From contig NZ_JODR01000005.1 of assembly GCF_000725885.1 (NCBI RefSeq), positions 222,345-286,344 on the forward strand: a DNA stretch of 64,000 bases. The letters are read 5' to 3'. Origin of the DNA: Streptomyces albus subsp. albus (GTDB lineage Bacteria; Actinomycetota; Actinomycetes; Streptomycetales; Streptomycetaceae). Under the pieces are notes generated by a model that saw nothing but the letters and a program-made list of their open reading frames with translations, had not been told where the DNA came from and searched no databases. Numbering within the stretch: the stretch's first letter is position 1; each line of letters opens with the position of its first letter. Of this stretch, positions 1-64,000 are shown one piece after another. Made by a program: the position numbers and the translations under genes.

Positions 1-2345
1 ACCGGATCACCCGTGCCGACCTCGACCGCATCCCGATCGGCCGGCCCATCGCCAACTCGACCGCCTACGTGCTGGACGAGGACGGCCGCCCCTGCCCGGT
101 GGGGGTGCCCGGCGAGCTGTACCTGGGCGGCGCGGGGGTCGCCCGCGGCTACCTGGGCCGGCCGGAACTGACCGCCGAACGCTTCGTCCCGGACCCGTTC
201 GCGGGCGCGGTCCGTGACTCGTTCGCGGACGCGGCCCAGGAACCGGAACCGCAAGCGGAACCGCACCCCCGCCCCGGAGCCGCCGGGGGAGGGACGGCCG
301 GCGGTCCGCGGCTCTACCGCAGCGGCGACCTGGCGCGCTGGCGGCCCGACGGGGTGCTGGAGTTCCTCGGCCGGCGCGACCACCAGGTGAAGGTACGCGG
401 CTTCCGGATCGAACCGGCCGAGATCGAGAAGGCCATGACCCGGCACCCCGGCGTCGCCGAGGCCGTCGTCGTGGCCCGGTCCCGCCCCGGCCGCAGCGAG
501 AAACACCTGTGCGGCTACTACACGGGACACCCCGGCGGCCGTGCGGACGAGCACACGGGGACGTCCGCGCCCGCGCCGGAGGACCTGCGGGCCGCCCTCG
601 CCTCGGCGCTGCCCGACCACATGGTCCCCGCCTTCCTGGTGCCGCTGACCGCGCTGCCGCTCAACCACAACGGCAAGGTGGACCGCTCCCGGCTGCCCGA
701 CCCGGACGGGGCACACCTGCTGGACCGGGCCTCCTACGTGCCGCCCCGCGACGAGACCGAAGCCGTTCTCGTGCAACTGGCCGAGAAAGCGCTGGGCATC
801 AGCGGTGTCGGTACCGCCCACGATCTGCGGGACCTGGGAGCGGACTCCCTCACCGCGACGCTGCTGGCCGCCGGCGTGCGGCAGCGCCTCGGCCGCGAGT
901 GCCCCGTCAGCGCCGTCCTGGCCGACGGCACGCTCGCCCGGCTCGCCGCGCGGCTGCGTGCTGCCCCGCCCTACCAGGGCAGCACCGTCCCTGCGGCACC
1001 CCGGCAGTCCACCCATCCGCTCACGCCCCAGCAGCGGCAGGTCTACTTCGAGCAGCTGAAGGACGAGAGCGCGGTCACCTACAACGTGCCCGTCACCCTG
1101 GCCCTGCCCGCCGACACCGAGCCGCACCGGCTGGCCGACGCACTCCAGCAGCTCGCCGCACGGCACGACGCGCTGCGCACCCGCTTCGTCGCCGAGGACG
1201 GGGAGATCCGGCAGCGCGTCGAGCCCACCGTGCGGGTACCGGTGCTGATCGGCGACGGCCCGCCCGGACCGGTACGGGACTTCGTGCGCCCCTTCGACCT
1301 GGGGAAGGCGCCGCTGTGGAGGGCCGGGATCCACCGCACGGCGGCACAGGTGACGCTCCGCCTCGACCTGCACCACATCGTGGTCGACGGCTACTCGCTG
1401 GCGCCGCTCTTCGCCGACCTCGCCGCACTGTACGCGGGCCAGGACGCCCAGCCGCCGCCGCTCCAGTACCGCGACTACGCCCACTGGCTGGCGGGGGAGC
1501 GGGGCGCAGCCCTCCGCGAGGCCCAACGCCCCTACTGGGAGCAGGTGTTCGCCACCCCGCCCGACCCGGCGGACCTGCCCACCGACATGCCCCGCCCGCC
1601 GCTGCGCCCGCTCGACGGCGGCGTCGTCACCGGCGATCTGGGACAGACGCGGACAGCGCGGCTGCGCGCGGTGGCCCGTGAGCACGGCGTGACGCTCTTC
1701 GCCGTCCTCTCCTCCGCCCACAGCCTGCTGCTGGCCGCACTCAAGGGCAGCACGGACGTGACCGTGGGCGTGCCCGTCTCCGGCCGTACGGTGCCGGGGC
1801 TGGAGGGCACGGTGGGCATGTGCGCCAACACGGTGTGCCTGCGCACGGCGGTCGAACCCGGCCTGGACTACGGCACGTTCCTGCGCCGTACCGCCGAGGC
1901 CGCGGAGGGCGCCTTCGCCCACCAGGACTTCCCGTTCGAGGACCTGGTGGCACTGGCCGCGCCGGTGAGGGACTACAGCCGCACCCCCGTGTTCGACGCG
2001 CTCATCGCCCTGCACAGCGGGCGCTATCTGTCCGTCGACTTCCACGGCGCCAGGGTGCCGCTGCGGCTGGAGCAGACCGGCCAGGCCGTCTTCGACCTCA
2101 ACATGCAGATCCACGAGGACGCCGGCACCCTGCGGATCGCCTGGCAGTACGCATCCGGGCTGCTGCGGCACCGGACCGTCGAGGGCTGGTTCGCCACCTT
2201 CACCACGCTGCTGGACGCGCTGTGCGCCGACCCCTCGGCCACGCTCGGCACCCTGCTGCCCGGCCTCGCCCGGCCCCCGGCGCGGCCGGTACCCGGACCG
2301 CAAGCCGCGCCGGAACCGGACGCGAGCTTCGACTTCGACCTGTGA
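1..2345 (+). CDS. NRPS subunit, 3' part (A-T-C), truncated by window edge
   Basis: This is the C-terminal part of a multimodular peptide synthetase; the reading frame (codons from base 3) is open at the left edge. It starts within the adenylation domain: the A6 region (GELYLGGAGVARGYLGRPE), A7 (YRSGDLARW), A8 (QVKVRGFRIEP) and the A10 lysine (NGKVDR) are all present, but the substrate-code residues lie outside the window except the last Lys. A carrier domain follows with DLGADSL, its phosphopantetheine Ser at bases 846-848. A full condensation domain follows with HPLTPQQRQ and an intact HHIVVDG at about 1371-1391. The protein stops after this C domain, so it must hand its chain in trans to the next subunit. 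A long arginine/alanine-poor linker (about 190-300) interrupts A6-A7. Substrate unknown. Confidence 0.95.
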   Translation, partial: RITRADLDRIPIGRPIANSTAYVLDEDGRPCPVGVPGELYLGGAGVARGYLGRPELTAERFVPDPFAGAVRDSFADAAQEPEPQAEPHPRPGAAGGGTAGGPRLYRSGDLARWRPDGVLEFLGRRDHQVKVRGFRIEPAEIEKAMTRHPGVAEAVVVARSRPGRSEKHLCGYYTGHPGGRADEHTGTSAPAPEDLRAALASALPDHMVPAFLVPLTALPLNHNGKVDRSRLPDPDGAHLLDRASYVPPRDETEAVLVQLAEKALGISGVGTAHDLRDLGADSLTATLLAAGVRQRLGRECPVSAVLADGTLARLAARLRAAPPYQGSTVPAAPRQSTHPLTPQQRQVYFEQLKDESAVTYNVPVTLALPADTEPHRLADALQQLAARHDALRTRFVAEDGEIRQRVEPTVRVPVLIGDGPPGPVRDFVRPFDLGKAPLWRAGIHRTAAQVTLRLDLHHIVVDGYSLAPLFADLAALYAGQDAQPPPLQYRDYAHWLAGERGAALREAQRPYWEQVFATPPDPADLPTDMPRPPLRPLDGGVVTGDLGQTRTARLRAVAREHGVTLFAVLSSAHSLLLAALKGSTDVTVGVPVSGRTVPGLEGTVGMCANTVCLRTAVEPGLDYGTFLRRTAEAAEGAFAHQDFPFEDLVALAAPVRDYSRTPVFDALIALHSGRYLSVDFHGARVPLRLEQTGQAVFDLNMQIHEDAGTLRIAWQYASGLLRHRTVEGWFATFTTLLDALCADPSATLGTLLPGLARPPARPVPGPQAAPEPDASFDFDL

Positions 2346-2436
2346 CCCGGCCGTCACCGGCCCGCGCTCCGCCGGCGACGGCGCGGCACGGGCGACGGCC
2401 GCGTCCCGCGAGCCGGACGCCACCACGACTCCGGCC

Positions 2437-2531
2437 GCACACCGTCCTGTCCACCGCACACCGTCCTGTCCACCGCACACCGTCCTGTCCACCGCACACC
2501 GTCCTGTCCACCGCACACCGCCCTGTCCGAC
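2437..2531. repeat. Five tandem copies of a 19-bp unit between two NRPS genes
   Basis: Between the stop at 2345 and the ATG at 2582 lies 236 bp without a gene. It contains a 19-bp unit (GCACACCGTCCTGTCCACC) repeated head to tail from 2437, 2456, 2475 and 2494. A fifth, degenerate copy starts at 2513 with a T-to-C change and a diverged end. The first four copies agree almost completely. The unit length is not a multiple of three and the repeats lie outside both reading frames. Probably slippage-prone spacer or a regulatory/RNA element; no function is shown. Confidence 0.9.
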
Positions 2532-2581
2532 GTCACTCCACACCTCGCTCGACCTCTCACCGCACCGTGCAGGAGACATCC

Positions 2582-5500
2582 ATGCAACTGCTCGACTCCG
2601 ACGCAGCACGCTCCGCACCGTCACCGCAGGCCGTGTACTGGCGATCCCGGTTGGCCTCGCTCGCGGAGACGTGCGGGTTCCTGCCCGACTTCCGGCCACC
2701 CGCCGGCCATGACCACACCGACCCGGTGCCGCCCGAGCGCGGCGCCCTCACCGTGCCGCTCGGCGCGGACCTCACCGAGCGGCTCGACCGCATCAGCCGC
2801 AACCGCCCCGAGATGCTGGCCGTCCTCCTCACCTCCGCCCTGGCCGCACTGCTGGGCCGGTGCACGGGCCGGGAGGAGGTGACCGTCGCCCTGCCGAAGC
2901 GGGGTGCCGCGCCGGGGTTCGCCGACGGACCGCTGCCCGTCTCCGTCGATCCGCGCGGCTGCCTGCGCGAACTGCTGGTCCGGGTCGGCGCCGCCGTCCA
3001 GGAGGCGGAGCGCAACCAGGACTGCGATGTGGCGGCGCTCGCCCGTGAACTGGATGTGACCGGCGTCCTGGAGACCGGACTGGCGCTCGACGGGCACCAC
3101 GAGGCCGGTTTCACCGCATCCGGTGTGATGCTCACCGTCTCCCGGACGGACGATGAGGAGCTGACGGCCGCCTTCTCCTTCGACCGGCACCGCTTCGCCG
3201 AAAGCTCCCTCGCCCACCTCGGCGCCCACTTCCGCCGGCTGCTGGAGGGAGCCACCGAGGAACCCGACCGGCAACTGTCCGGCCTCCCTTTGTGGAGCAC
3301 GGACGACGAGCGGATCGTCCAGACGGCCAACGACACCGCGCGGCCCTTCGACCAGGACGCCACCCTGCACGGCCTGTTCGCCGCCCAGGCGGCCCGCACG
3401 CCTGACGCCCCGGCGCTGCTCGCCGACGAGGACACCGTCACCTACGCCGCGCTCGACGCACGCGCCAACCGGCTGGCGCACACCCTGCGGGAGCGGGGCG
3501 TGGGCCCCGGCTCGATCGTCGCGCTGGTCACCGAGCGGTCGCCGGAGATGATGACGGCCCTGCTCGCCGTGCTGAAGGCCGGCGGCGCCTACCTGCCCAT
3601 CGACCCGTCGTACCCGCAGGCCCGGATCGACCACCTGCTGGCCGACAGCGGTGCACGACTGGTGCTGCACCAGGCCCGGTTCGGCGCACTGGTGGACGGC
3701 AGGCCGGCCCTCGACCTGGACGAGACGGCGTCGTACGCGGACCGTACGGACCCGGTGGACGAGACGGCGGGCGCGGGGGACGTCGCCTACGTCATCTACA
3801 CCTCCGGCTCGACGGGGCGGCCCAAGGGAGTGCTGGTCGAGCACCGCAGCGCCGTCAACCGGCTCCAGTGGATGCAGCGGGCCTATCCGCTCGGAGCCCA
3901 GGACGTCGTCCTGCAGAAGACGTCCATCTCCTTCGACGTGTCCGTATGGGAGCTGTTCTGGTGGTCCCTGGCCGGCGCGGCGCTGGCGCTGCCCGCCCCC
4001 GGCACGGAGAAGGACCCGGCGGCGCTGCTCGCGGCACTCGGCCGGCACCGGGTGACCACCACGCACTTCGTGCCGTCGATGCTGGGCATGTTCCTCGGCC
4101 ACCTCGACCGGTTCGGCGGCGGGGAGGCCACGCGGTCGCTGCGGCAGGTCTTCACCAGCGGCGAGGCCCTGGCGCCCGCGCAGGCCGACGGCTTCGCGCG
4201 GCTCGTCCCGCACGCCCGTCTGGTCAATCTGTACGGGCCCACCGAGGCGACCGTCGACGTCTCCCACCAGCCCGTCGAAGGACTCGGCGACCGCGCGCGG
4301 CTGCCCATCGGGCTGCCCATCGACAACCTCCGGCTGTACGTGCTGGACGGCGGTGGACGGCAGGCACCCGTCGGCGTTCCCGGCGAACTGCACATCGCCG
4401 GTACGGGCGTGGCCCGCGGCTATCTGGGCCGGCCGGAGCTGACCGCCCAGCGGTTCGTGACCGGCGAGGCGGTGCGCGAGGCCACCGGTGAGGAACGGCT
4501 CTACCGCACCGGGGACCTGGTGCGCCGGCTGCCCGATGGTGCCCTGGAGTACCTGGGCCGCATCGACGAGCAGGTGAAGGTACGCGGGTTCCGCGTCGAG
4601 CCGGGGGAGATCGAGGAGCGGCTGCGCACCCACCCCCGGGTGCGGGACGCCGCCGTCGTCGCCGTGGACGACGGCTGGCAGACGTCGCTGCGCGGCTTCG
4701 CCGTGCTGACCGGCGAGGCCACCGAGGCGGAGCTGAAGGAGCATGTGGCGGCGGCCCTGCCCGGCTACATGGTGCCCGGCCGGCTCGTCGCCGTCGACGA
4801 GCTGCCGCTGACGCCCAACGGCAAACTCGACCGCGCCGCCCTGCGCCGCCCGGAGGCCCTGCGCAAGAAGGCGCCCGCACACGTGGAGCCGCGCAACCCG
4901 CGCGAGGAGACCCTGGCCGGGATCTGGCGCCAGGTGCTCGGCTGCGAGCGGGTGGGGGTGAAGGACAACTTCTTCGCGCTGGGCGGCAACTCCATCCACT
5001 TCGTCTCCGTGCTGGCCAAGGCCCGTGAGGCGGGACTGGACTTCACCTTCCAGCAGCTGTTCAGGCACCAGACCATCGCCCAGCTGGTGGCGTCGATGGA
5101 GGAGACGGCCGGCGCGGGAAAGGCGGAGGAGGACGTGGCGGCCCGCGGCGCCTTCCGGCCCTTCGAGCTGGTCTCGGACCAGGACCGGGCGCTGCTGCCC
5201 GACGACGCGGAGGACGCCTACCCGCTCTCGATGCTCCAGGCCGGGCTGATCTTCCAGACGGAGATCACCGGCGGACTGGGCCAGTACCACGACGTCCTCA
5301 GCTACACCGTCACCGGCGCCTTCGACACCGCCGCCTTCACCGAGGCCGTACGGCTGCTGACGCTGCGGCACCCGATCCTGCGCACCACCTACCACCTGAC
5401 CGGGTACAGCGAATTCCTCCAGATCGTGCACCGCCGGGTGCCGCCGCCGCTGACCGTGACCGACCTGCGGCACCTGGACGAGGCGGGACAGGCGGCCTGG

Positions 5501-7603
5501 CACGAGGAGTGGCTGGCCGCGGAGAAGGCCCGCCGCTTCGTGTGGGAAGAGGGCGGACTGGTCACCCTGCATGTGCAGATCCTGGGCGACGAGCTGTACC
5601 GGTACACGGTCAGCCAGCACAACTCCGCGCTGGACGGCTGGTCCATCTCGCTGCTGCACACCCAGCTGTTCGAGCTGTACCACCAGGTGCGCGAGGGCCG
5701 TCGGACCGCACGGCCCGCCGTCGACAACCACCTGCGCAACTTCGTCGGGCTGGAGACCGAGGCACTGCGCAACGAGCGGTCCGGCGAGTTCTGGCGCACG
5801 GTGCTGGCCGACGCGCGTCCGGCTGACGTACCGCCGCGGCCGGACGCGGTCCCCACCGACGACTTCCGCGTCGTACTGCGGGACGTGCCGCTGCCCGCGG
5901 GTCTCACCCAGCGCATCGAGGCCACGGCGGACGCCCTGTCGGTGCCGTTCAAGGACGTGCTGCTGGCAGCGCACATGAAGGTGCTGAGCCTGGTGAGCGG
6001 GCAGCCGGCCGTGATGACCGGCTACGAACACAGCGGCCGGCCCGAGTTGCCCGACGCGGAGACGACGCTGGGCCTGCACCTGAACACGGTGCCGTTCCAG
6101 ATCGAGGTGGCCGGCGGCAGCTGGGCCGATCTGGTGCGGCGCGTCTACCGCGCCGAACTGGAGCTGCTGCCGCACCGGCGGTACCCGATGGCGCAGATGA
6201 AGCAGGACCTGGCCACCCAGCGGCAGCTGTTCTCCACCACCTTCAACTTCACGCACTTCTACCTGCTGAAGAACCTGCGCGAACTGCCCGAGTTCTCCAT
6301 GCTCCAGATGCGCGTGGACTCCGAGACGGAGTTCCCCTTCCGCACCGAGTTCTCCCGGCACTTCGCCGACGACGAGGTGCAGCTGTGCCTGCACTACCAC
6401 ACGCACCTGTACGACGAGGCGCAGATCGACCGGATCGGCGGCTACTTCGTCCGCGTGCTGGAGCTGATGGCGAGCGAGCCCGACGCCCCGCACGAGGCGC
6501 ACCGGCTGCTGGACGACGCGGACCTCGCGCTGCTGGGCACCGCGCCGCTGCCCGAGCAGTCCGGCGCCGCTCCCGCGCCCGGCGGCACCGCCTCGCGGGC
6601 CACCGTCGAGCGGATCCGCACCGTCTGGCAGCACGTGCTGGATCTGCCCGACGGGGAGATCGGCGACGGGGACGACTTCTTCGCGCTGGGCGGCAACTCC
6701 CTCTCGGCGCTGCGCGTCGTGCTGGAACTGGACGGGCTGGTCACCCTCACCGATCTGACCCGCGTGCCCCGGCTGGAGGAGCTGGCCGCCCTGGTCGACG
6801 GCCGCGGGGAGGAGGACGAGGAACTGCTCCACCTGCTCACCTCGGCCGGCCGGGACGCGCGGGCCGCCGTCATCTGCGTGCCGTACCCGTGCGGGCACCC
6901 GGTCAACTTCAAACCGCTGGCGGAGGAGATCGAGAAGCGCGACCCGGACCTGATGGTGCTCGGGCTGGAACCGCCGGGGCACAGCCCCAGCCGTCCGGGC
7001 CCGTTCACCGACGTGACTCAGACCGTCGAGCGGGTGGTCGCCGAGATCGAGGCGAAGGCCGACCTGCCGCTGATCCTGTGGGGGCACTGCGGCGGCGCGG
7101 CCGTCACGGTCGAGCTGGCCCGGGTGCTGGAGGAGCGCGGCTTCGACCTGCGGGAGGTCTTCATCGGCTCCAAGCTGCTGCCGCCGGCCCCGGACATGCG
7201 CGAGTCGATCGAGATGATCGAGAGCTGGACGGACGAGGAGATCATCTCCTACATGGTCGAGGAGACCGGCTACTCCGAACTGGACGGCCTCGACCACCGC
7301 TACACCGCCTTCACCGGCGACCTGTTCCGGCACGACGTGTGCGGCGGCTACCGGTACTTCATCGGGCTGACCGAACAGGATCCCGGGTGGCGGATCGAGG
7401 CGCCCTTCACCGTCGTCGTCGCCGACGACGACAAGGGCCTGGCCCACGCCGCCGACGAGTACCGCTGCTGGGAGCGGGTGGCCACCACCGTCCGCTTCCA
7501 CCGGCTCGCCTCCGGCGGCCACTACTTCGTGCGCGGCAACCCGGCCGCCACGGCCGAACTGATCGAGCGGGCGTGGACGTCCGCCGCCGGACTGGAGGAC
7601 TGA
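2582..7603 (+). CDS. NRPS: half-C, A(Ser), T, C, T, Cys-type thioesterase
   Basis: Peptide synthetase subunit of 1673 residues; ATG preceded by GCAGGAGACATCC. Order: residues 1-250 resemble only the C-terminal half of a condensation domain, without an HHxxxDG motif. The A domain (about 255-760) has code residues read by alignment to GrsA as DVWHFSLVDK, identical to the EntF serine code. T1 has Ser804. The second C domain (about 876-1310) has HNSALDG at 1013-1019, so the second, catalytic His of HHxxxDG is Asn. T2 has Ser1373 and no A domain of its own. The C-terminal thioesterase has GHCGG with Cys1503 where Ser is usual. T2 must therefore be charged in trans, perhaps by the Thr-type subunit at 9229. 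Cys nucleophiles are known in the thioesterases that close the rings of obafluorin (beta-lactone) and sulfazecin (beta-lactam). The product is unknown. Confidence 0.96.
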   Translation: MQLLDSDAARSAPSPQAVYWRSRLASLAETCGFLPDFRPPAGHDHTDPVPPERGALTVPLGADLTERLDRISRNRPEMLAVLLTSALAALLGRCTGREEVTVALPKRGAAPGFADGPLPVSVDPRGCLRELLVRVGAAVQEAERNQDCDVAALARELDVTGVLETGLALDGHHEAGFTASGVMLTVSRTDDEELTAAFSFDRHRFAESSLAHLGAHFRRLLEGATEEPDRQLSGLPLWSTDDERIVQTANDTARPFDQDATLHGLFAAQAARTPDAPALLADEDTVTYAALDARANRLAHTLRERGVGPGSIVALVTERSPEMMTALLAVLKAGGAYLPIDPSYPQARIDHLLADSGARLVLHQARFGALVDGRPALDLDETASYADRTDPVDETAGAGDVAYVIYTSGSTGRPKGVLVEHRSAVNRLQWMQRAYPLGAQDVVLQKTSISFDVSVWELFWWSLAGAALALPAPGTEKDPAALLAALGRHRVTTTHFVPSMLGMFLGHLDRFGGGEATRSLRQVFTSGEALAPAQADGFARLVPHARLVNLYGPTEATVDVSHQPVEGLGDRARLPIGLPIDNLRLYVLDGGGRQAPVGVPGELHIAGTGVARGYLGRPELTAQRFVTGEAVREATGEERLYRTGDLVRRLPDGALEYLGRIDEQVKVRGFRVEPGEIEERLRTHPRVRDAAVVAVDDGWQTSLRGFAVLTGEATEAELKEHVAAALPGYMVPGRLVAVDELPLTPNGKLDRAALRRPEALRKKAPAHVEPRNPREETLAGIWRQVLGCERVGVKDNFFALGGNSIHFVSVLAKAREAGLDFTFQQLFRHQTIAQLVASMEETAGAGKAEEDVAARGAFRPFELVSDQDRALLPDDAEDAYPLSMLQAGLIFQTEITGGLGQYHDVLSYTVTGAFDTAAFTEAVRLLTLRHPILRTTYHLTGYSEFLQIVHRRVPPPLTVTDLRHLDEAGQAAWHEEWLAAEKARRFVWEEGGLVTLHVQILGDELYRYTVSQHNSALDGWSISLLHTQLFELYHQVREGRRTARPAVDNHLRNFVGLETEALRNERSGEFWRTVLADARPADVPPRPDAVPTDDFRVVLRDVPLPAGLTQRIEATADALSVPFKDVLLAAHMKVLSLVSGQPAVMTGYEHSGRPELPDAETTLGLHLNTVPFQIEVAGGSWADLVRRVYRAELELLPHRRYPMAQMKQDLATQRQLFSTTFNFTHFYLLKNLRELPEFSMLQMRVDSETEFPFRTEFSRHFADDEVQLCLHYHTHLYDEAQIDRIGGYFVRVLELMASEPDAPHEAHRLLDDADLALLGTAPLPEQSGAAPAPGGTASRATVERIRTVWQHVLDLPDGEIGDGDDFFALGGNSLSALRVVLELDGLVTLTDLTRVPRLEELAALVDGRGEEDEELLHLLTSAGRDARAAVICVPYPCGHPVNFKPLAEEIEKRDPDLMVLGLEPPGHSPSRPGPFTDVTQTVERVVAEIEAKADLPLILWGHCGGAAVTVELARVLEERGFDLREVFIGSKLLPPAPDMRESIEMIESWTDEEIISYMVEETGYSELDGLDHRYTAFTGDLFRHDVCGGYRYFIGLTEQDPGWRIEAPFTVVVADDDKGLAHAADEYRCWERVATTVRFHRLASGGHYFVRGNPAATAELIERAWTSAAGLED

Positions 7604-7604
7604 C

Positions 7605-8318
7605 ATGCCGATCCCTGTGCTCTGCTTCCCGTTCGCCGGGGCCGGTGCCTCCGTTTACCGCCGCTGCCAGGAGTACGGCAGCGACACCGTGCGGATCCTC
7701 CCCGTGCAGCTCCCCGGCCGGGAGGAGAGGTTCGGCGAGCCGCTGCACACCGAGGTGACGGCCGCGGTGGACGGCCTGCTGCCCGAGGTGCTCGACCTGG
7801 TGGCCGGACACCCCGCCGTGGCGCTCTTCGGCCACAGCCTGGGCGCCGTGCTCGCCTACGAGACGGCCCACCGCATCGCCGGGCTCGGCCGGCCCGAACT
7901 GGTCACCCTCGTCGTCAGCGGCTCACCCGGCCCCTGGACACAGCGGGAGACCCGCGCCACCGGGCTGACCGACGAGGAGTTCCTGCGCCAGGTGCGCGAG
8001 TTCGCCGGCTACAGCCACCCGGCCCTCGAACACCCGGAGCTGCGCGAGATGCTGCTGCCGCCGCTGCGGGCCGATGTGGAGATGCACGAGAACTACCGGT
8101 CGCCGTCCGAGAAGCCGCTGGCCGTTCCCCTCGTCTCCGTACGCGGCGAGGACGACGAACTGGTCTCCCGGCAGCAGGCCGCCGAGTGGGAGGCCGCCAC
8201 CACCGGCGGCTGCCGTCAGGTCGAACTCCCCGGCGGCCACATGTACCTGGTGGACGACCCGGCCGGACTGATGCGGCTGCTCGAAGCGGAACTGGCCGGT
8301 CAGGGGGCGGGCAGATGA
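7605..8318 (+). CDS. Type II thioesterase (editing)
   Basis: A 237-residue alpha/beta hydrolase of the stand-alone thioesterase family that accompanies NRPS and PKS systems. It begins with the typical FPFAGAGAS oxyanion segment, carries the nucleophile elbow GHSLG (Ser) and a C-terminal His in GGHMYL, and is close to the usual 240-260 residues. Such enzymes hydrolyse misprimed or stalled acyl groups from carrier domains in the cytoplasm. The start lies one base after the NRPS stop and its own stop overlaps the next ATG, so it is part of the same operon. Unlike the integrated thioesterase of the previous gene, it keeps the normal Ser. A transfer role (SyrC-like shuttling between carrier domains) is possible in principle, but SyrC-type enzymes use Cys. 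Confidence 0.93.
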   Translation: MPIPVLCFPFAGAGASVYRRCQEYGSDTVRILPVQLPGREERFGEPLHTEVTAAVDGLLPEVLDLVAGHPAVALFGHSLGAVLAYETAHRIAGLGRPELVTLVVSGSPGPWTQRETRATGLTDEEFLRQVREFAGYSHPALEHPELREMLLPPLRADVEMHENYRSPSEKPLAVPLVSVRGEDDELVSRQQAAEWEAATTGGCRQVELPGGHMYLVDDPAGLMRLLEAELAGQGAGR

Positions 8319-9169
8319 CACAGCTGCTCGGCGCCCCGCCCCTGGCGGGCAAGGCGGCCGTCATCACGGGGGCGGCCCGCGGCATCGGCCGGGCGTGCGC
8401 GCTGGCGTACGCCCGCGCCGGGGCCGACCTGATGCTCACCGACATCGCCCGCGACCTGCCGGGCGTCCCCTACCCGCTGGGCACGGCAGGCCAGCTGGCC
8501 CACACCGCTCAGCTGTGCCGGGAGGCGGGAGCGGACACGGCGGTGGTGACCACCGCCGAGGCGGACGTACGCGACCTGGACGCGGTGCACGCGGTCGTGG
8601 CGGCGGCGCTGGACCGGTTCGGCCGCATCGACGTCGTGATCAACAACGCGGGCATCGCCGCGCCGTCCGGCAAGACCGTGCACGACATCACGCCGGACGA
8701 ATGGGAGCTGATGCTGGACGTCGACGTGTCGGGTGCCTGGCGGATGATCCGCGCGGTGGGCGCGGCGCTGACCCGGCAGCGCGGCGGCAGCGTCATCAAT
8801 GTCTCGTCCACCGCGGGCCTGGTCGGCTACCGGCACTTCGCCGGATATGTGACGGCCAAGCACGCACTCGTCGGGCTGACCAAATCGGCGGCACTGGACC
8901 TGGCGCCGTTCGGGGTGCGGGTCAACGCGCTGTGCCCCGGCTCGGTACGGGACGACGAGGCTGCCGAGGGCGTCATGCTCAGCGAGATCGCCCGCTCCCT
9001 CGACGTGCCGGTGGCCGAGCACGAGGAGACGTTCGTGGCGGCGCAGCCGATGAACCGGCTGATCGAACCGGAGGACGTGGCGGGCGCCGCGGTGTGGCTG
9101 GGCTCCGACGCATCCCGCCAGGTGACCGGGTCCACGGTCACCGTCGACGGCGGGTTCACCAGCCGGTGA
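8315..9169 (+). CDS. SDR oxidoreductase, resembling the mycofactocin-coupled subfamily
   Basis: A 284-residue short-chain dehydrogenase whose ATG overlaps the preceding stop (ATGA). It has the cofactor motif TGAARGIG, NNAG, the catalytic Ser in NVSSTAG and YVTAKHA (Tyr and Lys), and the C-terminal VTVDGGFTS. After the second strand it has the insertion DIARDLPGVPYPLG followed by QLAHTAQLC. That insertion is characteristic of the SDR subfamily modelled as TIGR03971, whose members often hold NAD tightly and use mycofactocin as external acceptor; this assignment is from memory of the motif. Lying inside the NRPS operon, it probably oxidises or reduces a hydroxyl/carbonyl on a precursor or the peptide, for example a Ser or Thr side chain. 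No mycofactocin genes are visible here. Confidence 0.9.
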   Translation: MTQLLGAPPLAGKAAVITGAARGIGRACALAYARAGADLMLTDIARDLPGVPYPLGTAGQLAHTAQLCREAGADTAVVTTAEADVRDLDAVHAVVAAALDRFGRIDVVINNAGIAAPSGKTVHDITPDEWELMLDVDVSGAWRMIRAVGAALTRQRGGSVINVSSTAGLVGYRHFAGYVTAKHALVGLTKSAALDLAPFGVRVNALCPGSVRDDEAAEGVMLSEIARSLDVPVAEHEETFVAAQPMNRLIEPEDVAGAAVWLGSDASRQVTGSTVTVDGGFTSR

Positions 9170-9228
9170 GCGGCGACGGCACACCCCCGCCTCACGGGGG
9201 AGACGGGGAGAGCGGGGAGGGAAGGACC

Positions 9229-12093
9229 ATGGACGGAACCGGCCGACTGTGCCAGGCGCTGGCCGTGCGGCTGCACAAGGGCGCCGACACCGAGCGGTTG
9301 CGGGCCCGGCTGGAGAGCCGGGGCGGCGGAGCCCGGCTGTGGGTGGAGGACTTCGACGAGGCGGCGGACGGTCCGCGCGCCACGGCCCGGCGCGAGAGGG
9401 AACTGTCCCGGCCGGCCGATCCGCGCTCCGGGCCCGGACTGCGGGCCGTGCTGCTGCGGTACGCGGACGGGACGAGCGATCTGATCGTGGTCGCCCACCA
9501 GGCGGTACTGCCCGAACCCTACGTATTGGTACGGCAGTTGCTCGGCGAGCACCCGCCCGCTGCGGACGGACTGCCCGGAGCCGACGCGCCCGGCGGGCAG
9601 CCGCCGCAGGCGCGAACCGCCGACCGTGCGGAGCGGCTGCGGGCGGCCCTCGCGGAACTCGACCGCCTCCCGGCCCCCGACTGGGGGCTGGGCACCGAGG
9701 GTGCCGCCACCGTGGGCCGGCACCGGTTCACGGTGCCGGCCGGCGGACCCGCCCCCGCACAGCTCACTCTCCGGGCGGCACTGGGCCTGGTACTCGCCCG
9801 CTGCACAGGACAGTCCCAGGTGGTGGTCGGCGCCGAGGCCGGTACCGCGGTGGCGTTCTCCGCGGACGGAGCACAGAGCGTGACGGCGTACCTGGAGCAG
9901 GTCGCAGGGGCCCGTCCCGCCGACGACGGCCCCCTCGTCGGTCTGCTGACCACCCGGACCGCCGACGTCATCACCGGGGACGGGGTGAAGGCCGAACCCT
10001 TCGCCGCCCGCCCGTTCCTGGACCCGCCTCACGCGCTGTCGCTGCACATCGCCGACGACGGCTCCACCGTGCTGGAGGGCCGGTGCGCGTACCGGCACGC
10101 GGCGTTCGGGGACGCGGCGGTGGAGTGGTTCACCGGCATGCTGGCGACCGCACACCGGGCGCTGCTGACCGCCGACCCGGCCACCCCGGTGGGGGAGTTG
10201 CCACTCTTCGACGAGGAGCAGCGGGCGGCGCTGGCCCGGCTCGGCGGACTGGGGCGCCGGCCGGCGGTGCCCGGCGAGCGGATCGAGGAGACCGTCGGCC
10301 GCCGCGCCGCCACGACTCCGGACGCCCCCGCCGTCTGTTTCGGCGAGATCCGGCTGACCTACCGCGAACTGGACGGGCGCGCGGCCCGGTTCGCCGCCCG
10401 CCTGCGCGAGCTGGGGGTGGCCCCCGGCGACCGGGTGGGCGTGTGCCTGGACAGGTCGGCGGACCTGGTGGTGACCCTGCTCGCAGTGCTCAAGGCCGGA
10501 GCCGCCTACGTACCGATGGACCCCGCCTACCCGGCCGAGCGGCTGGCCTACACCACCGAGGACGCCGGCCTGTCCCTCGTCGTCACCGAAGCCGGCGGCG
10601 TGCCCGAACGCGACGGACTGCGGCTGGTGAGCCCCGCCGCGCTCGACCGTCCGGTGGCGTTGCCGCAGCCCGCCCCGGCGGGGCTGTCCGCGGACGATGC
10701 GGCGTACGTCATCTACACCTCCGGCTCGACCGGCCGCCCCAAGGGTGTCGTGGTGCCGCACCGCAACGTCGCCGCCCTGCTGGCCGCCACCGAGGAGGAC
10801 TTCCGCCTCGGTGGGCGGGATGTGTGGACCCTCTTCCACTCCAGCGCGTTCGACTTCTCCGTCTGGGAGATCTGGGGCTGCCTGATGACGGGCGGCCGGC
10901 TGGTGGTGGTGCCCTACTGGGCGTCCCGCGACCCGGCCCAGTTCGCCGCCCTGCTGGAGAGCGAGCAGGTCACGGTGGTCAGCCAGACCCCCAGTGCCTT
11001 CGCGCAGCTGATGGCGGCGGACCGGGAGCGCCGCGTCGCGGGGGCGGTGCGGCTGGTCGTCTTCGGCGGCGAGCCGCTGGACACCCGTCCGCTGCGGTTC
11101 TGGCTGGACCAGCACCCCGAGCGGGAATGCCGCCTCGTCAACATGTTCGGAATCACGGAGACGACGGTCCACGTCACGGCCCAGACCGTCACCCGCCGCG
11201 AGGCACTGGCCGCCTCCCGGTCGGTGGGCCGGCCGCTGCCGGGCTGGCACCTGTACGTCCTCGACCCGGACGGCCGCCCGCTGCCGCCCGGCGTCGCCGG
11301 CGAAATCCACGTCGGCGGGGCCGGTGTGGCGGGGCACTACCTCAACCGGCCCGAACTGACCGCCCAGCGGTTCCTGCCCGACCCCCACGCGCCCGGACCG
11401 ATGTACCGCAGCGGCGACCGGGGCAGACTGCTGCCCGACGGCCGCCTCGAACACCTGGGGCGGCTGGACAACCAGATCAAGCTCCGCGGGTTCCGCATCG
11501 AACTGGACGAGATCCGCTCCCGCCTGCTGGAGGCGCCCGGGGTCACCGCCGCGGCCGTCGTCCTGCGGCAGGGCCAGGACGGCGACAGCGCCGGGGCGCG
11601 GCTGGACGCCTATGTGGTCCTCGGTACGGACGCCGCGCACCTGCCGCATGGCGCAGACGGCTCCGAGGACCGCACCGAGGACGGGACCGCGCGGGTACGG
11701 CAGCACGCCGCACGCTTCCTGCCCGAGCACATGGTGCCCGCCACCGTGACGGCGCTGCCCGCACTGCCGCTGACCCCCAACGGCAATGTGGACACCGGCC
11801 GGCTGCCGCTCCCCCTGACGGGCGGCCCCGCCGGGGCGGGCCGGGCCGGGCCGGAACCGGAAGCGGACGACGTCGAGTCCCGGCTGCGCACCGTGTGGGA
11901 GAAGGTCTTCGGCTTCCGGGTCGGACTGGACGACGACTTCTTCTCCCTGGGCGGCAACTCCCTGCTCGGCGTACGGCTGCTGGCCGCGCTCAAGGCCGCG
12001 GGGCTGCCCGGATTCCCCCTGCCGCAGCTGTACCTGCACCGCACCGTGCGGCAGCTCGCCCCCGTCCTGGCGCGGCAGGAGGTGCCCGCATGA
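9229..12093 (+). CDS. NRPS: degenerate C-like region, A(Thr-type), T
   Basis: A 954-residue synthetase; ATG with strong upstream purines (GGGAGGGAAGGACC). Residues 1 to about 345 align to a condensation domain in shape, but the active-site segment reads AHQAVLPEPY (about residue 89) instead of HHxxxDG, so it cannot be a normal condensation catalyst. The A domain (about 345-850) has YIYTSGSTGRPKG-type A3, and code residues read as DFWSVGMVHK. This differs at two positions from the common threonine code DFWNIGMVHK, so Thr or a close analogue is predicted. The T domain carries Ser911 in LGGNSL. There is no functional C, E or TE domain. A 6-bp hairpin (9184-9200) lies between the SDR stop and this start. 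It could charge the A-less final module of the 2582 gene in trans, as SyrB1 does in syringomycin. Confidence 0.95.
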   Translation: MDGTGRLCQALAVRLHKGADTERLRARLESRGGGARLWVEDFDEAADGPRATARRERELSRPADPRSGPGLRAVLLRYADGTSDLIVVAHQAVLPEPYVLVRQLLGEHPPAADGLPGADAPGGQPPQARTADRAERLRAALAELDRLPAPDWGLGTEGAATVGRHRFTVPAGGPAPAQLTLRAALGLVLARCTGQSQVVVGAEAGTAVAFSADGAQSVTAYLEQVAGARPADDGPLVGLLTTRTADVITGDGVKAEPFAARPFLDPPHALSLHIADDGSTVLEGRCAYRHAAFGDAAVEWFTGMLATAHRALLTADPATPVGELPLFDEEQRAALARLGGLGRRPAVPGERIEETVGRRAATTPDAPAVCFGEIRLTYRELDGRAARFAARLRELGVAPGDRVGVCLDRSADLVVTLLAVLKAGAAYVPMDPAYPAERLAYTTEDAGLSLVVTEAGGVPERDGLRLVSPAALDRPVALPQPAPAGLSADDAAYVIYTSGSTGRPKGVVVPHRNVAALLAATEEDFRLGGRDVWTLFHSSAFDFSVWEIWGCLMTGGRLVVVPYWASRDPAQFAALLESEQVTVVSQTPSAFAQLMAADRERRVAGAVRLVVFGGEPLDTRPLRFWLDQHPERECRLVNMFGITETTVHVTAQTVTRREALAASRSVGRPLPGWHLYVLDPDGRPLPPGVAGEIHVGGAGVAGHYLNRPELTAQRFLPDPHAPGPMYRSGDRGRLLPDGRLEHLGRLDNQIKLRGFRIELDEIRSRLLEAPGVTAAAVVLRQGQDGDSAGARLDAYVVLGTDAAHLPHGADGSEDRTEDGTARVRQHAARFLPEHMVPATVTALPALPLTPNGNVDTGRLPLPLTGGPAGAGRAGPEPEADDVESRLRTVWEKVFGFRVGLDDDFFSLGGNSLLGVRLLAALKAAGLPGFPLPQLYLHRTVRQLAPVLARQEVPA

Positions 12094-13301
12094 CGCTCCT
12101 GCTGGTGGGCGCCGGCTCCCAGGTCTACCGCGAATACCTGCTGCGTCCGGTCGCCCAGGAGTACGACGTCCATCTGCTCGCCGAACGCGGGCCCACCTGG
12201 GAGACGCCGTATCTGTCCGGGCACACCGCGGTGGACACCGCCGATGTCGCCGCGATGGCCCGCGCGGTCCGGGGGCTGCCCGTCGAAGGGGTGCTGACCT
12301 GGGACGACACCCGGGTGGTGCAGACGGCGGAACTGGCCGCGCTGCTCGGTCTGCCCGGTACCCCGCCGCAGGCGGCGCTGGCCTGCCGGGACAAGCGGGC
12401 CACCCGTGAGGCCCTGGCCGCGGCCGGGGTGCCGCAGGCCCGGTCGGTCGCCGTCTCCTCGCTGCCCCAGGCGCGGGCCGCGGCGGCACAGGTGGGCTAC
12501 CCGCTCGTCCTCAAGCCCCGGGCCCTCAACGCCAGTACGGGCGTGGTGCGGGTGGCAGCGCCGGACGGGCTGGCCCGCGCCTTCCGGCTGGCCCGCGGTG
12601 CCACCGCACCCGGCGCGGTGGAGGTGGCACCCGGTGACGTCCTGGTCGAGGAGTATCTGGACGGGCCGGAGATCAGCGTGGACGCCGTTTGGTACCAAGG
12701 CCGGATGACACCCGCCTTCACCGCCCGCAAGGAGTGCGGCTTCGCCCCGTACTTCGAGGAGACCGGCCATCTCGTGGACGCCGCCGACCCGCTCCAGGAC
12801 GATCCCGCGGTCCGGGACGTGGTCGAACGTGCTCACGAGGCCGTCGGGTTCACCACCGGCTGGACGCACACCGAACTGCGGCTGACCGCGGACGGACCGA
12901 AGGTGGTCGAGATCAACGCGCGGATCGGGGGCGACCGCATCCCCGACATCGGCCGGCTGGCGCTGGGGACCGACGCGGCGCTGGCCGCCGCCCGCCTGGC
13001 CTGCGGTGGCCCACCGGACATCCGCCCCGGGCGGCACCGGGCGGCGGCCGTACGGTTCCTGTATCCGGAGGCGGACTGTCTCGCCCGTACCGTGCGGATC
13101 GACGCGCGCGCCCTGCCGGCGTCCGTCGTCGAAGCCGCGCCGATCGCCCTGCCCGGCCAGGAGTTGCGGCTGCCGCCGCGCGGCCACGTCTCCGGCCGCT
13201 ACGCGCTGATCACGGCCGTGGCCGGGACGCCGGACGCCTGCCGCGCCGAGCTGGAGAAGGCGGCGCAGGCGGTGCGTCTGGAGGTGCTGCGCCTCCTGTG
13301 A
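12090..13301 (+). CDS. ATP-grasp carboxylate-amine ligase
   Basis: A 403-residue ATP-grasp protein whose ATG overlaps the NRPS stop. It resembles the L-amino-acid ligase branch (BacD/carnosine synthase-like). A small N-terminal Rossmann part starts LLLVGAGSQVYREYLL. The central lysine motif is PLVLKPRALNASTG, the second ATP-binding segment is VEEYLDGPEISVDA, and the metal-binding motif VVEINARIGGDRIPDI holds the Glu/Asn Mg ligands. The family activates a carboxylate as acyl-phosphate and couples it to an amine. It is the last gene of the NRPS operon and is followed by a terminator. It may attach an extra amino acid to the peptide, make a dipeptide building block, or close an amide; the substrate cannot be read from sequence. 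Confidence 0.92.
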   Translation: MTLLLVGAGSQVYREYLLRPVAQEYDVHLLAERGPTWETPYLSGHTAVDTADVAAMARAVRGLPVEGVLTWDDTRVVQTAELAALLGLPGTPPQAALACRDKRATREALAAAGVPQARSVAVSSLPQARAAAAQVGYPLVLKPRALNASTGVVRVAAPDGLARAFRLARGATAPGAVEVAPGDVLVEEYLDGPEISVDAVWYQGRMTPAFTARKECGFAPYFEETGHLVDAADPLQDDPAVRDVVERAHEAVGFTTGWTHTELRLTADGPKVVEINARIGGDRIPDIGRLALGTDAALAAARLACGGPPDIRPGRHRAAAVRFLYPEADCLARTVRIDARALPASVVEAAPIALPGQELRLPPRGHVSGRYALITAVAGTPDACRAELEKAAQAVRLEVLRLL

Positions 13302-13338
13302 CACCCCTCCGGCTGCCGGGACCGCGGCGGCCGGACGA

Positions 13339-13374
13339 CGGCGGGCCCCGGTGATGCCGATTCGGGGCCCGCCG
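13339..13374. terminator. Hairpin terminator ending the NRPS operon
   Basis: A perfect 12-bp inverted repeat (CGGCGGGCCCCG at 13339-13350 and CGGGGCCCGCCG at 13363-13374) with a 12-nt loop lies between the convergent ATP-grasp and TetR genes. There is no U-tract, as is usual in Streptomyces. Because the genes converge it may serve both directions. Confidence 0.8.
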
Positions 13375-13410
13375 CCGTGTCCGCCGTCGTTCTTCCGGGG
13401 TGGCGCACCG

Positions 13411-14094
13411 TCACCCCACCCCGTTCGCCCGTGCCCTCTCGCGCAGGGTGCCGGGCGCCAGTCCCAGCCGGGACTCCGCCGTCTCGAGGACCAGCTCGCC
13501 CACCAGCAGGCCGCCCGGGAGCGGTTCGCCCTCCCCGGTGCCGGTGTTGCTGTACGTTCCCATGCCGTCGACGGCCATGAGGATGTGCAGCGCCGCCCGG
13601 AGCGGGTCCTGTGCGGCGAGTCCGCCCTCCTCGATCAGCGCGGCCAGCGCGCCGCGGTTCAGCGCCTCCTGTGCGGCGAGGGCCCGGCGCAGCGGTTCCT
13701 TGAACCGGCTGAGGTGGCGGGCGTTGAGCCACAGCCGGCTGAGGTCGTCGTAGTCGCCGCCGGTGAGCCGGACGAGGAAGAGCGCGAGCCGGTCGAGCGG
13801 CGGCAGCGGTTGCTCCGTGTGCGGCAGCAGTGAGTCCCGCTCCACCGTCGCGGCGTGCGTGAACGCCTCGGCGACCAGATCGTCGGCCGCGGGGAAGTAG
13901 TGGCCGATCAGTGAGGGCCGCACCCCCAGTTCCTCCGCGATGCGGCGCAGCGTGATCAGCTCCAGCCCTTCCGCGAGGGCGACCCGGGCCGCGGTCCGCA
14001 CGATCTCCGCACGGCGTTCCTGCGGCGGCTTCCGGATCCGCTTGGGCCGGTCCTCGTGTTCGCCGTGTTCCTCGTGCCGAAGTCTTGACGTCAT
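13411..14094 (-). CDS. TetR/AcrR-family regulator
   Basis: A 227-residue TetR-family repressor reading from the ATG at 14094 (start MTSRLRHEEH). A TTG start ten codons further up, inside the probable operator, is less likely. The N-terminal helix-turn-helix is clear (RRAEIVRTAARVALAEGL, then TLRRIAEELGVRPSLIGHYF). The C-terminal part resembles the BetI-like ligand-binding domain. It is divergent from the NCS1 permease at 14181, with an inverted repeat between them, so it most likely represses that operon and itself. The inducer is probably a transported nitrogen compound, which is inference from the neighbour. Confidence 0.9.
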   Translation of the reverse strand: MTSRLRHEEHGEHEDRPKRIRKPPQERRAEIVRTAARVALAEGLELITLRRIAEELGVRPSLIGHYFPAADDLVAEAFTHAATVERDSLLPHTEQPLPPLDRLALFLVRLTGGDYDDLSRLWLNARHLSRFKEPLRRALAAQEALNRGALAALIEEGGLAAQDPLRAALHILMAVDGMGTYSNTGTGEGEPLPGGLLVGELVLETAESRLGLAPGTLRERARANGVG

Positions 14095-14112
14095 ACACCC
14101 GGACTCTATTGG

Positions 14113-14148
14113 ATTGGCGCCCAACAGCTAACTGGGCAACCAGCCAAT
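14113..14148. promoter_or_regulatory. Candidate TetR operator between regulator and permease
   Basis: The 86-bp divergent region contains the imperfect inverted repeat ATTGGC (14113) / GCCAAT (14143) with inner GCCC/GGGC halves, centred between the two genes. The nested TTGGCGCCCAA core is also nearly palindromic. Position and symmetry fit an operator for the adjacent TetR protein; binding is not demonstrated. Confidence 0.5.
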
Positions 14149-14180
14149 AAGGTGGGGTCACCTTCGTCCGAGAGGCCACG

Positions 14181-15623
14181 ATGACCACACAGCAGACAGC
14201 ACGTGCAGGTCAGCCGGAGACACGGGGCATCGACCTCGTCACCGACCAGGAGCGCTCCGGACGACCCCGCCAGCTCTTCGCCGTCTGGGCCGCGCCCAAC
14301 GTCAGCTATCTGAGCTTCGCCATCGGCGCCTCGCTGATCCTCACGGGACTCTCCCTGGCCCAGGCGATCGGCGTCATCCTGACCGGCAACCTGCTGTGGA
14401 TACGCACCGGCATCCTGGCCGCGAGGGGCCCCGCCGCCGGAACGAGCGGCTCGGTCATCTCCCGGGCCTTCTACGGAGTGCTCGGCAACAAATGCGTCCT
14501 CGTGGTGACCGGCTGGCTGATCGCCTCCGCCTATCTGGCGCTCAACTGGTCGGCCGCCTCGGTCGCCGGCATCGGCCTGGCCAGGCAGTGGGGTCTGCCC
14601 GACTCCTCACCGCTGGACGCCCTGGTCATCTGCCTGATCGCAGCCGTCACCCTGCTCGTCGCGATCTACGGCCACGCCACCATCGTCCGCCTCTACGCCG
14701 CGCTGAGCGTCCTGCTCACCGTCGTGTTCGTCGTCGTGACCGGCTACGTGCTCGCCTCGGCCGACTGGACGCACACCACAGCCGCACCGCTGCACGGCAC
14801 CTCGCTCGTCGCCGCACTCAGCGGCGGCTTCACCCTCATCGGGTCGACCGCGCTCTCCTACAACAACAGCCCCGACCTGGCCCGTTACCTGCCCCGCGGC
14901 AGCTCCGTCGCGGCCGTGGCCGGGTGGACGGCGTTCGGCGCCTACCTGCCGGGTGTCGTCTTCACCTCGGTGGGCGCGCTGGCGGCCACCGGCCTGGACA
15001 TGTCCGACCCGCAGGCGGCGCTGGAGTCGGTCCTGCCGGCTTGGTTCGTCCCGTTCTTCGTGCTCGCCGTCGTCTTCAACGCCGTCGCCAACAACGGGAT
15101 GACGGCGTACAGCGCCGGCCTCTCCATCCAGTCGGTGGGGGTGAAGCTCGCCCGCATCCCCGCGGTCCTGGTGATCGGCACCCTCGGTACCGCGATGACG
15201 CTCTACGCCATCCTCGTCTTCGACTTCCTCACCAGCGTCAACACGATGCTCCAGCTCGTCGTCGTGATCACCGGCCCGGCCATGGCGGTGGCCGTCACCG
15301 ACCTGGCCCTGCGCCGCAACCGGTACCACGGCGAGCAACTGCTCCAGCAGCAGCGCGGCGGCCCGTTCTGGTACCGCGGCGGCGTCCACTGGCCGGGCAT
15401 CCTCGCCCTGGTCACCGGCGGCCTCGCCTCGCTGATGTGGGCGAGCACCACCTTCTGGACCGGTCCGGCCGCCACCGCCGCGGCCGGTACGGACCTTGCC
15501 ATTCCGGCCGGTATGGGCGTCGCCGCCCTCGTCTACTGGGGGCTCGCCCGGATCCTGCGTACCGTCGGTTCCACCGACCACGACCCGGAAGGCAGGACCC
15601 CGTGCACGCCGATCTCCTCCTGA
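14181..15623 (+). CDS. NCS1-family permease (cytosine/purine/hydantoin type)
   Basis: A 480-residue integral membrane protein with about twelve hydrophobic segments, of the nucleobase:cation symporter-1 (CodB-like) family, which imports cytosine, purines, hydantoins or related compounds. Family features include the N-terminal FAVWAAPNVSYLSFAIGASL region, ALNWSAASVAGIG and LSYNNSPDLARYLPRG. The ATG is chosen because the divergent operator lies directly upstream and no earlier in-frame start fits. The gene overlaps a following amidohydrolase fragment by 22 bp and belongs with the C45 hydrolase downstream. The substrate is unknown; an amide, hydantoin or pyrimidine-like nitrogen source fits the neighbours. 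Confidence 0.92.
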   Translation: MTTQQTARAGQPETRGIDLVTDQERSGRPRQLFAVWAAPNVSYLSFAIGASLILTGLSLAQAIGVILTGNLLWIRTGILAARGPAAGTSGSVISRAFYGVLGNKCVLVVTGWLIASAYLALNWSAASVAGIGLARQWGLPDSSPLDALVICLIAAVTLLVAIYGHATIVRLYAALSVLLTVVFVVVTGYVLASADWTHTTAAPLHGTSLVAALSGGFTLIGSTALSYNNSPDLARYLPRGSSVAAVAGWTAFGAYLPGVVFTSVGALAATGLDMSDPQAALESVLPAWFVPFFVLAVVFNAVANNGMTAYSAGLSIQSVGVKLARIPAVLVIGTLGTAMTLYAILVFDFLTSVNTMLQLVVVITGPAMAVAVTDLALRRNRYHGEQLLQQQRGGPFWYRGGVHWPGILALVTGGLASLMWASTTFWTGPAATAAAGTDLAIPAGMGVAALVYWGLARILRTVGSTDHDPEGRTPCTPISS

Positions 15624-15817
15624 CCGCCCGGCACATCGAGACGCTGGGCCGCGACCGGCCCGGTCAGGCCCTTGCCGTCACGGACGGCCGGAGCGCCGCC
15701 GTGGGCACCGCCGACGAGACCGCGGCCCTGCGCGGACCCGCCACCGTCGTCCACGAGTTCCCCGGCGCCACCGTCCTCGGCGGCGACGTCCGACTCCACC
15801 CCGCAAGGAACAGCTGA
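15602..15817 (+). pseudogene. N-terminal stub of a YtcJ-type amidohydrolase
   Basis: GTG at 15602 opens a 71-residue frame matching the first beta-sandwich segment of YtcJ/amidohydrolase-3 proteins: ADLLLTARHIETLG, then DGRSAAVGTADETAALRGP and the FPGATVLGGD segment that normally precedes the metal-binding HxH. The frame stops there, so the TIM-barrel, metal ligands and all catalysis are missing. It overlaps the permease by 22 bp and the next gene begins within its stop (TGATG). This looks like an in-frame deletion that fused the start of an amidohydrolase gene to the start of the next gene, leaving translational coupling intact. It could be translated as a leader-like peptide. Confidence 0.75.
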
Positions 15818-16914
15818 TGCCCACCATTCCCCGCCCCGGCCACCGCCTCCACATCACCGTCTCGGCCACCGACCCGTACGCGCGCGGCGTGGCCCGCGGC
15901 GAGCGGCTGCGCGACGGCATTCCCGCCGCCCTCGACGTCTACGGCCGGCTGTTCGCCCTCGGCGGCATCACCCCGGGCCGCGTACGGGACGACGCCGAAC
16001 GCACCCTCGACGTGATCGCCGGCTTCCACCCGGCGTCCCGCGCCGAGATCGCCGGCATCGCACACGGAGCCGGAGTCGAGGAGTGGCAGGTCGGAGCCCT
16101 CAACGCCCGCACCGAGATCCTGGCCCGCTCCAGCGCCGTCCCGCCCGGCGAATGCACCACCCTCGTGAGGCGGCACCCCGACGGCCGCACCTTCGGCACC
16201 CAGACCTGGGACTGGCACGTCGAACTGGTCGACCACTGGCACACCCTGGAATCCAGCGGCGGCCGGCACGCCGTCGCCGCCCTCACCGAACACGGCATCC
16301 TCGGCAAGATCGGCGTCAACAGCGCGGGGCTCGCCCTGCACTTCAACATCCTCGGCCACGTACAGGACGTCGCCGAGGGCGTTCCCGTGCACGTTCTCGC
16401 CGCCGTGGTCCTGTCCGAAGCCGGCAGCGTCGCCGAAGCCGTCGCCCTCGTCCGCTCCGCCCCGCTCACCTCCTCCGGCTCCTTCGCCCTCTTCGACGCG
16501 GCGGGGGACGCGGTGCTCCTGGACCTCAGCCCCGTCGGCGTGCACGAGATGCGCCCGGACGGGCGCGGCATGCTGCTGCGCACCAACCACTTCCTCACCC
16601 CCTCCCTCACGCCCGGGGAGAAGTCCTGGCTCTACCAGCCGGACTCGTGCGCGCGCCGCGACTTCGTCGCCGCCCGGCTGGCCGGCTCACCGGAACTCCC
16701 CGACGACACCGACGCATTGGTGTCACTGCTGGTCACCGGGCCGGGTGAGCCCCCGGTCACCTGCCTTCCGGACCCTTCCGCGCCGCTCGGCCGGCACTGG
16801 GCCGGTCTCGCCACGGTCACCCTGGAGCCGGCCACCCGCACGGCCCGCGTGCTCGACGGCACGCCCGCGGACCTCGGCACCACCGACTGGCGCGTCCTGA
16901 CGGCGGCACCCTGA
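15817..16914 (+). CDS. C45 autoproteolytic acyltransferase/hydrolase
   Basis: A 365-residue member of the C45 family (isopenicillin N acyltransferase-like, Ntn-hydrolase fold). These proenzymes cleave themselves before a Cys, which then becomes the N-terminal nucleophile for amide hydrolysis or acyl transfer. The expected Cys is Cys113 in PPGECTTLV, close to position 103 of penicillin AAT. The family's TWDWH, NSAGLALHFN and LRTNHF motifs follow. ATG 15817 overlaps the stop of the amidohydrolase stub, so it is co-transcribed with the NCS1 permease. The pair suggests uptake and deacylation or hydrolysis of an amide-containing compound, possibly a beta-lactam-like or N-acyl substrate; the real substrate is unknown. 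Confidence 0.88.
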   Translation: MPTIPRPGHRLHITVSATDPYARGVARGERLRDGIPAALDVYGRLFALGGITPGRVRDDAERTLDVIAGFHPASRAEIAGIAHGAGVEEWQVGALNARTEILARSSAVPPGECTTLVRRHPDGRTFGTQTWDWHVELVDHWHTLESSGGRHAVAALTEHGILGKIGVNSAGLALHFNILGHVQDVAEGVPVHVLAAVVLSEAGSVAEAVALVRSAPLTSSGSFALFDAAGDAVLLDLSPVGVHEMRPDGRGMLLRTNHFLTPSLTPGEKSWLYQPDSCARRDFVAARLAGSPELPDDTDALVSLLVTGPGEPPVTCLPDPSAPLGRHWAGLATVTLEPATRTARVLDGTPADLGTTDWRVLTAAP

Positions 16915-16919
16915 GCCGC

Positions 16920-16953
16920 GCCTGGGTGTGCTGCCCGGACAGCACACCCAGGC
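16920..16953. terminator. Hairpin terminator after the C45 gene
   Basis: A perfect 14-bp stem (GCCTGGGTGTGCTG at 16920-16933 pairing with CAGCACACCCAGGC at 16940-16953) around a 6-nt loop begins six bases after the C45 stop. No T-run follows. It is one of the most regular hairpins in the window. Confidence 0.85.
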
Positions 16954-16985
16954 CGTCGGCCACGAGAGGATCGTGATTGTGACCG

Positions 16986-17587
16986 ATGAGCGGGGCACAG
17001 CGAACGCCGGAGACCGGGAGGCGGCGGCCGGCCCGCGAGCGGGTGCTGGCCGCAGCGGAGCGGCGCTTCTCCACCGACGGCGTGACGGCGACCGGTATCG
17101 ACACGATCACCGCCGAGGCCGGCGTGGCGAAGATGAGCCTCTACAACAACTTCTCCTCAAAGCGGACCTCGTCCGGGCATACCTGGAGATGCGGCACGAG
17201 AAGTGGCTGGCTCAGTACCGCTCCCGTCTCCAGCGGGCCAAAACGCCCCGCGACGGCGTGCTGGCCGTCTTCGGCAGCTATCTCGACAGCGCCGCGTCCG
17301 CCGGCGGGACCGGCTTCCGCGGGTGCGGGCTGCTCAACGCCGCCGCGGAACTGCCCGACGGTGACGAGGGGAGAGCCTTGGTGCGCCGGCACGAGGAGGA
17401 GGTCGAGCATCTGCCGGCCGGGCACCTCGCCGAGCTGCTGCCCGACCGGCCCGACACCGCCCGGACCACGGCGGAGCACCTGGCCTTCCTGCTGGAGGGC
17501 GCGGTCACGCGCGCCGGTCCGGAGGGTGACGCCACCCGTCTGCGGCGTGCCCGCGCCATGGCGGCCCGTCTGCTGGACCAGTTGTGA
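16986..17587 (+). pseudogene. TetR-family regulator, frameshifted
   Basis: ATG 16986 opens a normal TetR DNA-binding domain (ARERVLAAAERRFSTDG, then GIDTITAEAGVAKMSLYNNF). At about 17160 the family sequence continues in a different frame (ADLVRAYLEMRHEKWLAQY) through to the stop at 17585-17587. The sequence TCAAAGCGGACC needs one extra base to restore the expected S-S-K-A-D-L. The conceptual repaired protein is about 200 residues, normal for the family, with the C-terminal effector domain intact. So it is either a recent pseudogene or a one-base error in the assembly. No obvious partner gene faces it; the CPBP protease is convergent. Confidence 0.8.
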
Positions 17588-17590
17588 CCG

Positions 17591-17613
17591 GGCCGGCCGT
17601 CTCCCGGCCGGCC
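17591..17613. terminator. Hairpin between convergent genes
   Basis: GGCCGGCCG (17591-17599) and CGGCCGGCC (17605-17613) form a perfect 9-bp stem with a TCTCC loop. The hairpin fills the short gap between the broken TetR gene and the convergent CPBP gene, and probably terminates both. Confidence 0.65.
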
Positions 17614-17618
17614 GCGGT

Positions 17619-18557
17619 TCACGCCTCTTGCGCGGGGCGGAGTCCGAGGCGGCCACGGGTGACCGCCAGCAGTACGAGGGCCGCTGTCGCGGAACCGAGC
17701 AGGAAGGCGTGGTCGATGTTCCCGGGGTCGACCGACGGGAACATCTCCGACCAGGCCACGCTGTTGAAATTGTTCACGCTGGTGTGCAGGAGCATGACCA
17801 GCGGCATGCTCTCACCGGACCGGTTGAACACATAGGTCATCACGAAACTGAAGGCGACGACGGTGACGACGAATTCCACCGGCTTGACGCCCCCGTTGAG
17901 CGATCCGCCGCCCCAGTCGGTCAGGAAGAGCGGCAGGTGCCAAATCCCCCACAGCACACCGACGATCAGGGTCGCCGTCACCGGCCCGTGGCGGCGCTGC
18001 ATCCGGGGCATGGCGAATTCCCGCCACCCGGGCTCCTCCGCGAGCCCGGTGGTGACCATTTGCAGGACGAGTCCCGGCAGATAGACGGCGAGCACCGCGG
18101 CAGGCGGCATCACCGGCTCCTGGCCGGTCACCGCGCTGGTGGCCAGCGCCAGCGCGGCCGGGACCGAGACGATGACGACCGCGTACCAGCCCCAGCCGAC
18201 ACGGAAGCGGGTCATCCGGCTCCGCCACACCCGCAGACCGTGACGTCCCTCGGTCACCGTGGTGACCAGCAGGGCGGATGCGATGGGACCGAGATAGGCG
18301 CCGGGTAGCACGCCGAGCAGCTGGCTTCCCAACTGGCCGCCGGGAAAGGTGAAGTGCCATACGCCCGTCCCGTTCCCGGACAGGATGTAAGGGGTCCAGG
18401 CCGCCCAGCTGAGGGCGAAAGCGAGCGTGAAGAACCATGACAGGGGCCGCCGCCGCACGGAGGCCCGCATTCTGCTTTTCTCCGTCTTCCGGTCGTGTTC
18501 CGCAGGGGCGTTCCCGGAAGCCGGGGGTATCGCGTGGGTGGGGTGATGCGCGGACAC
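17619..18557 (-). CDS. CPBP-family intramembrane glutamic endopeptidase
   Basis: A 312-residue membrane protein with about eight hydrophobic segments and the three CPBP (CAAX protease/Abi) motifs: EEPGWREF (EExxxR), GIWHLPLF (FxxxH-type) and HTSVNNF. The family includes eukaryotic CAAX proteases and bacterial proteins tied to bacteriocin maturation or self-immunity; the role here is unknown. The roughly 30-residue polar N-terminal extension before the first membrane helix may not be translated: an in-frame ATG at MRASVRRRPLSWFF is an alternative start giving a shorter protein. It stands alone, convergent with the TetR remnant. About 285 bp of gene-free sequence follows upstream (18558-18842). 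Confidence 0.88.
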   Translation of the reverse strand: MSAHHPTHAIPPASGNAPAEHDRKTEKSRMRASVRRRPLSWFFTLAFALSWAAWTPYILSGNGTGVWHFTFPGGQLGSQLLGVLPGAYLGPIASALLVTTVTEGRHGLRVWRSRMTRFRVGWGWYAVVIVSVPAALALATSAVTGQEPVMPPAAVLAVYLPGLVLQMVTTGLAEEPGWREFAMPRMQRRHGPVTATLIVGVLWGIWHLPLFLTDWGGGSLNGGVKPVEFVVTVVAFSFVMTYVFNRSGESMPLVMLLHTSVNNFNSVAWSEMFPSVDPGNIDHAFLLGSATAALVLLAVTRGRLGLRPAQEA

Positions 18558-18842
18558 CGCATTTCTCCTTCGCTGAAGCTGTCGCCAGGTGCCTCAGCAC
18601 ATCACCCGCTGTTTTCGGGCGCATTGCAGTGCGCCCCCCACTTCGGGTACAGCAGGCTGTACGCGAAACTGCCGCCGAGCGCGTACCGGCTGCCCTGTAG
18701 GGCGGCCCGGCAGGTCCGAGGCGTCTCTCGTGCGTGGGACCGGAAGGAGCCGGCGAGTGCCGTTTTGCACCGGCGGAGTGAGCCCCGGGGGGAGTGGCGG
18801 GACGGGAGCTGAGGCCGGGGCGGCCTCAGCGTCCGTGCCGTC

Positions 18843-19316
18843 TCATTCGGCGGACAGGCCGATGCGGGACCGCAGCCGGTGGAAGATCTCGCCGAGCCGG
18901 GCCACCTCTTCCGGGGTGAGCGCGTCGAAGACCAGGCGCCGTACGGCACGGACATGGCCCGGCGCGGCCCGCTCGATGGCGGTCTGTCCCGTCCCGGTGA
19001 TGCGGACGAAGGCGCCGCGGCCGTCGTCCGGGCACTCCAGCCGCGAGACGAGTTCCCGTTTCTCCATCCGGGCGACGTGGTGGGACACCCGGCTGCGTTC
19101 CCACTGCAGCGACGCCGCCAGGTCGGAGATCCGGACGCGCCCTTCGGGGGATTCGGACAGTACGGCGAGCACTTGGTAGTCCGGGTTGGACAGCCCGGCC
19201 TCGGCCTGCATCTCGCGGTTGAGCGTTGCCAGCAGCTCCGCGTCGAGGTGCAGCCACTCCCGCCACATGCGCTGTTCGTCGTCGTTCAGCCAGGGGGTCT
19301 CGTTCGGCTCGGCCAC
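18843..19316 (-). CDS. MarR-family regulator
   Basis: A 157-residue MarR-type winged-helix protein. The recognition region is clear: DYQVLAVLSESPEGRVRISDLA followed by SRVSHHVARMEKRELV, the wing (ECPDDGRGAFVRITGTG) and C-terminal dimerisation helices. MarR proteins bind palindromic sites near their own promoters and release on ligand binding. It is divergent from the SDR at 19534. The intervening 217 bp hold three copies of a GGTGA-N4-TCACC box, which fit autoregulation and control of the SDR. The TetR/SDR and MarR/SDR pairings in this area are typical of quinone or electrophile responses, but the inducer is unknown. Confidence 0.92.
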   Translation of the reverse strand: MAEPNETPWLNDDEQRMWREWLHLDAELLATLNREMQAEAGLSNPDYQVLAVLSESPEGRVRISDLAASLQWERSRVSHHVARMEKRELVSRLECPDDGRGAFVRITGTGQTAIERAAPGHVRAVRRLVFDALTPEEVARLGEIFHRLRSRIGLSAE

Positions 19317-19335
19317 GCGGCCAGCCTAGCAGTTA

Positions 19336-19412
19336 GGTGATATGTCACCCACGACCGTGGCGGGTAGGTGATGCGTCATGTATCGTTCGCGGCAGGTAGG
19401 TGACACGTCACC
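19336..19412. promoter_or_regulatory. Three evenly spaced MarR-type operator boxes
   Basis: Boxes GGTGATATGTCACC (19336-19349), GGTGATGCGTCATG (19367-19380) and GGTGACACGTCACC (19399-19412) are each preceded by TA. Starts are 31 and 32 bp apart, about three helical turns, so all face the same side of the DNA. The outer two have complete GGTGA/TCACC arms; the middle is imperfect. They lie between the divergent marR and SDR genes. Confidence 0.8.
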
Positions 19413-19533
19413 AATCGCCGCGCCGACGGCCCCGAGGGGCGCCGAAGCGCAGGGTCGCGGCGCAAACACCGCCGCGGCGCGGCAAGTGCAGTGCATGGCC
19501 TGACATCCCGTCAAGCAACGGCAGGGGAACTCC

Positions 19534-20262
19534 ATGACTGACCCGAAAGTGGTACTGATCACCGGCGCGAGCAGCGGTATCGGGCGCGCCACCGCACTGC
19601 GTCTCGGCCGCGAGGGGCACCACGTCGTCCTCGGCGCCCGCCGTACCGGCCGCCTCGCCGCACTGGCCGGCGAGATCCGGGACGCGGGCGGCAGCGCCGA
19701 GGCGCACCGCCTGGATGTGACCGACCCGGCAAACGTCACCGCCTTCGCCGACATGGCCGTGGAGCGGCACGGCCACATCGACGTGTTCGTCAACAACGCC
19801 GGGACCGGTCCCCTCTCCCGGCTGGACGCGCTCCTGACCGACGAGTGGGACCGGACCATCGACGTCAACATCCGCGGTCTGCTGCACGGCATCGCCGCCG
19901 CGCTGCCGCACTTCCAGCGCCGGGGCGCCGGCCACTTCGTCACCATCGCCTCCGTCGGGGCCCACGAAGTCATGCCCATGGGCGTCGTCTACTGCGCCAC
20001 CAAGTACGCCGCCTGGGCCATCACCGAGGGCCTGCGCCTGGAAGCCGACCCGAGCATCCGCGTCACCACCGTCTCCCCGGGGATCGTCGAGTCCGAGATC
20101 GCCGGCACGATCACCGAACCGGCCACCAGGGAGGCCATCCGCGTCTACCGCGAGGCGCCCATCCCCGCCGACGCGATCGCGGCAGCCGTCTCCTACGCCA
20201 TCGGCCAGCCGTCCGACGTCGACGTCAACGAACTCGTCATCCGCCCGGCCGGACAGCGCTAG
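19534..20262 (+). CDS. SDR oxidoreductase under MarR control
   Basis: A 242-residue classical short-chain dehydrogenase: cofactor motif TGASSGIG, NNAGTG, catalytic Ser in TIASVGA, YCATKYA (Tyr-Lys) and the PGIVESE loop. The basic residues after strand two (GARRTGR) suggest NADP(H). ATG follows AACGGCAGGGGAACTCC. The C-terminus (DVDVNELVIRPAGQR) is of the YdfG/clavaldehyde-dehydrogenase-like branch. It lies downstream of the three MarR boxes, so expression is probably induced when the MarR protein releases. It is very similar in pattern to the broken SDR at 26633, which suggests paralogues. Substrate unknown. Confidence 0.93.
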   Translation: MTDPKVVLITGASSGIGRATALRLGREGHHVVLGARRTGRLAALAGEIRDAGGSAEAHRLDVTDPANVTAFADMAVERHGHIDVFVNNAGTGPLSRLDALLTDEWDRTIDVNIRGLLHGIAAALPHFQRRGAGHFVTIASVGAHEVMPMGVVYCATKYAAWAITEGLRLEADPSIRVTTVSPGIVESEIAGTITEPATREAIRVYREAPIPADAIAAAVSYAIGQPSDVDVNELVIRPAGQR

Positions 20263-20269
20263 CGGCCCC

Positions 20270-20315
20270 GGGCGCCGGCCGCCGCGAAGCCCACGGGCCG
20301 GCCGTCCCGGCGCCC
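20270..20315. terminator. Possible terminator hairpin
   Basis: GGGCGCCGG (20270-20278) can pair with CCGGCGCCC (20307-20315) across a 28-nt loop that can itself fold. It follows the SDR stop by eight bases. The long loop makes this less convincing than the other hairpins in the window. Confidence 0.35.
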
Positions 20316-20369
20316 CGGCACACGCCCGTGGAACGCCCCATCCCCCACCATGTGAGGAGCTCGTGCATC

Positions 20370-21299
20370 GTGACCGTGCCACTCGGCCTCGGCCTTCCCC
20401 AGAACCACCAGTACGACGTCGGCAGGGACGTGCCCGAGGTGGCACGCACCGCCGAGCGGATCGGATACCGGAGCCTGTGGGTCTACGAACGGGCCCTCTT
20501 CCCCCGGCCGATGACCCAGGGACTGTTCGGCATCCCCGGCAGGCCCTGGCCCGACAGCTACCGTTCCGTGGCCGAACCACTGGTCACCCTCTCCCTGGCC
20601 GCCGCTGTCATTACACGGGCCCGGCTGGGCACGTCCGTCCTGGTGGCGCCGCTGCATCTGCCGTTCCAGCTCGCCAAGTCCCTCGCCACGCTCGACGCGG
20701 CGAGCGGCGGCCGGGTGGTCGCGGGCTTCGGCACGGGCTGGTCCCTCGACGAGTACGCGGCGGCGGGCGTGCGGCCCTTCGAGCAGCGCGGCCGGGTGCT
20801 GGACGAGGTGATCGAGGTCTGCCGGGCGGTCTGGGGCCCCGACCCGGTGAGCCACGAGGGAGCCACCACCCGGATCGCACCGTCCGTGGTCGGCCCCAAA
20901 CCCGTCCGGCCCATCCCGATCCTGCTGGCGGCGGGCAACCAGCGGGCCCTGCGCAGACTCGTCGACCACGCCGACGGCTGGCAGCCGCTGGCCGTGGGCG
21001 CCGAGGAGACGGCCGCACAGTGGCGGCAGCTCCAGGACCTGGCGGCCGAACGGGGCCGCACCGCACCGATCCGCACCGTGCTGCGGGTCAACACCGCCTA
21101 CACCCCCGAGCGGTACGAGGGCCGCGACCGTGCCCTCTTCCAGGGCGACGCCGGCCAGATCGTCGACGACCTCGCCCCGCACGCCGCGATCGGCTTCGAC
21201 GAGATCATCGTCGACCTCCAGCAGGGCGCGCGTGACGCCCAGGAGCTCAAGGAGGTCGCCGCCGAGGTGTATGAGAAGGTGCGTGCGGCCGGGATGTGA
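20370..21299 (+). CDS. LLM-class F420-dependent oxidoreductase
   Basis: A 309-residue luciferase-like monooxygenase-fold protein (TIM barrel), of the actinobacterial F420-dependent branch. Family features include VARTAERIGYRSLWVYERAL near the start, then ITRARLGTSVLVAPLHLPF and GRVVAGFGTGWS, and a C-terminal helix. GTG 20370 is chosen because GAGGAGC lies ten bases upstream and homologous proteins begin close to this point; the frame itself extends much further upstream over the SDR gene. Such enzymes reduce or oxidise small molecules using F420H2 or FMNH2. No cofactor or partner gene is adjacent, so the substrate is not predictable. Confidence 0.88.
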   Translation: MTVPLGLGLPQNHQYDVGRDVPEVARTAERIGYRSLWVYERALFPRPMTQGLFGIPGRPWPDSYRSVAEPLVTLSLAAAVITRARLGTSVLVAPLHLPFQLAKSLATLDAASGGRVVAGFGTGWSLDEYAAAGVRPFEQRGRVLDEVIEVCRAVWGPDPVSHEGATTRIAPSVVGPKPVRPIPILLAAGNQRALRRLVDHADGWQPLAVGAEETAAQWRQLQDLAAERGRTAPIRTVLRVNTAYTPERYEGRDRALFQGDAGQIVDDLAPHAAIGFDEIIVDLQQGARDAQELKEVAAEVYEKVRAAGM

Positions 21300-21444
21300 A
21301 CACCGGCCCGTTCACGCGTGACACGGCCGGTGACGGCGCCGTCGGCCCGGCCCCGGCGCCCGCCGCCGGGCCCGGCCCCGGGCCTTGGTGCTCTCCGGCG
21401 GGCGCCCGGCGTGTGTGGCGCGGATCACAGAGAAAGGAAAACCT

Positions 21445-22032
21445 GTGCTCCCGCCCGGGCGTCTGGCGGGTGTGGGATCAGACAGGAGAGGACCGGGCCA
21501 GGTGGACGAGGAACGTCTCGTCCGCCTCGTGGCCCGCGGCGACCGTGCCGCGTTCGAAGAGCTGTACCGGCGCACATCACCGTGGCTCGCCGTGCGGCTG
21601 CGCCGCCGCTGCGCCGACGAGCAGATCGTCGCCGAGGTCATGCAGGAAACGTATCTGGCCGTATGGCGCGCGGCGGGCGCGTTCGCGGGCACATCGGCGG
21701 GCGGATCGGCGGCCGGCTGGCTGTGGACGATCGCGGCACGCCGCCTCGTCGACGCCTTCCGGCGCAGAGCTCACCACGCCGAACCGCCCGTGGCCGCAGC
21801 CGTCCCCGGCACGGCACCGGCGGCAGAGGACGAAGCACTCGCGGCGACCGTCTCCGGCGACGTCGGGGACGCGCTGCGCTGCCTCGCACCCGAGCTCAGA
21901 CAGGTGCTGCAGGCCCTGGTGCTCGACGGACTGTCGGTACGGGAGGCCGCCGTCCTGCTGGGGCTGCCCGAAGGCACGGTCAAGACCCGGGCCCGCCGGG
22001 CCCGGATCGCGATGCGAAAGGCGCTGACATGA
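21445..22032 (+). CDS. ECF-family RNA polymerase sigma factor
   Basis: A 195-residue sigma-70 family ECF factor. Region 2 (AAFEELYRRTSPWL, then EVMQETYLAVWRAAGAF) and region 4 (LSVREAAVLLGLPEGTVKTRARRAR helix-turn-helix) are present, and region 3 is absent, as in ECF factors. GTG 21445 is chosen because AAAGGA lies six bases upstream; a later GTG at 21502 (VDEERLVRL) would also give a complete sigma factor. Its stop overlaps the ATG of a membrane protein with a zinc-binding anti-sigma motif. The five-gene run 21445-25625 is thus a self-contained sigma/anti-sigma/ABC-exporter unit that presumably responds to a cell-envelope signal or antibiotic. Confidence 0.93.
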   Translation: MLPPGRLAGVGSDRRGPGQVDEERLVRLVARGDRAAFEELYRRTSPWLAVRLRRRCADEQIVAEVMQETYLAVWRAAGAFAGTSAGGSAAGWLWTIAARRLVDAFRRRAHHAEPPVAAAVPGTAPAAEDEALAATVSGDVGDALRCLAPELRQVLQALVLDGLSVREAAVLLGLPEGTVKTRARRARIAMRKALT

Positions 22033-22847
22033 GCGAGCAGCACGCGTCGATGCGGCTCATCGACGCATACGCGCGAGGGGACACCGGAATCCCCACGGAC
22101 GAGACGTGGGCGCTGGAGGCGCACTTGGAGGCGTGCGGAGCGTGCCGGGAGCGGCTGTCGGCCGCCGTCGCGGCACAGGGCCCCGCCGTGACGGACCTGC
22201 TCGACACCGTGTGGTCAGCGCTCGAACCGCAGCTCGCGGCCACGGAGCCGGCACCGCGGCGACGGCACCGGCCGGTGTGGCTGCGGGCCTGGCTGACGCC
22301 GGTGATGGTGCCGTGGCTGGCCATGGTCGCGAGCGTGACCCTCCTGGCGCTGCTGCTCGACCTGGGCGGCCCCCGCTTCGGCGAGGTGTCACCGGTGCTG
22401 CTGCTCTCCCCGGTCCTGCCCGTACTGGGGGTCGCGGCCTCGTGGTCGCGGGGCCTGGACCCGGCGTACGAACTGACCGCCTCCGCGCCCCGGGCCGGAC
22501 TCCGCCTGGTGCTGCGCCGCACCGCGTCCGTGCTCGCCGTGACCGTGCCCGTGCTGCTGGCGGCCGGGTGGGCGACAGGCGTGATGGTGGCCCAGTGGCT
22601 GCTGCCGTGCCTGGCCTTCACCTCGGCGACCCTGGCGCTGGGCGGGCTCATCGGTGTGACCCGCGCGGCCATCGCGCTCGTCGCCGTATGGGCCGCGGTG
22701 ATCGCCGCGCCGGCCCTCGCCGCCGGCCGGACGGGCTCCGCTCTGGAAGCGGACGGTCTGCCGGTATGGGCACTGATCCTCGCGCTCGGCACCGGCGTCG
22801 TGATCGCCCGGAGGAGCGCGTACACCGTGCTGGGGGACCAGCGATGA
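22029..22847 (+). CDS. Membrane anti-sigma factor with zinc-finger motif
   Basis: A 272-residue protein, ATG overlapping the sigma factor stop. Residues about 32-39 hold HLEACGAC, the H-x3-C-x2-C zinc-binding anti-sigma (ZAS) motif. The rest forms about six hydrophobic helices from residue 85 on, more than the single helix of classical ZAS proteins. It probably sequesters the sigma factor at the membrane and releases it on a signal sensed in the membrane part. A purely transport-related role (as part of the ABC exporter) cannot be excluded. The next gene again starts within its stop. Confidence 0.85.
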   Translation: MSEQHASMRLIDAYARGDTGIPTDETWALEAHLEACGACRERLSAAVAAQGPAVTDLLDTVWSALEPQLAATEPAPRRRHRPVWLRAWLTPVMVPWLAMVASVTLLALLLDLGGPRFGEVSPVLLLSPVLPVLGVAASWSRGLDPAYELTASAPRAGLRLVLRRTASVLAVTVPVLLAAGWATGVMVAQWLLPCLAFTSATLALGGLIGVTRAAIALVAVWAAVIAAPALAAGRTGSALEADGLPVWALILALGTGVVIARRSAYTVLGDQR

Positions 22848-23677
22848 CCAGCGGAAGGGAACAGCACATGACGCGCGCGGTGAGCGCGGCCGACCTCGCG
22901 CCCACGACCTACGCCTGGCAGGTCAGGACGACCGGGCTGAAGGTCCGGGTCGGCAGAGGGCGGATGGCGGTCGACGGACTCGACCTGACGCTGGGCACCG
23001 GCGTCCACGGCCTCCTCGGCCCCAACGGAGCGGGCAAGACCACCCTCATCCGCGCACTGGCCACCGTGCTGCGGCCCGCCGCCGGCAGCCTCGAACTGCT
23101 GGGCGAGACTGTGGGCGGCGTGGCGGACCACCGCGCGCTGCGCCGCCGGATCGGCTACCTGCCGCAGGAGTTCGGCTACTACAAACGCTTCCGCGTGCGC
23201 GAGTTCGTCGAGTACATGGCCTGGCTCAAGGAAGTGCCCAAGGCGAAGATCCCCGAGGCGGTGCAGCGCGCCGTGGAACGCGTGGGACTGGCCGACCGCG
23301 CCGACGAGCGGATGAAGGCCCTCTCGGGCGGCATGATCCGGCGGGCCGGCATCGCCCAGGCGATCGTCAACGACCCGGACGTCCTGCTGCTGGACGAGCC
23401 GACGGTGGGTCTGGACCCCGCCCAGCGGCTGCGCCTGCGCGAACTGCTCCAGGAACTGGGGCTGGACAGCTGCGTGGTCGTCTCCACCCACCTGGTGGAG
23501 GACGTCGCCGCCGCCTGCACCGACGTGGTGCTCTTCGCCGAGGGCCGGCTGGTCTTCCAGGGCACCCCGGAGCAACTCGCGGCTGCCGGCGGCCCCGAGC
23601 ACGTGGGCGACAGCCCCCTGGAGCGCGGCTACTCCGCGCTGCTGGCCGGCCCCGGCCGGAACGGGGGTGCCTGGTGA
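22844..23677 (+). CDS. ABC transporter ATP-binding protein
   Basis: A 277-residue ATPase subunit of an ABC exporter of the drug/lantibiotic type. Walker A is GPNGAGKTT, the Q-loop is in YLPQEFGYY, the signature is LSGGM, Walker B is VLLLDEPTVGLD, and the switch His is in STHLVED. ATG 22844 overlaps the anti-sigma stop and has GGGGGACC upstream; the ATG at 22868 with AAGGGA upstream is an equally good start. The downstream gene begins inside its stop. It powers export by the two membrane proteins that follow; the cargo is unknown. Confidence 0.95.
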   Translation: MTSGREQHMTRAVSAADLAPTTYAWQVRTTGLKVRVGRGRMAVDGLDLTLGTGVHGLLGPNGAGKTTLIRALATVLRPAAGSLELLGETVGGVADHRALRRRIGYLPQEFGYYKRFRVREFVEYMAWLKEVPKAKIPEAVQRAVERVGLADRADERMKALSGGMIRRAGIAQAIVNDPDVLLLDEPTVGLDPAQRLRLRELLQELGLDSCVVVSTHLVEDVAAACTDVVLFAEGRLVFQGTPEQLAAAGGPEHVGDSPLERGYSALLAGPGRNGGAW

Positions 23678-25053
23678 ACAGCCGTGTGCTGCGAACCGAA
23701 CTGCGGCGCTCCGTGGCCCTGTGGGCGGGGGCGGTCGTCCTGGTGTCGGCGCTCGCCTTCCTGTACCTGATCCCCGGCCCGTGGAGCAGGGGGACCGTGC
23801 GATGGACGGACCAGTGGACGTCCACCGCCATGTGGACCCGCAGCCTGCTGGTCTACCTGTGGCCCCTGGCCATGGGAGCGGGCGCGCTCCAGGGGCTGCG
23901 CGATCACCGATCCAAGGTCTCCGAGCTGCTCTCCAGCACGCCGCGGCCCGCCTGGCACCGGGCCGCCGCACTGGCCGCCCCCACGGCGCTCACCCTCGTG
24001 GCGGCCTTCGCGCTGCTCGTCGGGGCGGGCGGCGTGCGGGTGCTCGCCGGTACGGCGTACCCGCACCTGGGCTGGCTGCCTGTCTCACTGGTGGGGGCGC
24101 TCGCCCTGGCCGCCGGCGCCGTACTGGGGATGGGCGTCGGGCGGGCGCTGCCGTCCCCGCTCACCCCTCCCGCACTGACTGTGGGTGCCTTCGTGTGCGT
24201 CAACCTGCTGCGGGCGTTCGACGACGAGGCCGTGCCCACGCCCTCGGTGCCCAACCGGCTCTCGCTGCTGTCCCCGGCGGTCTCCCAGATGCGCCAGGCG
24301 CTGCTCACCCTGTCCGGCCCGGTGCACCTCGGACAGACGCTGTGGCTGCTCGGCCTGGCCGCCAGCGGATTCGCCCTGCTGGCCGCCGCCACCCTGCGCG
24401 GCCGGCTGCTCGCCCTGGCACCCGTCCTGACGGGCGCGGTGCTGGCCCTCCTCGTCCTGCCCTCCGACCCGCGCCACACGTACGTCGTCGACGAAGCCGC
24501 CGCGGCCATGGTGTGCGAGGGGCCGGTGTGCGTGACGAAGGCACACCGGGCACGGCTCGACGACATCGCGGGCCCCGGCAGGAAGGCACTGGCCCTCATG
24601 AAGGAGGCCCTGGGAGACCGGGCCCCGGACAGAATCCGCGAGAGCACCGAGCCGCGGGCACTCGGCGACACACCGCAGCGGTCCCGCACGACCGTCTTCG
24701 TCGAATTCGACGACGGGCTGCTCGCCGGCGCCCGGGGCCAGGAGCTGACCAGGGCCCTGCTCGCCGAAGGCATGGCGCCGTCCTGCTTCCCCCGCAGCGA
24801 GAACGAGAGCGGCACGCTGGCCGACATCGCCACGCAGAGCATCGCGGCCGGCTGGGTCCTCGGCGAACTCGAACCCTTCGACGGCACCGCCCACAAGCCG
24901 GGTGACCAGCGCGAGATCGCCCGCCCCGTGTGGGACAAGCTCAAGGCTCAGCCGCGGGCCGAGCAGCGCTCGCGGATCGCCGCCATGCACGAGGCAGCGC
25001 TGACCTGCAAGGGAGACACGCTCGCCGTGCTGTCCGGCGGTACGTCCCGATGA
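23674..25053 (+). CDS. ABC exporter membrane subunit with C-terminal extracellular-type domain
   Basis: A 459-residue membrane protein beginning with GTG inside the ATPase stop. About six hydrophobic helices fill residues 15-270. They are followed by a soluble region of about 180 residues starting near SDPRHTYVVDE, which contains two Cys (in VCEGPVCVTK) and more Cys further on (PSCFPRSEN, ALTCKGD), suggesting an oxidised, external domain. No family name is certain; position and topology support a permease/sensor subunit of this exporter. Followed by a further small membrane subunit whose ATG overlaps its stop. Confidence 0.82.
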   Translation: MNSRVLRTELRRSVALWAGAVVLVSALAFLYLIPGPWSRGTVRWTDQWTSTAMWTRSLLVYLWPLAMGAGALQGLRDHRSKVSELLSSTPRPAWHRAAALAAPTALTLVAAFALLVGAGGVRVLAGTAYPHLGWLPVSLVGALALAAGAVLGMGVGRALPSPLTPPALTVGAFVCVNLLRAFDDEAVPTPSVPNRLSLLSPAVSQMRQALLTLSGPVHLGQTLWLLGLAASGFALLAAATLRGRLLALAPVLTGAVLALLVLPSDPRHTYVVDEAAAAMVCEGPVCVTKAHRARLDDIAGPGRKALALMKEALGDRAPDRIRESTEPRALGDTPQRSRTTVFVEFDDGLLAGARGQELTRALLAEGMAPSCFPRSENESGTLADIATQSIAAGWVLGELEPFDGTAHKPGDQREIARPVWDKLKAQPRAEQRSRIAAMHEAALTCKGDTLAVLSGGTSR

Positions 25054-25625
25054 GATGGCTGCTGCTGTACGCGCGCTCCCGGCAGATGCCCGCATGTCTT
25101 GCGGTCGTGGTGGTCAGCGCGGTGGCCGGATGGGCCGCGAGCCGGGTCGGCAACGGGACGTCCGGCGATCCCCAACTGGCCGCCCTCACCCTCGCTGCGG
25201 GCGCCACGGCGGTCTCCGTGGGGCTCGGCGGGCAGGACACCGCGCTGGACCGCACGGCCGCGATCCGCTGGGCGCCCCGCAGGGCCGCGCACGTGCTGCT
25301 CGGGGGAGCCGTCGTGGCAGCGGTGCCGCTGGCGGTGCAGACGATGGGTGACGACCTGGGCACCACCGCGTTCCTCGTCCGGGACAGCGCGGGGCTGATG
25401 GGACTCGCCGCGCTCGGAGCCGCCCTGTGCGGCGCGCAGTTCGCGTGGGCGCTGCCGGTCGCCTGGCTCTCGTTCTCGCTCCTGCTCCCGCCGCCGGAGA
25501 GCCTGCCGATGCGGGTGGCGGCCTGGCTGGTGCTGCCACCCGGCGCGGCGGCCGGCACCTGGACGGCCGCCGCCCTGACAGCAGCCGGCACCGCGGCCTA
25601 CGCCCTCGCGGGCCCCCGGCGCTGA
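25050..25625 (+). CDS. Small membrane protein, last gene of ABC operon
   Basis: A 191-residue protein, almost entirely hydrophobic, with about six predicted membrane segments (first at ACLAVVVVSAVAGWAA). I do not recognise a conserved family. ATG overlaps the stop of the preceding permease gene, so it is translationally coupled, and a strong terminator follows. It is probably a second membrane subunit of the exporter or an immunity-type protein. Confidence 0.8.
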   Translation: MRWLLLYARSRQMPACLAVVVVSAVAGWAASRVGNGTSGDPQLAALTLAAGATAVSVGLGGQDTALDRTAAIRWAPRRAAHVLLGGAVVAAVPLAVQTMGDDLGTTAFLVRDSAGLMGLAALGAALCGAQFAWALPVAWLSFSLLLPPPESLPMRVAAWLVLPPGAAAGTWTAAALTAAGTAAYALAGPRR

Positions 25626-25629
25626 AGGC

Positions 25630-25671
25630 GCCCGGTGGCCCCTGCCGTACCTTCGGCCGGGGCCACCGGGC
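25630..25671. terminator. Hairpin terminator of the sigma-ABC operon
   Basis: A perfect 13-bp stem, GCCCGGTGGCCCC (25630-25642) with GGGGCCACCGGGC (25659-25671), and a 16-nt loop, start four bases after the stop. The regulator gene beyond is convergent, so it may serve both strands. Confidence 0.85.
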
Positions 25672-25683
25672 CCGCTGCCGGAC

Positions 25684-26484
25684 TCAGGACGCCGGACAGT
25701 CGGCCTCCGCGTAGACGACCAGCGTCAGTTCCGGCTGCCCCGCGGGATGGAAGGCCGTGTAGACGAACTCGGTGATCCCGCGGCCCGGGGGCCGAAGCCG
25801 TTTCCGCCCGCTCTGCTGGGCCTGTACGTCGTACCGCGGCCACCAGGCCCGCACGTGAGGGCTGTTCGCGTGCAGTTCGTCGATCAGCCGCGTGAACCGG
25901 GGATCGCCGGGGCGGCGTCCCGCCAGCGTACGGAGCCTGGCGAGCAGCCCGCGCGCCTCCACCTCCCAGTCGACGACGATCTCGCGGGCCGCGGGTTCGA
26001 GGAACGTCCAGCGCAGGAAGTTCGCGGGTCGGTCGGCCGTGCCGTCGAGGTCCGGGAACAGTTCCCCGGCCGCCTGGTTGCGGCTGAGCACGTCGTAGTT
26101 GTCGGCGATGAGGTAGGCCGGCTGCGGCTAAAGCAGCCGCGGTACGGCCGCGATCTGCGCGGCGAGGGGCTCGTCGTCGACGGGCTGGGCGGCCGGTGCG
26201 TGACCTGCGAGCCGGAAGAGGTGGTCCCGTTCGTGGCGGCCGAGCCGCAAGACCGAGGCCAGGGAGCCCAGCACCTGCTCCGAGACGCGGATGTCCCGTC
26301 CCTGCTCCAGATACGTGTACCAGGTGGCGCTGATCCCGGCGAGCAGCGCCAGTTCCTCCCGGCGCAGCCCGGGGGTGCGGCGCCGGCCGGTGTGCGGCAG
26401 CCCCACCTGGTCGGGGGTGATCTGCTCCCTGCGGCTGCGCAGGAACAAGCCCAGTTCACGACGCTGGTCTTCGGGGTGCTGCAT
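25684..26484 (-). pseudogene. MmyB-like XRE regulator interrupted by an amber stop
   Basis: From ATG 26484 (MQHPEDQRRELG) the frame encodes an XRE helix-turn-helix of the actinobacterial MmyB-like type (RRTPGLRREELALLAGIS, then WYTYLEQGRDIRVS). It ends at a TAG (26128-26130). Directly after the TAG, in the same frame, the conserved second domain continues (PQPAYLIADNYDVLSRNQAAGELFPDL through AGQPELTLVVYAEAD) to the stop at 25684. The whole would be about 266 residues, normal for this family. So a single nonsense codon, with perhaps a few missing residues beside it, splits the DNA-binding domain from the PAS-like ligand domain. It is divergent from the SDR at 26633, the usual arrangement for these regulators and their target oxidoreductases. 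Confidence 0.82.
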
Positions 26485-26632
26485 GAGTCGGTGCCACCTT
26501 CGGTTCCAGAATAAGCAGGCTCTGTATACCAGGCTGCGCCTGCGGAAGACTCCGGGCAGGGACGCCGCGAGATCGTCCCGGCCGCCGGCCAGTGGCCTCG
26601 GCGGCACGGCACCACGAGACATCGGAGCAACA

Positions 26633-27396
26633 GTGGAATCAGCCCCAAGGACGGACGCGGCAGGAGCGCAGGCCTGCGACAAGGTGGTCGCCGTCACCGG
26701 CGCCGGCAGCGGCATAGGCCGGGCCACCGCGCTCGCGCTGGCGGAGCGCGGGGCGGCGGTCGTCCTCGGCGCCCGCCGCGGTGAGCGCGTGAGGGGACTC
26801 GCCGCCGACATCCGCGCACGCGGGGGCCGCGCCGTCGGCGTACCGACCGATGTGCGGCGGCGCGAGGACCCTGCCCGCCTCGTCGAGACGGCACTCGACG
26901 CCTTCGGCAGGCTGGACGTGCTCGTCAACAACGCATGTGTGGGGCCCCTCTCCCCGCTGGCGGAGCTGCGCGTCGAGGAGTGGGACGAGATGATCGACGT
27001 CAATCTGCGCGGTGTCCTGTACGGCATCGCCGCCGCGCTGCCGGTCTTCCGCCGGCAGGGGGCGGGCCACGTGGTCACGGTGGCGTCGACGGCCGCGTAC
27101 CGTACCGTTCCCCGGCAGTCGGTGTACGCCGCGACGAAGACGGCCGTGCGCACGGTCTGCGAAGGGCTGCGGCAGGAGGTCGGTGACCTGCGCGTCACCG
27201 TCGTCTCGCCGGGGTTCGTGCACACCGACTTCGTCCACGCGGTCGCCGACCCGGCTTCCGCGCCGAGATGCTGGCCCGCCGTGACGCCATGGCACTGGAT
27301 CCCGTGTCGATCGCGGAGGCCATCGCCTACGCGATCGGCCAGCCGGAGCAGGTCGACGTCAACGAGATCGTGGTCCGCCCCGTCGCCCAGCGGTGA
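26633..27396 (+). pseudogene. SDR oxidoreductase with 3' frameshift
   Basis: GTG 26633 (GGAG eight bases upstream) opens a classical short-chain dehydrogenase: TGAGSGIG, NNACVG, VASTAAY, YAATKTA and the PGFVHTD loop. Near 27257 the frame departs from the family; shifting by one base restores AEMLARRDAMALDPV and the expected C-terminus DVNEIVVRPVAQR, ending at 27394-27396. One base appears missing in the GGCTTCCGCGCC stretch. Catalytic residues are upstream of the break, but the C-terminal helices and last strand that complete the fold and tetramer would be lost. It resembles the intact SDR at 19534 over its length. It stands divergent to the broken MmyB-like regulator. Confidence 0.8.
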
Positions 27397-27409
27397 CAGC
27401 GGCGCCCGG

Positions 27410-27463
27410 CGCCCCCGGCCGGCCGCAGGCGCGAGGCCCGCTCGCGCCGTCGCGCCGGGGGCG
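27410..27463. terminator. Weak candidate terminator between convergent genes
   Basis: CGCCCCCGG (27410-27418) and CCGGGGGCG (27455-27463) can form a 9-bp stem across a 36-nt loop in the gap between the SDR remnant and the convergent methionine aminopeptidase gene. The long loop keeps confidence low. Confidence 0.3.
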
Positions 27464-27483
27464 GGAGGCGACGGGCGGCGGCC

Positions 27484-28266
27484 TCACGGCTGCGCGTGCC
27501 GCGGCAGGGTGAGGATCTCGGCTCCGTCGTCGGTGATGGCGATGGTGTGCTCGCTGTGCGCCGTCCGGCAGCCTGTCGCACTGCGCAGCGTCCAGCCGTC
27601 TTGGTCGGTGACGAGTTCATCGGTGTCCGCCATGATCCACGGCTCCAGTGCCAGCAACAGCCCGGGGCGCAGTTTGTACCCGCGGCCGGGCCGTCCGGTG
27701 TTCGCGACGTGCGGGTCCTGGTGCATCGTCGAGCCGATGCCGTGCCCGCCGAACTCGGTGTTGACCGGGTACCCCGCCTCGCTGAGGACGGTGCCGATGG
27801 CGTGGGAGATGTCGCCGATGCGGGCGCCGGGCCCGGCCGCGGCGATCCCCGCGGCCAGCGCGCGCTCGGTCGCGCTGATCAACGCGACGCTCTCCGGCGG
27901 CTTGGCGTCGCCCACGAGGAAGCTGATGGCGGCGTCCGCGGCGACTCCGTCCAGGAGGACGGCGAGGTCGAGCGTCAGCAGATCGCCGTCGGCCAGCGTG
28001 TAGTCGTGCGGCCGGCCATGCAGCACGGCGTCGTTGACGGCCGTGCAGATGTAGTGGCCGAACGGCCCGCGGCCGAAGGAGGGCGCGTAGTCGACGTAGC
28101 AGGACTGCGCTCCCGCCTCGACGATCATCTCCTTGGCCCAGCGGTCGATCTCCAGCAGGTTCGTGCCGGGGACGCTGCGGCTCTTCAATGTGTGCAGGAT
28201 GTCGGCGACCAGGGCGCCCGTGGCTTTCGCGCGGGTCAGCTGGGTGGGGGTCAGAATCTCGATCAC
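27484..28266 (-). CDS. map: Type I methionine aminopeptidase
   Basis: A 260-residue metallopeptidase that removes the initiator Met from nascent proteins. The five metal ligands of the pita-bread fold are visible: Asp in LTLDLAVLLDG and in the next AADAA, His in GGHGIG, Glu in LLALEPW and Glu in AHSEHT. GTG 28266 is chosen because AAGGA lies six bases upstream; an upstream in-frame start gives eleven more residues without family similarity. Streptomyces carry more than one map gene, and this copy sits divergent from a small XRE regulator with shared operator-like boxes rather than beside secY/infA, so it is an accessory, regulated copy. Accessory MetAPs can act as resistance targets, but nothing here proves it. 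Confidence 0.93.
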   Translation of the reverse strand: MIEILTPTQLTRAKATGALVADILHTLKSRSVPGTNLLEIDRWAKEMIVEAGAQSCYVDYAPSFGRGPFGHYICTAVNDAVLHGRPHDYTLADGDLLTLDLAVLLDGVAADAAISFLVGDAKPPESVALISATERALAAGIAAAGPGARIGDISHAIGTVLSEAGYPVNTEFGGHGIGSTMHQDPHVANTGRPGRGYKLRPGLLLALEPWIMADTDELVTDQDGWTLRSATGCRTAHSEHTIAITDDGAEILTLPRHAQP

Positions 28267-28298
28267 GGAGCGTCCTTCTGCGGTGGTGGCCAATAACA

Positions 28299-28321
28299 AT
28301 ACCGGCCATACTATACCGGTA
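28299..28321. promoter_or_regulatory. Candidate XRE operator between map and XRE gene
   Basis: ATACCGG (28299-28305) and TATACCGGTA (28312-28321) are two copies of one element in the 69-bp divergent gap; the second contains the perfect palindrome TACCGGTA (28314-28321). Its location over both promoters suits autoregulation by the XRE protein. The AT-rich stretch here also suits a promoter. Confidence 0.5.
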
Positions 28322-28335
28322 CTAGAATCGGCGTC

Positions 28336-28638
28336 ATGGTCAGGTTGCCGCTCACTCCCGCAGAGGTCGAACGCGGACAGCGCCTCGGCGCGCTCCTGCG
28401 TCGCGCCAGAGGAGAGCGCTCGATGCTCGACGTCGCGCTCGCCGCACAGGTCTCACCGGAGACCCTCCGAAAGATCGAGTCGGGCCGGGTCGCCACGCCC
28501 GCCTTCCCGACCATCGCGGCGATCGCCGATGTCCTCGGCCTCTCGCTCGACGCGGTGTGGGCCCAGATCAGCAGGCCCGAGGGCGCCGCCGCGCCGGCCG
28601 CGGCCGGCCGCGACGCACCTGAAAAGCTGGCCTCGTAG
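28336..28638 (+). CDS. Small XRE-family regulator
   Basis: A 100-residue helix-turn-helix protein of the Cro/C1 (XRE) family. The DNA-binding domain covers residues 12-75 (GALLRRARGERSMLDVALAAQVSPETLRKIESGRVATPAFPT spans the core helices), ending with LSLDAVWAQI. A short alanine-rich tail follows and there is no effector domain. Divergent from the methionine aminopeptidase gene, with repeated TACCGG elements between, so it most likely controls that gene and itself. A terminator hairpin directly follows. Confidence 0.9.
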   Translation: MVRLPLTPAEVERGQRLGALLRRARGERSMLDVALAAQVSPETLRKIESGRVATPAFPTIAAIADVLGLSLDAVWAQISRPEGAAAPAAAGRDAPEKLAS

Positions 28639-28640
28639 AA

Positions 28641-28658
28641 CCTCCCCCGCCGGGGAGG
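28641..28658. terminator. Short hairpin terminator
   Basis: CCTCCCC (28641-28647), a CGCC loop and GGGGAGG (28652-28658) form a tight 7-bp hairpin three bases after the XRE stop and ten bases before the convergent TauE gene end. Confidence 0.6.
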
Positions 28659-28668
28659 GGGGCCGCCG

Positions 28669-29484
28669 TCATACGAGCCGGACCAGCATGGTGCCCAGCA
28701 CGAGGACCAGCAGGGCGACATACCCCCACGCGTGGAGGCGGTCGGGGATGCGCGGCGGCCTGCGGCGCAGGAGGACGACGACCGGGATGGCACCGAGCAG
28801 GAGCAGCCCGGCCGCGCCGAGGTCGACGGAGCCGACGGTGAGCATCCCCGCACCGGTGCCCGCCGTGTGGTTGGCGGCCAGGAACGCGACGCACGCCGGA
28901 AGGCTGATGCACAGCGTGAGGGGGTTGGCGAGGGTTGCCGCGATCTGCATCGGCAGCCCCGAGCGGCGCAGCAGCGGCACGGTCATGACGCTGCCACCGA
29001 CGCCGAGGAACGAGGCGAGCGCACCGATGGGGCCGCCGGACGCGGCCGGAATGGCGAACGTGTCGCTCCCGCGTGCGGCGGGGGCGTCGGGTGCGGGGCG
29101 GAGGAACCCGGGGCGGGCCAGCACATCGGCGATCGTGACGGCCAGGTAGAGGACGAAGCCCCAGGCGATGATCCACTCGGGGGCGAAGGTCGCGGCGATC
29201 GCCCCGACGAGTCCGCCGGCGCCCAGCAGCGCCAGCAGCAGGGTGGTCCCGCGCAGACGGGCGAGCACGGTGCGCGGTGTGGCCAGGGTGGCGACGGCCG
29301 CGTTGACGACCATCACCACCGAGGAGGTTGCCACCGCGATGGTCGCGGAGGCGGCGCCCGCGGCGGCGTCCACCCAGAAGATGACGGGGACGGTGACGAA
29401 GCCTCCGCCGAAGCCGAAGAGCACGGTGGTCAGGCCGGTCAGAATTCCGATGACAAGAAGAACAGCGACACTCACCGAACCCAT
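28669..29484 (-). CDS. TauE/SafE-family membrane transporter
   Basis: A 271-residue membrane protein with about eight hydrophobic helices and the duplicated TauE/SafE motif (LTTVLFGFGGGFVTVPV in the first half, LASFLGVGGSVMTVPLL in the second). The family exports sulfite, sulfonates or other organic anions. ATG 29484 is chosen because it precedes the first helix; no strong ribosome site is seen. It is divergent from an AraC-type regulator 75 bp away, so the pair probably forms a regulator/exporter unit. Substrate unknown. Confidence 0.9.
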   Translation of the reverse strand: MGSVSVAVLLVIGILTGLTTVLFGFGGGFVTVPVIFWVDAAAGAASATIAVATSSVVMVVNAAVATLATPRTVLARLRGTTLLLALLGAGGLVGAIAATFAPEWIIAWGFVLYLAVTIADVLARPGFLRPAPDAPAARGSDTFAIPAASGGPIGALASFLGVGGSVMTVPLLRRSGLPMQIAATLANPLTLCISLPACVAFLAANHTAGTGAGMLTVGSVDLGAAGLLLLGAIPVVVLLRRRPPRIPDRLHAWGYVALLVLVLGTMLVRLV

Positions 29485-29559
29485 TGCAGTCGAGAACGCC
29501 ACGGGCCGACAAACGAATCTCGTACGGAAACCATCGAGAAACGGCCGTAGGCTGGTCTG

Positions 29560-30318
29560 GTGCGCAACGTCTCCCTCGCCGAGTTCGACCACCTCCCCGC
29601 CGAGGTGCTGCCGATCGCGACCGACTACCCGCCGGACTACCTGCTGGTATGGCACGAGCACCGGCGTGCGCAGTTCCTCTACGCCGCGACCGGCACGATG
29701 CTCGTCGAGACCGACGAAGGGGCATGGACGGTGCCCGGCGAGCGCGCCGTGCTCATTCCGCCGCGCGTCCGCCATCAGGTGCGGATGCTGGACGTACAGA
29801 CCTCCAGCCTCTACATCGAGCCGGCCGCGGTGCCCTGGTGGCCCGGCACCTGCCGCGTCGTCGAGGTCGCTCCGCTGCTGCGGGAACTGCTCCTGGACGC
29901 CGCCGAACTGGACGCCGACTACGGTGACAGGAGCCGGGACAGCGCACTCGTGGCCCTGATCCTGGAGGAGCTGGCCACCCTCACCGAGGTGCCCTTGCAT
30001 GTGGCGCTGCCGCACGAGGAGCCGTTCTCCCGGCTGTGCCGCGGCTATCTCGCACACCCCGACGTGGCGGTGAGCAACACGGACTGGGCGCGCACCGCCG
30101 CGATGAGCGAACGCGCCTTCACCCGCCGCTTCCGCGAGCTGACGGGGATGAGCCCCGCGGCCTGGCGGGCGAAGGCCCGGCTGCTCGCCGCGATCCCGCT
30201 GCTGCGCCACAAGACCGTCACCGAGGTCTCGGCGCTGCTCGGCTACGCGTCCCCCGCGGCGTTCACCTACGCCTTCGGCCGCGCCTTCGACGTGGCCCCC
30301 TCGTCCCTGAGACGGTGA
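29560..30318 (+). CDS. AraC-family regulator with cupin sensor domain
   Basis: A 252-residue regulator. Residues 20-100 form an AraC-type cupin (HRRAQFLYAATGTMLVET, then VPGERAVLIPPRVRHQV), and the C-terminal 95 residues hold the two helix-turn-helices (SNTDWARTAAMSERAFTRRF and TVTEVSALLGYASPAAFTYAF). GTG 29560 is chosen because homologues start with the short strand leading into the cupin. It is divergent from the TauE-family transporter, a common pair in actinobacteria, and probably activates or represses it in response to a small ligand. Confidence 0.92.
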   Translation: MRNVSLAEFDHLPAEVLPIATDYPPDYLLVWHEHRRAQFLYAATGTMLVETDEGAWTVPGERAVLIPPRVRHQVRMLDVQTSSLYIEPAAVPWWPGTCRVVEVAPLLRELLLDAAELDADYGDRSRDSALVALILEELATLTEVPLHVALPHEEPFSRLCRGYLAHPDVAVSNTDWARTAAMSERAFTRRFRELTGMSPAAWRAKARLLAAIPLLRHKTVTEVSALLGYASPAAFTYAFGRAFDVAPSSLRR

Positions 30319-30336
30319 CCTGCGCCGGGCGAGGGG

Positions 30337-30394
30337 GCGGACTGCCCCGCGCCCCGCACGGGAGGGCGGACAGCCCTGCGCCCCGCACGGGAGG
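30337..30394. repeat. Two tandem copies of a 29-bp unit
   Basis: A 29-bp unit rich in GC (beginning GCGGACTGCCCCGCG and ending CACGGGAGG) occurs at 30337-30365 and again at 30366-30394 with two mismatches. It fills the gap between the convergent AraC and TetR genes. A recent small duplication. Confidence 0.85.
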
Positions 30395-30400
30395 GGACGG

Positions 30401-31027
30401 TCAGTCGGCGCCCGGTCCGGACGCTTCGCGGGAAGGCCGGTCCCGGTCGATGATCCCCTCGACGATGCGCAGCAGCCGTTCCGCCGTGCGGTCGATGCTG
30501 CCGTTCTGCGTGCTGACCTGCGCCCCTTCGAGAACGAAGGTGATCTCGGCCGCGGCCTCCTCCGGCTCGGGCAGTCCGGCCCGGGTGCACATGGCCACCA
30601 GGCGCCGGGTCTGGAGGGCCTTGTGCTGCTCGATCACCTGCCGTGCGGGGTGGGCGCGGTCGGGGAGTTCGGCGAGTGAGTTGATGAACGGGCAGCCCCG
30701 GTACGAGAGCGCCGGCAGCCCGTCCGCGATGAAACGGGCCAGGGACAGGATCTGCTCCCTGGGCCGGTCCGGGTGGTCGGCCTCGGCCCGGTCGAAGGCC
30801 GCCTGGTAGTCGGCGGCGAGGATGCGCAGCCACTCCGCGACCAGCGCGTCCTTGGTCTCGAAGTGCCGGTAGACCGCCATCTTGGTGGTCTCGGCCTTCT
30901 CGGCGATGGCCTGCACGCTCACCCGCCGGATCCCCTCGCTCTGGAAGAGCTCTTCCGCCGCGTCGAGGATGCGTTCCCGGGGCGGCAGCTTCGCCACCCT
31001 GCCCGGCCTGCTGGCGGTTGCTGTCAT
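30401..31027 (-). CDS. TetR-family regulator
   Basis: A 208-residue TetR-type repressor. The N-terminal HTH is standard (PPRERILDAAEELFQSEG, VSVQAIAEKAETTKMAVYRHF). The C-terminal effector domain carries YRGCPFINSLAELPD, a segment common in the subgroup that regulates oxidoreductases and amidases. ATG 31027 is followed closely by basic residues. It is divergent from the amidase at 31147, and a 16-bp palindrome lies between them, so it is the probable repressor of the amidase. Confidence 0.92.
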   Translation of the reverse strand: MTATASRPGRVAKLPPRERILDAAEELFQSEGIRRVSVQAIAEKAETTKMAVYRHFETKDALVAEWLRILAADYQAAFDRAEADHPDRPREQILSLARFIADGLPALSYRGCPFINSLAELPDRAHPARQVIEQHKALQTRRLVAMCTRAGLPEPEEAAAEITFVLEGAQVSTQNGSIDRTAERLLRIVEGIIDRDRPSREASGPGAD

Positions 31028-31093
31028 CCCTGCTCCCTGACGTCCGGTCGGTGGTGGCTCCCCGGCCTGTTACGGTACCAGGCAGTTCCACGC

Positions 31094-31109
31094 GATACCG
31101 TTCGGTATC
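31094..31109. promoter_or_regulatory. TetR operator palindrome
   Basis: GATACCG-TT-CGGTATC is a palindrome with two perfect 7-bp arms in the region between tetR and the amidase gene. Related half-sites GGTACC (31075) and GGTATC (31124) flank it. Typical size and symmetry for a TetR dimer site. Confidence 0.7.
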
Positions 31110-31146
31110 ACACGGGACTCATTGGTATCGACCTTCGGGAGTGACG

Positions 31147-32598
31147 GTGAACGTTGCCGAGTACGCGTCGTTCGACGCGGTCGGACTTGCACAGCTGGTG
31201 GCCGAGGGGGAGGTCACCCCGGCCGAACTGGAGGGAGCCGCACGCGAGGCCGTGCGCCGGGTCAACCCGCGGATCAACGCCGTCGTGGAGACCTGGCCGG
31301 CCCAGGACGAACCGGCCCCGGGCAGCGCACCACTGGCCGGAGTCCCCTTCCTGATCAAGGACATAGGCGTCTCCATGGCAGGACGGCGCTCCGAGCTGGG
31401 CAGCCGGCTCGCCGCCGGCCACGTCGCCCACCTCGACTCCTTCCTGATGACCCGCTTCCGGCGCGCCGGGCTCGTGACGGTCGGCCGCACCGCCGCACCG
31501 GAGCTGGCCTACAGCACCACCACGGAACCGGTGCTGTACGGCGCCACCCGCAACCCCTGGGACCTGGAGCGGAGCGCCGGCGGATCCAGCGGGGGAGCGG
31601 GCGCCGCCGTCGCCGCCGGGGTGGTGCCGCTCGCGCACGCCACCGACGCCGCGGGCTCGCTGCGCATCCCCGCCGCCTGCACCGGCCTCTTCGGGCTGAA
31701 GCCCACCCGCGGCCGGGTCTCCGCCGGCCCCGACTTCGACGAGGTCTTCAACGGCCTCGCCGTACAGGGCGGCATCAGCCGCACGGTCCGCGACAGCGCC
31801 GTCCTGCTGGACCAGATCCGCGGCCCGGAGCCGGGCGACCCGTACTGGGCCCAGGAGCCCGCACGCCCGTACGCGGAGGAGGTCACTCGGGACCCGGGCT
31901 CCCTGCGGATCGGCGTCCTGGCCCAGGCGTGGGGCGGACTGCGCACCGCCGCCCCGGTGGCCGAGGCCCTCTCCCGCACCGTGCGGCAGCTCGCCTCCCT
32001 CGGACACCAGGTGGAGGAGGTCCAGGTGGATCTGGGCGTCGGCTGGGACGAGTTCGTCCTGGCCGGCGCCCACCAGTGGACGGCGAACCTCGCCGCGTCA
32101 ATCGACGAACTCGCAGCCGCGACCGGCCGGCCCGTCGACTCCTCCACACTGGAGCCGCCGGTCCTCGCGAGCTACCACTACGGCCGTGAGGTCGGCGGCA
32201 CCCAGTTCGTCGCCGCTCTCGCCCTGCGCAACCGGGTCGCCCGCAGCCTGGGACGCTACTTCACCGGCCACGACGTGCTGCTCACCCCGACCCTCCCGGA
32301 GCTTCCCGTACCCCTGGGCACCCATGCCGAGGGCGCCGAAGAGCTGGACGGCCTCGGCTGGATCCGCCGGATCTTCGAGATGTCGCCGTTCACCACCGTG
32401 TTCAACGTGGCGGGCACACCCGCCATGTCCGTCCCGCTGGCGGCCGATGCGGAGACGGGGCTGCCGATCGGTATGCAGTTCGCGGCCGGCTACGGCCGGG
32501 AGGACACCCTCTTCCGCCTCGCCGGCCAGCTCGAACAGGCGCACCCCTGGTCGGACCGGGTCCCGCCGCTGTGGGCGGGCAACCCCACGGGGCACTGA
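31147..32598 (+). CDS. Amidase-signature family enzyme
   Basis: A 483-residue amidase that hydrolyses carboxamides in the cytoplasm by the Ser-cisSer-Lys triad. Lys is in LIKDIGVSM, the Gly/Ser-rich signature is [16 protein letters not shown], and the nucleophile Ser is in [12 protein letters not shown]. Length matches the family (450-500). GTG 31147 is chosen because GGGAG lies five bases upstream; GTG 31141 is an alternative start. It lies behind a TetR operator, so it is probably inducible by its substrate or a related amide. The last stretch ([12 protein letters not shown]) is typical of the family C-terminus. Confidence 0.94.
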
Positions 32599-32634
32599 CG
32601 ACCGTCGCCCGGCCAGGACGTGCCACCCGCCGGC

Positions 32635-34605
32635 TCACCCCCACTCGACGGTCGTCGTGGCTCCGGTGGCGCTGTGGGTGCCGTCCGGGCCGACGGAGGT
32701 GACGGTGAGGGTGGTGGTCGTATCGCCTTCCCGGTCGAGCCGGGCCAGGTAGGCGACCGTGTTGGGGGTGGCGGCCAGATGGCTGAGTACGGTCGTGCCG
32801 CGGTGGACCTCGTAGTGGTGGACCGCCTCGCCGGGGGTGGGAGGCGTCCATGACAGACGCAGCGCCTTGCTGGTGGGGGACAGGGCGGTGGCGTGGTCCA
32901 CCGTGAGCGCGGTGGGCGCCGCCGGCGCGGTGAAGGCTTCGGTGTGCAGGGCGAGTTGGCCGACCCGTACGTCGTAGGCGAGGTCGGTCCTGGCGGTGCG
33001 GTCCAGGGCGAGCTTGAGGCCGAGCTGGAGAACGGTCCCGGCCCCCTGCTGGGGCAGAGCGGCGGTGTAGGTCTTCCAGCCGCCGGTGTCGGTGGTGGTC
33101 AGCGGGACCTCCACCGTGTTGGGCGGGTCCCCGTCGAGGACGACCAGAGCGCGGAGACTGAACTTGGGGTCGGACGGGGTCTTGGCCCGTACGGTCAGGC
33201 GTGCGCCGGCCGGCGCGGTCAGCCGGGTCTGGTACAGGTGTACGGAGACGTCGAACTCGGGGGCGAGAGCGCCGGTCAGGCGCAGGCACGAGCCTCCCTC
33301 CCACGCCTCCTCGAAGCACAAGGAGGCGGCCATACGGGAGTTGCCCCTCGGGCGGATGATCCAGCGGTAGGTGGGCAGGACGTCCTGCAACGAGAGGTTG
33401 GCCCAGCCGTTCCCGCCCCGGCGCGTGACCTGACCGGCGTGGTGGTAGGACGTGCCGTGACCCGCGTTGAAGTGCGTGACGAACGGCAGGGACGTGATGG
33501 TGGTGCGCTCGACGACGTGTGCGGCGATGCCGGGCCAGCCGGTGTCGGACGGGTCGTGACAGGGGCCTGTCCAGTAGTCGGCCTCGGCTCGGTAGAAGTG
33601 CCCGAGCCAGGCGTCCTTCGGCTCCTTGGGCTGGTTGGAGACCGTGTGCGCGGCGAACAGGGCCAGTGAGCCGCGGTGCTGTGAGTTCGCGGGGCAGACC
33701 AGCCGTGCCCGGCCGGGGTTCTCCGGAACCTTGCGGACGAGCTCCAGCCCGTAGAACACGTCGTACCGGTCGCGTTTGATCTTCTCGGCGACGGTAATCG
33801 AACGCGTGATGGAACTGTCGTCCCAGCCGTAGTCGATGAAGATCGAGTCGCAGACCCTCCGCGCCCCGTCCTGGAGACAGAACTCGTTCCTGCCGTCGCC
33901 GCTGTCGGCGAGTTCGTAGCGGAAAGCCTCGTACCAGGTGAATTCGATGTCGGAGCGGGCACGGGCGTAGGCGAGGACGTTCCGCAGTGCCGCCTCGGTC
34001 TTCTCGTCGGTCGGTGTCTCGTAGTTGATGAACCAGCCGTCGAAACCGAAGTACTGGGCAGCCTCGATCAGTTTGTCCACCACCGGGTAGCGCTCCTCGC
34101 CCGTGCTCGCTCCCGGCTGGACGAAGTCCTCGACCCACACCGGTTCGCCCCCGTCGCGGAGAGGGGGGAAGAAGACACTGCCGTACACCTTGACGCCGTT
34201 GCGGTGGGCGGCGTCGGTGATGTGCCCGTTGGGCGGGCAGATCAGCCCACCGCTGGCGACCCCGGCCCAGAACACCAGCACATCCACGTACTGCCAGTGG
34301 CTGAACGCGTAGTAGCGGTGGTCGTCGACGCCCTGCGAGGGGTTCTTGTCCGTGGTCCAGAACTCCGCACAGGACATGATCCGCCCCTCGCCCCCACGTG
34401 CCTTGCTGTTGGTGCGCAGCTTCGCCGAGTACGTGCGCGGACGCAGCGGGACGAGGCTGCGGTTGAACTGTGCATCGACATCGGTGGCCGGGGACCAGCC
34501 CAGGATGCTCGTGGAGCCGTCGGGCACATCGCGGGGTCCGGGGTGCCAGTGGGAGACGTACGGGGGCTTGTCCCGGGGGTCGGAGCCCGTGGTGGCAGAG
34601 GGCAT
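32635..34605 (-). CDS. GH85 endo-beta-N-acetylglucosaminidase, no visible signal peptide
   Basis: A 656-residue family 85 glycosidase, which cleaves the chitobiose core of N-glycans. The catalytic TIM barrel has HWQYVDVLVFWAG near residue 115, and the Glu of GFDGWFINYET, the acid/base in this family. A beta-sandwich and a fibronectin-III-like module (from TALTVDHATALSP) follow. From ATG 34605 (MPSATTGSDPRDK) there is no signal peptide, and the codons upstream of it in the same frame are arginine-rich rather than signal-like. So the enzyme looks cytoplasmic, or uses a non-classical route. It stands alone. A gap of about 200 bp without a clear gene separates it from the FAD oxidoreductase. Confidence 0.9.
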   Translation of the reverse strand: MPSATTGSDPRDKPPYVSHWHPGPRDVPDGSTSILGWSPATDVDAQFNRSLVPLRPRTYSAKLRTNSKARGGEGRIMSCAEFWTTDKNPSQGVDDHRYYAFSHWQYVDVLVFWAGVASGGLICPPNGHITDAAHRNGVKVYGSVFFPPLRDGGEPVWVEDFVQPGASTGEERYPVVDKLIEAAQYFGFDGWFINYETPTDEKTEAALRNVLAYARARSDIEFTWYEAFRYELADSGDGRNEFCLQDGARRVCDSIFIDYGWDDSSITRSITVAEKIKRDRYDVFYGLELVRKVPENPGRARLVCPANSQHRGSLALFAAHTVSNQPKEPKDAWLGHFYRAEADYWTGPCHDPSDTGWPGIAAHVVERTTITSLPFVTHFNAGHGTSYHHAGQVTRRGGNGWANLSLQDVLPTYRWIIRPRGNSRMAASLCFEEAWEGGSCLRLTGALAPEFDVSVHLYQTRLTAPAGARLTVRAKTPSDPKFSLRALVVLDGDPPNTVEVPLTTTDTGGWKTYTAALPQQGAGTVLQLGLKLALDRTARTDLAYDVRVGQLALHTEAFTAPAAPTALTVDHATALSPTSKALRLSWTPPTPGEAVHHYEVHRGTTVLSHLAATPNTVAYLARLDREGDTTTTLTVTSVGPDGTHSATGATTTVEWG

Positions 34606-34801
34606 CGGTCCCTGCTTTCGTCGCTGGCGTCGCGGCACACCAGCCCCACGGGCGCCGCACCGCGACGACCGCCACCGACGCGCGGGGTTCACCCTGATGC
34701 GGGGTGCCTGCGACGGGCGCCCGGTGATCCTCGTGCCTTGCTCGCCGTCGCCGCACCACCGTCTCGGCCCCTCGGGGACGGGTCTTTCCGGGGTGGCCCG
34801 C

Positions 34802-36103
34802 TCAGTCGCGTCGGAGCCGCGTGGGACGGTACGGCTCCAGGGCCGGCTCCGGGCGTCCGGTGAGCAGTTCGGCCGCGACCATCTCGGCCAGGCCGGCCGC
34901 CAGGGTGACACCGCTGTGGGTGACGACCACGTACGGGCCGTCGGTGCGGCTCCCGTCCTCGTCCGCGGACTCGGCCCCCTGCCGGGCCCCGTCTCCCGTG
35001 CCGGGTACGCGGCCCACGACCGGGCGGCCGTCCGGCGGCAGGGGCCGTACGCACACCTGGCGCTCCAGCACCCTGGCCCCGGCCAGTCCGGGGACCAGCG
35101 CGCGGGCCCGTGTCAGCAGGGTCTCCGCCCAGCGGTCGAGCTCCTCCGCGGGCGTGTGCAGGCCGACGTGCACGTCACCCGCCTCCAGGTGCACGGTTGC
35201 GCCGCCGTCCTCGCAGTGCGGGCGCAGATGGACGTGCGGCGTGTGCACGATGCGGGTCAGCGGCGTGGCCACCGGTCCGGCCCGTACGACGAGTCCCGGC
35301 GCGGGTGAGCCGGGCGCCGTGGGCTCCACGAGCGGCACCGGCGTCCCGGCCAGGCCCGTCACCTGTGGCGTCCAGCGGCCCGCGCAGCACACCACCGCGT
35401 CCGCCCGCAGGGTGCTCCCGTCCGCGGTGCGCAGGAGCCAGCCGCCGGGCCGGGAACCGGGCCCCTCGCCGGGCGCGCCCGGGATGTCCGCGCGTTCCAG
35501 GGCGATGACGTGGCCGGCGCTCCCGGTGCGAAGGTCCCCGCCGGCCTTCCGCAGCCCGGCCAGCAGCGCCGCGACGCACCGTTCGGTGCGCACATAGCCC
35601 TCCTCCGGGTACCAGGCGACCTCCCGCACTTCCGGTGGCAGCCGCAGGGCCGGTTCGAGGGCGGGGATCCGCTCGGCCGGGACGAGTTCGGCGGCGTAGC
35701 CCCACCGCCGCAGCCGCTGTACCCGCTCGGTGAGCTTCCCGCCTTCGGCGGGGTCGTCCGGGTCGGCCGGCGTGGGATCGGCCCAGCGCATGTTGCCCAC
35801 CGGCCGGTACCATTCCGCGCCGCCCGCCTCCTCGGCCAGCCGCGCCCAGGCGTCCAGCGAGGCGGTGCGCAGATCGTGGTAGCCGCGGTCGGGCACCCCG
35901 TTGGAGTTGAGCCACGCCAGACTCCAGCGGGAGGTACCGTGCCCGGGCTCGGCACGGTCGAGCAGGGTGACGGCCGGGGCGGATACGCCGGGTGCCGGGC
36001 TCTCCGCCGTACCCGGGGACGCGGCGTGCCGCACCAGCCGGTGGGCGAGGGCGGCGCCGAGTACGCCACCACCGACGACGGCGATACGGGCGGGACGGTT
36101 CAC
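34802..36103 (-). CDS. FAD-dependent oxidoreductase (D-amino acid oxidase superfamily)
   Basis: A 433-residue flavoprotein of the DAO/glycine oxidase superfamily. The N-terminal FAD motif is IAVVGGGVLGAALAH, and the C-terminal GXXXP-like segment (PDGRPVVGRVPG, then THSGVTLAAGLAEMVAAELL) is typical. Members oxidise the C-N bond of amino acids, sarcosine or N-substituted (fructosyl or opine-type) amino acids. Its GTG overlaps the stop of the LacI gene (GTGA), so the two are co-transcribed leftwards, away from the frl-like operon. In that context it may oxidise an Amadori compound or the amino acid released from one; this is inference. The stretch around residue 380 (GDGARQGAESADEDG) is an insert lacking in typical members. 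Confidence 0.88.
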   Translation of the reverse strand: MNRPARIAVVGGGVLGAALAHRLVRHAASPGTAESPAPGVSAPAVTLLDRAEPGHGTSRWSLAWLNSNGVPDRGYHDLRTASLDAWARLAEEAGGAEWYRPVGNMRWADPTPADPDDPAEGGKLTERVQRLRRWGYAAELVPAERIPALEPALRLPPEVREVAWYPEEGYVRTERCVAALLAGLRKAGGDLRTGSAGHVIALERADIPGAPGEGPGSRPGGWLLRTADGSTLRADAVVCCAGRWTPQVTGLAGTPVPLVEPTAPGSPAPGLVVRAGPVATPLTRIVHTPHVHLRPHCEDGGATVHLEAGDVHVGLHTPAEELDRWAETLLTRARALVPGLAGARVLERQVCVRPLPPDGRPVVGRVPGTGDGARQGAESADEDGSRTDGPYVVVTHSGVTLAAGLAEMVAAELLTGRPEPALEPYRPTRLRRD

Positions 36104-37722
36104 GCGCTCTCCTCCTCGACCGGTGATCCGGCGCCCCGGCGGCCGGCACCCGGCCCCGCGAGTCCGCGCCCCGGCGCCGCCGCATCCGGCGCGGGCCTCG
36201 CCGGTTCGCGCCCCGGCTCCGCCGCTGCCTGTGCCGACCCTGCCGGCCCGTGCGCCGGCGCCGTTTCCCCTGCAGGCCTTGCCGTTTCGCGCGCCCGACC
36301 CGACGATCCGTGCGCTGCCCCGGCAGGTTCGTCTGCCGGCCCATCGGCTTCCCGTGCCGGCCTCGCCGTTTCGCTTGCCGGACCCGACGATCCGCGCCCC
36401 GGCTCCGCCGATCCGCGTGCCGGCCCATCGGCTTCCCGTGCCGGCCCCGCCGGTTCGCGAGCCGGCCGCGCCGCTTCCCGCGCCGGCCGCGCGGTTGCCC
36501 CAGCCGCTGCCTCCGCCGCTGTCCCCACCGGTTCCGCCGACCGCGGCGCGGGCCCCGTCGAGTCGCGGATGATCAGCCGCCCGCGCAGCACAATGCGTTC
36601 GCCGGCCGGGCGGTCCGTCGCCGGGTGCCGGTGCCCGGCGTCCTGCGCCGCCACCGGTCCGTCGGCGCTGCCGTCGTCGTGTCCCGTGGCCGTCGTTCCC
36701 GCGCGGCTCCGGGCCCGCTCCGCCATCCGCTCCAGCAGCCGCCGTCCGGCGGCCGTGCCCAGTTCGCGGCGCGGCTGGCGGACGACGGTGAGCCGCGGGT
36801 GGACCAGCGTCGTCCAGTCCTGGTCGTCGAAACCGACGAGGGAGATCTCCTCCGGGCAGGACCGCCCGCTGCTCTGGAGAGCGGCCACGGCACCGGAGGA
36901 GAGCACGTTGTCGGTGCAGAACAGCGCCGTGACGTCCGGGTTCTTGCGCAGCAGCCGCCGCACGGCGCGCTCGGCGGCGTCCCGGTCGTAGGGGGAGTGG
37001 ACGACCAGGGCGGGGTCGGGTTCCACGCTGGCGCGGCGCAGCGCGGCGAGGTAGCCCACGAGGCGCGCGGCGCTGGGGCGTTCGTCGTCACCGTCCCGTA
37101 CGGGTTTGTCGCGCAGCCGGTCCAGCTCGCGGGCGGCCTCGCTGACGACGGCGATGCGCCGGTGTCCCAGCCGCGTCAGATGGTTGACGGCGCTGCGGGC
37201 GCAGGCGGTGTTGTTGATGGTGACCTGGTCGACCTGGGGGAGGGCGGCGAGGGGCCGGTCGAGCAGCACGGTGGGCAGCCCGGCCTCGGCCATGGTGCGC
37301 AGACGTTCGGCGGTGCCGGGTCCCTGCGGGGCGATGATCAGCCCGTCGACGCGTTTCTCCCACATGACCGTCAGGGCGCGCTGTTCCGCGGCCGGGTCGG
37401 AGTCGGTGTTGGCGAGCAGGATCTCGTACCCGGCGGCGCGTACGACGTCGGTGACCGCGCGGACGGCGCTGGCGAAGAAGGAGTTGCCGATGTCGGTGAC
37501 GATCACGCCGACGGTCTCGGTGGAGCCGTGGATGAGGCTGCGGGCCAGGCCGTTGGGGCGGTAGCCGAGGCGTTGGGCCGCCTCCTCCACCTTGGTGCGG
37601 GAGGCGGCGCTGGTCTGGCCGTAGCCGCCGAGCACCCGGCCGGCGGTCGCGGTGGAGACACCGGCTGCCCGGGCGACCTCGACGATGCTGGGCGGTCCGC
37701 CCCGCTCTTGACCGTTTCGCAC
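36100..37722 (-). CDS. LacI-family repressor with long repetitive C-terminal tail
   Basis: A 540-residue protein, far longer than the normal 330-360. Residues 12-60 form the LacI HTH (SIVEVARAAGVSTATAGRVL) with hinge; the periplasmic-binding-like domain runs to about 389 (DIGNSFFASAVRAVTDV, LPTVLLDRPL, ALFCTDNVLSSGAVAAL, GFDDQDWTTLVHPRLTVVRQP). The last 151 residues are low-complexity Ala/Pro/Glu/Arg/Gly, made of imperfect 28-residue repeats. A natural end would lie near LIIRDS, so the tail looks like an extension after loss of a stop. It is divergent from the SIS gene, with a twin operator between. Its GTG start is at 37722. It probably represses the catabolic operon in the absence of a sugar derivative. 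Confidence 0.9.
   Translation of the reverse strand: MRNGQERGGPPSIVEVARAAGVSTATAGRVLGGYGQTSAASRTKVEEAAQRLGYRPNGLARSLIHGSTETVGVIVTDIGNSFFASAVRAVTDVVRAAGYEILLANTDSDPAAEQRALTVMWEKRVDGLIIAPQGPGTAERLRTMAEAGLPTVLLDRPLAALPQVDQVTINNTACARSAVNHLTRLGHRRIAVVSEAARELDRLRDKPVRDGDDERPSAARLVGYLAALRRASVEPDPALVVHSPYDRDAAERAVRRLLRKNPDVTALFCTDNVLSSGAVAALQSSGRSCPEEISLVGFDDQDWTTLVHPRLTVVRQPRRELGTAAGRRLLERMAERARSRAGTTATGHDDGSADGPVAAQDAGHRHPATDRPAGERIVLRGRLIIRDSTGPAPRSAEPVGTAAEAAAGATARPAREAARPAREPAGPAREADGPARGSAEPGRGSSGPASETARPAREADGPADEPAGAAHGSSGRARETARPAGETAPAHGPAGSAQAAAEPGREPARPAPDAAAPGRGLAGPGAGRRGAGSPVEEESA
36281..36448. repeat. 84-bp tandem repeats inside the lacI 3' end
   Basis: The tail of the LacI gene contains an imperfect tandem duplication with an 84-bp period. 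GCCGTTTCGC recurs at 36281 and 36365, and TGCCGGCCCATCGGCTTCCC recurs at 36334 and 36418. The period is 28 codons, so the frame is kept. Less regular related segments extend on both sides, from about 36150 to 36500. Confidence 0.85.
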
Positions 37723-37833
37723 CCGCGCCTCTCCCGATTCCGGTGGTGGTGACCGTCTGCCGGGTCCCGGCCGGGACCACCGCGGGATTCCGGCGGCGGT
37801 CCTCCAAGACCTCTTGACGCCAGTCTAACCGCG

Positions 37834-37872
37834 CTGAGAAGGTTCTCAGCGTTCGACTGAGAACCTTCTCAG
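37834..37872. promoter_or_regulatory. Twin LacI operator
   Basis: Two palindromes, CTGAGAA-GG-TTCTCAG (37834-37849) and CTGAGAA-CC-TTCTCAG (37857-37872), lie 23 bp apart centre to centre in the region between lacI and the SIS gene. They share identical 7-bp arms and differ only in the central dinucleotide, which is reversed. Their length and position fit a LacI-family operator pair. Confidence 0.85.
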
Positions 37873-37911
37873 TCGGACCGCTCACCGTGCCGCAAGGAGA
37901 GAACGACCCTC

Positions 37912-38955
37912 ATGTCCTCATCCGTCGTGACCGTCGACCCCGTCCCGCTCGCAGCCGACCTCACCCCGACCCTCGAACACACCGTCGCGCAGTCCGGAGC
38001 CGCCAGAAAGCTCGCCGCCCGCGTCGTCGAACGCGGCCTGCGCACCGTCTACTTCATCGGCTGCGGCGGCTCGTACTACTCGACGTTCCCCGCCCAGGAC
38101 CTCATGGAGCGGTACGCCCACGCGCCGGCCGCGCACCGGATGACGGCCGGGGAGATGATCCACCGCGACCTCGCGGGACTCGACGAGAGCGCACTCGTCA
38201 TCGCCTCCTCGCACTCCGGGGCCACCCCCGAAACGCTGGAGGCCGTCCGGCTCGCCAAGAAGGCCGGAGCCACCGTCGCCGGCATCGCCCGCTCGGTCCC
38301 CGGCCAGAGCTCACCGCTCGCCGACGAGGCCGACGTGCTCTTCGACTACCCCAGCGACGTCACCGTCACCGAACCGAAGGCCATCCACTTCACCCAGCTC
38401 GCACTCGCGGTGCTGGAGGCGTCCGGCTCGCTGCCGAACGCGGAGGAGGCATGGCAGGCCGTCGCCGCGATCCCGCGGGCACTGACGGCCGCCAAGCAGG
38501 AAGTCACCCCGCTCGGCCGCGAGGTCGCAGCCCAGTGGCGGGACGCGCGGCTGGTGTACGTGCTGGGCGCCGGGCCCAACTTCGGCGCGGCCAACGCCCT
38601 GGCCGCCTGCTACCTCCAGGAGATGAACTGGCTGCACGCCTCCGCGGTGAACGCCGGCGACTTCTTCCACGGGCCCTTCGAGATCGTCGGCCAGCACCCG
38701 GTGCTCATCCTCAACGGCGAGGACGAGACCCGCGCCATGGGGGAGCGGGCGGTCACCTTCGCCGAGCGGTACTACGACACCTGGGCGGTGCTCGACTCCA
38801 AGGACTTCACCCTCCCCGGAGTCCCCGAGGCCCAGCGCGGACTCATCAGCCCGCTGGCGGTGGCCAGCGCCTCCCGCCGGCTGCTGGACTTCTGCGCCGC
38901 CGAGCGCGGTCACAACACGGCGCAGCGCCGGTACATGTACCGGGTGGCGTACTGA
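37912..38955 (+). CDS. SIS-domain sugar isomerase, fructosamine-6-phosphate deglycase-like (FrlB/FraB type)
   Basis: A 347-residue protein with two SIS domains. The first phosphosugar site is FIGCGGSYYST, followed by ASSHSGATPETLEAVRLAKKAG; the second is VLGAGPNFGAANALA and later AGDFFHGPFEIV, with a catalytic Glu/His region in HGPFE. This layout is that of FrlB/FraB, which split fructosamine-6-phosphates (fructoselysine-6-P or fructoseasparagine/glutamine analogues) into glucose-6-phosphate and free amino acid. The next gene, starting in its stop, is a FrlD-like kinase, which supports this over a GlmS-type role. First gene of the operon behind the twin LacI operator. Confidence 0.85.
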   Translation: MSSSVVTVDPVPLAADLTPTLEHTVAQSGAARKLAARVVERGLRTVYFIGCGGSYYSTFPAQDLMERYAHAPAAHRMTAGEMIHRDLAGLDESALVIASSHSGATPETLEAVRLAKKAGATVAGIARSVPGQSSPLADEADVLFDYPSDVTVTEPKAIHFTQLALAVLEASGSLPNAEEAWQAVAAIPRALTAAKQEVTPLGREVAAQWRDARLVYVLGAGPNFGAANALAACYLQEMNWLHASAVNAGDFFHGPFEIVGQHPVLILNGEDETRAMGERAVTFAERYYDTWAVLDSKDFTLPGVPEAQRGLISPLAVASASRRLLDFCAAERGHNTAQRRYMYRVAY

Positions 38956-39980
38956 TGCCCACGCCCACGCCGTCCGGCCCGCCGCCCGTGCCGGCACCCT
39001 CCGGAAGGCCGGCCGAGCGGCCGTCCGGCCCGGCCCGGGTGCTCGGTATCGGGGACAACGTCGTCGACCGGTACCCCGACCTGGGGCTGATGTTCCCCGG
39101 CGGCAACGCCGTCAACGTCGCGGTGCACGCCCGCCGGGCCGGGGCCGACGCCGCCTACTGGGGTGTGACCGGTGACGACACCGCCGGCGCCGTGGTGCGC
39201 CGGGCGCTGGCCGCCGAAGGCGTGGACACCGGACGGGTCCGTACGGAAGGCGGCCCCAACGCCTGGGCGGAGATCGGACTGGTCGGCGGGGACCGCGTCT
39301 TCAAGGGCTCCGACGACGGCGTGTCCGTCTTCGCCCTCGACGAGGAAGAGCTCGACGCGCTCGCCGGCTGGGACGTCGTCCACACCGCCTACAGCGGCTC
39401 CCTCGCGGGCCAGGTGCCAGACATGGCCGCCCGCACCCGCGTCTCCTTCGACTTCTCGCACCACTGGAACCAGCCCTGGGCCGCCCCCCTCTACCCTCAT
39501 CTGCACCTCGCCGCCTTCTCCGCCTCACAGCTGGGCACGGACGAAGTGGCCGGCCTGCTGCGCCAGGCGGTCCGGCAGGGCGTGCGCTGGGCGCTGGCGA
39601 CCCGGGGCGGCGACGGCGCGGTGCTGACCGACGGCGACTCCTGGTGGCGGCAGCCGCCGGTCGCCACCCCGGCCGTGGACACGCTCGGCGCCGGGGACGC
39701 CTTCATCGGGACGCTGCTGGCCGCACTGGCGGCCGGCGGCGATCCCCGGCAGGGCCTGGCCCGGGCGGCCGAGGCGGCGGCGCGGACCTGCACGGCCCAC
39801 GGCGCGTTCGGGCACCCTGCACCGCTGCCCGCCCCGGGCCCGGAGGAGCCGGCGCCCGCCCTGGGCGAGGATGACCCCCGGGGCGGGCCGGACACACGTG
39901 TCGAGCCGTCGCGGGCAGCGGCGGGGGAGAAGGGCCGCACTCCGAGCGGCCGTACGGCAAGGACAGGTAGGAACGCATGA
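38955..39980 (+). CDS. PfkB-family kinase, fructosamine kinase-like (FrlD type)
   Basis: A 341-residue ribokinase-family sugar kinase. The N-terminal motif GIGDNVVDRYPDLGLMFPGGNAVNVAVHA is the FrlD variant of the PfkB signature (shown here by GGNAVNVA and GDNVVDRY); the C-terminal ATP motif is DTLGAGDAFIG with catalytic Asp. FrlD phosphorylates C6 of fructoselysine. A Pro-rich N-terminal extension of about 30 residues and a polar tail of about 50 residues after GAFGHPA are unusual. ATG overlaps the stop of the SIS gene and the next ATG overlaps its stop, so the three are coupled. The kinase/deglycase pair is the core of an Amadori-product pathway. Confidence 0.85.
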   Translation: MPTPTPSGPPPVPAPSGRPAERPSGPARVLGIGDNVVDRYPDLGLMFPGGNAVNVAVHARRAGADAAYWGVTGDDTAGAVVRRALAAEGVDTGRVRTEGGPNAWAEIGLVGGDRVFKGSDDGVSVFALDEEELDALAGWDVVHTAYSGSLAGQVPDMAARTRVSFDFSHHWNQPWAAPLYPHLHLAAFSASQLGTDEVAGLLRQAVRQGVRWALATRGGDGAVLTDGDSWWRQPPVATPAVDTLGAGDAFIGTLLAALAAGGDPRQGLARAAEAAARTCTAHGAFGHPAPLPAPGPEEPAPALGEDDPRGGPDTRVEPSRAAAGEKGRTPSGRTARTGRNA

Positions 39981-42037
39981 CTCTGCGCATCGGTGTCGAC
40001 ACCGGCGGCACCTTCACCGACGTCGTCGCCTTCGACGAGGAGACCGGCGCCCTGCACGTGCGGAAGGTCTCCAGCACCCCCGACGATCCCGGCCTGGCCA
40101 TCGTCGAAGGACTGGAGCGCATCCTGGAGCAGATCGGTGGCCGCACGCCCGCCGACGTCGGCTACTTCGCCCACGGCACCACCGTCGGCACCAACGCCCT
40201 GCTCACCCGCCGCGGTGCCCGTACCGGTGTCGTCACCACCCGCGGCTTCCGCGACCTGCTGGAACTGGGGCGCGGCCGGCGCCCCCGGCTCTACGACCTC
40301 CAGGCGGACAAGCCCGCCCCCTTCGCACCGCGCGATCTGCGGCTGGAGGTCACCGAACGGGTCCGGCACGACGGCAGCATCGAGACGCCGCTGGACGAGG
40401 ACGAGGCCAGGGCCGCGGCCCGCACCCTGCGCGAGGCCGGGGTGGAGGCCGTCGCCGTCTGTCTGCTCTACAGCTTCCTGCGCCCCGAGCACGAGCAGCG
40501 CATCGGGGAGATCCTCGCCGAGGAACTGCCCGGCGCGCACATCTCGCTCTCCAGCCGGGTGCTGCCCGAGTTCCGCGAGTACGAGCGGCTGTCCACCGTC
40601 GTCACCAACGCCTACGTCGGCCCGGTCGTCGCCGAGTACCTGGCCAAGCTGCGGCAGCGGCTCGCCGAGCGGGGCCTGCGGGCGGTGCCGCACGTGACCC
40701 AGTCCAACGGCGGCATCATCCCGTTCGAGGCGGCCGAGGAACTGCCGGTGCGCATGGTGCTCTCCGGCCCCAGCACTGGCGTGGTCGGCGCCGCGGCCAT
40801 CTGCGCCGCCGCCGGGCACCCGGACATCATCACCTTCGACATGGGCGGGACCTCCTCGGACGTCTCCCTCGTCCAGGGCGGGGTGCCCAAGGTGACCACC
40901 GGTATGGAACTGGACGGCCGGCCCGTACGCACACCCATGCTGGACATCCACACCGTCGGCGCGGGCGGCGGCTCGCTGGCCCGGGTGGACGCCGGCGGGC
41001 ATCTGAAGGTCGGCCCGGCCAGCGCGGGCGCCGACCCGGGCCCCGCCTGCTACGGCAAGGGCAGCGAGGCGACCGTCACCGACGCCGACGTGGTGCTCCA
41101 CACCCTCAACCCGGCCTACCTGCTGGACGGCCGGATGCCCGTGGACGAGCAGGCGTCCCGTGCCGCCGTGGCCCGGATCGCCGAGCGCGTCGGACTCGGC
41201 GTGGAGGAGTGCGCCCACGGCATCCTGCGGGTCGTCACCGCCAACATGGCGCGGGCCATCCGCGTCATCTCCGTCCAGCGGGGCTACGACCCGCGCGACT
41301 ACACCCTGGTGCCGTTCGGCGGCGCGGGCCCGCTGCACGCCTCGCAGCTGGCCAGGGAACTGGGCATGCGCACCGTGCTGGTGCCGCCCACCCCCGGCGC
41401 CCAGTCGGCCCTCGGCTTGCTGATGACCGACGTACGCGCCGACTTCTCCCGCACCCGCATCCAGCGGGTCGACGGGGAGCGCGCGGCGACGGCGGCCCGG
41501 CTCGGCGCGCTCTGGGCGGAGCTGGAGCAGGAGGCGGACGCCTGGTTCGACGCCGAGCGGATCCCCGAGGCGGACCGCGCTTCGGAGCGCACGGCCGAAC
41601 TGCGCTACGCGGGCCAGAACTACGAGATCCCGGTACCGGTGCCCGGCGGCCCGCTGGACGCCGCGGCGCTGGACACCCTGCTGGAGACGTTCGCCGCCGA
41701 GCACCGCAGGCTGTACGGGTACGACGCGCCGGGCGAGCCCGTCGAGGCCGTCACGGTCCGGCTCCAGGCGGTCGGCTCGGTGCCGCAGGCGCGGCTGCCG
41801 CGGCAGGAGGCGGCCGGCGAGGACGCCTCCGCCTCGCTCACCGGCACCCGCGAGATGCACCTGGCGGGCGAGGGCTTCGTCCCCGTACCGGTGCACCGGC
41901 GTGACGCCCTGCGGCCCGGCAACCGGGTGACCGGGCCCGCGGTGATCGAGCAGATGGACACCACGACGGTGCTGCTGCCGGGGGACGAGCTCACCGTGGA
42001 CGCCCACTCCAACCTCGTCATCACGGTGGGCGACTGA
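39977..42037 (+). CDS. HyuA-type hydantoinase/oxoprolinase subunit A
   Basis: A 686-residue protein of the HyuA family (N-methylhydantoinase A, acetone carboxylase beta, N-terminal half of 5-oxoprolinase). The ATP-phosphate motif IGVDTGGTFTDVV opens it; GTTVGTNALLTR, LSGPSTGVVGAAAICA, FDMGGTSSDV and GAGGGSLARVD follow, all standard. With the HyuB partner at 42229 it forms an ATP-dependent hydrolase that opens lactam or hydantoin rings. Its ATG overlaps the FrlD-like stop. In this operon, which also has a gamma-glutamyltransferase, a split 5-oxoprolinase role is plausible; carboxylase roles would need a third subunit that is not seen. Confidence 0.92.
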   Translation: MTLRIGVDTGGTFTDVVAFDEETGALHVRKVSSTPDDPGLAIVEGLERILEQIGGRTPADVGYFAHGTTVGTNALLTRRGARTGVVTTRGFRDLLELGRGRRPRLYDLQADKPAPFAPRDLRLEVTERVRHDGSIETPLDEDEARAAARTLREAGVEAVAVCLLYSFLRPEHEQRIGEILAEELPGAHISLSSRVLPEFREYERLSTVVTNAYVGPVVAEYLAKLRQRLAERGLRAVPHVTQSNGGIIPFEAAEELPVRMVLSGPSTGVVGAAAICAAAGHPDIITFDMGGTSSDVSLVQGGVPKVTTGMELDGRPVRTPMLDIHTVGAGGGSLARVDAGGHLKVGPASAGADPGPACYGKGSEATVTDADVVLHTLNPAYLLDGRMPVDEQASRAAVARIAERVGLGVEECAHGILRVVTANMARAIRVISVQRGYDPRDYTLVPFGGAGPLHASQLARELGMRTVLVPPTPGAQSALGLLMTDVRADFSRTRIQRVDGERAATAARLGALWAELEQEADAWFDAERIPEADRASERTAELRYAGQNYEIPVPVPGGPLDAAALDTLLETFAAEHRRLYGYDAPGEPVEAVTVRLQAVGSVPQARLPRQEAAGEDASASLTGTREMHLAGEGFVPVPVHRRDALRPGNRVTGPAVIEQMDTTTVLLPGDELTVDAHSNLVITVGD

Positions 42038-42228
42038 CCGGCTGCCGCCGCGCCCCCGGAGGGCCCGGCCCGGCCGGCCCCCGGTCGGGCCGTCCCCCAC
42101 CGGGCCGCCGTGCCCGCGCCCGCCGCGCGCCCTCTCCGTGACCCGCCGTCCGCCACTCACCACCCGCCACGACTCACCTCCCCCTCCCGCATCCGCCATC
42201 GCGCGGACCCGCCGCACGAGGAAAGCCG

Positions 42229-43968
42229 ATGAACGACACCGCCACCGCATCACCCGCATCGCCCGCCACCGACCCCGTCCTGGTCGAGGTCATGGGCGCG
42301 GCCCTGTCCTCCCTCGTGGAGGAGATGGGCGAAACCCTGGTCCGCGCCGCCTACTCCAGCAACATCAAGGAACGCCGGGACTGCACGGCCGGACTGTTCG
42401 ATGCCGAAGGACACATGCTGGCCCAGGCCGAACAGGCCTCGCCGATCCACCTCGGCTCGCTCATCGGCGTCGTCGCGGCGGTGCTGGAACGGTTCCCCGT
42501 CGAGGACATCCGTCCCGGCGACACCTTCCTGAGCAACGACCCCTACTCCGGAGGCGGCTCGCACCTGCCCGACATGGTGCTGGTCACCCCCGTCTTCGCG
42601 GACGGGCGGCTCACCGCCTGGGCGGCCAACCTCGCCCACCACGCGGACTTCGGCGACCGCGGCCACGCCCACATCTTCCAGGAGGGCATCCGCATCCCGC
42701 CGGTCCGCTTCGCCCGCGAGGGCGAGATCGTCGACGACGTCTTCCAGCTCGTCCTGACCAACTGCCAGGTGCCGGCCGAGCGCCGCGCCGACTTCCGGGC
42801 CCAGCTGGCCGCCAACCGCCTCGCGGTGGCCCGCTACGGCGAACTCGTCGCACGCCACGGCCGGGAGACCATGCTCGCCACGGCAGCCGCCCTGCTCGAC
42901 TACACCGAACGCCGCACCCGCGCCGCCATCGCCGACGTACCGGACGGCACCTACGAGTTCACCGACCGCTTCGACTGCCCCGAGCTGGAGGAGACCGAAC
43001 TCGAACTGCGGGTACGGATCACCGTGGCGGGGGACGAACTCCACTTCGACTTCGCCGGCAACCCCGGACAGGTCCGCGCCTCCGTCAACATGGTCCGCAC
43101 CGCGCTGCACGCCACCGTCTACTACGCGGTGAAGACCCTCGTGGACCCGGACATCCCCTCCAACGCCGGACTGCACCGCCCCATCCGGATCGACGCGCCG
43201 CTCGGCACCATCGTCAACTGCCAGGAGCCGGCCGCCGTCAACGGCAGGACCGAGACCTGCCAGCGCGTCGTGGACCTGGTGCACGGCGCCCTCGCCCCGG
43301 CCGTGCCCGGACGCGTAACGGCCGCCGCCAACGGCGCCAACACCGGCGTCCACTTCTCCGGCTACGACCGGGCCAAGGGCCGCTACTTCGTCTACCTGGA
43401 GACCATCGGCGGCGGCTCCGGCGCCCGCGCCGGCAAGGACGGTCTGGACGGTGTGCAGGTACACGTCACCAACACCTCCAATCTGCCGGTCGAAGCGCTG
43501 GAGACCGAGTACCCGCTGGTCGTCGAGGCGTACGAACTGGTGCCCGACTCCGGAGGCCCCGGCCGCACCCGCGGCGGCATGGGCATCCGGCGCACCGTCC
43601 GTGTCGAGGGCACCTCACCTGGCGCGGACGACGGCAAGGCCGACGGCACCGGCGCCGAGGAAGACGAGGGCGTGCAGTTCTGGCTGGACACCAGCCGTCT
43701 CAGGTCCCGGCCGTGGGGCCTGTTCGGCGGGCTGCCGGGCAGCTCGGCCCGCGTCGAACTGAGCGAAGGCGCCCGCCCGGTGGTGCGCGGCCACACCGTG
43801 CTGCGCCCCGGCGACCGGGTCAGCGTCGTCACCGCGGGCGCCGGCGGCTACGGCGACCCGGCCGAGCGCGAACCCGACCGGATCGCACAGGACGTGCGTG
43901 AGGGCGTCACCAGCCCCGACGAGGCCCGCCGCGCCTACGGCACGCACGCGCCCGGCACCGACGGCTGA
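42229..43968 (+). CDS. HyuB-type hydantoinase/oxoprolinase subunit B
   Basis: A 579-residue HyuB-family protein, partner of HyuA. Family landmarks include EEMGETLVRAAYSSNIKERRDCTAG near the start (shown in part), LSNDPYSGGGSHLPDMVLV, LAHHADFGDRGHAH (metal-type His cluster), and GGGSGARAGKDG near residue 395. Length fits the family (530-590). A 191-bp gap without a recognisable gene separates it from hyuA; it contains only GC-rich sequence. ATG 42229 is preceded by CACGAGGAAAGCC, a good ribosome site. The insert GTSPGADDGKADGTGAEEDE near residue 465 is not typical. Confidence 0.92.
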   Translation: MNDTATASPASPATDPVLVEVMGAALSSLVEEMGETLVRAAYSSNIKERRDCTAGLFDAEGHMLAQAEQASPIHLGSLIGVVAAVLERFPVEDIRPGDTFLSNDPYSGGGSHLPDMVLVTPVFADGRLTAWAANLAHHADFGDRGHAHIFQEGIRIPPVRFAREGEIVDDVFQLVLTNCQVPAERRADFRAQLAANRLAVARYGELVARHGRETMLATAAALLDYTERRTRAAIADVPDGTYEFTDRFDCPELEETELELRVRITVAGDELHFDFAGNPGQVRASVNMVRTALHATVYYAVKTLVDPDIPSNAGLHRPIRIDAPLGTIVNCQEPAAVNGRTETCQRVVDLVHGALAPAVPGRVTAAANGANTGVHFSGYDRAKGRYFVYLETIGGGSGARAGKDGLDGVQVHVTNTSNLPVEALETEYPLVVEAYELVPDSGGPGRTRGGMGIRRTVRVEGTSPGADDGKADGTGAEEDEGVQFWLDTSRLRSRPWGLFGGLPGSSARVELSEGARPVVRGHTVLRPGDRVSVVTAGAGGYGDPAEREPDRIAQDVREGVTSPDEARRAYGTHAPGTDG

Positions 43969-44065
43969 CAGCCATACGCCGAACGCCCCCCGAGATACGA
44001 AGAGGCAGTTCCCCGCACCACAACGCCCGCACAACGCACGGAAACAGAAGAAGAGGAGGTGTGCG

Positions 44066-45517
44066 ATGACGGACACCCCCGCACCCCCGGCTCCGCCGCC
44101 CGCTCACCGCGGCGGAGCGGGAACCGGCAGCACGAACACCCCGGAGACCGCCCACGCCGGCGAGGGGCATCCCGACGGCACCGCGCCGCCCTGGCGCCGG
44201 GTGCTGTGGGCGGCCATGCTCGGCAACGCCGTCGAGTGGTACGACAACGCCCTCTACGGCATCCTCGCCGTGGTCATGTCGCGCACCTTCTTCCCCGAGG
44301 GCGACGCGACCGTCGCCCTCATCTCCACCTACCTGGGCCTGATCCTCTCCTACGCGATCCGGCCCGTCGGCGGAACCCTGATGGGACGTGTGGCCGACCT
44401 GAAAGGGCACAAATTCGTCCTCACGGTCACCATCTCCCTGATGTCCGTGGGCACCGTGGCGATCGGCCTGCTGCCCGCCTACTCGGCCATCGGCATCGCC
44501 GCACCCCTGCTGCTGGCACTCTGCCGGCTCGTCCAGGGGCTCGGCGCCAGCGCCGAATACACGGTCGCCAGCAACTTCCTGCTCGAACACGGGCCACGGC
44601 ACCGGCGCAACTACCTGTCGGGCTGGAGCGTCGGCTCCACCTCGCTCGGCCCGCTGATCGCCTCCGTACTGGCCTACCTGCTGATCGTCACCCTGCCCGG
44701 TGCGGCCTTCGACGCCTGGGGCTGGCGCCTGCTGTTCCTCCTGGCAGCCCCGCTGTCCCTGGTCACCCTGTACATCCGCCGGCACACCACCGAGGCGCCC
44801 GAATACCGCCGCGCGCTGGAGGAGGCCCGCAACAGCGGGACCGAACAGGCACCCTTCACCGAGGCCGTACGCGGCCACTGGCGGGACATGCTGCGAGCCA
44901 TCGGCCTCGGCGCCGGCCAGCGCGTCGGCTCCTTCATGATCCAGAGCTATTTCGTCACCGCGCTGGTGCAGAACGGCATCGGCGAGGACCGGGCGCTGCT
45001 GGCCGCGATCCTCACCTACGTGGTGGGCGCCCCGGCGGCCGTCTGGGGCGGCAGGTGCGCCGACCGGTACGGCGGACGCCGGCTGCTCGTGTGGGGCTAC
45101 GGCGTCTTCGTCCTGTTCACCGTGCCGACGTTCCTGGCCATCGAATCCGGCTCGTTCGTCCTGGCCTTCCTCGCCGTCGTCGTCTTCACCGTCCTCAACA
45201 ACATCGTCGGCGCACCGCTGACCACGGCCTACGTGATGAGCTTCCCCGCACACGTGCGGGGCACCGCCGCCGCCCTCAACTACAACGTCGGCACCACACT
45301 GCTGGGCGGAACCGCACCCCTGCTGGCCACCTGGCTCGTCGGCAGGACCGGCACCGAGGTGTCCTTCGGCTGGTACATGGCCGCCGTCTGCCTGGTCTCC
45401 GCCCTGGTCGCCGCGTTCGCGCTGCCGAAATCCATCGACGAGGCCCGCGAAGCCGCCGGCCGGACACCGGGCGAGACCCGGCACCCCCGCCCTGCCACCG
45501 GAACGGAGAAGAAGTGA
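44066..45517 (+). CDS. MFS transporter, metabolite:H+ symporter (MHS) type
   Basis: A 483-residue major facilitator with twelve hydrophobic segments and the MHS signature region GNAVEWYDNALYGILAVVM, then RPVGGTLMGRVADLKGHK (loop 2-3 motif). The MHS subfamily takes up organic acids, betaines and amino acid derivatives. A hydrophilic N-terminal stretch of about 40 residues precedes the first helix. ATG 44066 has GAGGAGGT five bases upstream, the strongest ribosome site in this operon. It is the obvious importer for the compound degraded by the neighbouring FrlBD/Hyu/GGT enzymes. The GGT start overlaps its stop. Confidence 0.93.
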   Translation: MTDTPAPPAPPPAHRGGAGTGSTNTPETAHAGEGHPDGTAPPWRRVLWAAMLGNAVEWYDNALYGILAVVMSRTFFPEGDATVALISTYLGLILSYAIRPVGGTLMGRVADLKGHKFVLTVTISLMSVGTVAIGLLPAYSAIGIAAPLLLALCRLVQGLGASAEYTVASNFLLEHGPRHRRNYLSGWSVGSTSLGPLIASVLAYLLIVTLPGAAFDAWGWRLLFLLAAPLSLVTLYIRRHTTEAPEYRRALEEARNSGTEQAPFTEAVRGHWRDMLRAIGLGAGQRVGSFMIQSYFVTALVQNGIGEDRALLAAILTYVVGAPAAVWGGRCADRYGGRRLLVWGYGVFVLFTVPTFLAIESGSFVLAFLAVVVFTVLNNIVGAPLTTAYVMSFPAHVRGTAAALNYNVGTTLLGGTAPLLATWLVGRTGTEVSFGWYMAAVCLVSALVAAFALPKSIDEAREAAGRTPGETRHPRPATGTEKK

Positions 45518-47145
45518 GCACCCACCCACCGGCCTCCACGGCAAGCCCGGAGCCGGCCCCCGCCGCCCGCTACGGTCCCAAACCCCCTGTACGGGGCGGC
45601 AACGGCATGGTCGTCACCTCCCACCCGCTGGCCACCCGCGCGGCCCGCGACGTCCTGCGCGAGGGCGGCAACGCCACCGACGCGGCACTCACCGCCGCCG
45701 CCACCCAGCTGATCGTCGAACCGCACATGACCTCCCTGACCGGAGGGCTCAGCCTGCTGCACCGCAGCGCCGCCACCGGCGCCGTCCACTATCTGAACGG
45801 CAACGTCAACGCACCGCTCGCACCGCTGCCCGACTTCTCCGGCGCCGACCTCACCCGGGGCCGCGGCGTACCCGTCCCCGGCTGGTGGCCGGCCTTCGAG
45901 GAGGCCCGGCGGCGCTTCGGCACCCTCGGCCGGGCACGGCTGCTGGCCCCCGCGCTGTCCGCCGCGACCGATGGCTTCGAGGTCAACCCCTTCCTGTACG
46001 GCATCGCCTACGGCGAACAGGCCAACCTCGGCGCCTCCGAGCAGATGAGGGAGGTCTTCTTCGCCGACGGGCACCTGGCCGTACCCGGCCAGACCATCAC
46101 CCAGCCGCGGGCCGCCCGTACCCTGGAGCGGCTGCGCGACGAGGGCATGGACTACTACCTCGGCGACTTCGCCCGCGCGGTCGCCGCCACCGCCCGCGCG
46201 GACGGCGGAGTCCTGCACGAACGCGACTTCGCCGCCTACCGGGTCCTCGTCCAGGAGCCGGTGCGCGGCACCTACCGCGGCGCCGAGATCGTCGCCTCCC
46301 CGCCGCCCGACGACGGCGGCGTCCAGCTCATCTGCGCGCTCAACATGCTGGAGACCGTCGACCTGCCGCGGATGGGACCGCCCGCCGAGGACCCCGAGAC
46401 GCTGCGGCTGCTCATCCAGGCACACAACACCGCCTACTACGCACCGCCGCTGCGGCACGGTCTGGAGGAGGACCGCGAACGCCTGGAGGTGCTGCTGTCC
46501 AAGGAGTACGCCCGCACCCGCACAGCACTGCTGGCCACGGCGCCCACCGGAACGGCACCCACAGCCACGCCCACGCCCGGCACCATTCACATCAGCGTCG
46601 TCGACGCCGCCGGGGACACCGTCTCCCTCACGCACTCCCACATGTGCTCCGGCTTCGTCAACGGACTGTTCAGCGAGGGCTTCCAGCTCTCCGGCGGCGG
46701 TTCCTTCTTCCAGCGGGTGATGCCTCAGCCCGGCGACCGCGCCTGCGTCTACCTCGCGCCCAACCTGGTGCTGCGCGACGGCCGCCCCGTACTCGTCTCC
46801 GGCTCGCCCTCGGTCTCCCTGGTCGCCAACATCCTGCAGAACCTCGTCAACATCCTCGACTTCGGCATGACGATCGAACAGTCCGTACGCGCCCCCCGCT
46901 TCGGAGCCCGGCCCCACAGCCCGGACCGCGGCTGGCAGCCCGGCAACCTGCTGGAGGCCGGCTTCGGCGAACCCGTCCTCGAACGGATACGGGCCTGGGC
47001 CGGCCGGGAACGCCTGTGGACCCGCGTCGTCAACCCGTGGAACGCGCTGACCGGCAACTTCGAAGGCATCACCCTCGACCCGGCCACCGGCGAGGCACAG
47101 GCCTGCGCCGACCCCCGAAGGGTGGGTTCGGCGGAAGCAGCATGA
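45514..47145 (+). CDS. Gamma-glutamyltransferase-family protein (Ntn hydrolase)
   Basis: A 543-residue member of the GGT family (peptidase T3), which hydrolyses or transfers gamma-glutamyl groups after autocleavage before a Thr. Landmarks: GMVVTSHPLATRAARDVLREGGNATDAALTAA (shown as its parts GMVVTSHPLA and GGNATDAA), and the cleavage region PGTIHISVVD with Thr357 as predicted nucleophile. Typical GGTs have TTHxS; here Ile replaces the second Thr. No signal peptide is visible at the N-terminus (STHPPASTASPEPAPAAR), so it looks cytoplasmic, unlike most bacterial GGTs. GTG overlaps the transporter stop. Last recognised gene of the operon. A GGT-like protein with altered specificity (acylase, glutaryl or oxamate amidohydrolase) is possible. 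Confidence 0.9.
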   Translation: MSTHPPASTASPEPAPAARYGPKPPVRGGNGMVVTSHPLATRAARDVLREGGNATDAALTAAATQLIVEPHMTSLTGGLSLLHRSAATGAVHYLNGNVNAPLAPLPDFSGADLTRGRGVPVPGWWPAFEEARRRFGTLGRARLLAPALSAATDGFEVNPFLYGIAYGEQANLGASEQMREVFFADGHLAVPGQTITQPRAARTLERLRDEGMDYYLGDFARAVAATARADGGVLHERDFAAYRVLVQEPVRGTYRGAEIVASPPPDDGGVQLICALNMLETVDLPRMGPPAEDPETLRLLIQAHNTAYYAPPLRHGLEEDRERLEVLLSKEYARTRTALLATAPTGTAPTATPTPGTIHISVVDAAGDTVSLTHSHMCSGFVNGLFSEGFQLSGGGSFFQRVMPQPGDRACVYLAPNLVLRDGRPVLVSGSPSVSLVANILQNLVNILDFGMTIEQSVRAPRFGARPHSPDRGWQPGNLLEAGFGEPVLERIRAWAGRERLWTRVVNPWNALTGNFEGITLDPATGEAQACADPRRVGSAEAA

Positions 47146-47249
47146 GCGAGCGGCCGGCCGTGACGACGACAGTGCGGAACAGCGGCCGGCCACCGCGGAC
47201 GGTCGGCTCCGCAAGGACCACCTCGGCGCCCGGGGCCAGAAGGCGCTGG

Positions 47250-47969
47250 TCAGCGCCCGCCGAGGCTGCTGCCCCCGTCGACGTCGAGGACGTGGCCCGT
47301 GATGAACCCGGCGTCGTCGGACAGCAGGAAGGCGATGGCGGCGGCGACGTCCTCGGGCCTGCCCAGCCGTCCCAGCGGGATCGAGGCGAGCGCCTTGCGC
47401 TCGCCCTCGCTGCCGACCGGCCGCGCACGGCGGAACAGCTCGGTGGCGGTGGGGCCCGGCGAGACGGCGTTGGAGGTGATGCCGTCCGCTGCGAGTTCCA
47501 GCGCCCACGTACGGGTGCACCCCACCAGCGCACTCTTCGCCGCCGCGTACGCCGTGCGGTCCCTGGCGCCGTAGACCGCCCGCGAAGTGACGTTGACGAT
47601 CCGGCCGAAGCGCCGCGCACGCATGCCCGGCACGAGCGCCTGGACGATCTGCACCGACGCGCGCAGATTCAGGTCCACGACCTGTCCGAGAGTCGCCAGA
47701 TCGAGCTCCCCGATGGGCTGAGGCTGTGCGATGCCCGCGTTGTTGACGACGCGGCAGACAGGGCGCTCCCGGGTCACCTCCTCCAGCATGCGTGCGGTGT
47801 CCTCGACATCGGAGAGGTCGCACCGGACGAAGACGCCGGGGAACCCGTCGTCGGGCTCGCGCCGGGCCACCCCGACGACCTCGTACCCCGCCTTCGCGAG
47901 CCGCAGGGACGTCGCCAGGCCGATGCCCTTGCTGGCTCCCGTGACCAGTACGCGCTTCGTATCGCTCAT
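47250..47969 (-). CDS. SDR oxidoreductase, FabG-like
   Basis: A 239-residue classical short-chain dehydrogenase: TGASKGIG, NNAGIAQ, catalytic Ser in NVTSRAV, YAAAKSA, and the C-terminal HVLDVDGGSSLGG. ATG 47969 is chosen; AAGGAG lies 13 bases upstream, a little far. FabG-like proteins reduce 3-oxoacyl carriers, but many SDRs with this motif set act on sugars or secondary alcohols, so the substrate remains open. It is convergent with the GGT gene, with about 100 bp between them, and is not obviously part of that operon. Confidence 0.92.
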   Translation of the reverse strand: MSDTKRVLVTGASKGIGLATSLRLAKAGYEVVGVARREPDDGFPGVFVRCDLSDVEDTARMLEEVTRERPVCRVVNNAGIAQPQPIGELDLATLGQVVDLNLRASVQIVQALVPGMRARRFGRIVNVTSRAVYGARDRTAYAAAKSALVGCTRTWALELAADGITSNAVSPGPTATELFRRARPVGSEGERKALASIPLGRLGRPEDVAAAIAFLLSDDAGFITGHVLDVDGGSSLGGR

Positions 47970-48088
47970 GACGCTGCTGTCGCTCCTTCGGCCGCGGATC
48001 ACACCTCGTCAGAGCGTATGAGGGAGCGAACCGGCCCGGCCTCCGGGGCCCACCCGCGTGAACGTCGCGTCGGCTGCCGGGACGCCGG

Positions 48089-48460
48089 TCAGGCGGGTTC
48101 GAAGAACAACGGCTTGCTCAGCGTGGAACGCACCGGCGAGCACGCGATGCGCTCCGCGATCGCGGCCCGGTGCGCTTCGAGCGCCGGGTCGAGAAGGAGC
48201 TCGTAGCGGAACCGCGTTGCCGGCTCCTCGCGCTCCAGGTGCACCCGCACGCTCACACCCGCGTCGGTGACGCCCAGGTCGGCGAGTGCCATGCGCGCGG
48301 AGATCGTCATGCACGTGGCCAGCGACGCCTCCAGCAGTTCGTGCGGTCGCATCCCCGCCGAACCGCCGGCGCCTTCGTTGACCGTGTCGGCGAGACCCGC
48401 GTGACCGCCTGTCCTGTAGACGACCTGCCAGGGCTCCGTGAGCGCCGCAGCATCCACCAT
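48089..48460 (-). CDS. OsmC/Ohr-family protein
   Basis: A 123-residue OsmC-like peroxidase, which reduces organic hydroperoxides with two Cys residues. The first Cys is in PHELLEASLATCMTIS and the second in ACSPVRSTLSKPLF, where one Ser separates Cys from Pro (CPV is commoner). The protein is shorter than typical OsmC (about 140) by an N-terminal strand. The next genes around it are unrelated. Cytoplasmic stress protection is the likely role. Confidence 0.88.
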   Translation of the reverse strand: MVDAAALTEPWQVVYRTGGHAGLADTVNEGAGGSAGMRPHELLEASLATCMTISARMALADLGVTDAGVSVRVHLEREEPATRFRYELLLDPALEAHRAAIAERIACSPVRSTLSKPLFFEPA

Positions 48461-48636
48461 CGCCTTCGCCTCCCCGCGAGTACCGGACCGTCAGATCGTA
48501 CGCAGCGGACCACATCGCGAGAACACCGTTCCGCATACTGGGACGTCTGGTTTGTGTGAGTCACCGGCCCAGCGGGCTGCCGGCCCCTCTTCGGTGCCGC
48601 ATGAGAAAGCTGCGCACAGGGGGGCCACGGACCGCC

Positions 48637-49119
48637 TCAGCGCAGTCTCTTGGCCATCACCTGCTCCCTGGTGACACCGTCCGGGAGTAGTTTCCCGTCT
48701 TCCTCGCTCATGACGAACCCGTTCCGCCGGTACAGGGCGACGGCGGGCTCGTTCCCCGGGATCACGGCGAGCTTCAGCGTTGTGGAGCCGGCGCCCAGGG
48801 CCCACTCCGTGACCGCTTCGATTAGCCTGTCTCCTACACCTTCGCCCCGCGCCTCGGGGCTGACCCACAACGAGTGCAGTTCGCTCGTCTCACCGTCGTG
48901 TGAAACGCCCCTGACCATGCCGACAGGCAGGCGTCCTCGCAGCGCGACGACGTTGAAGGAACCGGGAACGGCCAGCCGCGCACGCCACTGCCGGCGCCCA
49001 GTCCTGTGCCAGTCGGCGAGCCGGGCTCTGAACGCGTGCGGGGCATCGGTCAGCGCGGCAAGGCGGACTTCCTGCCACAACGGCCAGTCCTCCGACGTGA
49101 CGATGCGCAAACTCACCAT
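48637..49119 (-). CDS. GNAT-family N-acetyltransferase
   Basis: A 160-residue GNAT protein. The acetyl-CoA binding motif A is LHSLWVSPEARGEGVGDRLIEAV, with the R-x-x-G-x-G pyrophosphate loop (ARGEGVG); motif B (AVALYRRNGFV) follows. Reads from ATG 49119. The substrate is not predictable. It lies 25 bp downstream of the HAD gene on the same strand and may be co-transcribed with it. Confidence 0.93.
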   Translation of the reverse strand: MVSLRIVTSEDWPLWQEVRLAALTDAPHAFRARLADWHRTGRRQWRARLAVPGSFNVVALRGRLPVGMVRGVSHDGETSELHSLWVSPEARGEGVGDRLIEAVTEWALGAGSTTLKLAVIPGNEPAVALYRRNGFVMSEEDGKLLPDGVTREQVMAKRLR

Positions 49120-49144
49120 GCGGTGGAGTGTGCCGCACGGCCGG

Positions 49145-49837
49145 TCACGGAATCAGGGCGGGGAGTTCGTCCAGGCGCTCGATGCGAGGGACCGTCGGTT
49201 CTCCGGGAGGTGCGGTGCCGTGGCGGTCGAGCCACACTCCGCGCAATCCGGCGGCGGTGGCGGCTTCGGCGTCCGTGCTCAACCGGTCTCCCACGTAGAC
49301 GACCTGGGCCGGGCGCAGCCGGTAAGCCGCACACGCGGCGTGGAAGACAGCGGGATCGGGCTTGGCGGCACCCACTTCGCTCGATGCGGTGACGTGCGGA
49401 AACCACTCGGCGAGCCCCACGCGGGCGAGTTTCCGGCGCTGCTGCTCGGCGTCCCCGTTGGTGACGACCCCCAGCACGAGCGGCTCCGACCTTTGGGCCA
49501 GCGACCTGAGTGCGGGCAGGACATCGGCGTAGGTGCGCCACTCGGCTTCGTACCGTTCCAGGTAGCGCGCGAACCAGGCATCTGCCCGCTCTTCCGGCCA
49601 CTGTCCCGCCCCGCACCGCTCCACGAGTCCTGTCACACGCAGTCGGCGCTGCTCCTGGAAGGTGATGGCACCTGCCAGACATCGGTCCATTGCCGACGCT
49701 TCGAGCTCCCGCCACCATCGGATGATCTGCGCCGGCCCCGTGCTCGCCGGCGGCCCGTGCGCGTGCACGGTGGCAACGACAGCGGCGTCGGACGCGGCAT
49801 CGTGGTCGAGCAGGGTGCCGTCCAGGTCGAACAGCAC
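49145..49837 (-). CDS. HAD-superfamily hydrolase
   Basis: A 230-residue haloacid dehalogenase-like phosphatase of subfamily IA. Motif I LFDLDGTLL, motif II in GVVTNG, motif III KPDPAVF, motif IV VYVGDRLSTDAEAA are all present, with an alpha-helical cap between I and II. The conservative GTG start (49837) leaves motif I at residue 2, which cuts off the first strand. Ten codons further up (49867) an ATT follows AGGAGGAGCC and would give MISDTSHGCEAVLFDLDGT; this is a better N-terminus for the family, so an ATT start is possible. Substrate unknown; pyrimidine-nucleotidase- or phosphoglycolate-type activities are common. Confidence 0.88.
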   Translation of the reverse strand: MLFDLDGTLLDHDAASDAAVVATVHAHGPPASTGPAQIIRWWRELEASAMDRCLAGAITFQEQRRLRVTGLVERCGAGQWPEERADAWFARYLERYEAEWRTYADVLPALRSLAQRSEPLVLGVVTNGDAEQQRRKLARVGLAEWFPHVTASSEVGAAKPDPAVFHAACAAYRLRPAQVVYVGDRLSTDAEAATAAGLRGVWLDRHGTAPPGEPTVPRIERLDELPALIP

Positions 49838-50061
49838 CGCCTCACAGCCGTGCGAGGTGTCGGAAATGGCTCCTCCTCATGGTCGCCGGCACCGCACCGG
49901 CCGAGACCACCATGGAGCGGTACCTCTGACAGCCCGCCCGGGCCGCCCCGGCGGACCGCGCTCCCGTCCTTGCCCTGCCCGGCCGGGACGCAAGATCAAC
50001 CCATGGGTCTTTCGGCGGGGGCCCGGGCACGTTGCCCTCGCGGGCCTCGTAGTCTTCAGAC

Positions 50062-50703
50062 ATGACCAAAAACCAGCCCCCGACTCCCCAGGAAGCCTTC
50101 GAGCTGCTGCTCGCCGGCAACCAGCGCTTCGTCGCCGGCACGCCGGACCATCCGAACCAGGACGCCGCACGCCGCGCCGAGATCGCACCGGGCCAGCGGC
50201 CGTTCGCCGTCCTGTTCGGGTGCTCCGACTCCCGGTTGGCCGCAGAGGTCATCTTCGACCGCGGCCTCGGCGACCTGTTCGTGGTGCGCACCGCGGGCCA
50301 CGTGGCCGGCTCGGAGGTGCTGGGCAGCATCGAGTACGGGGTGGAGGTGCTGGACTGCCCGCTGGTCGTGGTGCTCGGCCACGACTCGTGCGGCGCGGTG
50401 GGTGCCGCATGCGCCGCCCTGGAGGACGGCATGGCACCGGCCGGGTACGTCCGGGACGTCGTGGAGCGGGTGACGCCCAGCGTGCTCGCGGCGCGGGCCG
50501 CGGGCCGCCTGGAGCCCGACGAGATCCTGGCCGAGCACGTGAGCCAGACCGTCGACCTGCTGCTGGACCGCTCCCGGGCCCTCTCCGAGCGGGTCGAGAG
50601 CGGCAAGGCCGCCGTCGTGGGCCTGTGCTACCGCCTTGCCGACGGAAGCGCCCAGGTGGTGGCGGCCCGGGGCCTCGACGTCACCGCCGGCTCCGCAGCG
50701 TGA
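50062..50703 (+). CDS. Beta-class carbonic anhydrase
   Basis: A 213-residue beta-carbonic anhydrase, interconverting CO2 and bicarbonate. The zinc ligands are Cys54 (in FGCSDSR), His107 and Cys110 (in LGHDSCGA), and Asp56-Arg58 form the catalytic dyad. Length is normal. ATG is preceded by AGTCTTCAGAC without a strong ribosome site. It stands alone, ending at a strong terminator against the convergent Sua5 gene. Cytoplasmic, supplying bicarbonate for carboxylation. Confidence 0.95.
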   Translation: MTKNQPPTPQEAFELLLAGNQRFVAGTPDHPNQDAARRAEIAPGQRPFAVLFGCSDSRLAAEVIFDRGLGDLFVVRTAGHVAGSEVLGSIEYGVEVLDCPLVVVLGHDSCGAVGAACAALEDGMAPAGYVRDVVERVTPSVLAARAAGRLEPDEILAEHVSQTVDLLLDRSRALSERVESGKAAVVGLCYRLADGSAQVVAARGLDVTAGSAA

Positions 50704-50755
50704 CCGGAGCGCCGCCCGCCGCCGGACCGTGATCGGCGATCGCAGGCAGGCAGTC

Positions 50756-50789
50756 CCGTCCGGTGTCCGGCCCGCCGGGCACCGGACGG
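50756..50789. terminator. Hairpin terminator between carbonic anhydrase and Sua5 genes
   Basis: CCGTCCGGTG (50756-50765) pairs perfectly with CACCGGACGG (50780-50789); within the loop CCGGC and GCCGG can pair further. It stands between convergent genes, so it may terminate both. Confidence 0.75.
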
Positions 50790-50802
50790 TGTGCTGCTGC
50801 CC

Positions 50803-51786
50803 TCAGGCGGGCCGGGGGCCCGCGGCGCGGCGGAGCCGGTTGGCGATCGCCAGCCCCAGCCCCTCCTGCTCCGGCAGGGAGGCGACGATGAGGTCGCAGC
50901 CCTGCTGGTCGAGCTCGCGCAGGGCCCCGTACAGCCCGCGCGCGTAGGCGGCCATCGACTCGGGGACCGCCACCACGGCGTGGGCCCCGGCCGGGGCGTC
51001 GGTGAAGGAGGGGGGAAGGAGCACACCCACCCGGTGTCCCTCGGCCCGCGCCTGTTCGGCCTCGGCGACGACCCTTTCGGGCGCGACGAGGACGACTCGT
51101 GCACGCGGCGCGTAGTGCGAGGGGTGCTGGCCCGGCACCCGGACCGTGCTGGTGGCGGGGACCGCGACCGGGCTGCCCAGCACCGCCTCCAGGTCCTCGC
51201 GCGTCACCCCGCCGGGCCGCAGGATGCCGGGGGCGTCACCCGTGACGTCCACGATGGTCGACTCGACACCGACGTGGCAGGCACCGCCGTCCAGTACGAA
51301 GTCGACGGCGTCACCGAGCTCGGCGCGGACGTGGTCCGCCGTCGTGGGGCTGACCGAGCCGAAGCGGTTCGCCGACGGTGCCGTCACACCGCCGCCGAAG
51401 GCCGACAGCAGTTCGAGCGCCACAGGGTGGTCCGGCACGCGGACGGCCACCGTCTCCAGTCCGCCCGTCGCTTCCAGGGGCACCCGGGGACCGCGCCGCA
51501 GGACCAGCGTCAGCGGCCCCGGCCAGAAGCGTTCGGCCAGCAGGCGGGCGGTCTTGGGTACGTCCTCGACCCAGTCGTCCAACCGCTCCGCATCGCCGAT
51601 GTGGACGATCAGCGGGTGGGAGGGCGGGCGGCCCTTGACCTCGAAGATTCGCCTGACCGCGGCGGGGTCCTCGGCGTTGGCGCCCAGACCGTAGACGGTT
51701 TCGGTCGGGAGGGCCACCAGGCCACCGGCGCGCAGCACTCCGGCCGCCTTCTGGATGTCAGTGGTTCGTGCCATCACTCTGCCCAT
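50803..51786 (-). CDS. L-threonylcarbamoyladenylate synthase (Sua5/TsaC)
   Basis: A 327-residue Sua5-type enzyme that makes threonylcarbamoyl-AMP from Thr, bicarbonate and ATP for the t6A modification of tRNAs. The YrdC domain has LVALPTETVYGLGA and KGRPPSHPL, WPGPLTLVL, VAVRVPDHPVA and TAPSANRFG; the C-terminal Sua5 domain starts near RVPGQHPSHYAPRA. Streptomyces normally have the shorter YwlC/TsaC near prfA-atp, so this long form is probably a second copy. ATG 51774 is an alternative start. Its neighbour supplies bicarbonate, a TsaC substrate, but they are convergent, so the link may be chance. Confidence 0.93.
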   Translation of the reverse strand: MGRVMARTTDIQKAAGVLRAGGLVALPTETVYGLGANAEDPAAVRRIFEVKGRPPSHPLIVHIGDAERLDDWVEDVPKTARLLAERFWPGPLTLVLRRGPRVPLEATGGLETVAVRVPDHPVALELLSAFGGGVTAPSANRFGSVSPTTADHVRAELGDAVDFVLDGGACHVGVESTIVDVTGDAPGILRPGGVTREDLEAVLGSPVAVPATSTVRVPGQHPSHYAPRARVVLVAPERVVAEAEQARAEGHRVGVLLPPSFTDAPAGAHAVVAVPESMAAYARGLYGALRELDQQGCDLIVASLPEQEGLGLAIANRLRRAAGPRPA

Positions 51787-51885
51787 TCTCTCACTGCTCC
51801 GCTGCGGCCCGTCCCCTGCACCGGCAGCACCTCACCGGGGACGGCCACGGCCCCCTCGGGTGCGGTCGGACGGCGGGCGCCGGCG

Positions 51886-52440
51886 TCAGGTGGCCGGAAC
51901 GGCGGGGGTCTCGCGGCTCAGCGCCGCCCTGAGCCGACGAACCTCCTTGAGCAGCTGTGACGACCCCTTGCGCGCCGCCGGCTCGTCGATCTCTCGTGTC
52001 GCCCCGCGGGCCTCGGACCGCTCCGCGCAGTCGGCCGCGAGCGCGAGCAGGGCGCCGCCGAAGGGGCCGGGCCCTCCCGCCAGGAGCCCGGGCAGGGCGC
52101 CCGACAGCACCGCCCACACCGTGCCGCCGGCACCGCTACGCGCCGCCTCCCGCAATGCCGCCGCCACCCGCTTCGGCTTGAGCCGGCGCAGCCCCGCCGG
52201 CTCGGCGATGTCCCGGCCGAGCCCCGCCGCGTCGAGCTGTCCGCGGGCGGCCAGCACGAGCATCGCGTCCACCGCGGACGGCTGCTCCTCGAAGCGCCGC
52301 GCCCCGAGCCCGTACGCCACCAGCAGATCCGCTGACAGCAACGGAAAGGCCGCGAAAGGCCCGAGCGCGCACGCCCGGGAACCTGCCCGGCCCGGCAGGG
52401 CAGGAGCGGGAACGGTGCGCTCGGCCGCGTGGTCATGCGG
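51886..52440 (-). pseudogene. C-terminal remnant of a large protein (DUF6493-like)
   Basis: A minus-strand frame whose last ~170 residues look like a conserved C-terminal alpha-helical domain: FAAFPLLSADLLVAYGLGARRF, then LKPKRVAAALREAARSG, TVWAVLSGALPGLLAGG, LLALAADCAERSEARG and KGSSQLLKEVRRLRAALS. I recall this pattern from the C-terminus of large (about 900-residue) actinobacterial DUF6493 proteins, which is a memory-based assignment. The N-terminal several hundred residues are missing, and the open frame upstream (52441-52602) has no such similarity. It lies immediately left of the tap-tpg block and may mark a recombination boundary. Confidence 0.55.
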
Positions 52441-52679
52441 CCGAGCCGTGCCCGGAATCGTGCCGGCGGGTTCTGACCGGCTGGCACCGGCCCCTCGATC
52501 GGCTGAGACCGCGCCCCGGCAGCCTCCGGCGCAACTGCCCGAACGCTGCGGCCATGTGGAAGGCGCGGGAGAGTCCACAATGCCGGTACTGGGCGAACCC
52601 ACTGGTCAAATACGTCTCATACATGCATCTGCACTGCACATACAGCGCTAGTATGGCTCCCGACCCGGGGAGGCCAGAG

Positions 52680-54986
52680 ATGGACGTGACGCTCTCGCAG
52701 GCCCGTGAGTGCTGGAGCGAAGTGGTGGAACGTCTCCAGCACGGCGAGGAGATCGTGCTGGAGAACACCAGGAACCGGCAGGCGGCGGTGATGCGCCGGC
52801 TGGAGGCGGACACGCCGGCGGGGCCGGTGTGGTCCAGCAGCAAGGCGCGGCAGGAGCTCGGCGCGCTGGTCGCGGCGGCTCAGGAGGGAGCCCAGGTGCT
52901 GACGGTGGGCGGCCTGCCGGCGGCGGCCGTCACCCGCCACACCCCGCCCCGGCACGAGCGGCCCCGGCCCCAGAACACCGCCGGCCTCACGGGGTTGGGC
53001 GACGTACTGGACGGGCTGCTGGCCGACGAGCCCGAAACCACGGGCCTGTCCACCGGCGTCGCGGCCCTGGACCGGGTGTGCGGCGGGCTGGCGCGGGGGA
53101 GCGTCACGCTGGTGGCGGCGCCGCCGAACGCGGGCGGGAGCCTGCTGCCGCTCCAGGCGGCGCGTGCCGCGGCGTTCGACCCGGAGCAGCCGGTGCCGGT
53201 GCTCTACGCCCTTTCGGGCGTGCCGTTGCAGGTCGCCGCCCGGCGCCTGATCGCCGCCGAAGCCTCCGTGCCGTACGCCCGGTTCGCCGCGGGCACCCTC
53301 ACCCCCGGGCAGCGGGACGCCGTCAGGGCGGCCGACGGCCGGCTGCGGGCGGCGCCCTTGTCGTTCACCGGACCGGAGCCGACCGCGCAGGCCATCGCGG
53401 AGGAAGCCGCCCGTATCGACGGCCTCGGCCTGATCGTGGTCGACCGTCTCCAGCACACCCGCGCCGAGGGCACGCCGCTGTCCGGCCGGTCCCTCCCGGC
53501 CGCCGTCCGGACGCTGGCGCACCTGGCCGCCGAGCGGCAGGCCGCGGTCGTCGTCCTGCTCGACACCGACGACGCCCAGCTGACGGCCCGGCTGGAAGCC
53601 GACCGGGCCTTCCGCCTCACCCGCCCCGGCGACGGCGCGGCAGCCCGTATCACCGTCACGGCCCGTGACCTGGGCACTCTGGCGTCGGTCGAGGTGGGAC
53701 TGGACATGACGCACCTGCGCCTCCTCGACCAGCCGCCCCTCCCCGCCGGCTCCGTGCCCGGCCCCGCGTCGGCGCCCGAGCCCCTGCCCCGACCCACCAC
53801 GGCACCCGCCGGCACGGACACCGCCGCTCCCGCCCCCGGCCCGACGCCCGCCCGCCGTCAGCCGCCGTCCGTACCCCGCCGTGGCACCGCCGGCACCGCA
53901 CGCCGCTCGGCCCGGACCGTCCCGGGCGGGTCCGCGGTGCACAAGGACGGCGGCCGGGTCGGGGAACTGGTCGAGCGGATCGAGGGCAAGGTCCGTACCG
54001 TCCTCGCCGAGAGCGGGGGAGAAGTGGCCGCAGCGGTCGACCAGCTGAGGAAGACCGCGATCCCCGACGTGATGGATCTGCTGGAACAGAGCCGGGCCGG
54101 AGGGCGGTACGACTTCCGCAACTACCCCGACCTGCCCGACATCCTCCGCAAGCTGGGCCGGCAGGAGGCCGACGACATCTGGGAGGCCCGCCCCCGTTGG
54201 ACGGCGCCCCCGCAGATCCTCGACCGGATCGGCGACGAGGCCGTCACGGCGCTCGACATCAACGGCGCCTACCTCAGCGCGTTGAAAGCCCACCTGCCGA
54301 TCGGCCAGCTCGAACACCACCTCGGCCCCGACGCGGGCGGCCCTGCGCACGACACCAAGCGCTCCGGCGTCCACTTGGTCACTCCGCCCGCCTGGGAGCA
54401 CCCCGACCTTCCGAACCCGATCGGCGACCGGGAGGAGCCCGGCCCGCTGTGGATCACCGAATCCACCCTCCGCCTCCTGCTGCGCCTCTCGGGCCCGAAG
54501 GCCGGGCTGTGCGAACGCCCGCTGATCCACGAGTCCTGGACCTCGGGCTCGACCGAGCAGCTGCTGGAGACGCTGCGCAGGGCGCTGGTGCAGGTGCGCA
54601 GCAGCGCCCTGGCCGCCCGGACGGCGGAGGGTGAGGTGGCGTACGAGTACGTGAAGGCGATGTACTCCAAGCTGGTCTCCACGATGGGCGAGTCCAACTA
54701 CAACCGGGACCTCTACCGGCAGGACTGGATGCACATCATCCGTTCCCAGGCGTTCGCCAACCTGTGGCGCAAGGCATGGGCCGCCCGTCAGGCCGGCCTC
54801 ACCGTGGTGCGCATGATGGGCACCGACGAACTCCACCTGGCCGGCGACTGGCGCACCGCCCGCGCCGTGGGGAAGGACACGCCGCTGTTCCCCGAAGGGC
54901 GTGAGGTCACCGAGGTCAAGCCCAAGCAGACCTACCGGCTGGAGAAGGTGGCCGAGGGCAGCTACCGCGAACGGGAGGTGAACTGA
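52680..54986 (+). CDS. tap: Telomere-associated protein Tap
   Basis: A 768-residue protein, recognised by size and by the terminal protein gene that follows. In Streptomyces Tap binds telomere 3' overhangs and recruits the terminal protein Tpg for end patching. Residues 1-40 (SQARECWSEVVERL, then NRQAAVMRRLE) and 55-95 (SSKARQELGALVAAA, LPAAAVTRH) look like two Phd-type antitoxin folds. A RecA/DnaB-like segment follows, but its Walker A reads APPNAGGSLLP (residues 147-157), where Gly replaces the Lys. A Pro/Ala-rich linker (about 350-430) leads to a large C-terminal domain. ATG 52680 has GGGGAGG upstream. Its stop precedes the tpg GTG by one base. Confidence 0.85.
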   Translation: MDVTLSQARECWSEVVERLQHGEEIVLENTRNRQAAVMRRLEADTPAGPVWSSSKARQELGALVAAAQEGAQVLTVGGLPAAAVTRHTPPRHERPRPQNTAGLTGLGDVLDGLLADEPETTGLSTGVAALDRVCGGLARGSVTLVAAPPNAGGSLLPLQAARAAAFDPEQPVPVLYALSGVPLQVAARRLIAAEASVPYARFAAGTLTPGQRDAVRAADGRLRAAPLSFTGPEPTAQAIAEEAARIDGLGLIVVDRLQHTRAEGTPLSGRSLPAAVRTLAHLAAERQAAVVVLLDTDDAQLTARLEADRAFRLTRPGDGAAARITVTARDLGTLASVEVGLDMTHLRLLDQPPLPAGSVPGPASAPEPLPRPTTAPAGTDTAAPAPGPTPARRQPPSVPRRGTAGTARRSARTVPGGSAVHKDGGRVGELVERIEGKVRTVLAESGGEVAAAVDQLRKTAIPDVMDLLEQSRAGGRYDFRNYPDLPDILRKLGRQEADDIWEARPRWTAPPQILDRIGDEAVTALDINGAYLSALKAHLPIGQLEHHLGPDAGGPAHDTKRSGVHLVTPPAWEHPDLPNPIGDREEPGPLWITESTLRLLLRLSGPKAGLCERPLIHESWTSGSTEQLLETLRRALVQVRSSALAARTAEGEVAYEYVKAMYSKLVSTMGESNYNRDLYRQDWMHIIRSQAFANLWRKAWAARQAGLTVVRMMGTDELHLAGDWRTARAVGKDTPLFPEGREVTEVKPKQTYRLEKVAEGSYREREVN

Positions 54987-54987
54987 G

Positions 54988-55578
54988 GTGCCGGAGCGCA
55001 CTTACAACTTCGGCCTGTACGGCGCCCAGGGCCGCAAGAGCGCCTTTCTCGCAGGCGAGGTCCTCGACCGGCTCGCTCTGGAGGGCGGCATCCGCTCGCC
55101 GGTCACCACCCGCCGAGGGCTGCACGCCCGGCTGAACTATCTGACGAACTCACCCGCCGGCTACCAGGCCATGCGGGACGCGGGCATCACGGTGGCCCGG
55201 GGGACGCTGCGCCGCTGGCTGCGGCACAGACAGACTCCCACCCGGGAGAACCTGGCCCGGATCGATGCGGCGTACCGGGCCTACCGGCGCCGCAATGTGT
55301 CCCGGCATCTGTTGCAGCGGCTCAACGCGCGGGGCGGTACCCGGGTGGAGATCCAGCCGCTGGACCAGAGCGCGGTCGCCGATCCCCGCAAGCGGGTCAT
55401 CGCCACCGATGTGGCGGGCCTCCGCAGACTGCGGATCCGCAGGTGGGACCGGATCGTCCAGGCGTGGACCGCCCGGGACGACGAGGCCCTCGCGGACGCG
55501 TGGGACGACGAACTGTCGGACCTGGGCTCGCAGTGGGGCCAGTACGAGTACGCCACCTCCGTCGGCTTCTCCGCCTGA
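54988..55578 (+). CDS. tpg: Telomere terminal protein Tpg
   Basis: A 196-residue basic protein, about the size of Streptomyces Tpg (roughly 185), translated from GTG one base after the tap stop. Tpg is covalently attached to chromosome 5' ends and primes the fill-in synthesis of linear telomeres. The family features are the helix-turn-helix-like region (TLRRWLRHRQTPTREN), the arginine/tyrosine-rich segments (AYRAYRRRNVSRHLLQRL) and the end IRRWDRIVQAW; the exact DNA-linked residue cannot be told from sequence. The pair tap-tpg implies a linear replicon. The C-terminal 40 residues are acidic. Confidence 0.85.
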   Translation: MPERTYNFGLYGAQGRKSAFLAGEVLDRLALEGGIRSPVTTRRGLHARLNYLTNSPAGYQAMRDAGITVARGTLRRWLRHRQTPTRENLARIDAAYRAYRRRNVSRHLLQRLNARGGTRVEIQPLDQSAVADPRKRVIATDVAGLRRLRIRRWDRIVQAWTARDDEALADAWDDELSDLGSQWGQYEYATSVGFSA

Positions 55579-55639
55579 CCACATGGGGGTTCTTCCGCCT
55601 GGGCGCCGGGCACCAGAGCCGTTCCGGATGCCGGGGAAT

Positions 55640-56038
55640 TCACATCACCGCGTCGGTCTCCAACGGCCATGCGGTGATGCGCAGTTCCCGGACGCGGACC
55701 AGCTCCTCGTCGGCGAGGCGGAAGATGTGCATGAACGGGGCGCGCACCACATGGTCGGGCGCGGTCTTCTTCGCCATGGTGGCCTCTCCCCGCAGCAGGA
55801 GGACACCGCCGTCGGCTGTCCAGCACTCCAGGACCTCGTGGGAGATGTCCAGCGGTTCGTCGATCTTGACGAAGAACTCCTTGATGGTCTCGACGCCGTG
55901 AACGTGAGCGGTGCCGAAGAACATGTCGGTGTCCTCGGTGAGCGGCGCGAAGCCCTCATCGAAGTCCAGGGTGTCGATGGCGTCCATGAACTTCAGGACC
56001 CATGCGGGCGTCGTCGTCGCGTGCGCTGTGTTCGTCAT
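55640..56038 (-). CDS. SnoaL-like / NTF2-fold protein
   Basis: A 132-residue protein of the SnoaL-like (NTF2) fold, a family with polyketide cyclases, ester isomerases and many uncharacterised stress proteins. The segment LKFMDAIDTLDFDEGFAPL, the GTAHVHGVETIKEFF turn and the strands after GGVLLLRGEATM match it. ATG 56038 is chosen because AAGGA lies eight bases upstream; the ATG three codons further up is too close to that site. Alone, convergent with tpg. Function unknown. Confidence 0.8.
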   Translation of the reverse strand: MTNTAHATTTPAWVLKFMDAIDTLDFDEGFAPLTEDTDMFFGTAHVHGVETIKEFFVKIDEPLDISHEVLECWTADGGVLLLRGEATMAKKTAPDHVVRAPFMHIFRLADEELVRVRELRITAWPLETDAVM

Positions 56039-56432
56039 CGTTCTCATCCTTCGGTCAGGCATGTCGCATGCGGGTCGGCAGGGCGGACATCGGTCGTCCC
56101 CGCCGTGACACTCCTTGAAGTTCTTCCGCGAGTCAGATGTTCCGCGAGGGCCCGGTTTTGTCCGGCGCGGTCCCAGGCGGTGCCATGTCGTATATCAGCG
56201 GTTCAGCCGAGCACCAGCGCCGGCCACCGGCCGGCAGGACCTCGGCGCGGACACGGGAGCCGACGAGACGCCACGGAAGCTGGGACGGATGGTGGGCGCG
56301 ACGGCGGGAGACGGCACGAGACGCCGGATGAGCAGCAGCTGACAGCATCGGCGCATGGACGGGGACCGAGAACCGACAGACTGATCGCCACTGGGTGAGG
56401 GGGTGGGAAGCGCGGAGACGGGAGAGCACAGT
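56039..56432. other. Intergenic region, no gene seen
   Basis: About 390 bp between the SnoaL-like start and the helicase ATG. It holds short frames in several phases, none with a convincing ribosome site and homologous motif together. It should contain the divergent promoters of both genes. I see no repeat or clear palindrome that would mark an operator. Confidence 0.6.
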
Positions 56433-59036
56433 ATGGACGGGCGGCTGGAGCTGCGGCGCCGGCAGCGGGAAGCCGTTGACGCGGCGGTCTTCGCGCTGGA
56501 GACCCCGCCCGGCGGTATCCCCGACGAGGGGCTGCGTACTCAGGTGGTCGCCGCCCCCGGTTCGGGCAAGACGCTGGTCGCGTATGAGGTGGCGCGCCGT
56601 CTGGAGCCGCGGGGGCGAGTGCTGGTGCTGGTGCCCACCCTCGATCTGCTGACGCAGACGGTGGCCAAGTGGCGCCAGTACGGCATGACCGGCCCGGCGG
56701 TGGCGGTCTGCTCCCTCGACCGCGACCCGGAATCGCGCACCTACCTGGCTGACGAACTGGACGTTCGCTGCACCACCAATCCGCTCCGGCTGGCGCTGTG
56801 GGCCGGCAGCGGTCCCGCCACCGTCTTCGCCACCTATGCCTCCCCGGTGGGCAACCCCGGCCGTCGCCCCACCGGGGACACGGAGCAGGACGAGGAGGAC
56901 CAGGAGGCGGCCGAGGAACGGGCGGTCGCCGGGGTGCTGCAGCGGGCGCTGGCCGGGGCGTTCGGGCAGAAGCTGGGCGGGTTCGGCCTGGCGGTGGTGG
57001 ACGAGGCGCACCGTACCGCCGGACTGGCGTCGAAACCGTGGGCCGTCATCCACGACAACACCCGTATCCCGGCCGACCGCCGCCTGTACCTGACGGCCAC
57101 GCCCCGCATCTGGGAAACCGCCGCGGCAGGTGGCGAGGAGGGCGAGGCGCTGGTCGCCTCCATGGACGACGAGACCGTCTTCGGGAAACCCGCCTTCACC
57201 TACCCGCTCGGGCAGGCCATCGAGGAGGGGGTGCTGGCCGGATTCGAGATCGACGTCCTGGAGATCCGCGATCCCGCGCCCCTCGGAGACGGTGCCTCGC
57301 TGGAGGAGCGACGCGGGGCCCGGCTGGGCGCCATCCGCGCGGCCACTCTCGCCCACATGGAGACCGCCGGGGTGGTGAGCCTGCTGTCGTTCCACGCCCG
57401 CACTCAGGAGGCGCTCTCCTTCGCCCGTGGTCTCCCGGATGCTGCTGCCGAGCTGCGCGCGGCCGGCCGCTTCCCCGGGCAGGTGTGGGGGGAGTGGCTG
57501 TGTGGCCTCCATCCGGCCTCGCACCGGCGTGCCGTGCTCGATCAGATCGCCGGCGGGGTTGATGCGGAGGGCCGTAAGACGGAGTTCCGCATCCTGGCCA
57601 CCTGCCGCCTCCTGGGTGAAGGCACCGACATCACGGGCCGCTGCGGCCTGGACGGCGTGCTGTTCGCGGATGTCCGCAGCAGCCCCGTGGACATCGTGCA
57701 GACGGTCGGCCGCGCGCTGCGGCAGCAGCCGGACGAGGGAAAGACGGCACGCCTGCTCGTCCCCGTCCTGCTGACGGAGGAGGACGAGGGCAGGGACATG
57801 GCCGCCACGGCCGCGTTCGAGCCCCTGGTGACCATCCTGCGGGCGCTGCGCTCCTTCGATCCCCGCATCGTGGAGCGCCTGACGCTGCGGCCGTCCGGCC
57901 GCCGCAGGGGCGCTCCGGAGGACGTCCTGGCCGCCGACCCGGCCGGCGACCCCCGCCAGCACACGAACACCCCCACGGCCGAGGCAGAGGGCGGGCCGGC
58001 CGACGACGACCAGGAGGACCAGGAGGCGGAGCCCACCGGCGAGGGCGTCGAACTGGCGCTGTTGCGCTTCTCGCGCCGTGGCAGGGATGCCGAGGAGATC
58101 GCCCGCCTGGTGCGCACCCGCGTGCTGCGCCCCGAGTCCACCGCCTGGCTCACCGGCCTGGAGGCTCTGCGTGCCTTCGCCGCCGCCCACGGGCACGCGA
58201 ACGTCCCCTACACCGCGACCGTCCCCCTCGGCGACCAGAACATCACCTACCCGGTGGGGCAGTGGGCGGCCGAACAGCGCCGCGCCTGGCGCAACGAGGA
58301 CCTGGCCGACTGGCGCACCGAGCTGCTCGCGGAGACCGGTTTCGTCTTCGACCCACGCGACCAGGCGTTCACCGAGTTCCTCGACGTGTGCGCCCTCTAC
58401 CACGCCGAGCACCACACCCTCGCCGCACCCCGCGACGCCGTCCTGGCCGGGGTGGCGGTCGGCGAGAGGCTCCACCAGGCCCGCAAACCCGGCGGCCTCG
58501 GCAAGAAGCCCGACCGCGCCGAGAGCCGCCGCCGACGACTGGAGGCCATCGACCCCGACTGGAACCCCACCTGGCCCATCTCCTGGCAACGCCACTGGGC
58601 CAAAGCCCGCTGGCTCCTCTCCCAAGGGGCCACCCTCGCCGAACTCCAACCCGGCGTCAGCCTGGGTGGCGACGACATCGGCACCTGGCTCGCCGAACAG
58701 CCCGCCGCCTGGCACACCCTCACCGAAGACCAGCAACAGCGCCTCGCCGCCCTGGGGGTCCGCCCCGCACCGCCGCCGGCGCTCGCGGCGGCCCCGGCGG
58801 TGCCCGCCGGGGCAACGCGGTGGGAGATCAACCTGGCCGCCGCCCGCCAGTTCAAGGCCCGCGAAGGCCACCTCCGCGTTCCCCGGGCCCACATCGAGAC
58901 CGTCACCGACACCGACGGCCACACACACGACATCCGGCTGGGCGTCTTCCGCAGCAACACCCGCAGTCGTCACAAACAGCGCAAGCTCACCCCCAATCAG
59001 GCCCACGAGGTGCACCAGATCGGGCTGCTGGCGTGA
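56433..59036 (+). CDS. Superfamily 2 helicase with helicase-associated (HA) domains
   Basis: An 867-residue DEAD/DEAH-type helicase. Motif I VVAAPGSGKTLVAYE (about residue 40), II VVDEAHRT (about 189), III LTATPRIW and VI QTVGRALRQQ (about 423) are all intact. The C-terminal third carries helicase-associated modules (ALRAFAAAHGHANVPY, then TYPVGQWAAEQRRAWR; and AAARQFKAREGHLRVPR, then RLGVFRSNTRSRHKQ), repeated structures common in Streptomyces terminal-region helicases. It lies about 1 kb from tpg and may act in telomere replication or transfer (TtrA-like), which is inference. ATG 56433 is preferred to GTG 56403 because GGGAGAG lies about eight bases upstream. Confidence 0.88.
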   Translation: MDGRLELRRRQREAVDAAVFALETPPGGIPDEGLRTQVVAAPGSGKTLVAYEVARRLEPRGRVLVLVPTLDLLTQTVAKWRQYGMTGPAVAVCSLDRDPESRTYLADELDVRCTTNPLRLALWAGSGPATVFATYASPVGNPGRRPTGDTEQDEEDQEAAEERAVAGVLQRALAGAFGQKLGGFGLAVVDEAHRTAGLASKPWAVIHDNTRIPADRRLYLTATPRIWETAAAGGEEGEALVASMDDETVFGKPAFTYPLGQAIEEGVLAGFEIDVLEIRDPAPLGDGASLEERRGARLGAIRAATLAHMETAGVVSLLSFHARTQEALSFARGLPDAAAELRAAGRFPGQVWGEWLCGLHPASHRRAVLDQIAGGVDAEGRKTEFRILATCRLLGEGTDITGRCGLDGVLFADVRSSPVDIVQTVGRALRQQPDEGKTARLLVPVLLTEEDEGRDMAATAAFEPLVTILRALRSFDPRIVERLTLRPSGRRRGAPEDVLAADPAGDPRQHTNTPTAEAEGGPADDDQEDQEAEPTGEGVELALLRFSRRGRDAEEIARLVRTRVLRPESTAWLTGLEALRAFAAAHGHANVPYTATVPLGDQNITYPVGQWAAEQRRAWRNEDLADWRTELLAETGFVFDPRDQAFTEFLDVCALYHAEHHTLAAPRDAVLAGVAVGERLHQARKPGGLGKKPDRAESRRRRLEAIDPDWNPTWPISWQRHWAKARWLLSQGATLAELQPGVSLGGDDIGTWLAEQPAAWHTLTEDQQQRLAALGVRPAPPPALAAAPAVPAGATRWEINLAAARQFKAREGHLRVPRAHIETVTDTDGHTHDIRLGVFRSNTRSRHKQRKLTPNQAHEVHQIGLLA

Positions 59037-59112
59037 CCGGAAGCCGACTCGTCGGCAGACCCCCCTTCTACGGCCCGCGTCCGGCCGGTAGCCGGATACA
59101 GCGACCACTGCC

Positions 59113-59352
59113 GCTGGAACTCCCGGCGAGGCGGACATCTTCTCCAACAAGCACACCGACCTGGGGCGGGCGTGGTGGCAGTGGGGCAAGGCCGAGCAGA
59201 CGGCCGCCGAGCTGCTGTCGGCGGCAGGCGTCTCCCCGGGTGAGGTCCGCGACCGGCCCGCAATCCGGCAGATCGTCGGCGACCTCCGGTCCCGTCACCC
59301 GCGGGTGACGGGCGTGCGCGAGCTGGTGGCGGCCGCAGGCATGACGGCCTGA
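59113..59352 (+). pseudogene. C-terminal remnant of a regulator-like protein
   Basis: A + strand frame that ends at TGA 59350-59352 has a plausible protein end: PGEADIFSNKHTDLGRAW, then WQWGKAEQTAAELLSAAGV and RPAIRQIVGDLRSRHPRV. This resembles the helical repeat C-terminus of actinobacterial XRE regulators, from memory of the pattern. No start or DNA-binding part is present upstream, where the sequence belongs to the helicase 3' end and an unrelated gap. So it is a fragment. It shares the subtelomeric block with other remnants. Confidence 0.5.
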
Positions 59353-59353
59353 T

Positions 59354-59731
59354 CTACGGTGTTCGCCAGGACCGCAGGCGCTCGGCGATGGTGTAGCTGT
59401 CGTGCCGGAAGGCACGGATCTCGTTGATCAGGTCGCGCCACAGCTCGTAGGTGGTGTCCACGCGTTCGCCGGACGCCTCCAGATACGCGATGGCGACGCC
59501 GTAGCCGAACGCCTCGTTGCGGGCTGGGAGGGGGCGCAGCATCACGCACTCCTCCAGGAACACAGCAGCCCGCCAGAAGGCGTCCGGATGTTCCTGGTCG
59601 AGCCTCGGCGGATCGACCCGGTGCCGGGCCGCCATCCCGACGAACACGCTGAGGTCGTTGACGGTGAGATCGGTGCGAAGGATGTCCTCCTGGCGGGCCA
59701 GGAGCCATCGGTAGTCGATGAGCAGGTCCAC
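59354..59731 (-). CDS. Fic/Doc-like toxin-family protein with degenerate motif
   Basis: A 125-residue alpha-helical protein, resembling the actinobacterial 'Fic-family toxin component' group. The matching core is PDAFWRAAVFLEECVMLRPLPARNEAFGYG, of which RPLPARNEAF aligns with the HxFx(D/E)GN(K/G)R motif of Fic and Doc. The His and the Gly are replaced and only Asn is kept, so AMPylation or kinase chemistry of the classical type is unlikely. GTG 59731 lies five bases after the stop of the antitoxin-like gene, the usual antitoxin-first arrangement. It may be an inactivated or divergent toxin. Confidence 0.65.
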   Translation of the reverse strand: MDLLIDYRWLLARQEDILRTDLTVNDLSVFVGMAARHRVDPPRLDQEHPDAFWRAAVFLEECVMLRPLPARNEAFGYGVAIAYLEASGERVDTTYELWRDLINEIRAFRHDSYTIAERLRSWRTP

Positions 59732-59736
59732 AGGGG

Positions 59737-59982
59737 TCAGGCCGCCTGCGGGTTCTCGTGCTCGGCCGGCTCCGGAAGGCCCCCGAAGTCGGCGTCGAAC
59801 CGGTCAAGGACGCCGGACTCGCTGATGACGCGGCGGAAGGACGCCGTCGCGGTGTCGAGTGCCCGCTCGTGCTCCTCCTTCCTCGCCAGCTCGGCGAGGA
59901 AGTGCTTGAGGGGCTGCTGCCCGGCGAGGGCCCGCAGGCGCTCCGCCGTTTCCCTGTCGATCTTGACGCTGGTGTCTTCCAT
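59737..59982 (-). CDS. Ribbon-helix-helix-type antitoxin
   Basis: An 81-residue protein beginning MEDTSVKIDRETAERLRALAGQQPL, a typical N-terminal strand-helix start of RHH antitoxins (shown in part as TSVKIDRETAERLRAL). The rest is helical and acidic at the end. It precedes the Fic-like gene by five bases. Upstream, GGTATACC (60013-60020) is a perfect palindrome and another GGTAT lies at 60001-60005, a possible autoregulatory operator. RHH plus Fic-like pairing is common in Streptomyces. Confidence 0.75.
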   Translation of the reverse strand: MEDTSVKIDRETAERLRALAGQQPLKHFLAELARKEEHERALDTATASFRRVISESGVLDRFDADFGGLPEPAEHENPQAA

Positions 59983-60064
59983 GCTTCCAGTATGCCTGCC
60001 GGTATTCCGACGGGTATACCCTTTGCGCCACGCCTGCTCTGACCTGGGTGTTTTCCGTTACTGG

Positions 60065-60387
60065 TTACTGCTTCTGCTCGGCCTCGGACCACTTGGCGCC
60101 CGCCTGGAAGCCTGCGGCGAAGGCGACCCCGAGCATGCCGCGCACGACGCCTGCGGCATCCGGGCTGTCCATGATCCGCCGGACATAGTCCTCCGGGGAG
60201 TGGTAGGTCGTATACATCAGTGCCAGCGTCTGGGTCTGCTCTTCGGTGAGCGGGCCGCCCTCGGCGACTCCGCCGCCGGAAGGAAGCGGTTGATCTCCGA
60301 GTCGACCATTTGCACGGCCCGGAGGTATCGCGGGTCTTTCAGCATCTCGGCCGAGCGGTGGCGCAGGGGTTCCTCGTTGACAGGCAT
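60065..60387 (-). pseudogene. Conserved small protein, frameshifted
   Basis: ATG 60387 opens MPVNEEPLRHRSAEMLKDP and continues through SEINRFLP. After TTCCTTCC (about 60277) the frame must shift by one base, after which it reads GGGVAEGGPLTEEQTQTLAL, then TTYHSPEDYVRRIMDSPDAAG and GVAFAAGFQAGAKWSEAEQK to a TAA at 60065. The repaired product would be about 107 residues. I recognise no function; the pattern looks like a conserved small protein. The unshifted frame gives a Pro/Arg-rich stretch after FLP that looks unnatural. One missing base explains the break. Confidence 0.7.
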
Positions 60388-60557
60388 GTTCCGAACCCTA
60401 ACCCGCGCGGCAGCGGGCAGCGGCGGCTTCGTCCAGGGCATCTGGAGAGTGCCCCGACGGCGCGTTGTCCCACTGGCCGGAGCTGTTAGTTCGGCTCACC
60501 GCCGAGGCAGTTGGCCCGGTACCGCGTGCCCGAATCCGCTCGGCGACAGGCGGCGAG

Positions 60558-60764
60558 TCAGCGCACGGCTTCTCGCTTCAGAACTTTCTCGCATCGGGCG
60601 CAGGTGACAGGGGGGTCGTTGTCTAGCCAGTGGTTGGAGGCGCGTGCGTCGATAAAGTACTCACATGCCGTCTCGTGGCCGCCGGAGATCGGCAGTTTGT
60701 GGGCGGCGTGGACGGCCCGCCCGCCGTAGAGTCGGACCCGGAGCGGGTGAGCGGTGTTCTGCAT
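60558..60764 (-). CDS. Small CxxC protein
   Basis: A 68-residue protein from ATG 60764, with AAAGGA four bases upstream. It contains VTCARCEKVL, a CxxC pair, and another Cys/His set before it (GGHETACEYFI), which together may bind zinc. I do not recognise the family, but small proteins of this kind are common on Streptomyces mobile and subtelomeric DNA. Function unknown. It is divergent from the next gene by about 100 bp. Confidence 0.6.
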   Translation of the reverse strand: MQNTAHPLRVRLYGGRAVHAAHKLPISGGHETACEYFIDARASNHWLDNDPPVTCARCEKVLKREAVR

Positions 60765-60872
60765 AGCGTCCTTTCCTAGCGTGCCCTTGAGGGCGTGGTA
60801 CGGCTCCCGTCGCGACAGCGGGGCAGCCGGAAAGCCTCCCGCTTCGGCGCATCGTGATGATAGGCAGGCCCT

Positions 60873-61547
60873 GTGAAGCAATGGGGAATGGACGAACGAT
60901 TGGACGCCGTGGTCGCGGCGGTCTCCGGGCTCGAGGCTGAAATGCGGGAGACCAGCCTTCTGAGCGTTGGCGTGGCCACCCGGTCTGTTGCGGGAACGCT
61001 GAAGGTCAACGACACCACGACACGCAAGGACGTGGCGGCGCTGGTGGCCGACGGGCGGCTGGTGGAGGTGTCGCACACAGTACGGCGTCTGGAGTTCCCA
61101 TGGCCTGCGGATGCCGCCGTGCCGCAGATGTGGGTCAACGGTGCGGTCAAGCACGGCCGGTACGAGGTGAGCGGGGAGCGGCAGCCTGGCCCGGCGATGA
61201 GACAGGTCCGTTTTCTGTTCACGCCGGAACGGCTGCATCAGATGATGGAGCGTATCCATGAGGAGACGCGGCTGAAGCAGCGCCAGGAGGAGGCGCGCCG
61301 AGCGCAATACGAGGTCGAGAGAGCCGCAGAGCGAGAGCTGTTCGCGCAGCACTATCCGGTCCTGGCCCGCCTGCTGGCACGGCTGGACGAGCGGGTGCGT
61401 GTTCCAGGGCGCCAGGGTGGCGTGAGCTTGTACGCGGAGAAGCACCCCGCATCCGGCCTTCTGACGCGAGTGCGGATCGAGGTCGGTGCCGCAGAGTTCG
61501 ACGAACTGGAAAAGATCCTGCGCAACGGCCTGGGGCAGGAGCCCTAG
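60873..61547 (+). CDS. Hypothetical protein with N-terminal winged-helix-like region
   Basis: A 224-residue protein of unknown function. Residues 25-65 (SVGVATRSVAGTLKVNDTTTRKDVAALVADGRLVEV, in parts SVAGTLKVND and KDVAALVADGRLV) suggest a small DNA-binding winged helix. The region from about 115 to 175 is charged and helical (EETRLKQRQEEARRAQYE), perhaps a coiled coil. GTG 60873 is the first start; ATG 60888 (MDERLDAV) is an alternative. No partner gene is apparent. Confidence 0.6.
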   Translation: MKQWGMDERLDAVVAAVSGLEAEMRETSLLSVGVATRSVAGTLKVNDTTTRKDVAALVADGRLVEVSHTVRRLEFPWPADAAVPQMWVNGAVKHGRYEVSGERQPGPAMRQVRFLFTPERLHQMMERIHEETRLKQRQEEARRAQYEVERAAERELFAQHYPVLARLLARLDERVRVPGRQGGVSLYAEKHPASGLLTRVRIEVGAAEFDELEKILRNGLGQEP

Positions 61548-61887
61548 CACCACCGCTGCTGCTCTCTCGCCAGGACGAAAGCGGGTGTGCACCGTGCCAG
61601 AGGTAGGGGTGGGGGCCCTACCGCGTGCCGCATAGGCGTGCAAGGCATTGCCGTGCTCTTGCACTGAGACGCTCGTCCGGTTTGCAGCTCAATGGCGGCG
61701 ACTGCCCGCTCCTCAGCGGCTTCTCCCACTGCCATGGGACAACGCCTGCGACGCTGTGTTCGTCGGCGGACTCGGACCGGGAAAGTCTGTTGCAATGAGC
61801 GCCCCGACGAGCGAACCGCCAGGTCGTCCAGGACGGCCGGAAGCACCCGGGTTTCACTGCTGGGCCACGGCGCCGGCGTAGTCCAGC
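61548..61887. other. Intergenic region, one hairpin, no gene seen
   Basis: About 340 bp between two convergent genes. Only GTGCAAG (61638-61644) and CTTGCAC (61658-61664) stand out, a 7-bp inverted repeat around a 13-nt loop. Frames here have no recognisable protein sequence. Confidence 0.6.
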
Positions 61888-62790
61888 TCATCGTCGCAAC
61901 CCGTGTCTCGGAGTTCCCGGCGCGGGCGGGTGCGGCTGTGCCGGCCCCTGCGGACGCGAAGCGATTCCGGGCGGCATCTGCCCCGCTCGTCGCTTGGACT
62001 CGGCCACTATGCGTTCCGCGGCTTCGCGCAGGTGGCTGGGGACCGCCGGTACCGGTGATTCGTCCGTATCCGTAGGCTCCGGACGCGGCCGGGTGGCTTC
62101 AGACACCGGGGCGGAATCAGAGGCATCGGCCGGCGTCAGCCCGGGGAGCCACACCGGCGGAAGGGCAGTGCGGTCAAGGTGGTGTTCGCGCAGGACTGAG
62201 GCGACTTCGTCCTGCTCCAGGGCACGCCTGGTGAACAGCACCGCCGCGAGCGATCGGACAGCAGATGACACCTGGGGCAGTGCGAGTATTGTCCGGGCAT
62301 CGGAATCCGCTCGGTCCCGATCGACGATGAAGCCATCGCGCGCTAGACGATCGACAGTCTCCTGGTCCCCCACGGACCCGAGCTGCTCGATACACTCGCG
62401 AAGCTCGGGGTGCAGGTATCCCTGGGCTGCCAACCAGTCGGCTTGCGCGACTGCGGCCTCCGAGGAGAGCGCCACGGCATAGAGCTGGGCGTTCTTCCCA
62501 CCGCGAAGCGTCGTCATCCCCCCGTAGACCCTGGAACGCTGCTCTCCCACAGTGAGCCGCTCCACGGGAATGCCGAGTGTCCAGCCCAGCAGCGCATGCG
62601 CCGATTCGTGGACCGCCACGGAGCGCCACCACATCTCGTCGGGCAGTGTGATGGCGCACCTCACCGCCGCCGGACCGGATGGCGTCTGGGAATCGCTGTC
62701 AGGGGAGGCGGGGGTGAATTGCGTGTGCACCTTGAGGTGGAACTCGTCGTAGGGCGTGGCGGAGGGGTATCCCTCGGTGTCAGCGTTCAT
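61888..62790 (-). CDS. HExxH protein resembling the FtsH (M41) peptidase domain
   Basis: A 300-residue protein. Around residue 70 it has SVAVHESAHALLGWTLGIPVERLTVG, here cited as VAVHESAHALLGW; the HESAH zinc motif and the following hydrophobic helix match the M41 peptidase domain of FtsH, but there is no AAA ATPase domain. An Asp/Glu third ligand cannot be placed with certainty. The C-terminal third is Pro-rich and low-complexity (after HLREAAERIVAES). ATG 62790 (MNADTEGYP) is chosen; no strong ribosome site is seen. Stand-alone M41-like proteins of this kind occur near Streptomyces chromosome ends and phage-like islands. Function unknown. Confidence 0.7.
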   Translation of the reverse strand: MNADTEGYPSATPYDEFHLKVHTQFTPASPDSDSQTPSGPAAVRCAITLPDEMWWRSVAVHESAHALLGWTLGIPVERLTVGEQRSRVYGGMTTLRGGKNAQLYAVALSSEAAVAQADWLAAQGYLHPELRECIEQLGSVGDQETVDRLARDGFIVDRDRADSDARTILALPQVSSAVRSLAAVLFTRRALEQDEVASVLREHHLDRTALPPVWLPGLTPADASDSAPVSEATRPRPEPTDTDESPVPAVPSHLREAAERIVAESKRRAGQMPPGIASRPQGPAQPHPPAPGTPRHGLRR

Positions 62791-63506
62791 ACGGCATGTC
62801 CGCTCGATTTCCCCCGGCGCATGGAGGGAGGGATGAGAGCCCCAGGGCACCGGCAGACCGCCTATGCGGGGCCGTCAGCTTCCCTACGGCCGGCTGGCAG
62901 TTCACCTTGTGGCCTACACGTCACTCGAAGGCTCACAGCGCATGCTGGTCTCGCCACACCGGAAACGGTCGGCCGACCCGTCCCGGTACATGGCACGGAG
63001 ATGCACCTAAGGAACCGCTCTGACCGACGAAGCCCAGGGAGGCTCTGTTCGCGTCACAGAACAGCGTTTCGACGGCAGGAGGCAGCGTCCGGCTGGACAC
63101 TCACGAGAACGAACGGACAGCAGCTCGGTGACGACCGCCAGGTCACCGCCCACCGCACTGCGGGACAGGGGCAAAAGCCGGGTTACGGGGCGGAAGCGGT
63201 GGTTGGCCGTCGCTCCGTTGCCGACTGCGGGGCGAATAGTTCCTGGGCGAAGTGGACGATCCGAGCGTCACGGTGCCAACGGTGCTAGGCAACTGGCGTC
63301 TGAGCCGGTGCGGTTGCGGCAGTACTTATCCCGGCAGGTCGAGATCCGCCGGGGACGTGCGGTTCGCGATGCCCGCCGCCCGCAATCACACCCCTGCTGC
63401 CGTCGTGCGGACTGAGAAGGAGCGAGCGGAAGCAGAGTGGGTGGGTGTCAGGAGGGAGGAGCATGCATCAGCATTGGCTTCTGGCCGCGCCGAAGGCCTG
63501 CCCGCT
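62791..63506. other. Long region without a convincing gene
   Basis: About 715 bp. Short frames exist on both strands, but none combines a ribosome site with recognisable protein sequence, and base composition is less strictly periodic than in the coding regions. A short inverted repeat, CTGTTC/GAACAG, lies near 63043-63064. Probably decayed coding or regulatory DNA. Confidence 0.55.
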
Positions 63507-63887
63507 TCAGTCTGCGAGCGGCCCGAACGGCTTGGGACGAGTTTGGTCCGTTGCGTGCCGTGGCTGGTTTGGGCCGTGCCGACGCTCGGACGGTGGGGGT
63601 GTGTAGAGTCCCCGAGCCCGCTTCCGTGAGGCCTCAACGATTTCTCTGATCCGCAGCTCCCAGCCCGAACCGGAGGACAATACGCCCGCCGCGGACAGCT
63701 GCGCACGAAGATGGGCGATTTCGGCGCGGGCTTCGGCCAGTTCCCGGCGAAGACGCCTTGCTTCCTCTGCAAGCGCCTCTGGACCAAGTGCCTCCGGGGG
63801 AGGGCTTGGTATTGCAGGTTCGGAGCGAGGGAGGGCTGTGTTGCTAGGCTCACAGAGTTCCAGCAGTCTGTCATGTGCGCGCCGCAT
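63507..63887 (-). CDS. Hypothetical coiled-coil protein
   Basis: A 126-residue frame from ATG 63887. The middle (EALAEEARRLRRELAEARAEIAHLRAQLSAAG) has a clear heptad pattern, cited here as RRLRRELAEARAEIAHLRAQ. No known family. It ends in a polar stretch (TPPPSERRHGPNQPRH). It sits directly beside the transposase fragment, so it might be a cargo or fragment affected by that insertion. Moderate evidence for being a real gene. Confidence 0.4.
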   Translation of the reverse strand: MRRAHDRLLELCEPSNTALPRSEPAIPSPPPEALGPEALAEEARRLRRELAEARAEIAHLRAQLSAAGVLSSGSGWELRIREIVEASRKRARGLYTPPPSERRHGPNQPRHATDQTRPKPFGPLAD

Positions 63888-63920
63888 GATCTTGTGGGGA
63901 TCTAGGCAGTTTCGTTTGGA

Positions 63921-64000
63921 TCATCGGGCGGACCAGAGGAAGATGCCCGCGACGTGGAGTCCGGCCAGGTAGATGGTGGCGGTTTTCTCGTAGCGGGTGG
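63921..64000 (-). mobile_element. IS5-family transposase, C-terminal end (truncated by window)
   Basis: On the minus strand the last 25 residues read TRYEKTATIYLAGLHVAGIF, then LWSAR and a TGA at 63921-63923. This is the typical C-terminus of IS5-type DDE transposases (RYDKTAxxYLA). The rest lies beyond the right edge. The nearby sequence GATCTAGGCAGTTTCGTTTGG (63899-63919) may be the inverted-repeat end, with CTAG (63902-63905) as a target-type tetranucleotide; this boundary is inference. Confidence 0.8.

Follow-up and report, generated by a model that had tools for sequence, protein, structure and literature searches.

The window, a 64,000-nucleotide stretch of a Streptomyces albus subsp. 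albus contig (host genome 7.63 Mb), carries a biosynthetic locus with the seven-gene order MFS-NRPS1-NRPS2-TEII-SDR-AT-ligase. The MFS gene lies upstream of NRPS1, which is on the forward strand and encodes a 1299-aa A-T-C protein (1..2345, starting 1554 bases upstream of the window; Pfam and code alignment) with a canonical C1 motif, HHIVVDG. NRPS2 (2579..7603, 1674 aa from an ATG at 2579; Pfam and translation) has the order A-T-C-T-TE, comprising an A2 domain (3377..4825), a T1 carrier (4910..5092; GGNSI, Ser805), a C2 domain (5210..6523), a terminal T2 carrier (6590..6802) and a thioesterase (6821..7600). Downstream, on the same strand, are a stand-alone TEII with a GHSLG motif (7605..8318; Pfam), an SDR oxidoreductase (8315..9169), an A-T protein (9229..12093) whose long N-terminal region looks like an incomplete C domain, and an ATP-grasp ligase (12090..13301) with the L-amino acid ligases BL00235 and BacD as its closest solved relatives. 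ATGA overlaps between TEII and SDR (fixing the start of the latter) and between the A-T and ligase genes suggest coupled translation. The gap between NRPS1 and NRPS2 contains a 19-bp unit repeated 4.9 times with 98% matches (2435-2528).

Our own alignment of the A domains yielded the codes DAFWVGGTFK for NRPS1, which we take to be Val-like, DVWHFSLVDK for NRPS2 and DFWSVGMVHK for the A-T protein. The latter two codes are identical in the seven close copies of the cluster besides the window, and the NRPS1 code differs from that of the window at one position in G410 and at two in G504. SyrB1 loads Thr first, with chlorination occurring later, on the carrier. DVWHFSLVDK is given as an exact Ser code in PMC3795760, and DFWSVGMVHK is listed by PMC12283262 under Thr/Dhb, where gamma-Cl-Thr seems to be the substrate paired with it.

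The final carrier of NRPS2 is A-less: Pfam places no A domain between C2 and T2, and the gap of 17 residues between the C and T profile matches is too short to hold one. The first-pass annotation of this DNA had proposed just that, with a Thr-type A-T subunit at 9229-12093 loading the final carrier in trans; the gene is real and its code is of the Thr type, trans-loading gains support from the A-T protein adjoining a TEII, a known trans-loading arrangement, and only the numbering of the carrier Ser has changed (Ser1374 rather than 1373; GGNS, codon at 6698-6700). A comparable set (stand-alone Thr A-T, transferase and A-less T) is offered by the syringomycin proteins SyrB1/SyrC/SyrE. Another counterpart of the TEII (nearest solved relative RifR), the A-T protein and the A-less recipient T2, all present at the locus, is the legonmycin system LgnA/LgnB/LgnD, where a stand-alone Thr A-T charges an A-less T with the aid of a separate transferase, LgnA, a TEII that carries Thr between the two (PMC8748450). 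In legonmycin assembly the A-less T belongs to the first module, whereas in the window it belongs to a terminal T-TE and the loading cassette includes an SDR.

That the TEII-SDR-A-T trio serves the A-less T-TE is argued mainly by gene arrangements elsewhere in the family: L045 has the order C-T-TE-TEII-A-T in one polypeptide, L213 has C-T-TE-TEII in one protein with an A-T adjoining, and in the cousin cluster G086 the trio lies upstream of NRPS1 and NRPS2 (identities of 57, 72 and 48% for TEII, SDR and A-T, respectively). By analogy, T2 seems to be served by a trans-loading pair made up of the TEII and the Thr-coded A-T protein, and we consider the predicted trans-loaded assembly of a tripeptide well supported. 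A role of the A-T protein other than charging T2 appears improbable; in that case A1 would load T2 in trans, or T2 would receive the T1 dipeptide, and the trio would make a separate amino acid for the ATP-grasp ligase to add. Both variants have parallels in published accounts of AMB, as AmbB was described in 2015 to load AmbE T2 in trans (PMC4357302) and a 2023 review has this T2 merely receiving the dipeptide (PMC10880069), and a C2 domain devoid of its second His (see below) would suit them; nevertheless, the fusions link both TEII and A-T with the A-less T-TE, and cousins with an HD-type C domain have a cis A domain ahead of T-TE, which indicates that a third residue is the rule among these relatives. 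The TEII domains fused in L045 and L213 have GHCLGG, with a Cys nucleophile, vs. GHSLG in the window TEII.

The C2 domain, about which the first-pass annotation was silent, has McyA (284 bits, 1.4e-83) and AmbE C2 (169 bits, 1.8e-48) as its best PDB matches, the next one scoring 117 bits; judged from these relatives, it is a member of the dehydrating clade (DHC/CmodAA). AmbE-C2, AlbB-C2 and LgnD-C2 are grouped in one dehydrating clade in PMC10880069, which describes conversion of Ser to dehydroalanine by AlbB-C2 within a Val-Ser-Thr line. The window C2 departs from HHxxxDG: its motif is HNSALDG (5618-5638), with Asn in place of the second His, a residue proposed as the catalyst of amide formation (PMC8748450). 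HNxxxDG is shared by all 60 A-less T-C-T-TE homologues among database proteins, and in cousins whose A domain is in cis the motif reads HD (L044, L047, P0050) or, in one case, HA (P0076). HN and trans-loading do not appear to be tightly coupled, however, since L045 and L213, which are fused and A-less, retain HHxxxDG in a comparison that leaves out L214 and L215. Dehydration of Ser by C2 seems likely, with odds only somewhat better than even, as the prediction is clouded by the HN motif. P0064 has an A-T-C-T-C-T-TE order in which a single A domain accompanies three T domains, its second C domain being of the HN type.

The SDR, likewise absent from the first-pass annotation, has carveol dehydrogenases as its nearest solved relatives, and it provides the best argument against a lactone product: it could act on the Thr hydroxyl, the oxidation of which would make a beta-lactone impossible. 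According to this alternative, the SDR would oxidise Thr, while bound to the carrier of the A-T protein, into a beta-keto form; once transferred, this residue would decarboxylate to a methyl ketone or cyclise to a 5-methyloxazole, and the terminal TE would only release the chain; NovH/NovJ/NovK provide a precedent. Conservation of the TEII-SDR-A-T cassette in the window, its close orthologues and G086, where the SDR is the best-kept member of the trio, as well as the type of its solved relatives, speak for such a route. Against it, the DFWSVGMVHK code does not need this SDR, since L212, a relative with the same code in cis, has no SDR match within 20 kb; nor was one detected within the sequence stretches examined around L045 and L213, the two fused TEII systems, and L139. 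We regard this route as quite unlikely. A mycofactocin partner for the SDR was rejected: its own genome has no maturase above the cut-off and two matches below it, and the SDR itself scores 271 bits vs. a cut-off of 300.

The thioesterase of NRPS2 has GHCGG at residues 1502-1506. The Cys nucleophile recognised by the first-pass annotation is thus confirmed, its number shifting from 1503 to Cys1504 (7088-7090) when counted from the ATG at 2579. It is accompanied by His1648 (7520-7522) and Asp1618 (7430-7432), the latter being invariant in 21 aligned sequences and located right after strand 251-256 (beta7) of the model; after beta6, the window TE has FIGSKL, with no Asp. An Asp after beta7 (position II) is common to ObiF and SulM (PMC11298585). 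In the literature consulted, these are the two characterised Cys thioesterases closing four-membered rings, to which PMC11298585 adds predicted others. Both by sequence and by predicted fold, ObiF1 and SulM are the nearest solved relatives of the window TE (ObiF1 being the best sequence match and a near-best fold), with TEIIs, the next TE matches, and macrocyclising TEs behind. Placement of the enzyme by sequence and fold, in line with a check proposed together with the original idea, sets it beside SulM and ObiF1, with Asp in the shared position, and apart from ordinary macrocyclising TEs; this leaves the idea of a strained ring unrefuted, and it is no proof of ring closure.

Two controls show how this likeness should be read. 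A Ser-type TE matches ObiF1, its top hit among solved structures, at 3.9e-30 and a Cys TE with a Ser-like code does so at 7e-26, both better than the window TE, so resemblance to ObiF1 is common to the family. Only its nearness to SulM sets the window TE somewhat apart (70 bits vs. 51 in the Ser-type control; no SulM match is listed at 1e-6 for the second control). In a tree of the 106 surveyed TEs described below and six reference rows, the window TE does not nest with ObiF1, which falls into the other half of the family, and it is only weakly joined to SulM (support 96/70; the terminal branch of SulM measures 2.4).

The survey combined a genus search (150 genomes), a class search (394 genomes) and a named scan, giving 108 loci, which are the stronger matches and, for the genus search, come from a list cut short; 107 loci with both T and TE recognised were kept, 106 of them distinct. 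The position II Asp is present in all 106 TEs, and the nucleophile is Cys in 71, Ser in 34 and Gly in one. All 14 distinct A-less TEs have Cys; among other Cys enzymes, the terminal A code is Asp-like in 25, Ser-like in 14 and DMYNFGLIHK in six. The group with DIW(Q/E) codes comprises 31 Ser, six Cys and one Gly enzyme. PALP and ornithine-cyclodeaminase-like (OCD) genes have a role in 2,3-diaminopropionate (Dap) biosynthesis, and their occurrence near members of this group (both at L037, code DIWQSTADDK, among six neighbour genes scanned by Pfam; PALP and no OCD gene among four such neighbours at L051; an OCD-like gene at the cousin L044, code DIWEMTADDK) suggests Dap as its substrate. As predicted from the codes, many chains in the family end in a residue with a beta-nucleophile, in keeping with the ring idea; the Asp-like group appears to be without an obvious one, and the probable Dap group mostly has Ser enzymes. 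Given the Ser members, the many substrate codes and the behaviour of the controls, Cys alone fails to predict a four-membered ring; we have rejected it as sufficient evidence for a lactone, and the claim that ring closure follows from the nucleophile finds no support. As separate observations, L037 combines a hexapeptide-repeat carrier protein, an A-T-TE protein with a Ser nucleophile, a TauD dioxygenase and the PALP/OCD genes, its A code preceding a Ser TE in 31 distinct TEs of the survey; in the L048 TE, GHSxG is replaced by GQGTG and the catalytic His by Pro.

A side-by-side comparison with characterised systems revealed a counterpart for each piece of the window system, as well as substantial differences. 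With ObiF1 (obafluorin, a beta-lactone) it shares the Cys nucleophile, the Asp after beta7 and, as predicted, a terminal beta-hydroxy residue. ObiF1 is a C-A-T-TE-MLP protein with its A domain in cis (PMC6668435), whereas the window T2 is A-less, NRPS2 has no MbtH-like domain among its Pfam hits and the predicted product is a tripeptide. Relative to SulM (sulfazecin, a beta-lactam), the window TE has His-Cys-Gly in place of Gln-Cys-Asn, the motif used as a criterion for SulM-type beta-lactam TEs (PMC11298585), and a Dap-coded terminal A domain is absent, the last module being A-less and the A-T code of the Thr type. None of the 28 ORFs scanned with Pfam gave a sulfotransferase hit, which, together with the lack of the QCN motif, makes a monobactam unlikely; this candidate product was rejected on these grounds and for want of a Dap code.

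The front end of the assembly line most resembles AMB (AmbB/AmbE) and albopeptide (AlbA/AlbB). AMB shares the A-T-C plus A-..-T-C-T-TE order, an A-less last T and a dehydrating-clade C2; the window system differs by the separate A-T, TEII and SDR, by Cys rather than Ser in the TE, by HNxxxDG rather than HHxxxDG, by no MT domain among the Pfam hits of NRPS2 and by no Fe/aKG oxygenase (AMB has two) in the 28 ORFs scanned. Albopeptide shares Val, Ser and Thr (predicted in the window) and a dehydrating-clade C2 after the Ser module; it ends with a hydrolysing C3 domain (PMC10880069), whereas the window has a Cys-type T-TE with putatively trans-loaded Thr. These two systems also provide the main case for simple hydrolysis, by which the Cys TE of the same line would free a linear Val-Dha-Thr-type peptide, to be exported or trimmed: the AMB line ends in hydrolysis and albopeptide is linear (PMC10880069), and TEIIs follow ObiF1 and SulM among the TE matches. 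Weighing against hydrolysis, the active residue of the AMB TE is Ser (PMC4357302), whereas Cys is kept in 59 of the 60 A-less T-C-T-TE proteins (P0079 ends before the site), and the closest folds to the model of the window TE are ring-closing enzymes. Hydrolysis is, in our estimate, the least unlikely of the alternatives to ring closure.

Our leading single outcome (probability of roughly 0.38) is a Val-Dha-Thr or Val-Ser-Thr peptide released as a Thr beta-lactone. As the codes would have it, NRPS1 would activate a Val-like residue and the canonical C1 would join it to Ser on T1; C2 would act on this Ser, probably yielding dehydroalanine, and hand the chain over to a third residue, Thr, activated by the A-T protein and moved to T2 by the TEII, as analogy and the gene fusions suggest. 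The chain would then pass to Cys1504, an acyl-Cys step expected from the triad, and, in the least certain step, the Thr beta-hydroxyl would attack the thioester to give a peptide ending in a beta-lactone. Judging from their families, product export is the probable role of the MFS protein, and addition of an amino acid that of the ATP-grasp ligase. A reactive, antibiotic-like product is plausible; if the proposal is true, one peptide would combine two electrophiles, dehydroalanine and a strained lactone. The broader proposition, that a large actinobacterial family makes Val-dehydroalanine-threonine beta-lactones from trans-loaded Thr with a C2 working without its second His, is rather doubtful.

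Whichever product is formed, the family offers natural Cys/Ser switches combined with Thr-, Dap-, Ser- and Asp-like ends, and thus a test of whether Cys and the position II Asp dictate four-membered ring closure, together with a dehydrating-clade C domain having Asn for the supposed catalytic His throughout the 60 A-less homologues. The three components (an ObiF/SulM-type TE, an AMB/albopeptide-type front end and LgnA-type loading) are each known, and no description of their combination was found among the listed titles and abstract openings of open-licence literature; the same holds for the cluster itself and for a Val-Dha-Thr lactone. The earlier remark that the combination has no exact match is thus sustained for characterised systems (no characterised family member was found among the matches listed by literature and protein database searches) and does not hold overall, as close homologues are common in actinobacteria.

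A database search with the T-TE region (scoring only the 7991 candidates with the most words in common) returned 77 proteins, 60 of which have the A-less T-C-T-TE order; those listed bear generic names only, and the closest among them is a Streptomyces protein 99% identical to NRPS2 over this region. The family extends over Streptomyces, Jatrophihabitans, Micromonosporaceae and other actinobacteria. The seven-gene order is preserved in all eight intact close copies (the window, G138, G006, S. populi, S. noursei, G504, G410 and G284), some of which may come from the same species. G088 (L036, G088:C1) represents a decayed ninth copy, retaining the C-terminal 81 residues of NRPS2, a portion of the TEII and an SDR match over residues 3-277, with the N-terminal 218 residues of the A-T protein running directly into the latter half of the ATP-grasp gene. 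Nine further proteins (P0069-P0071, P0073-P0075, P0077, P0078 and P0080) combine a family TE with MFS domains (PF05977/PF07690) in a single NRPS, as if the product passed directly into its exporter.
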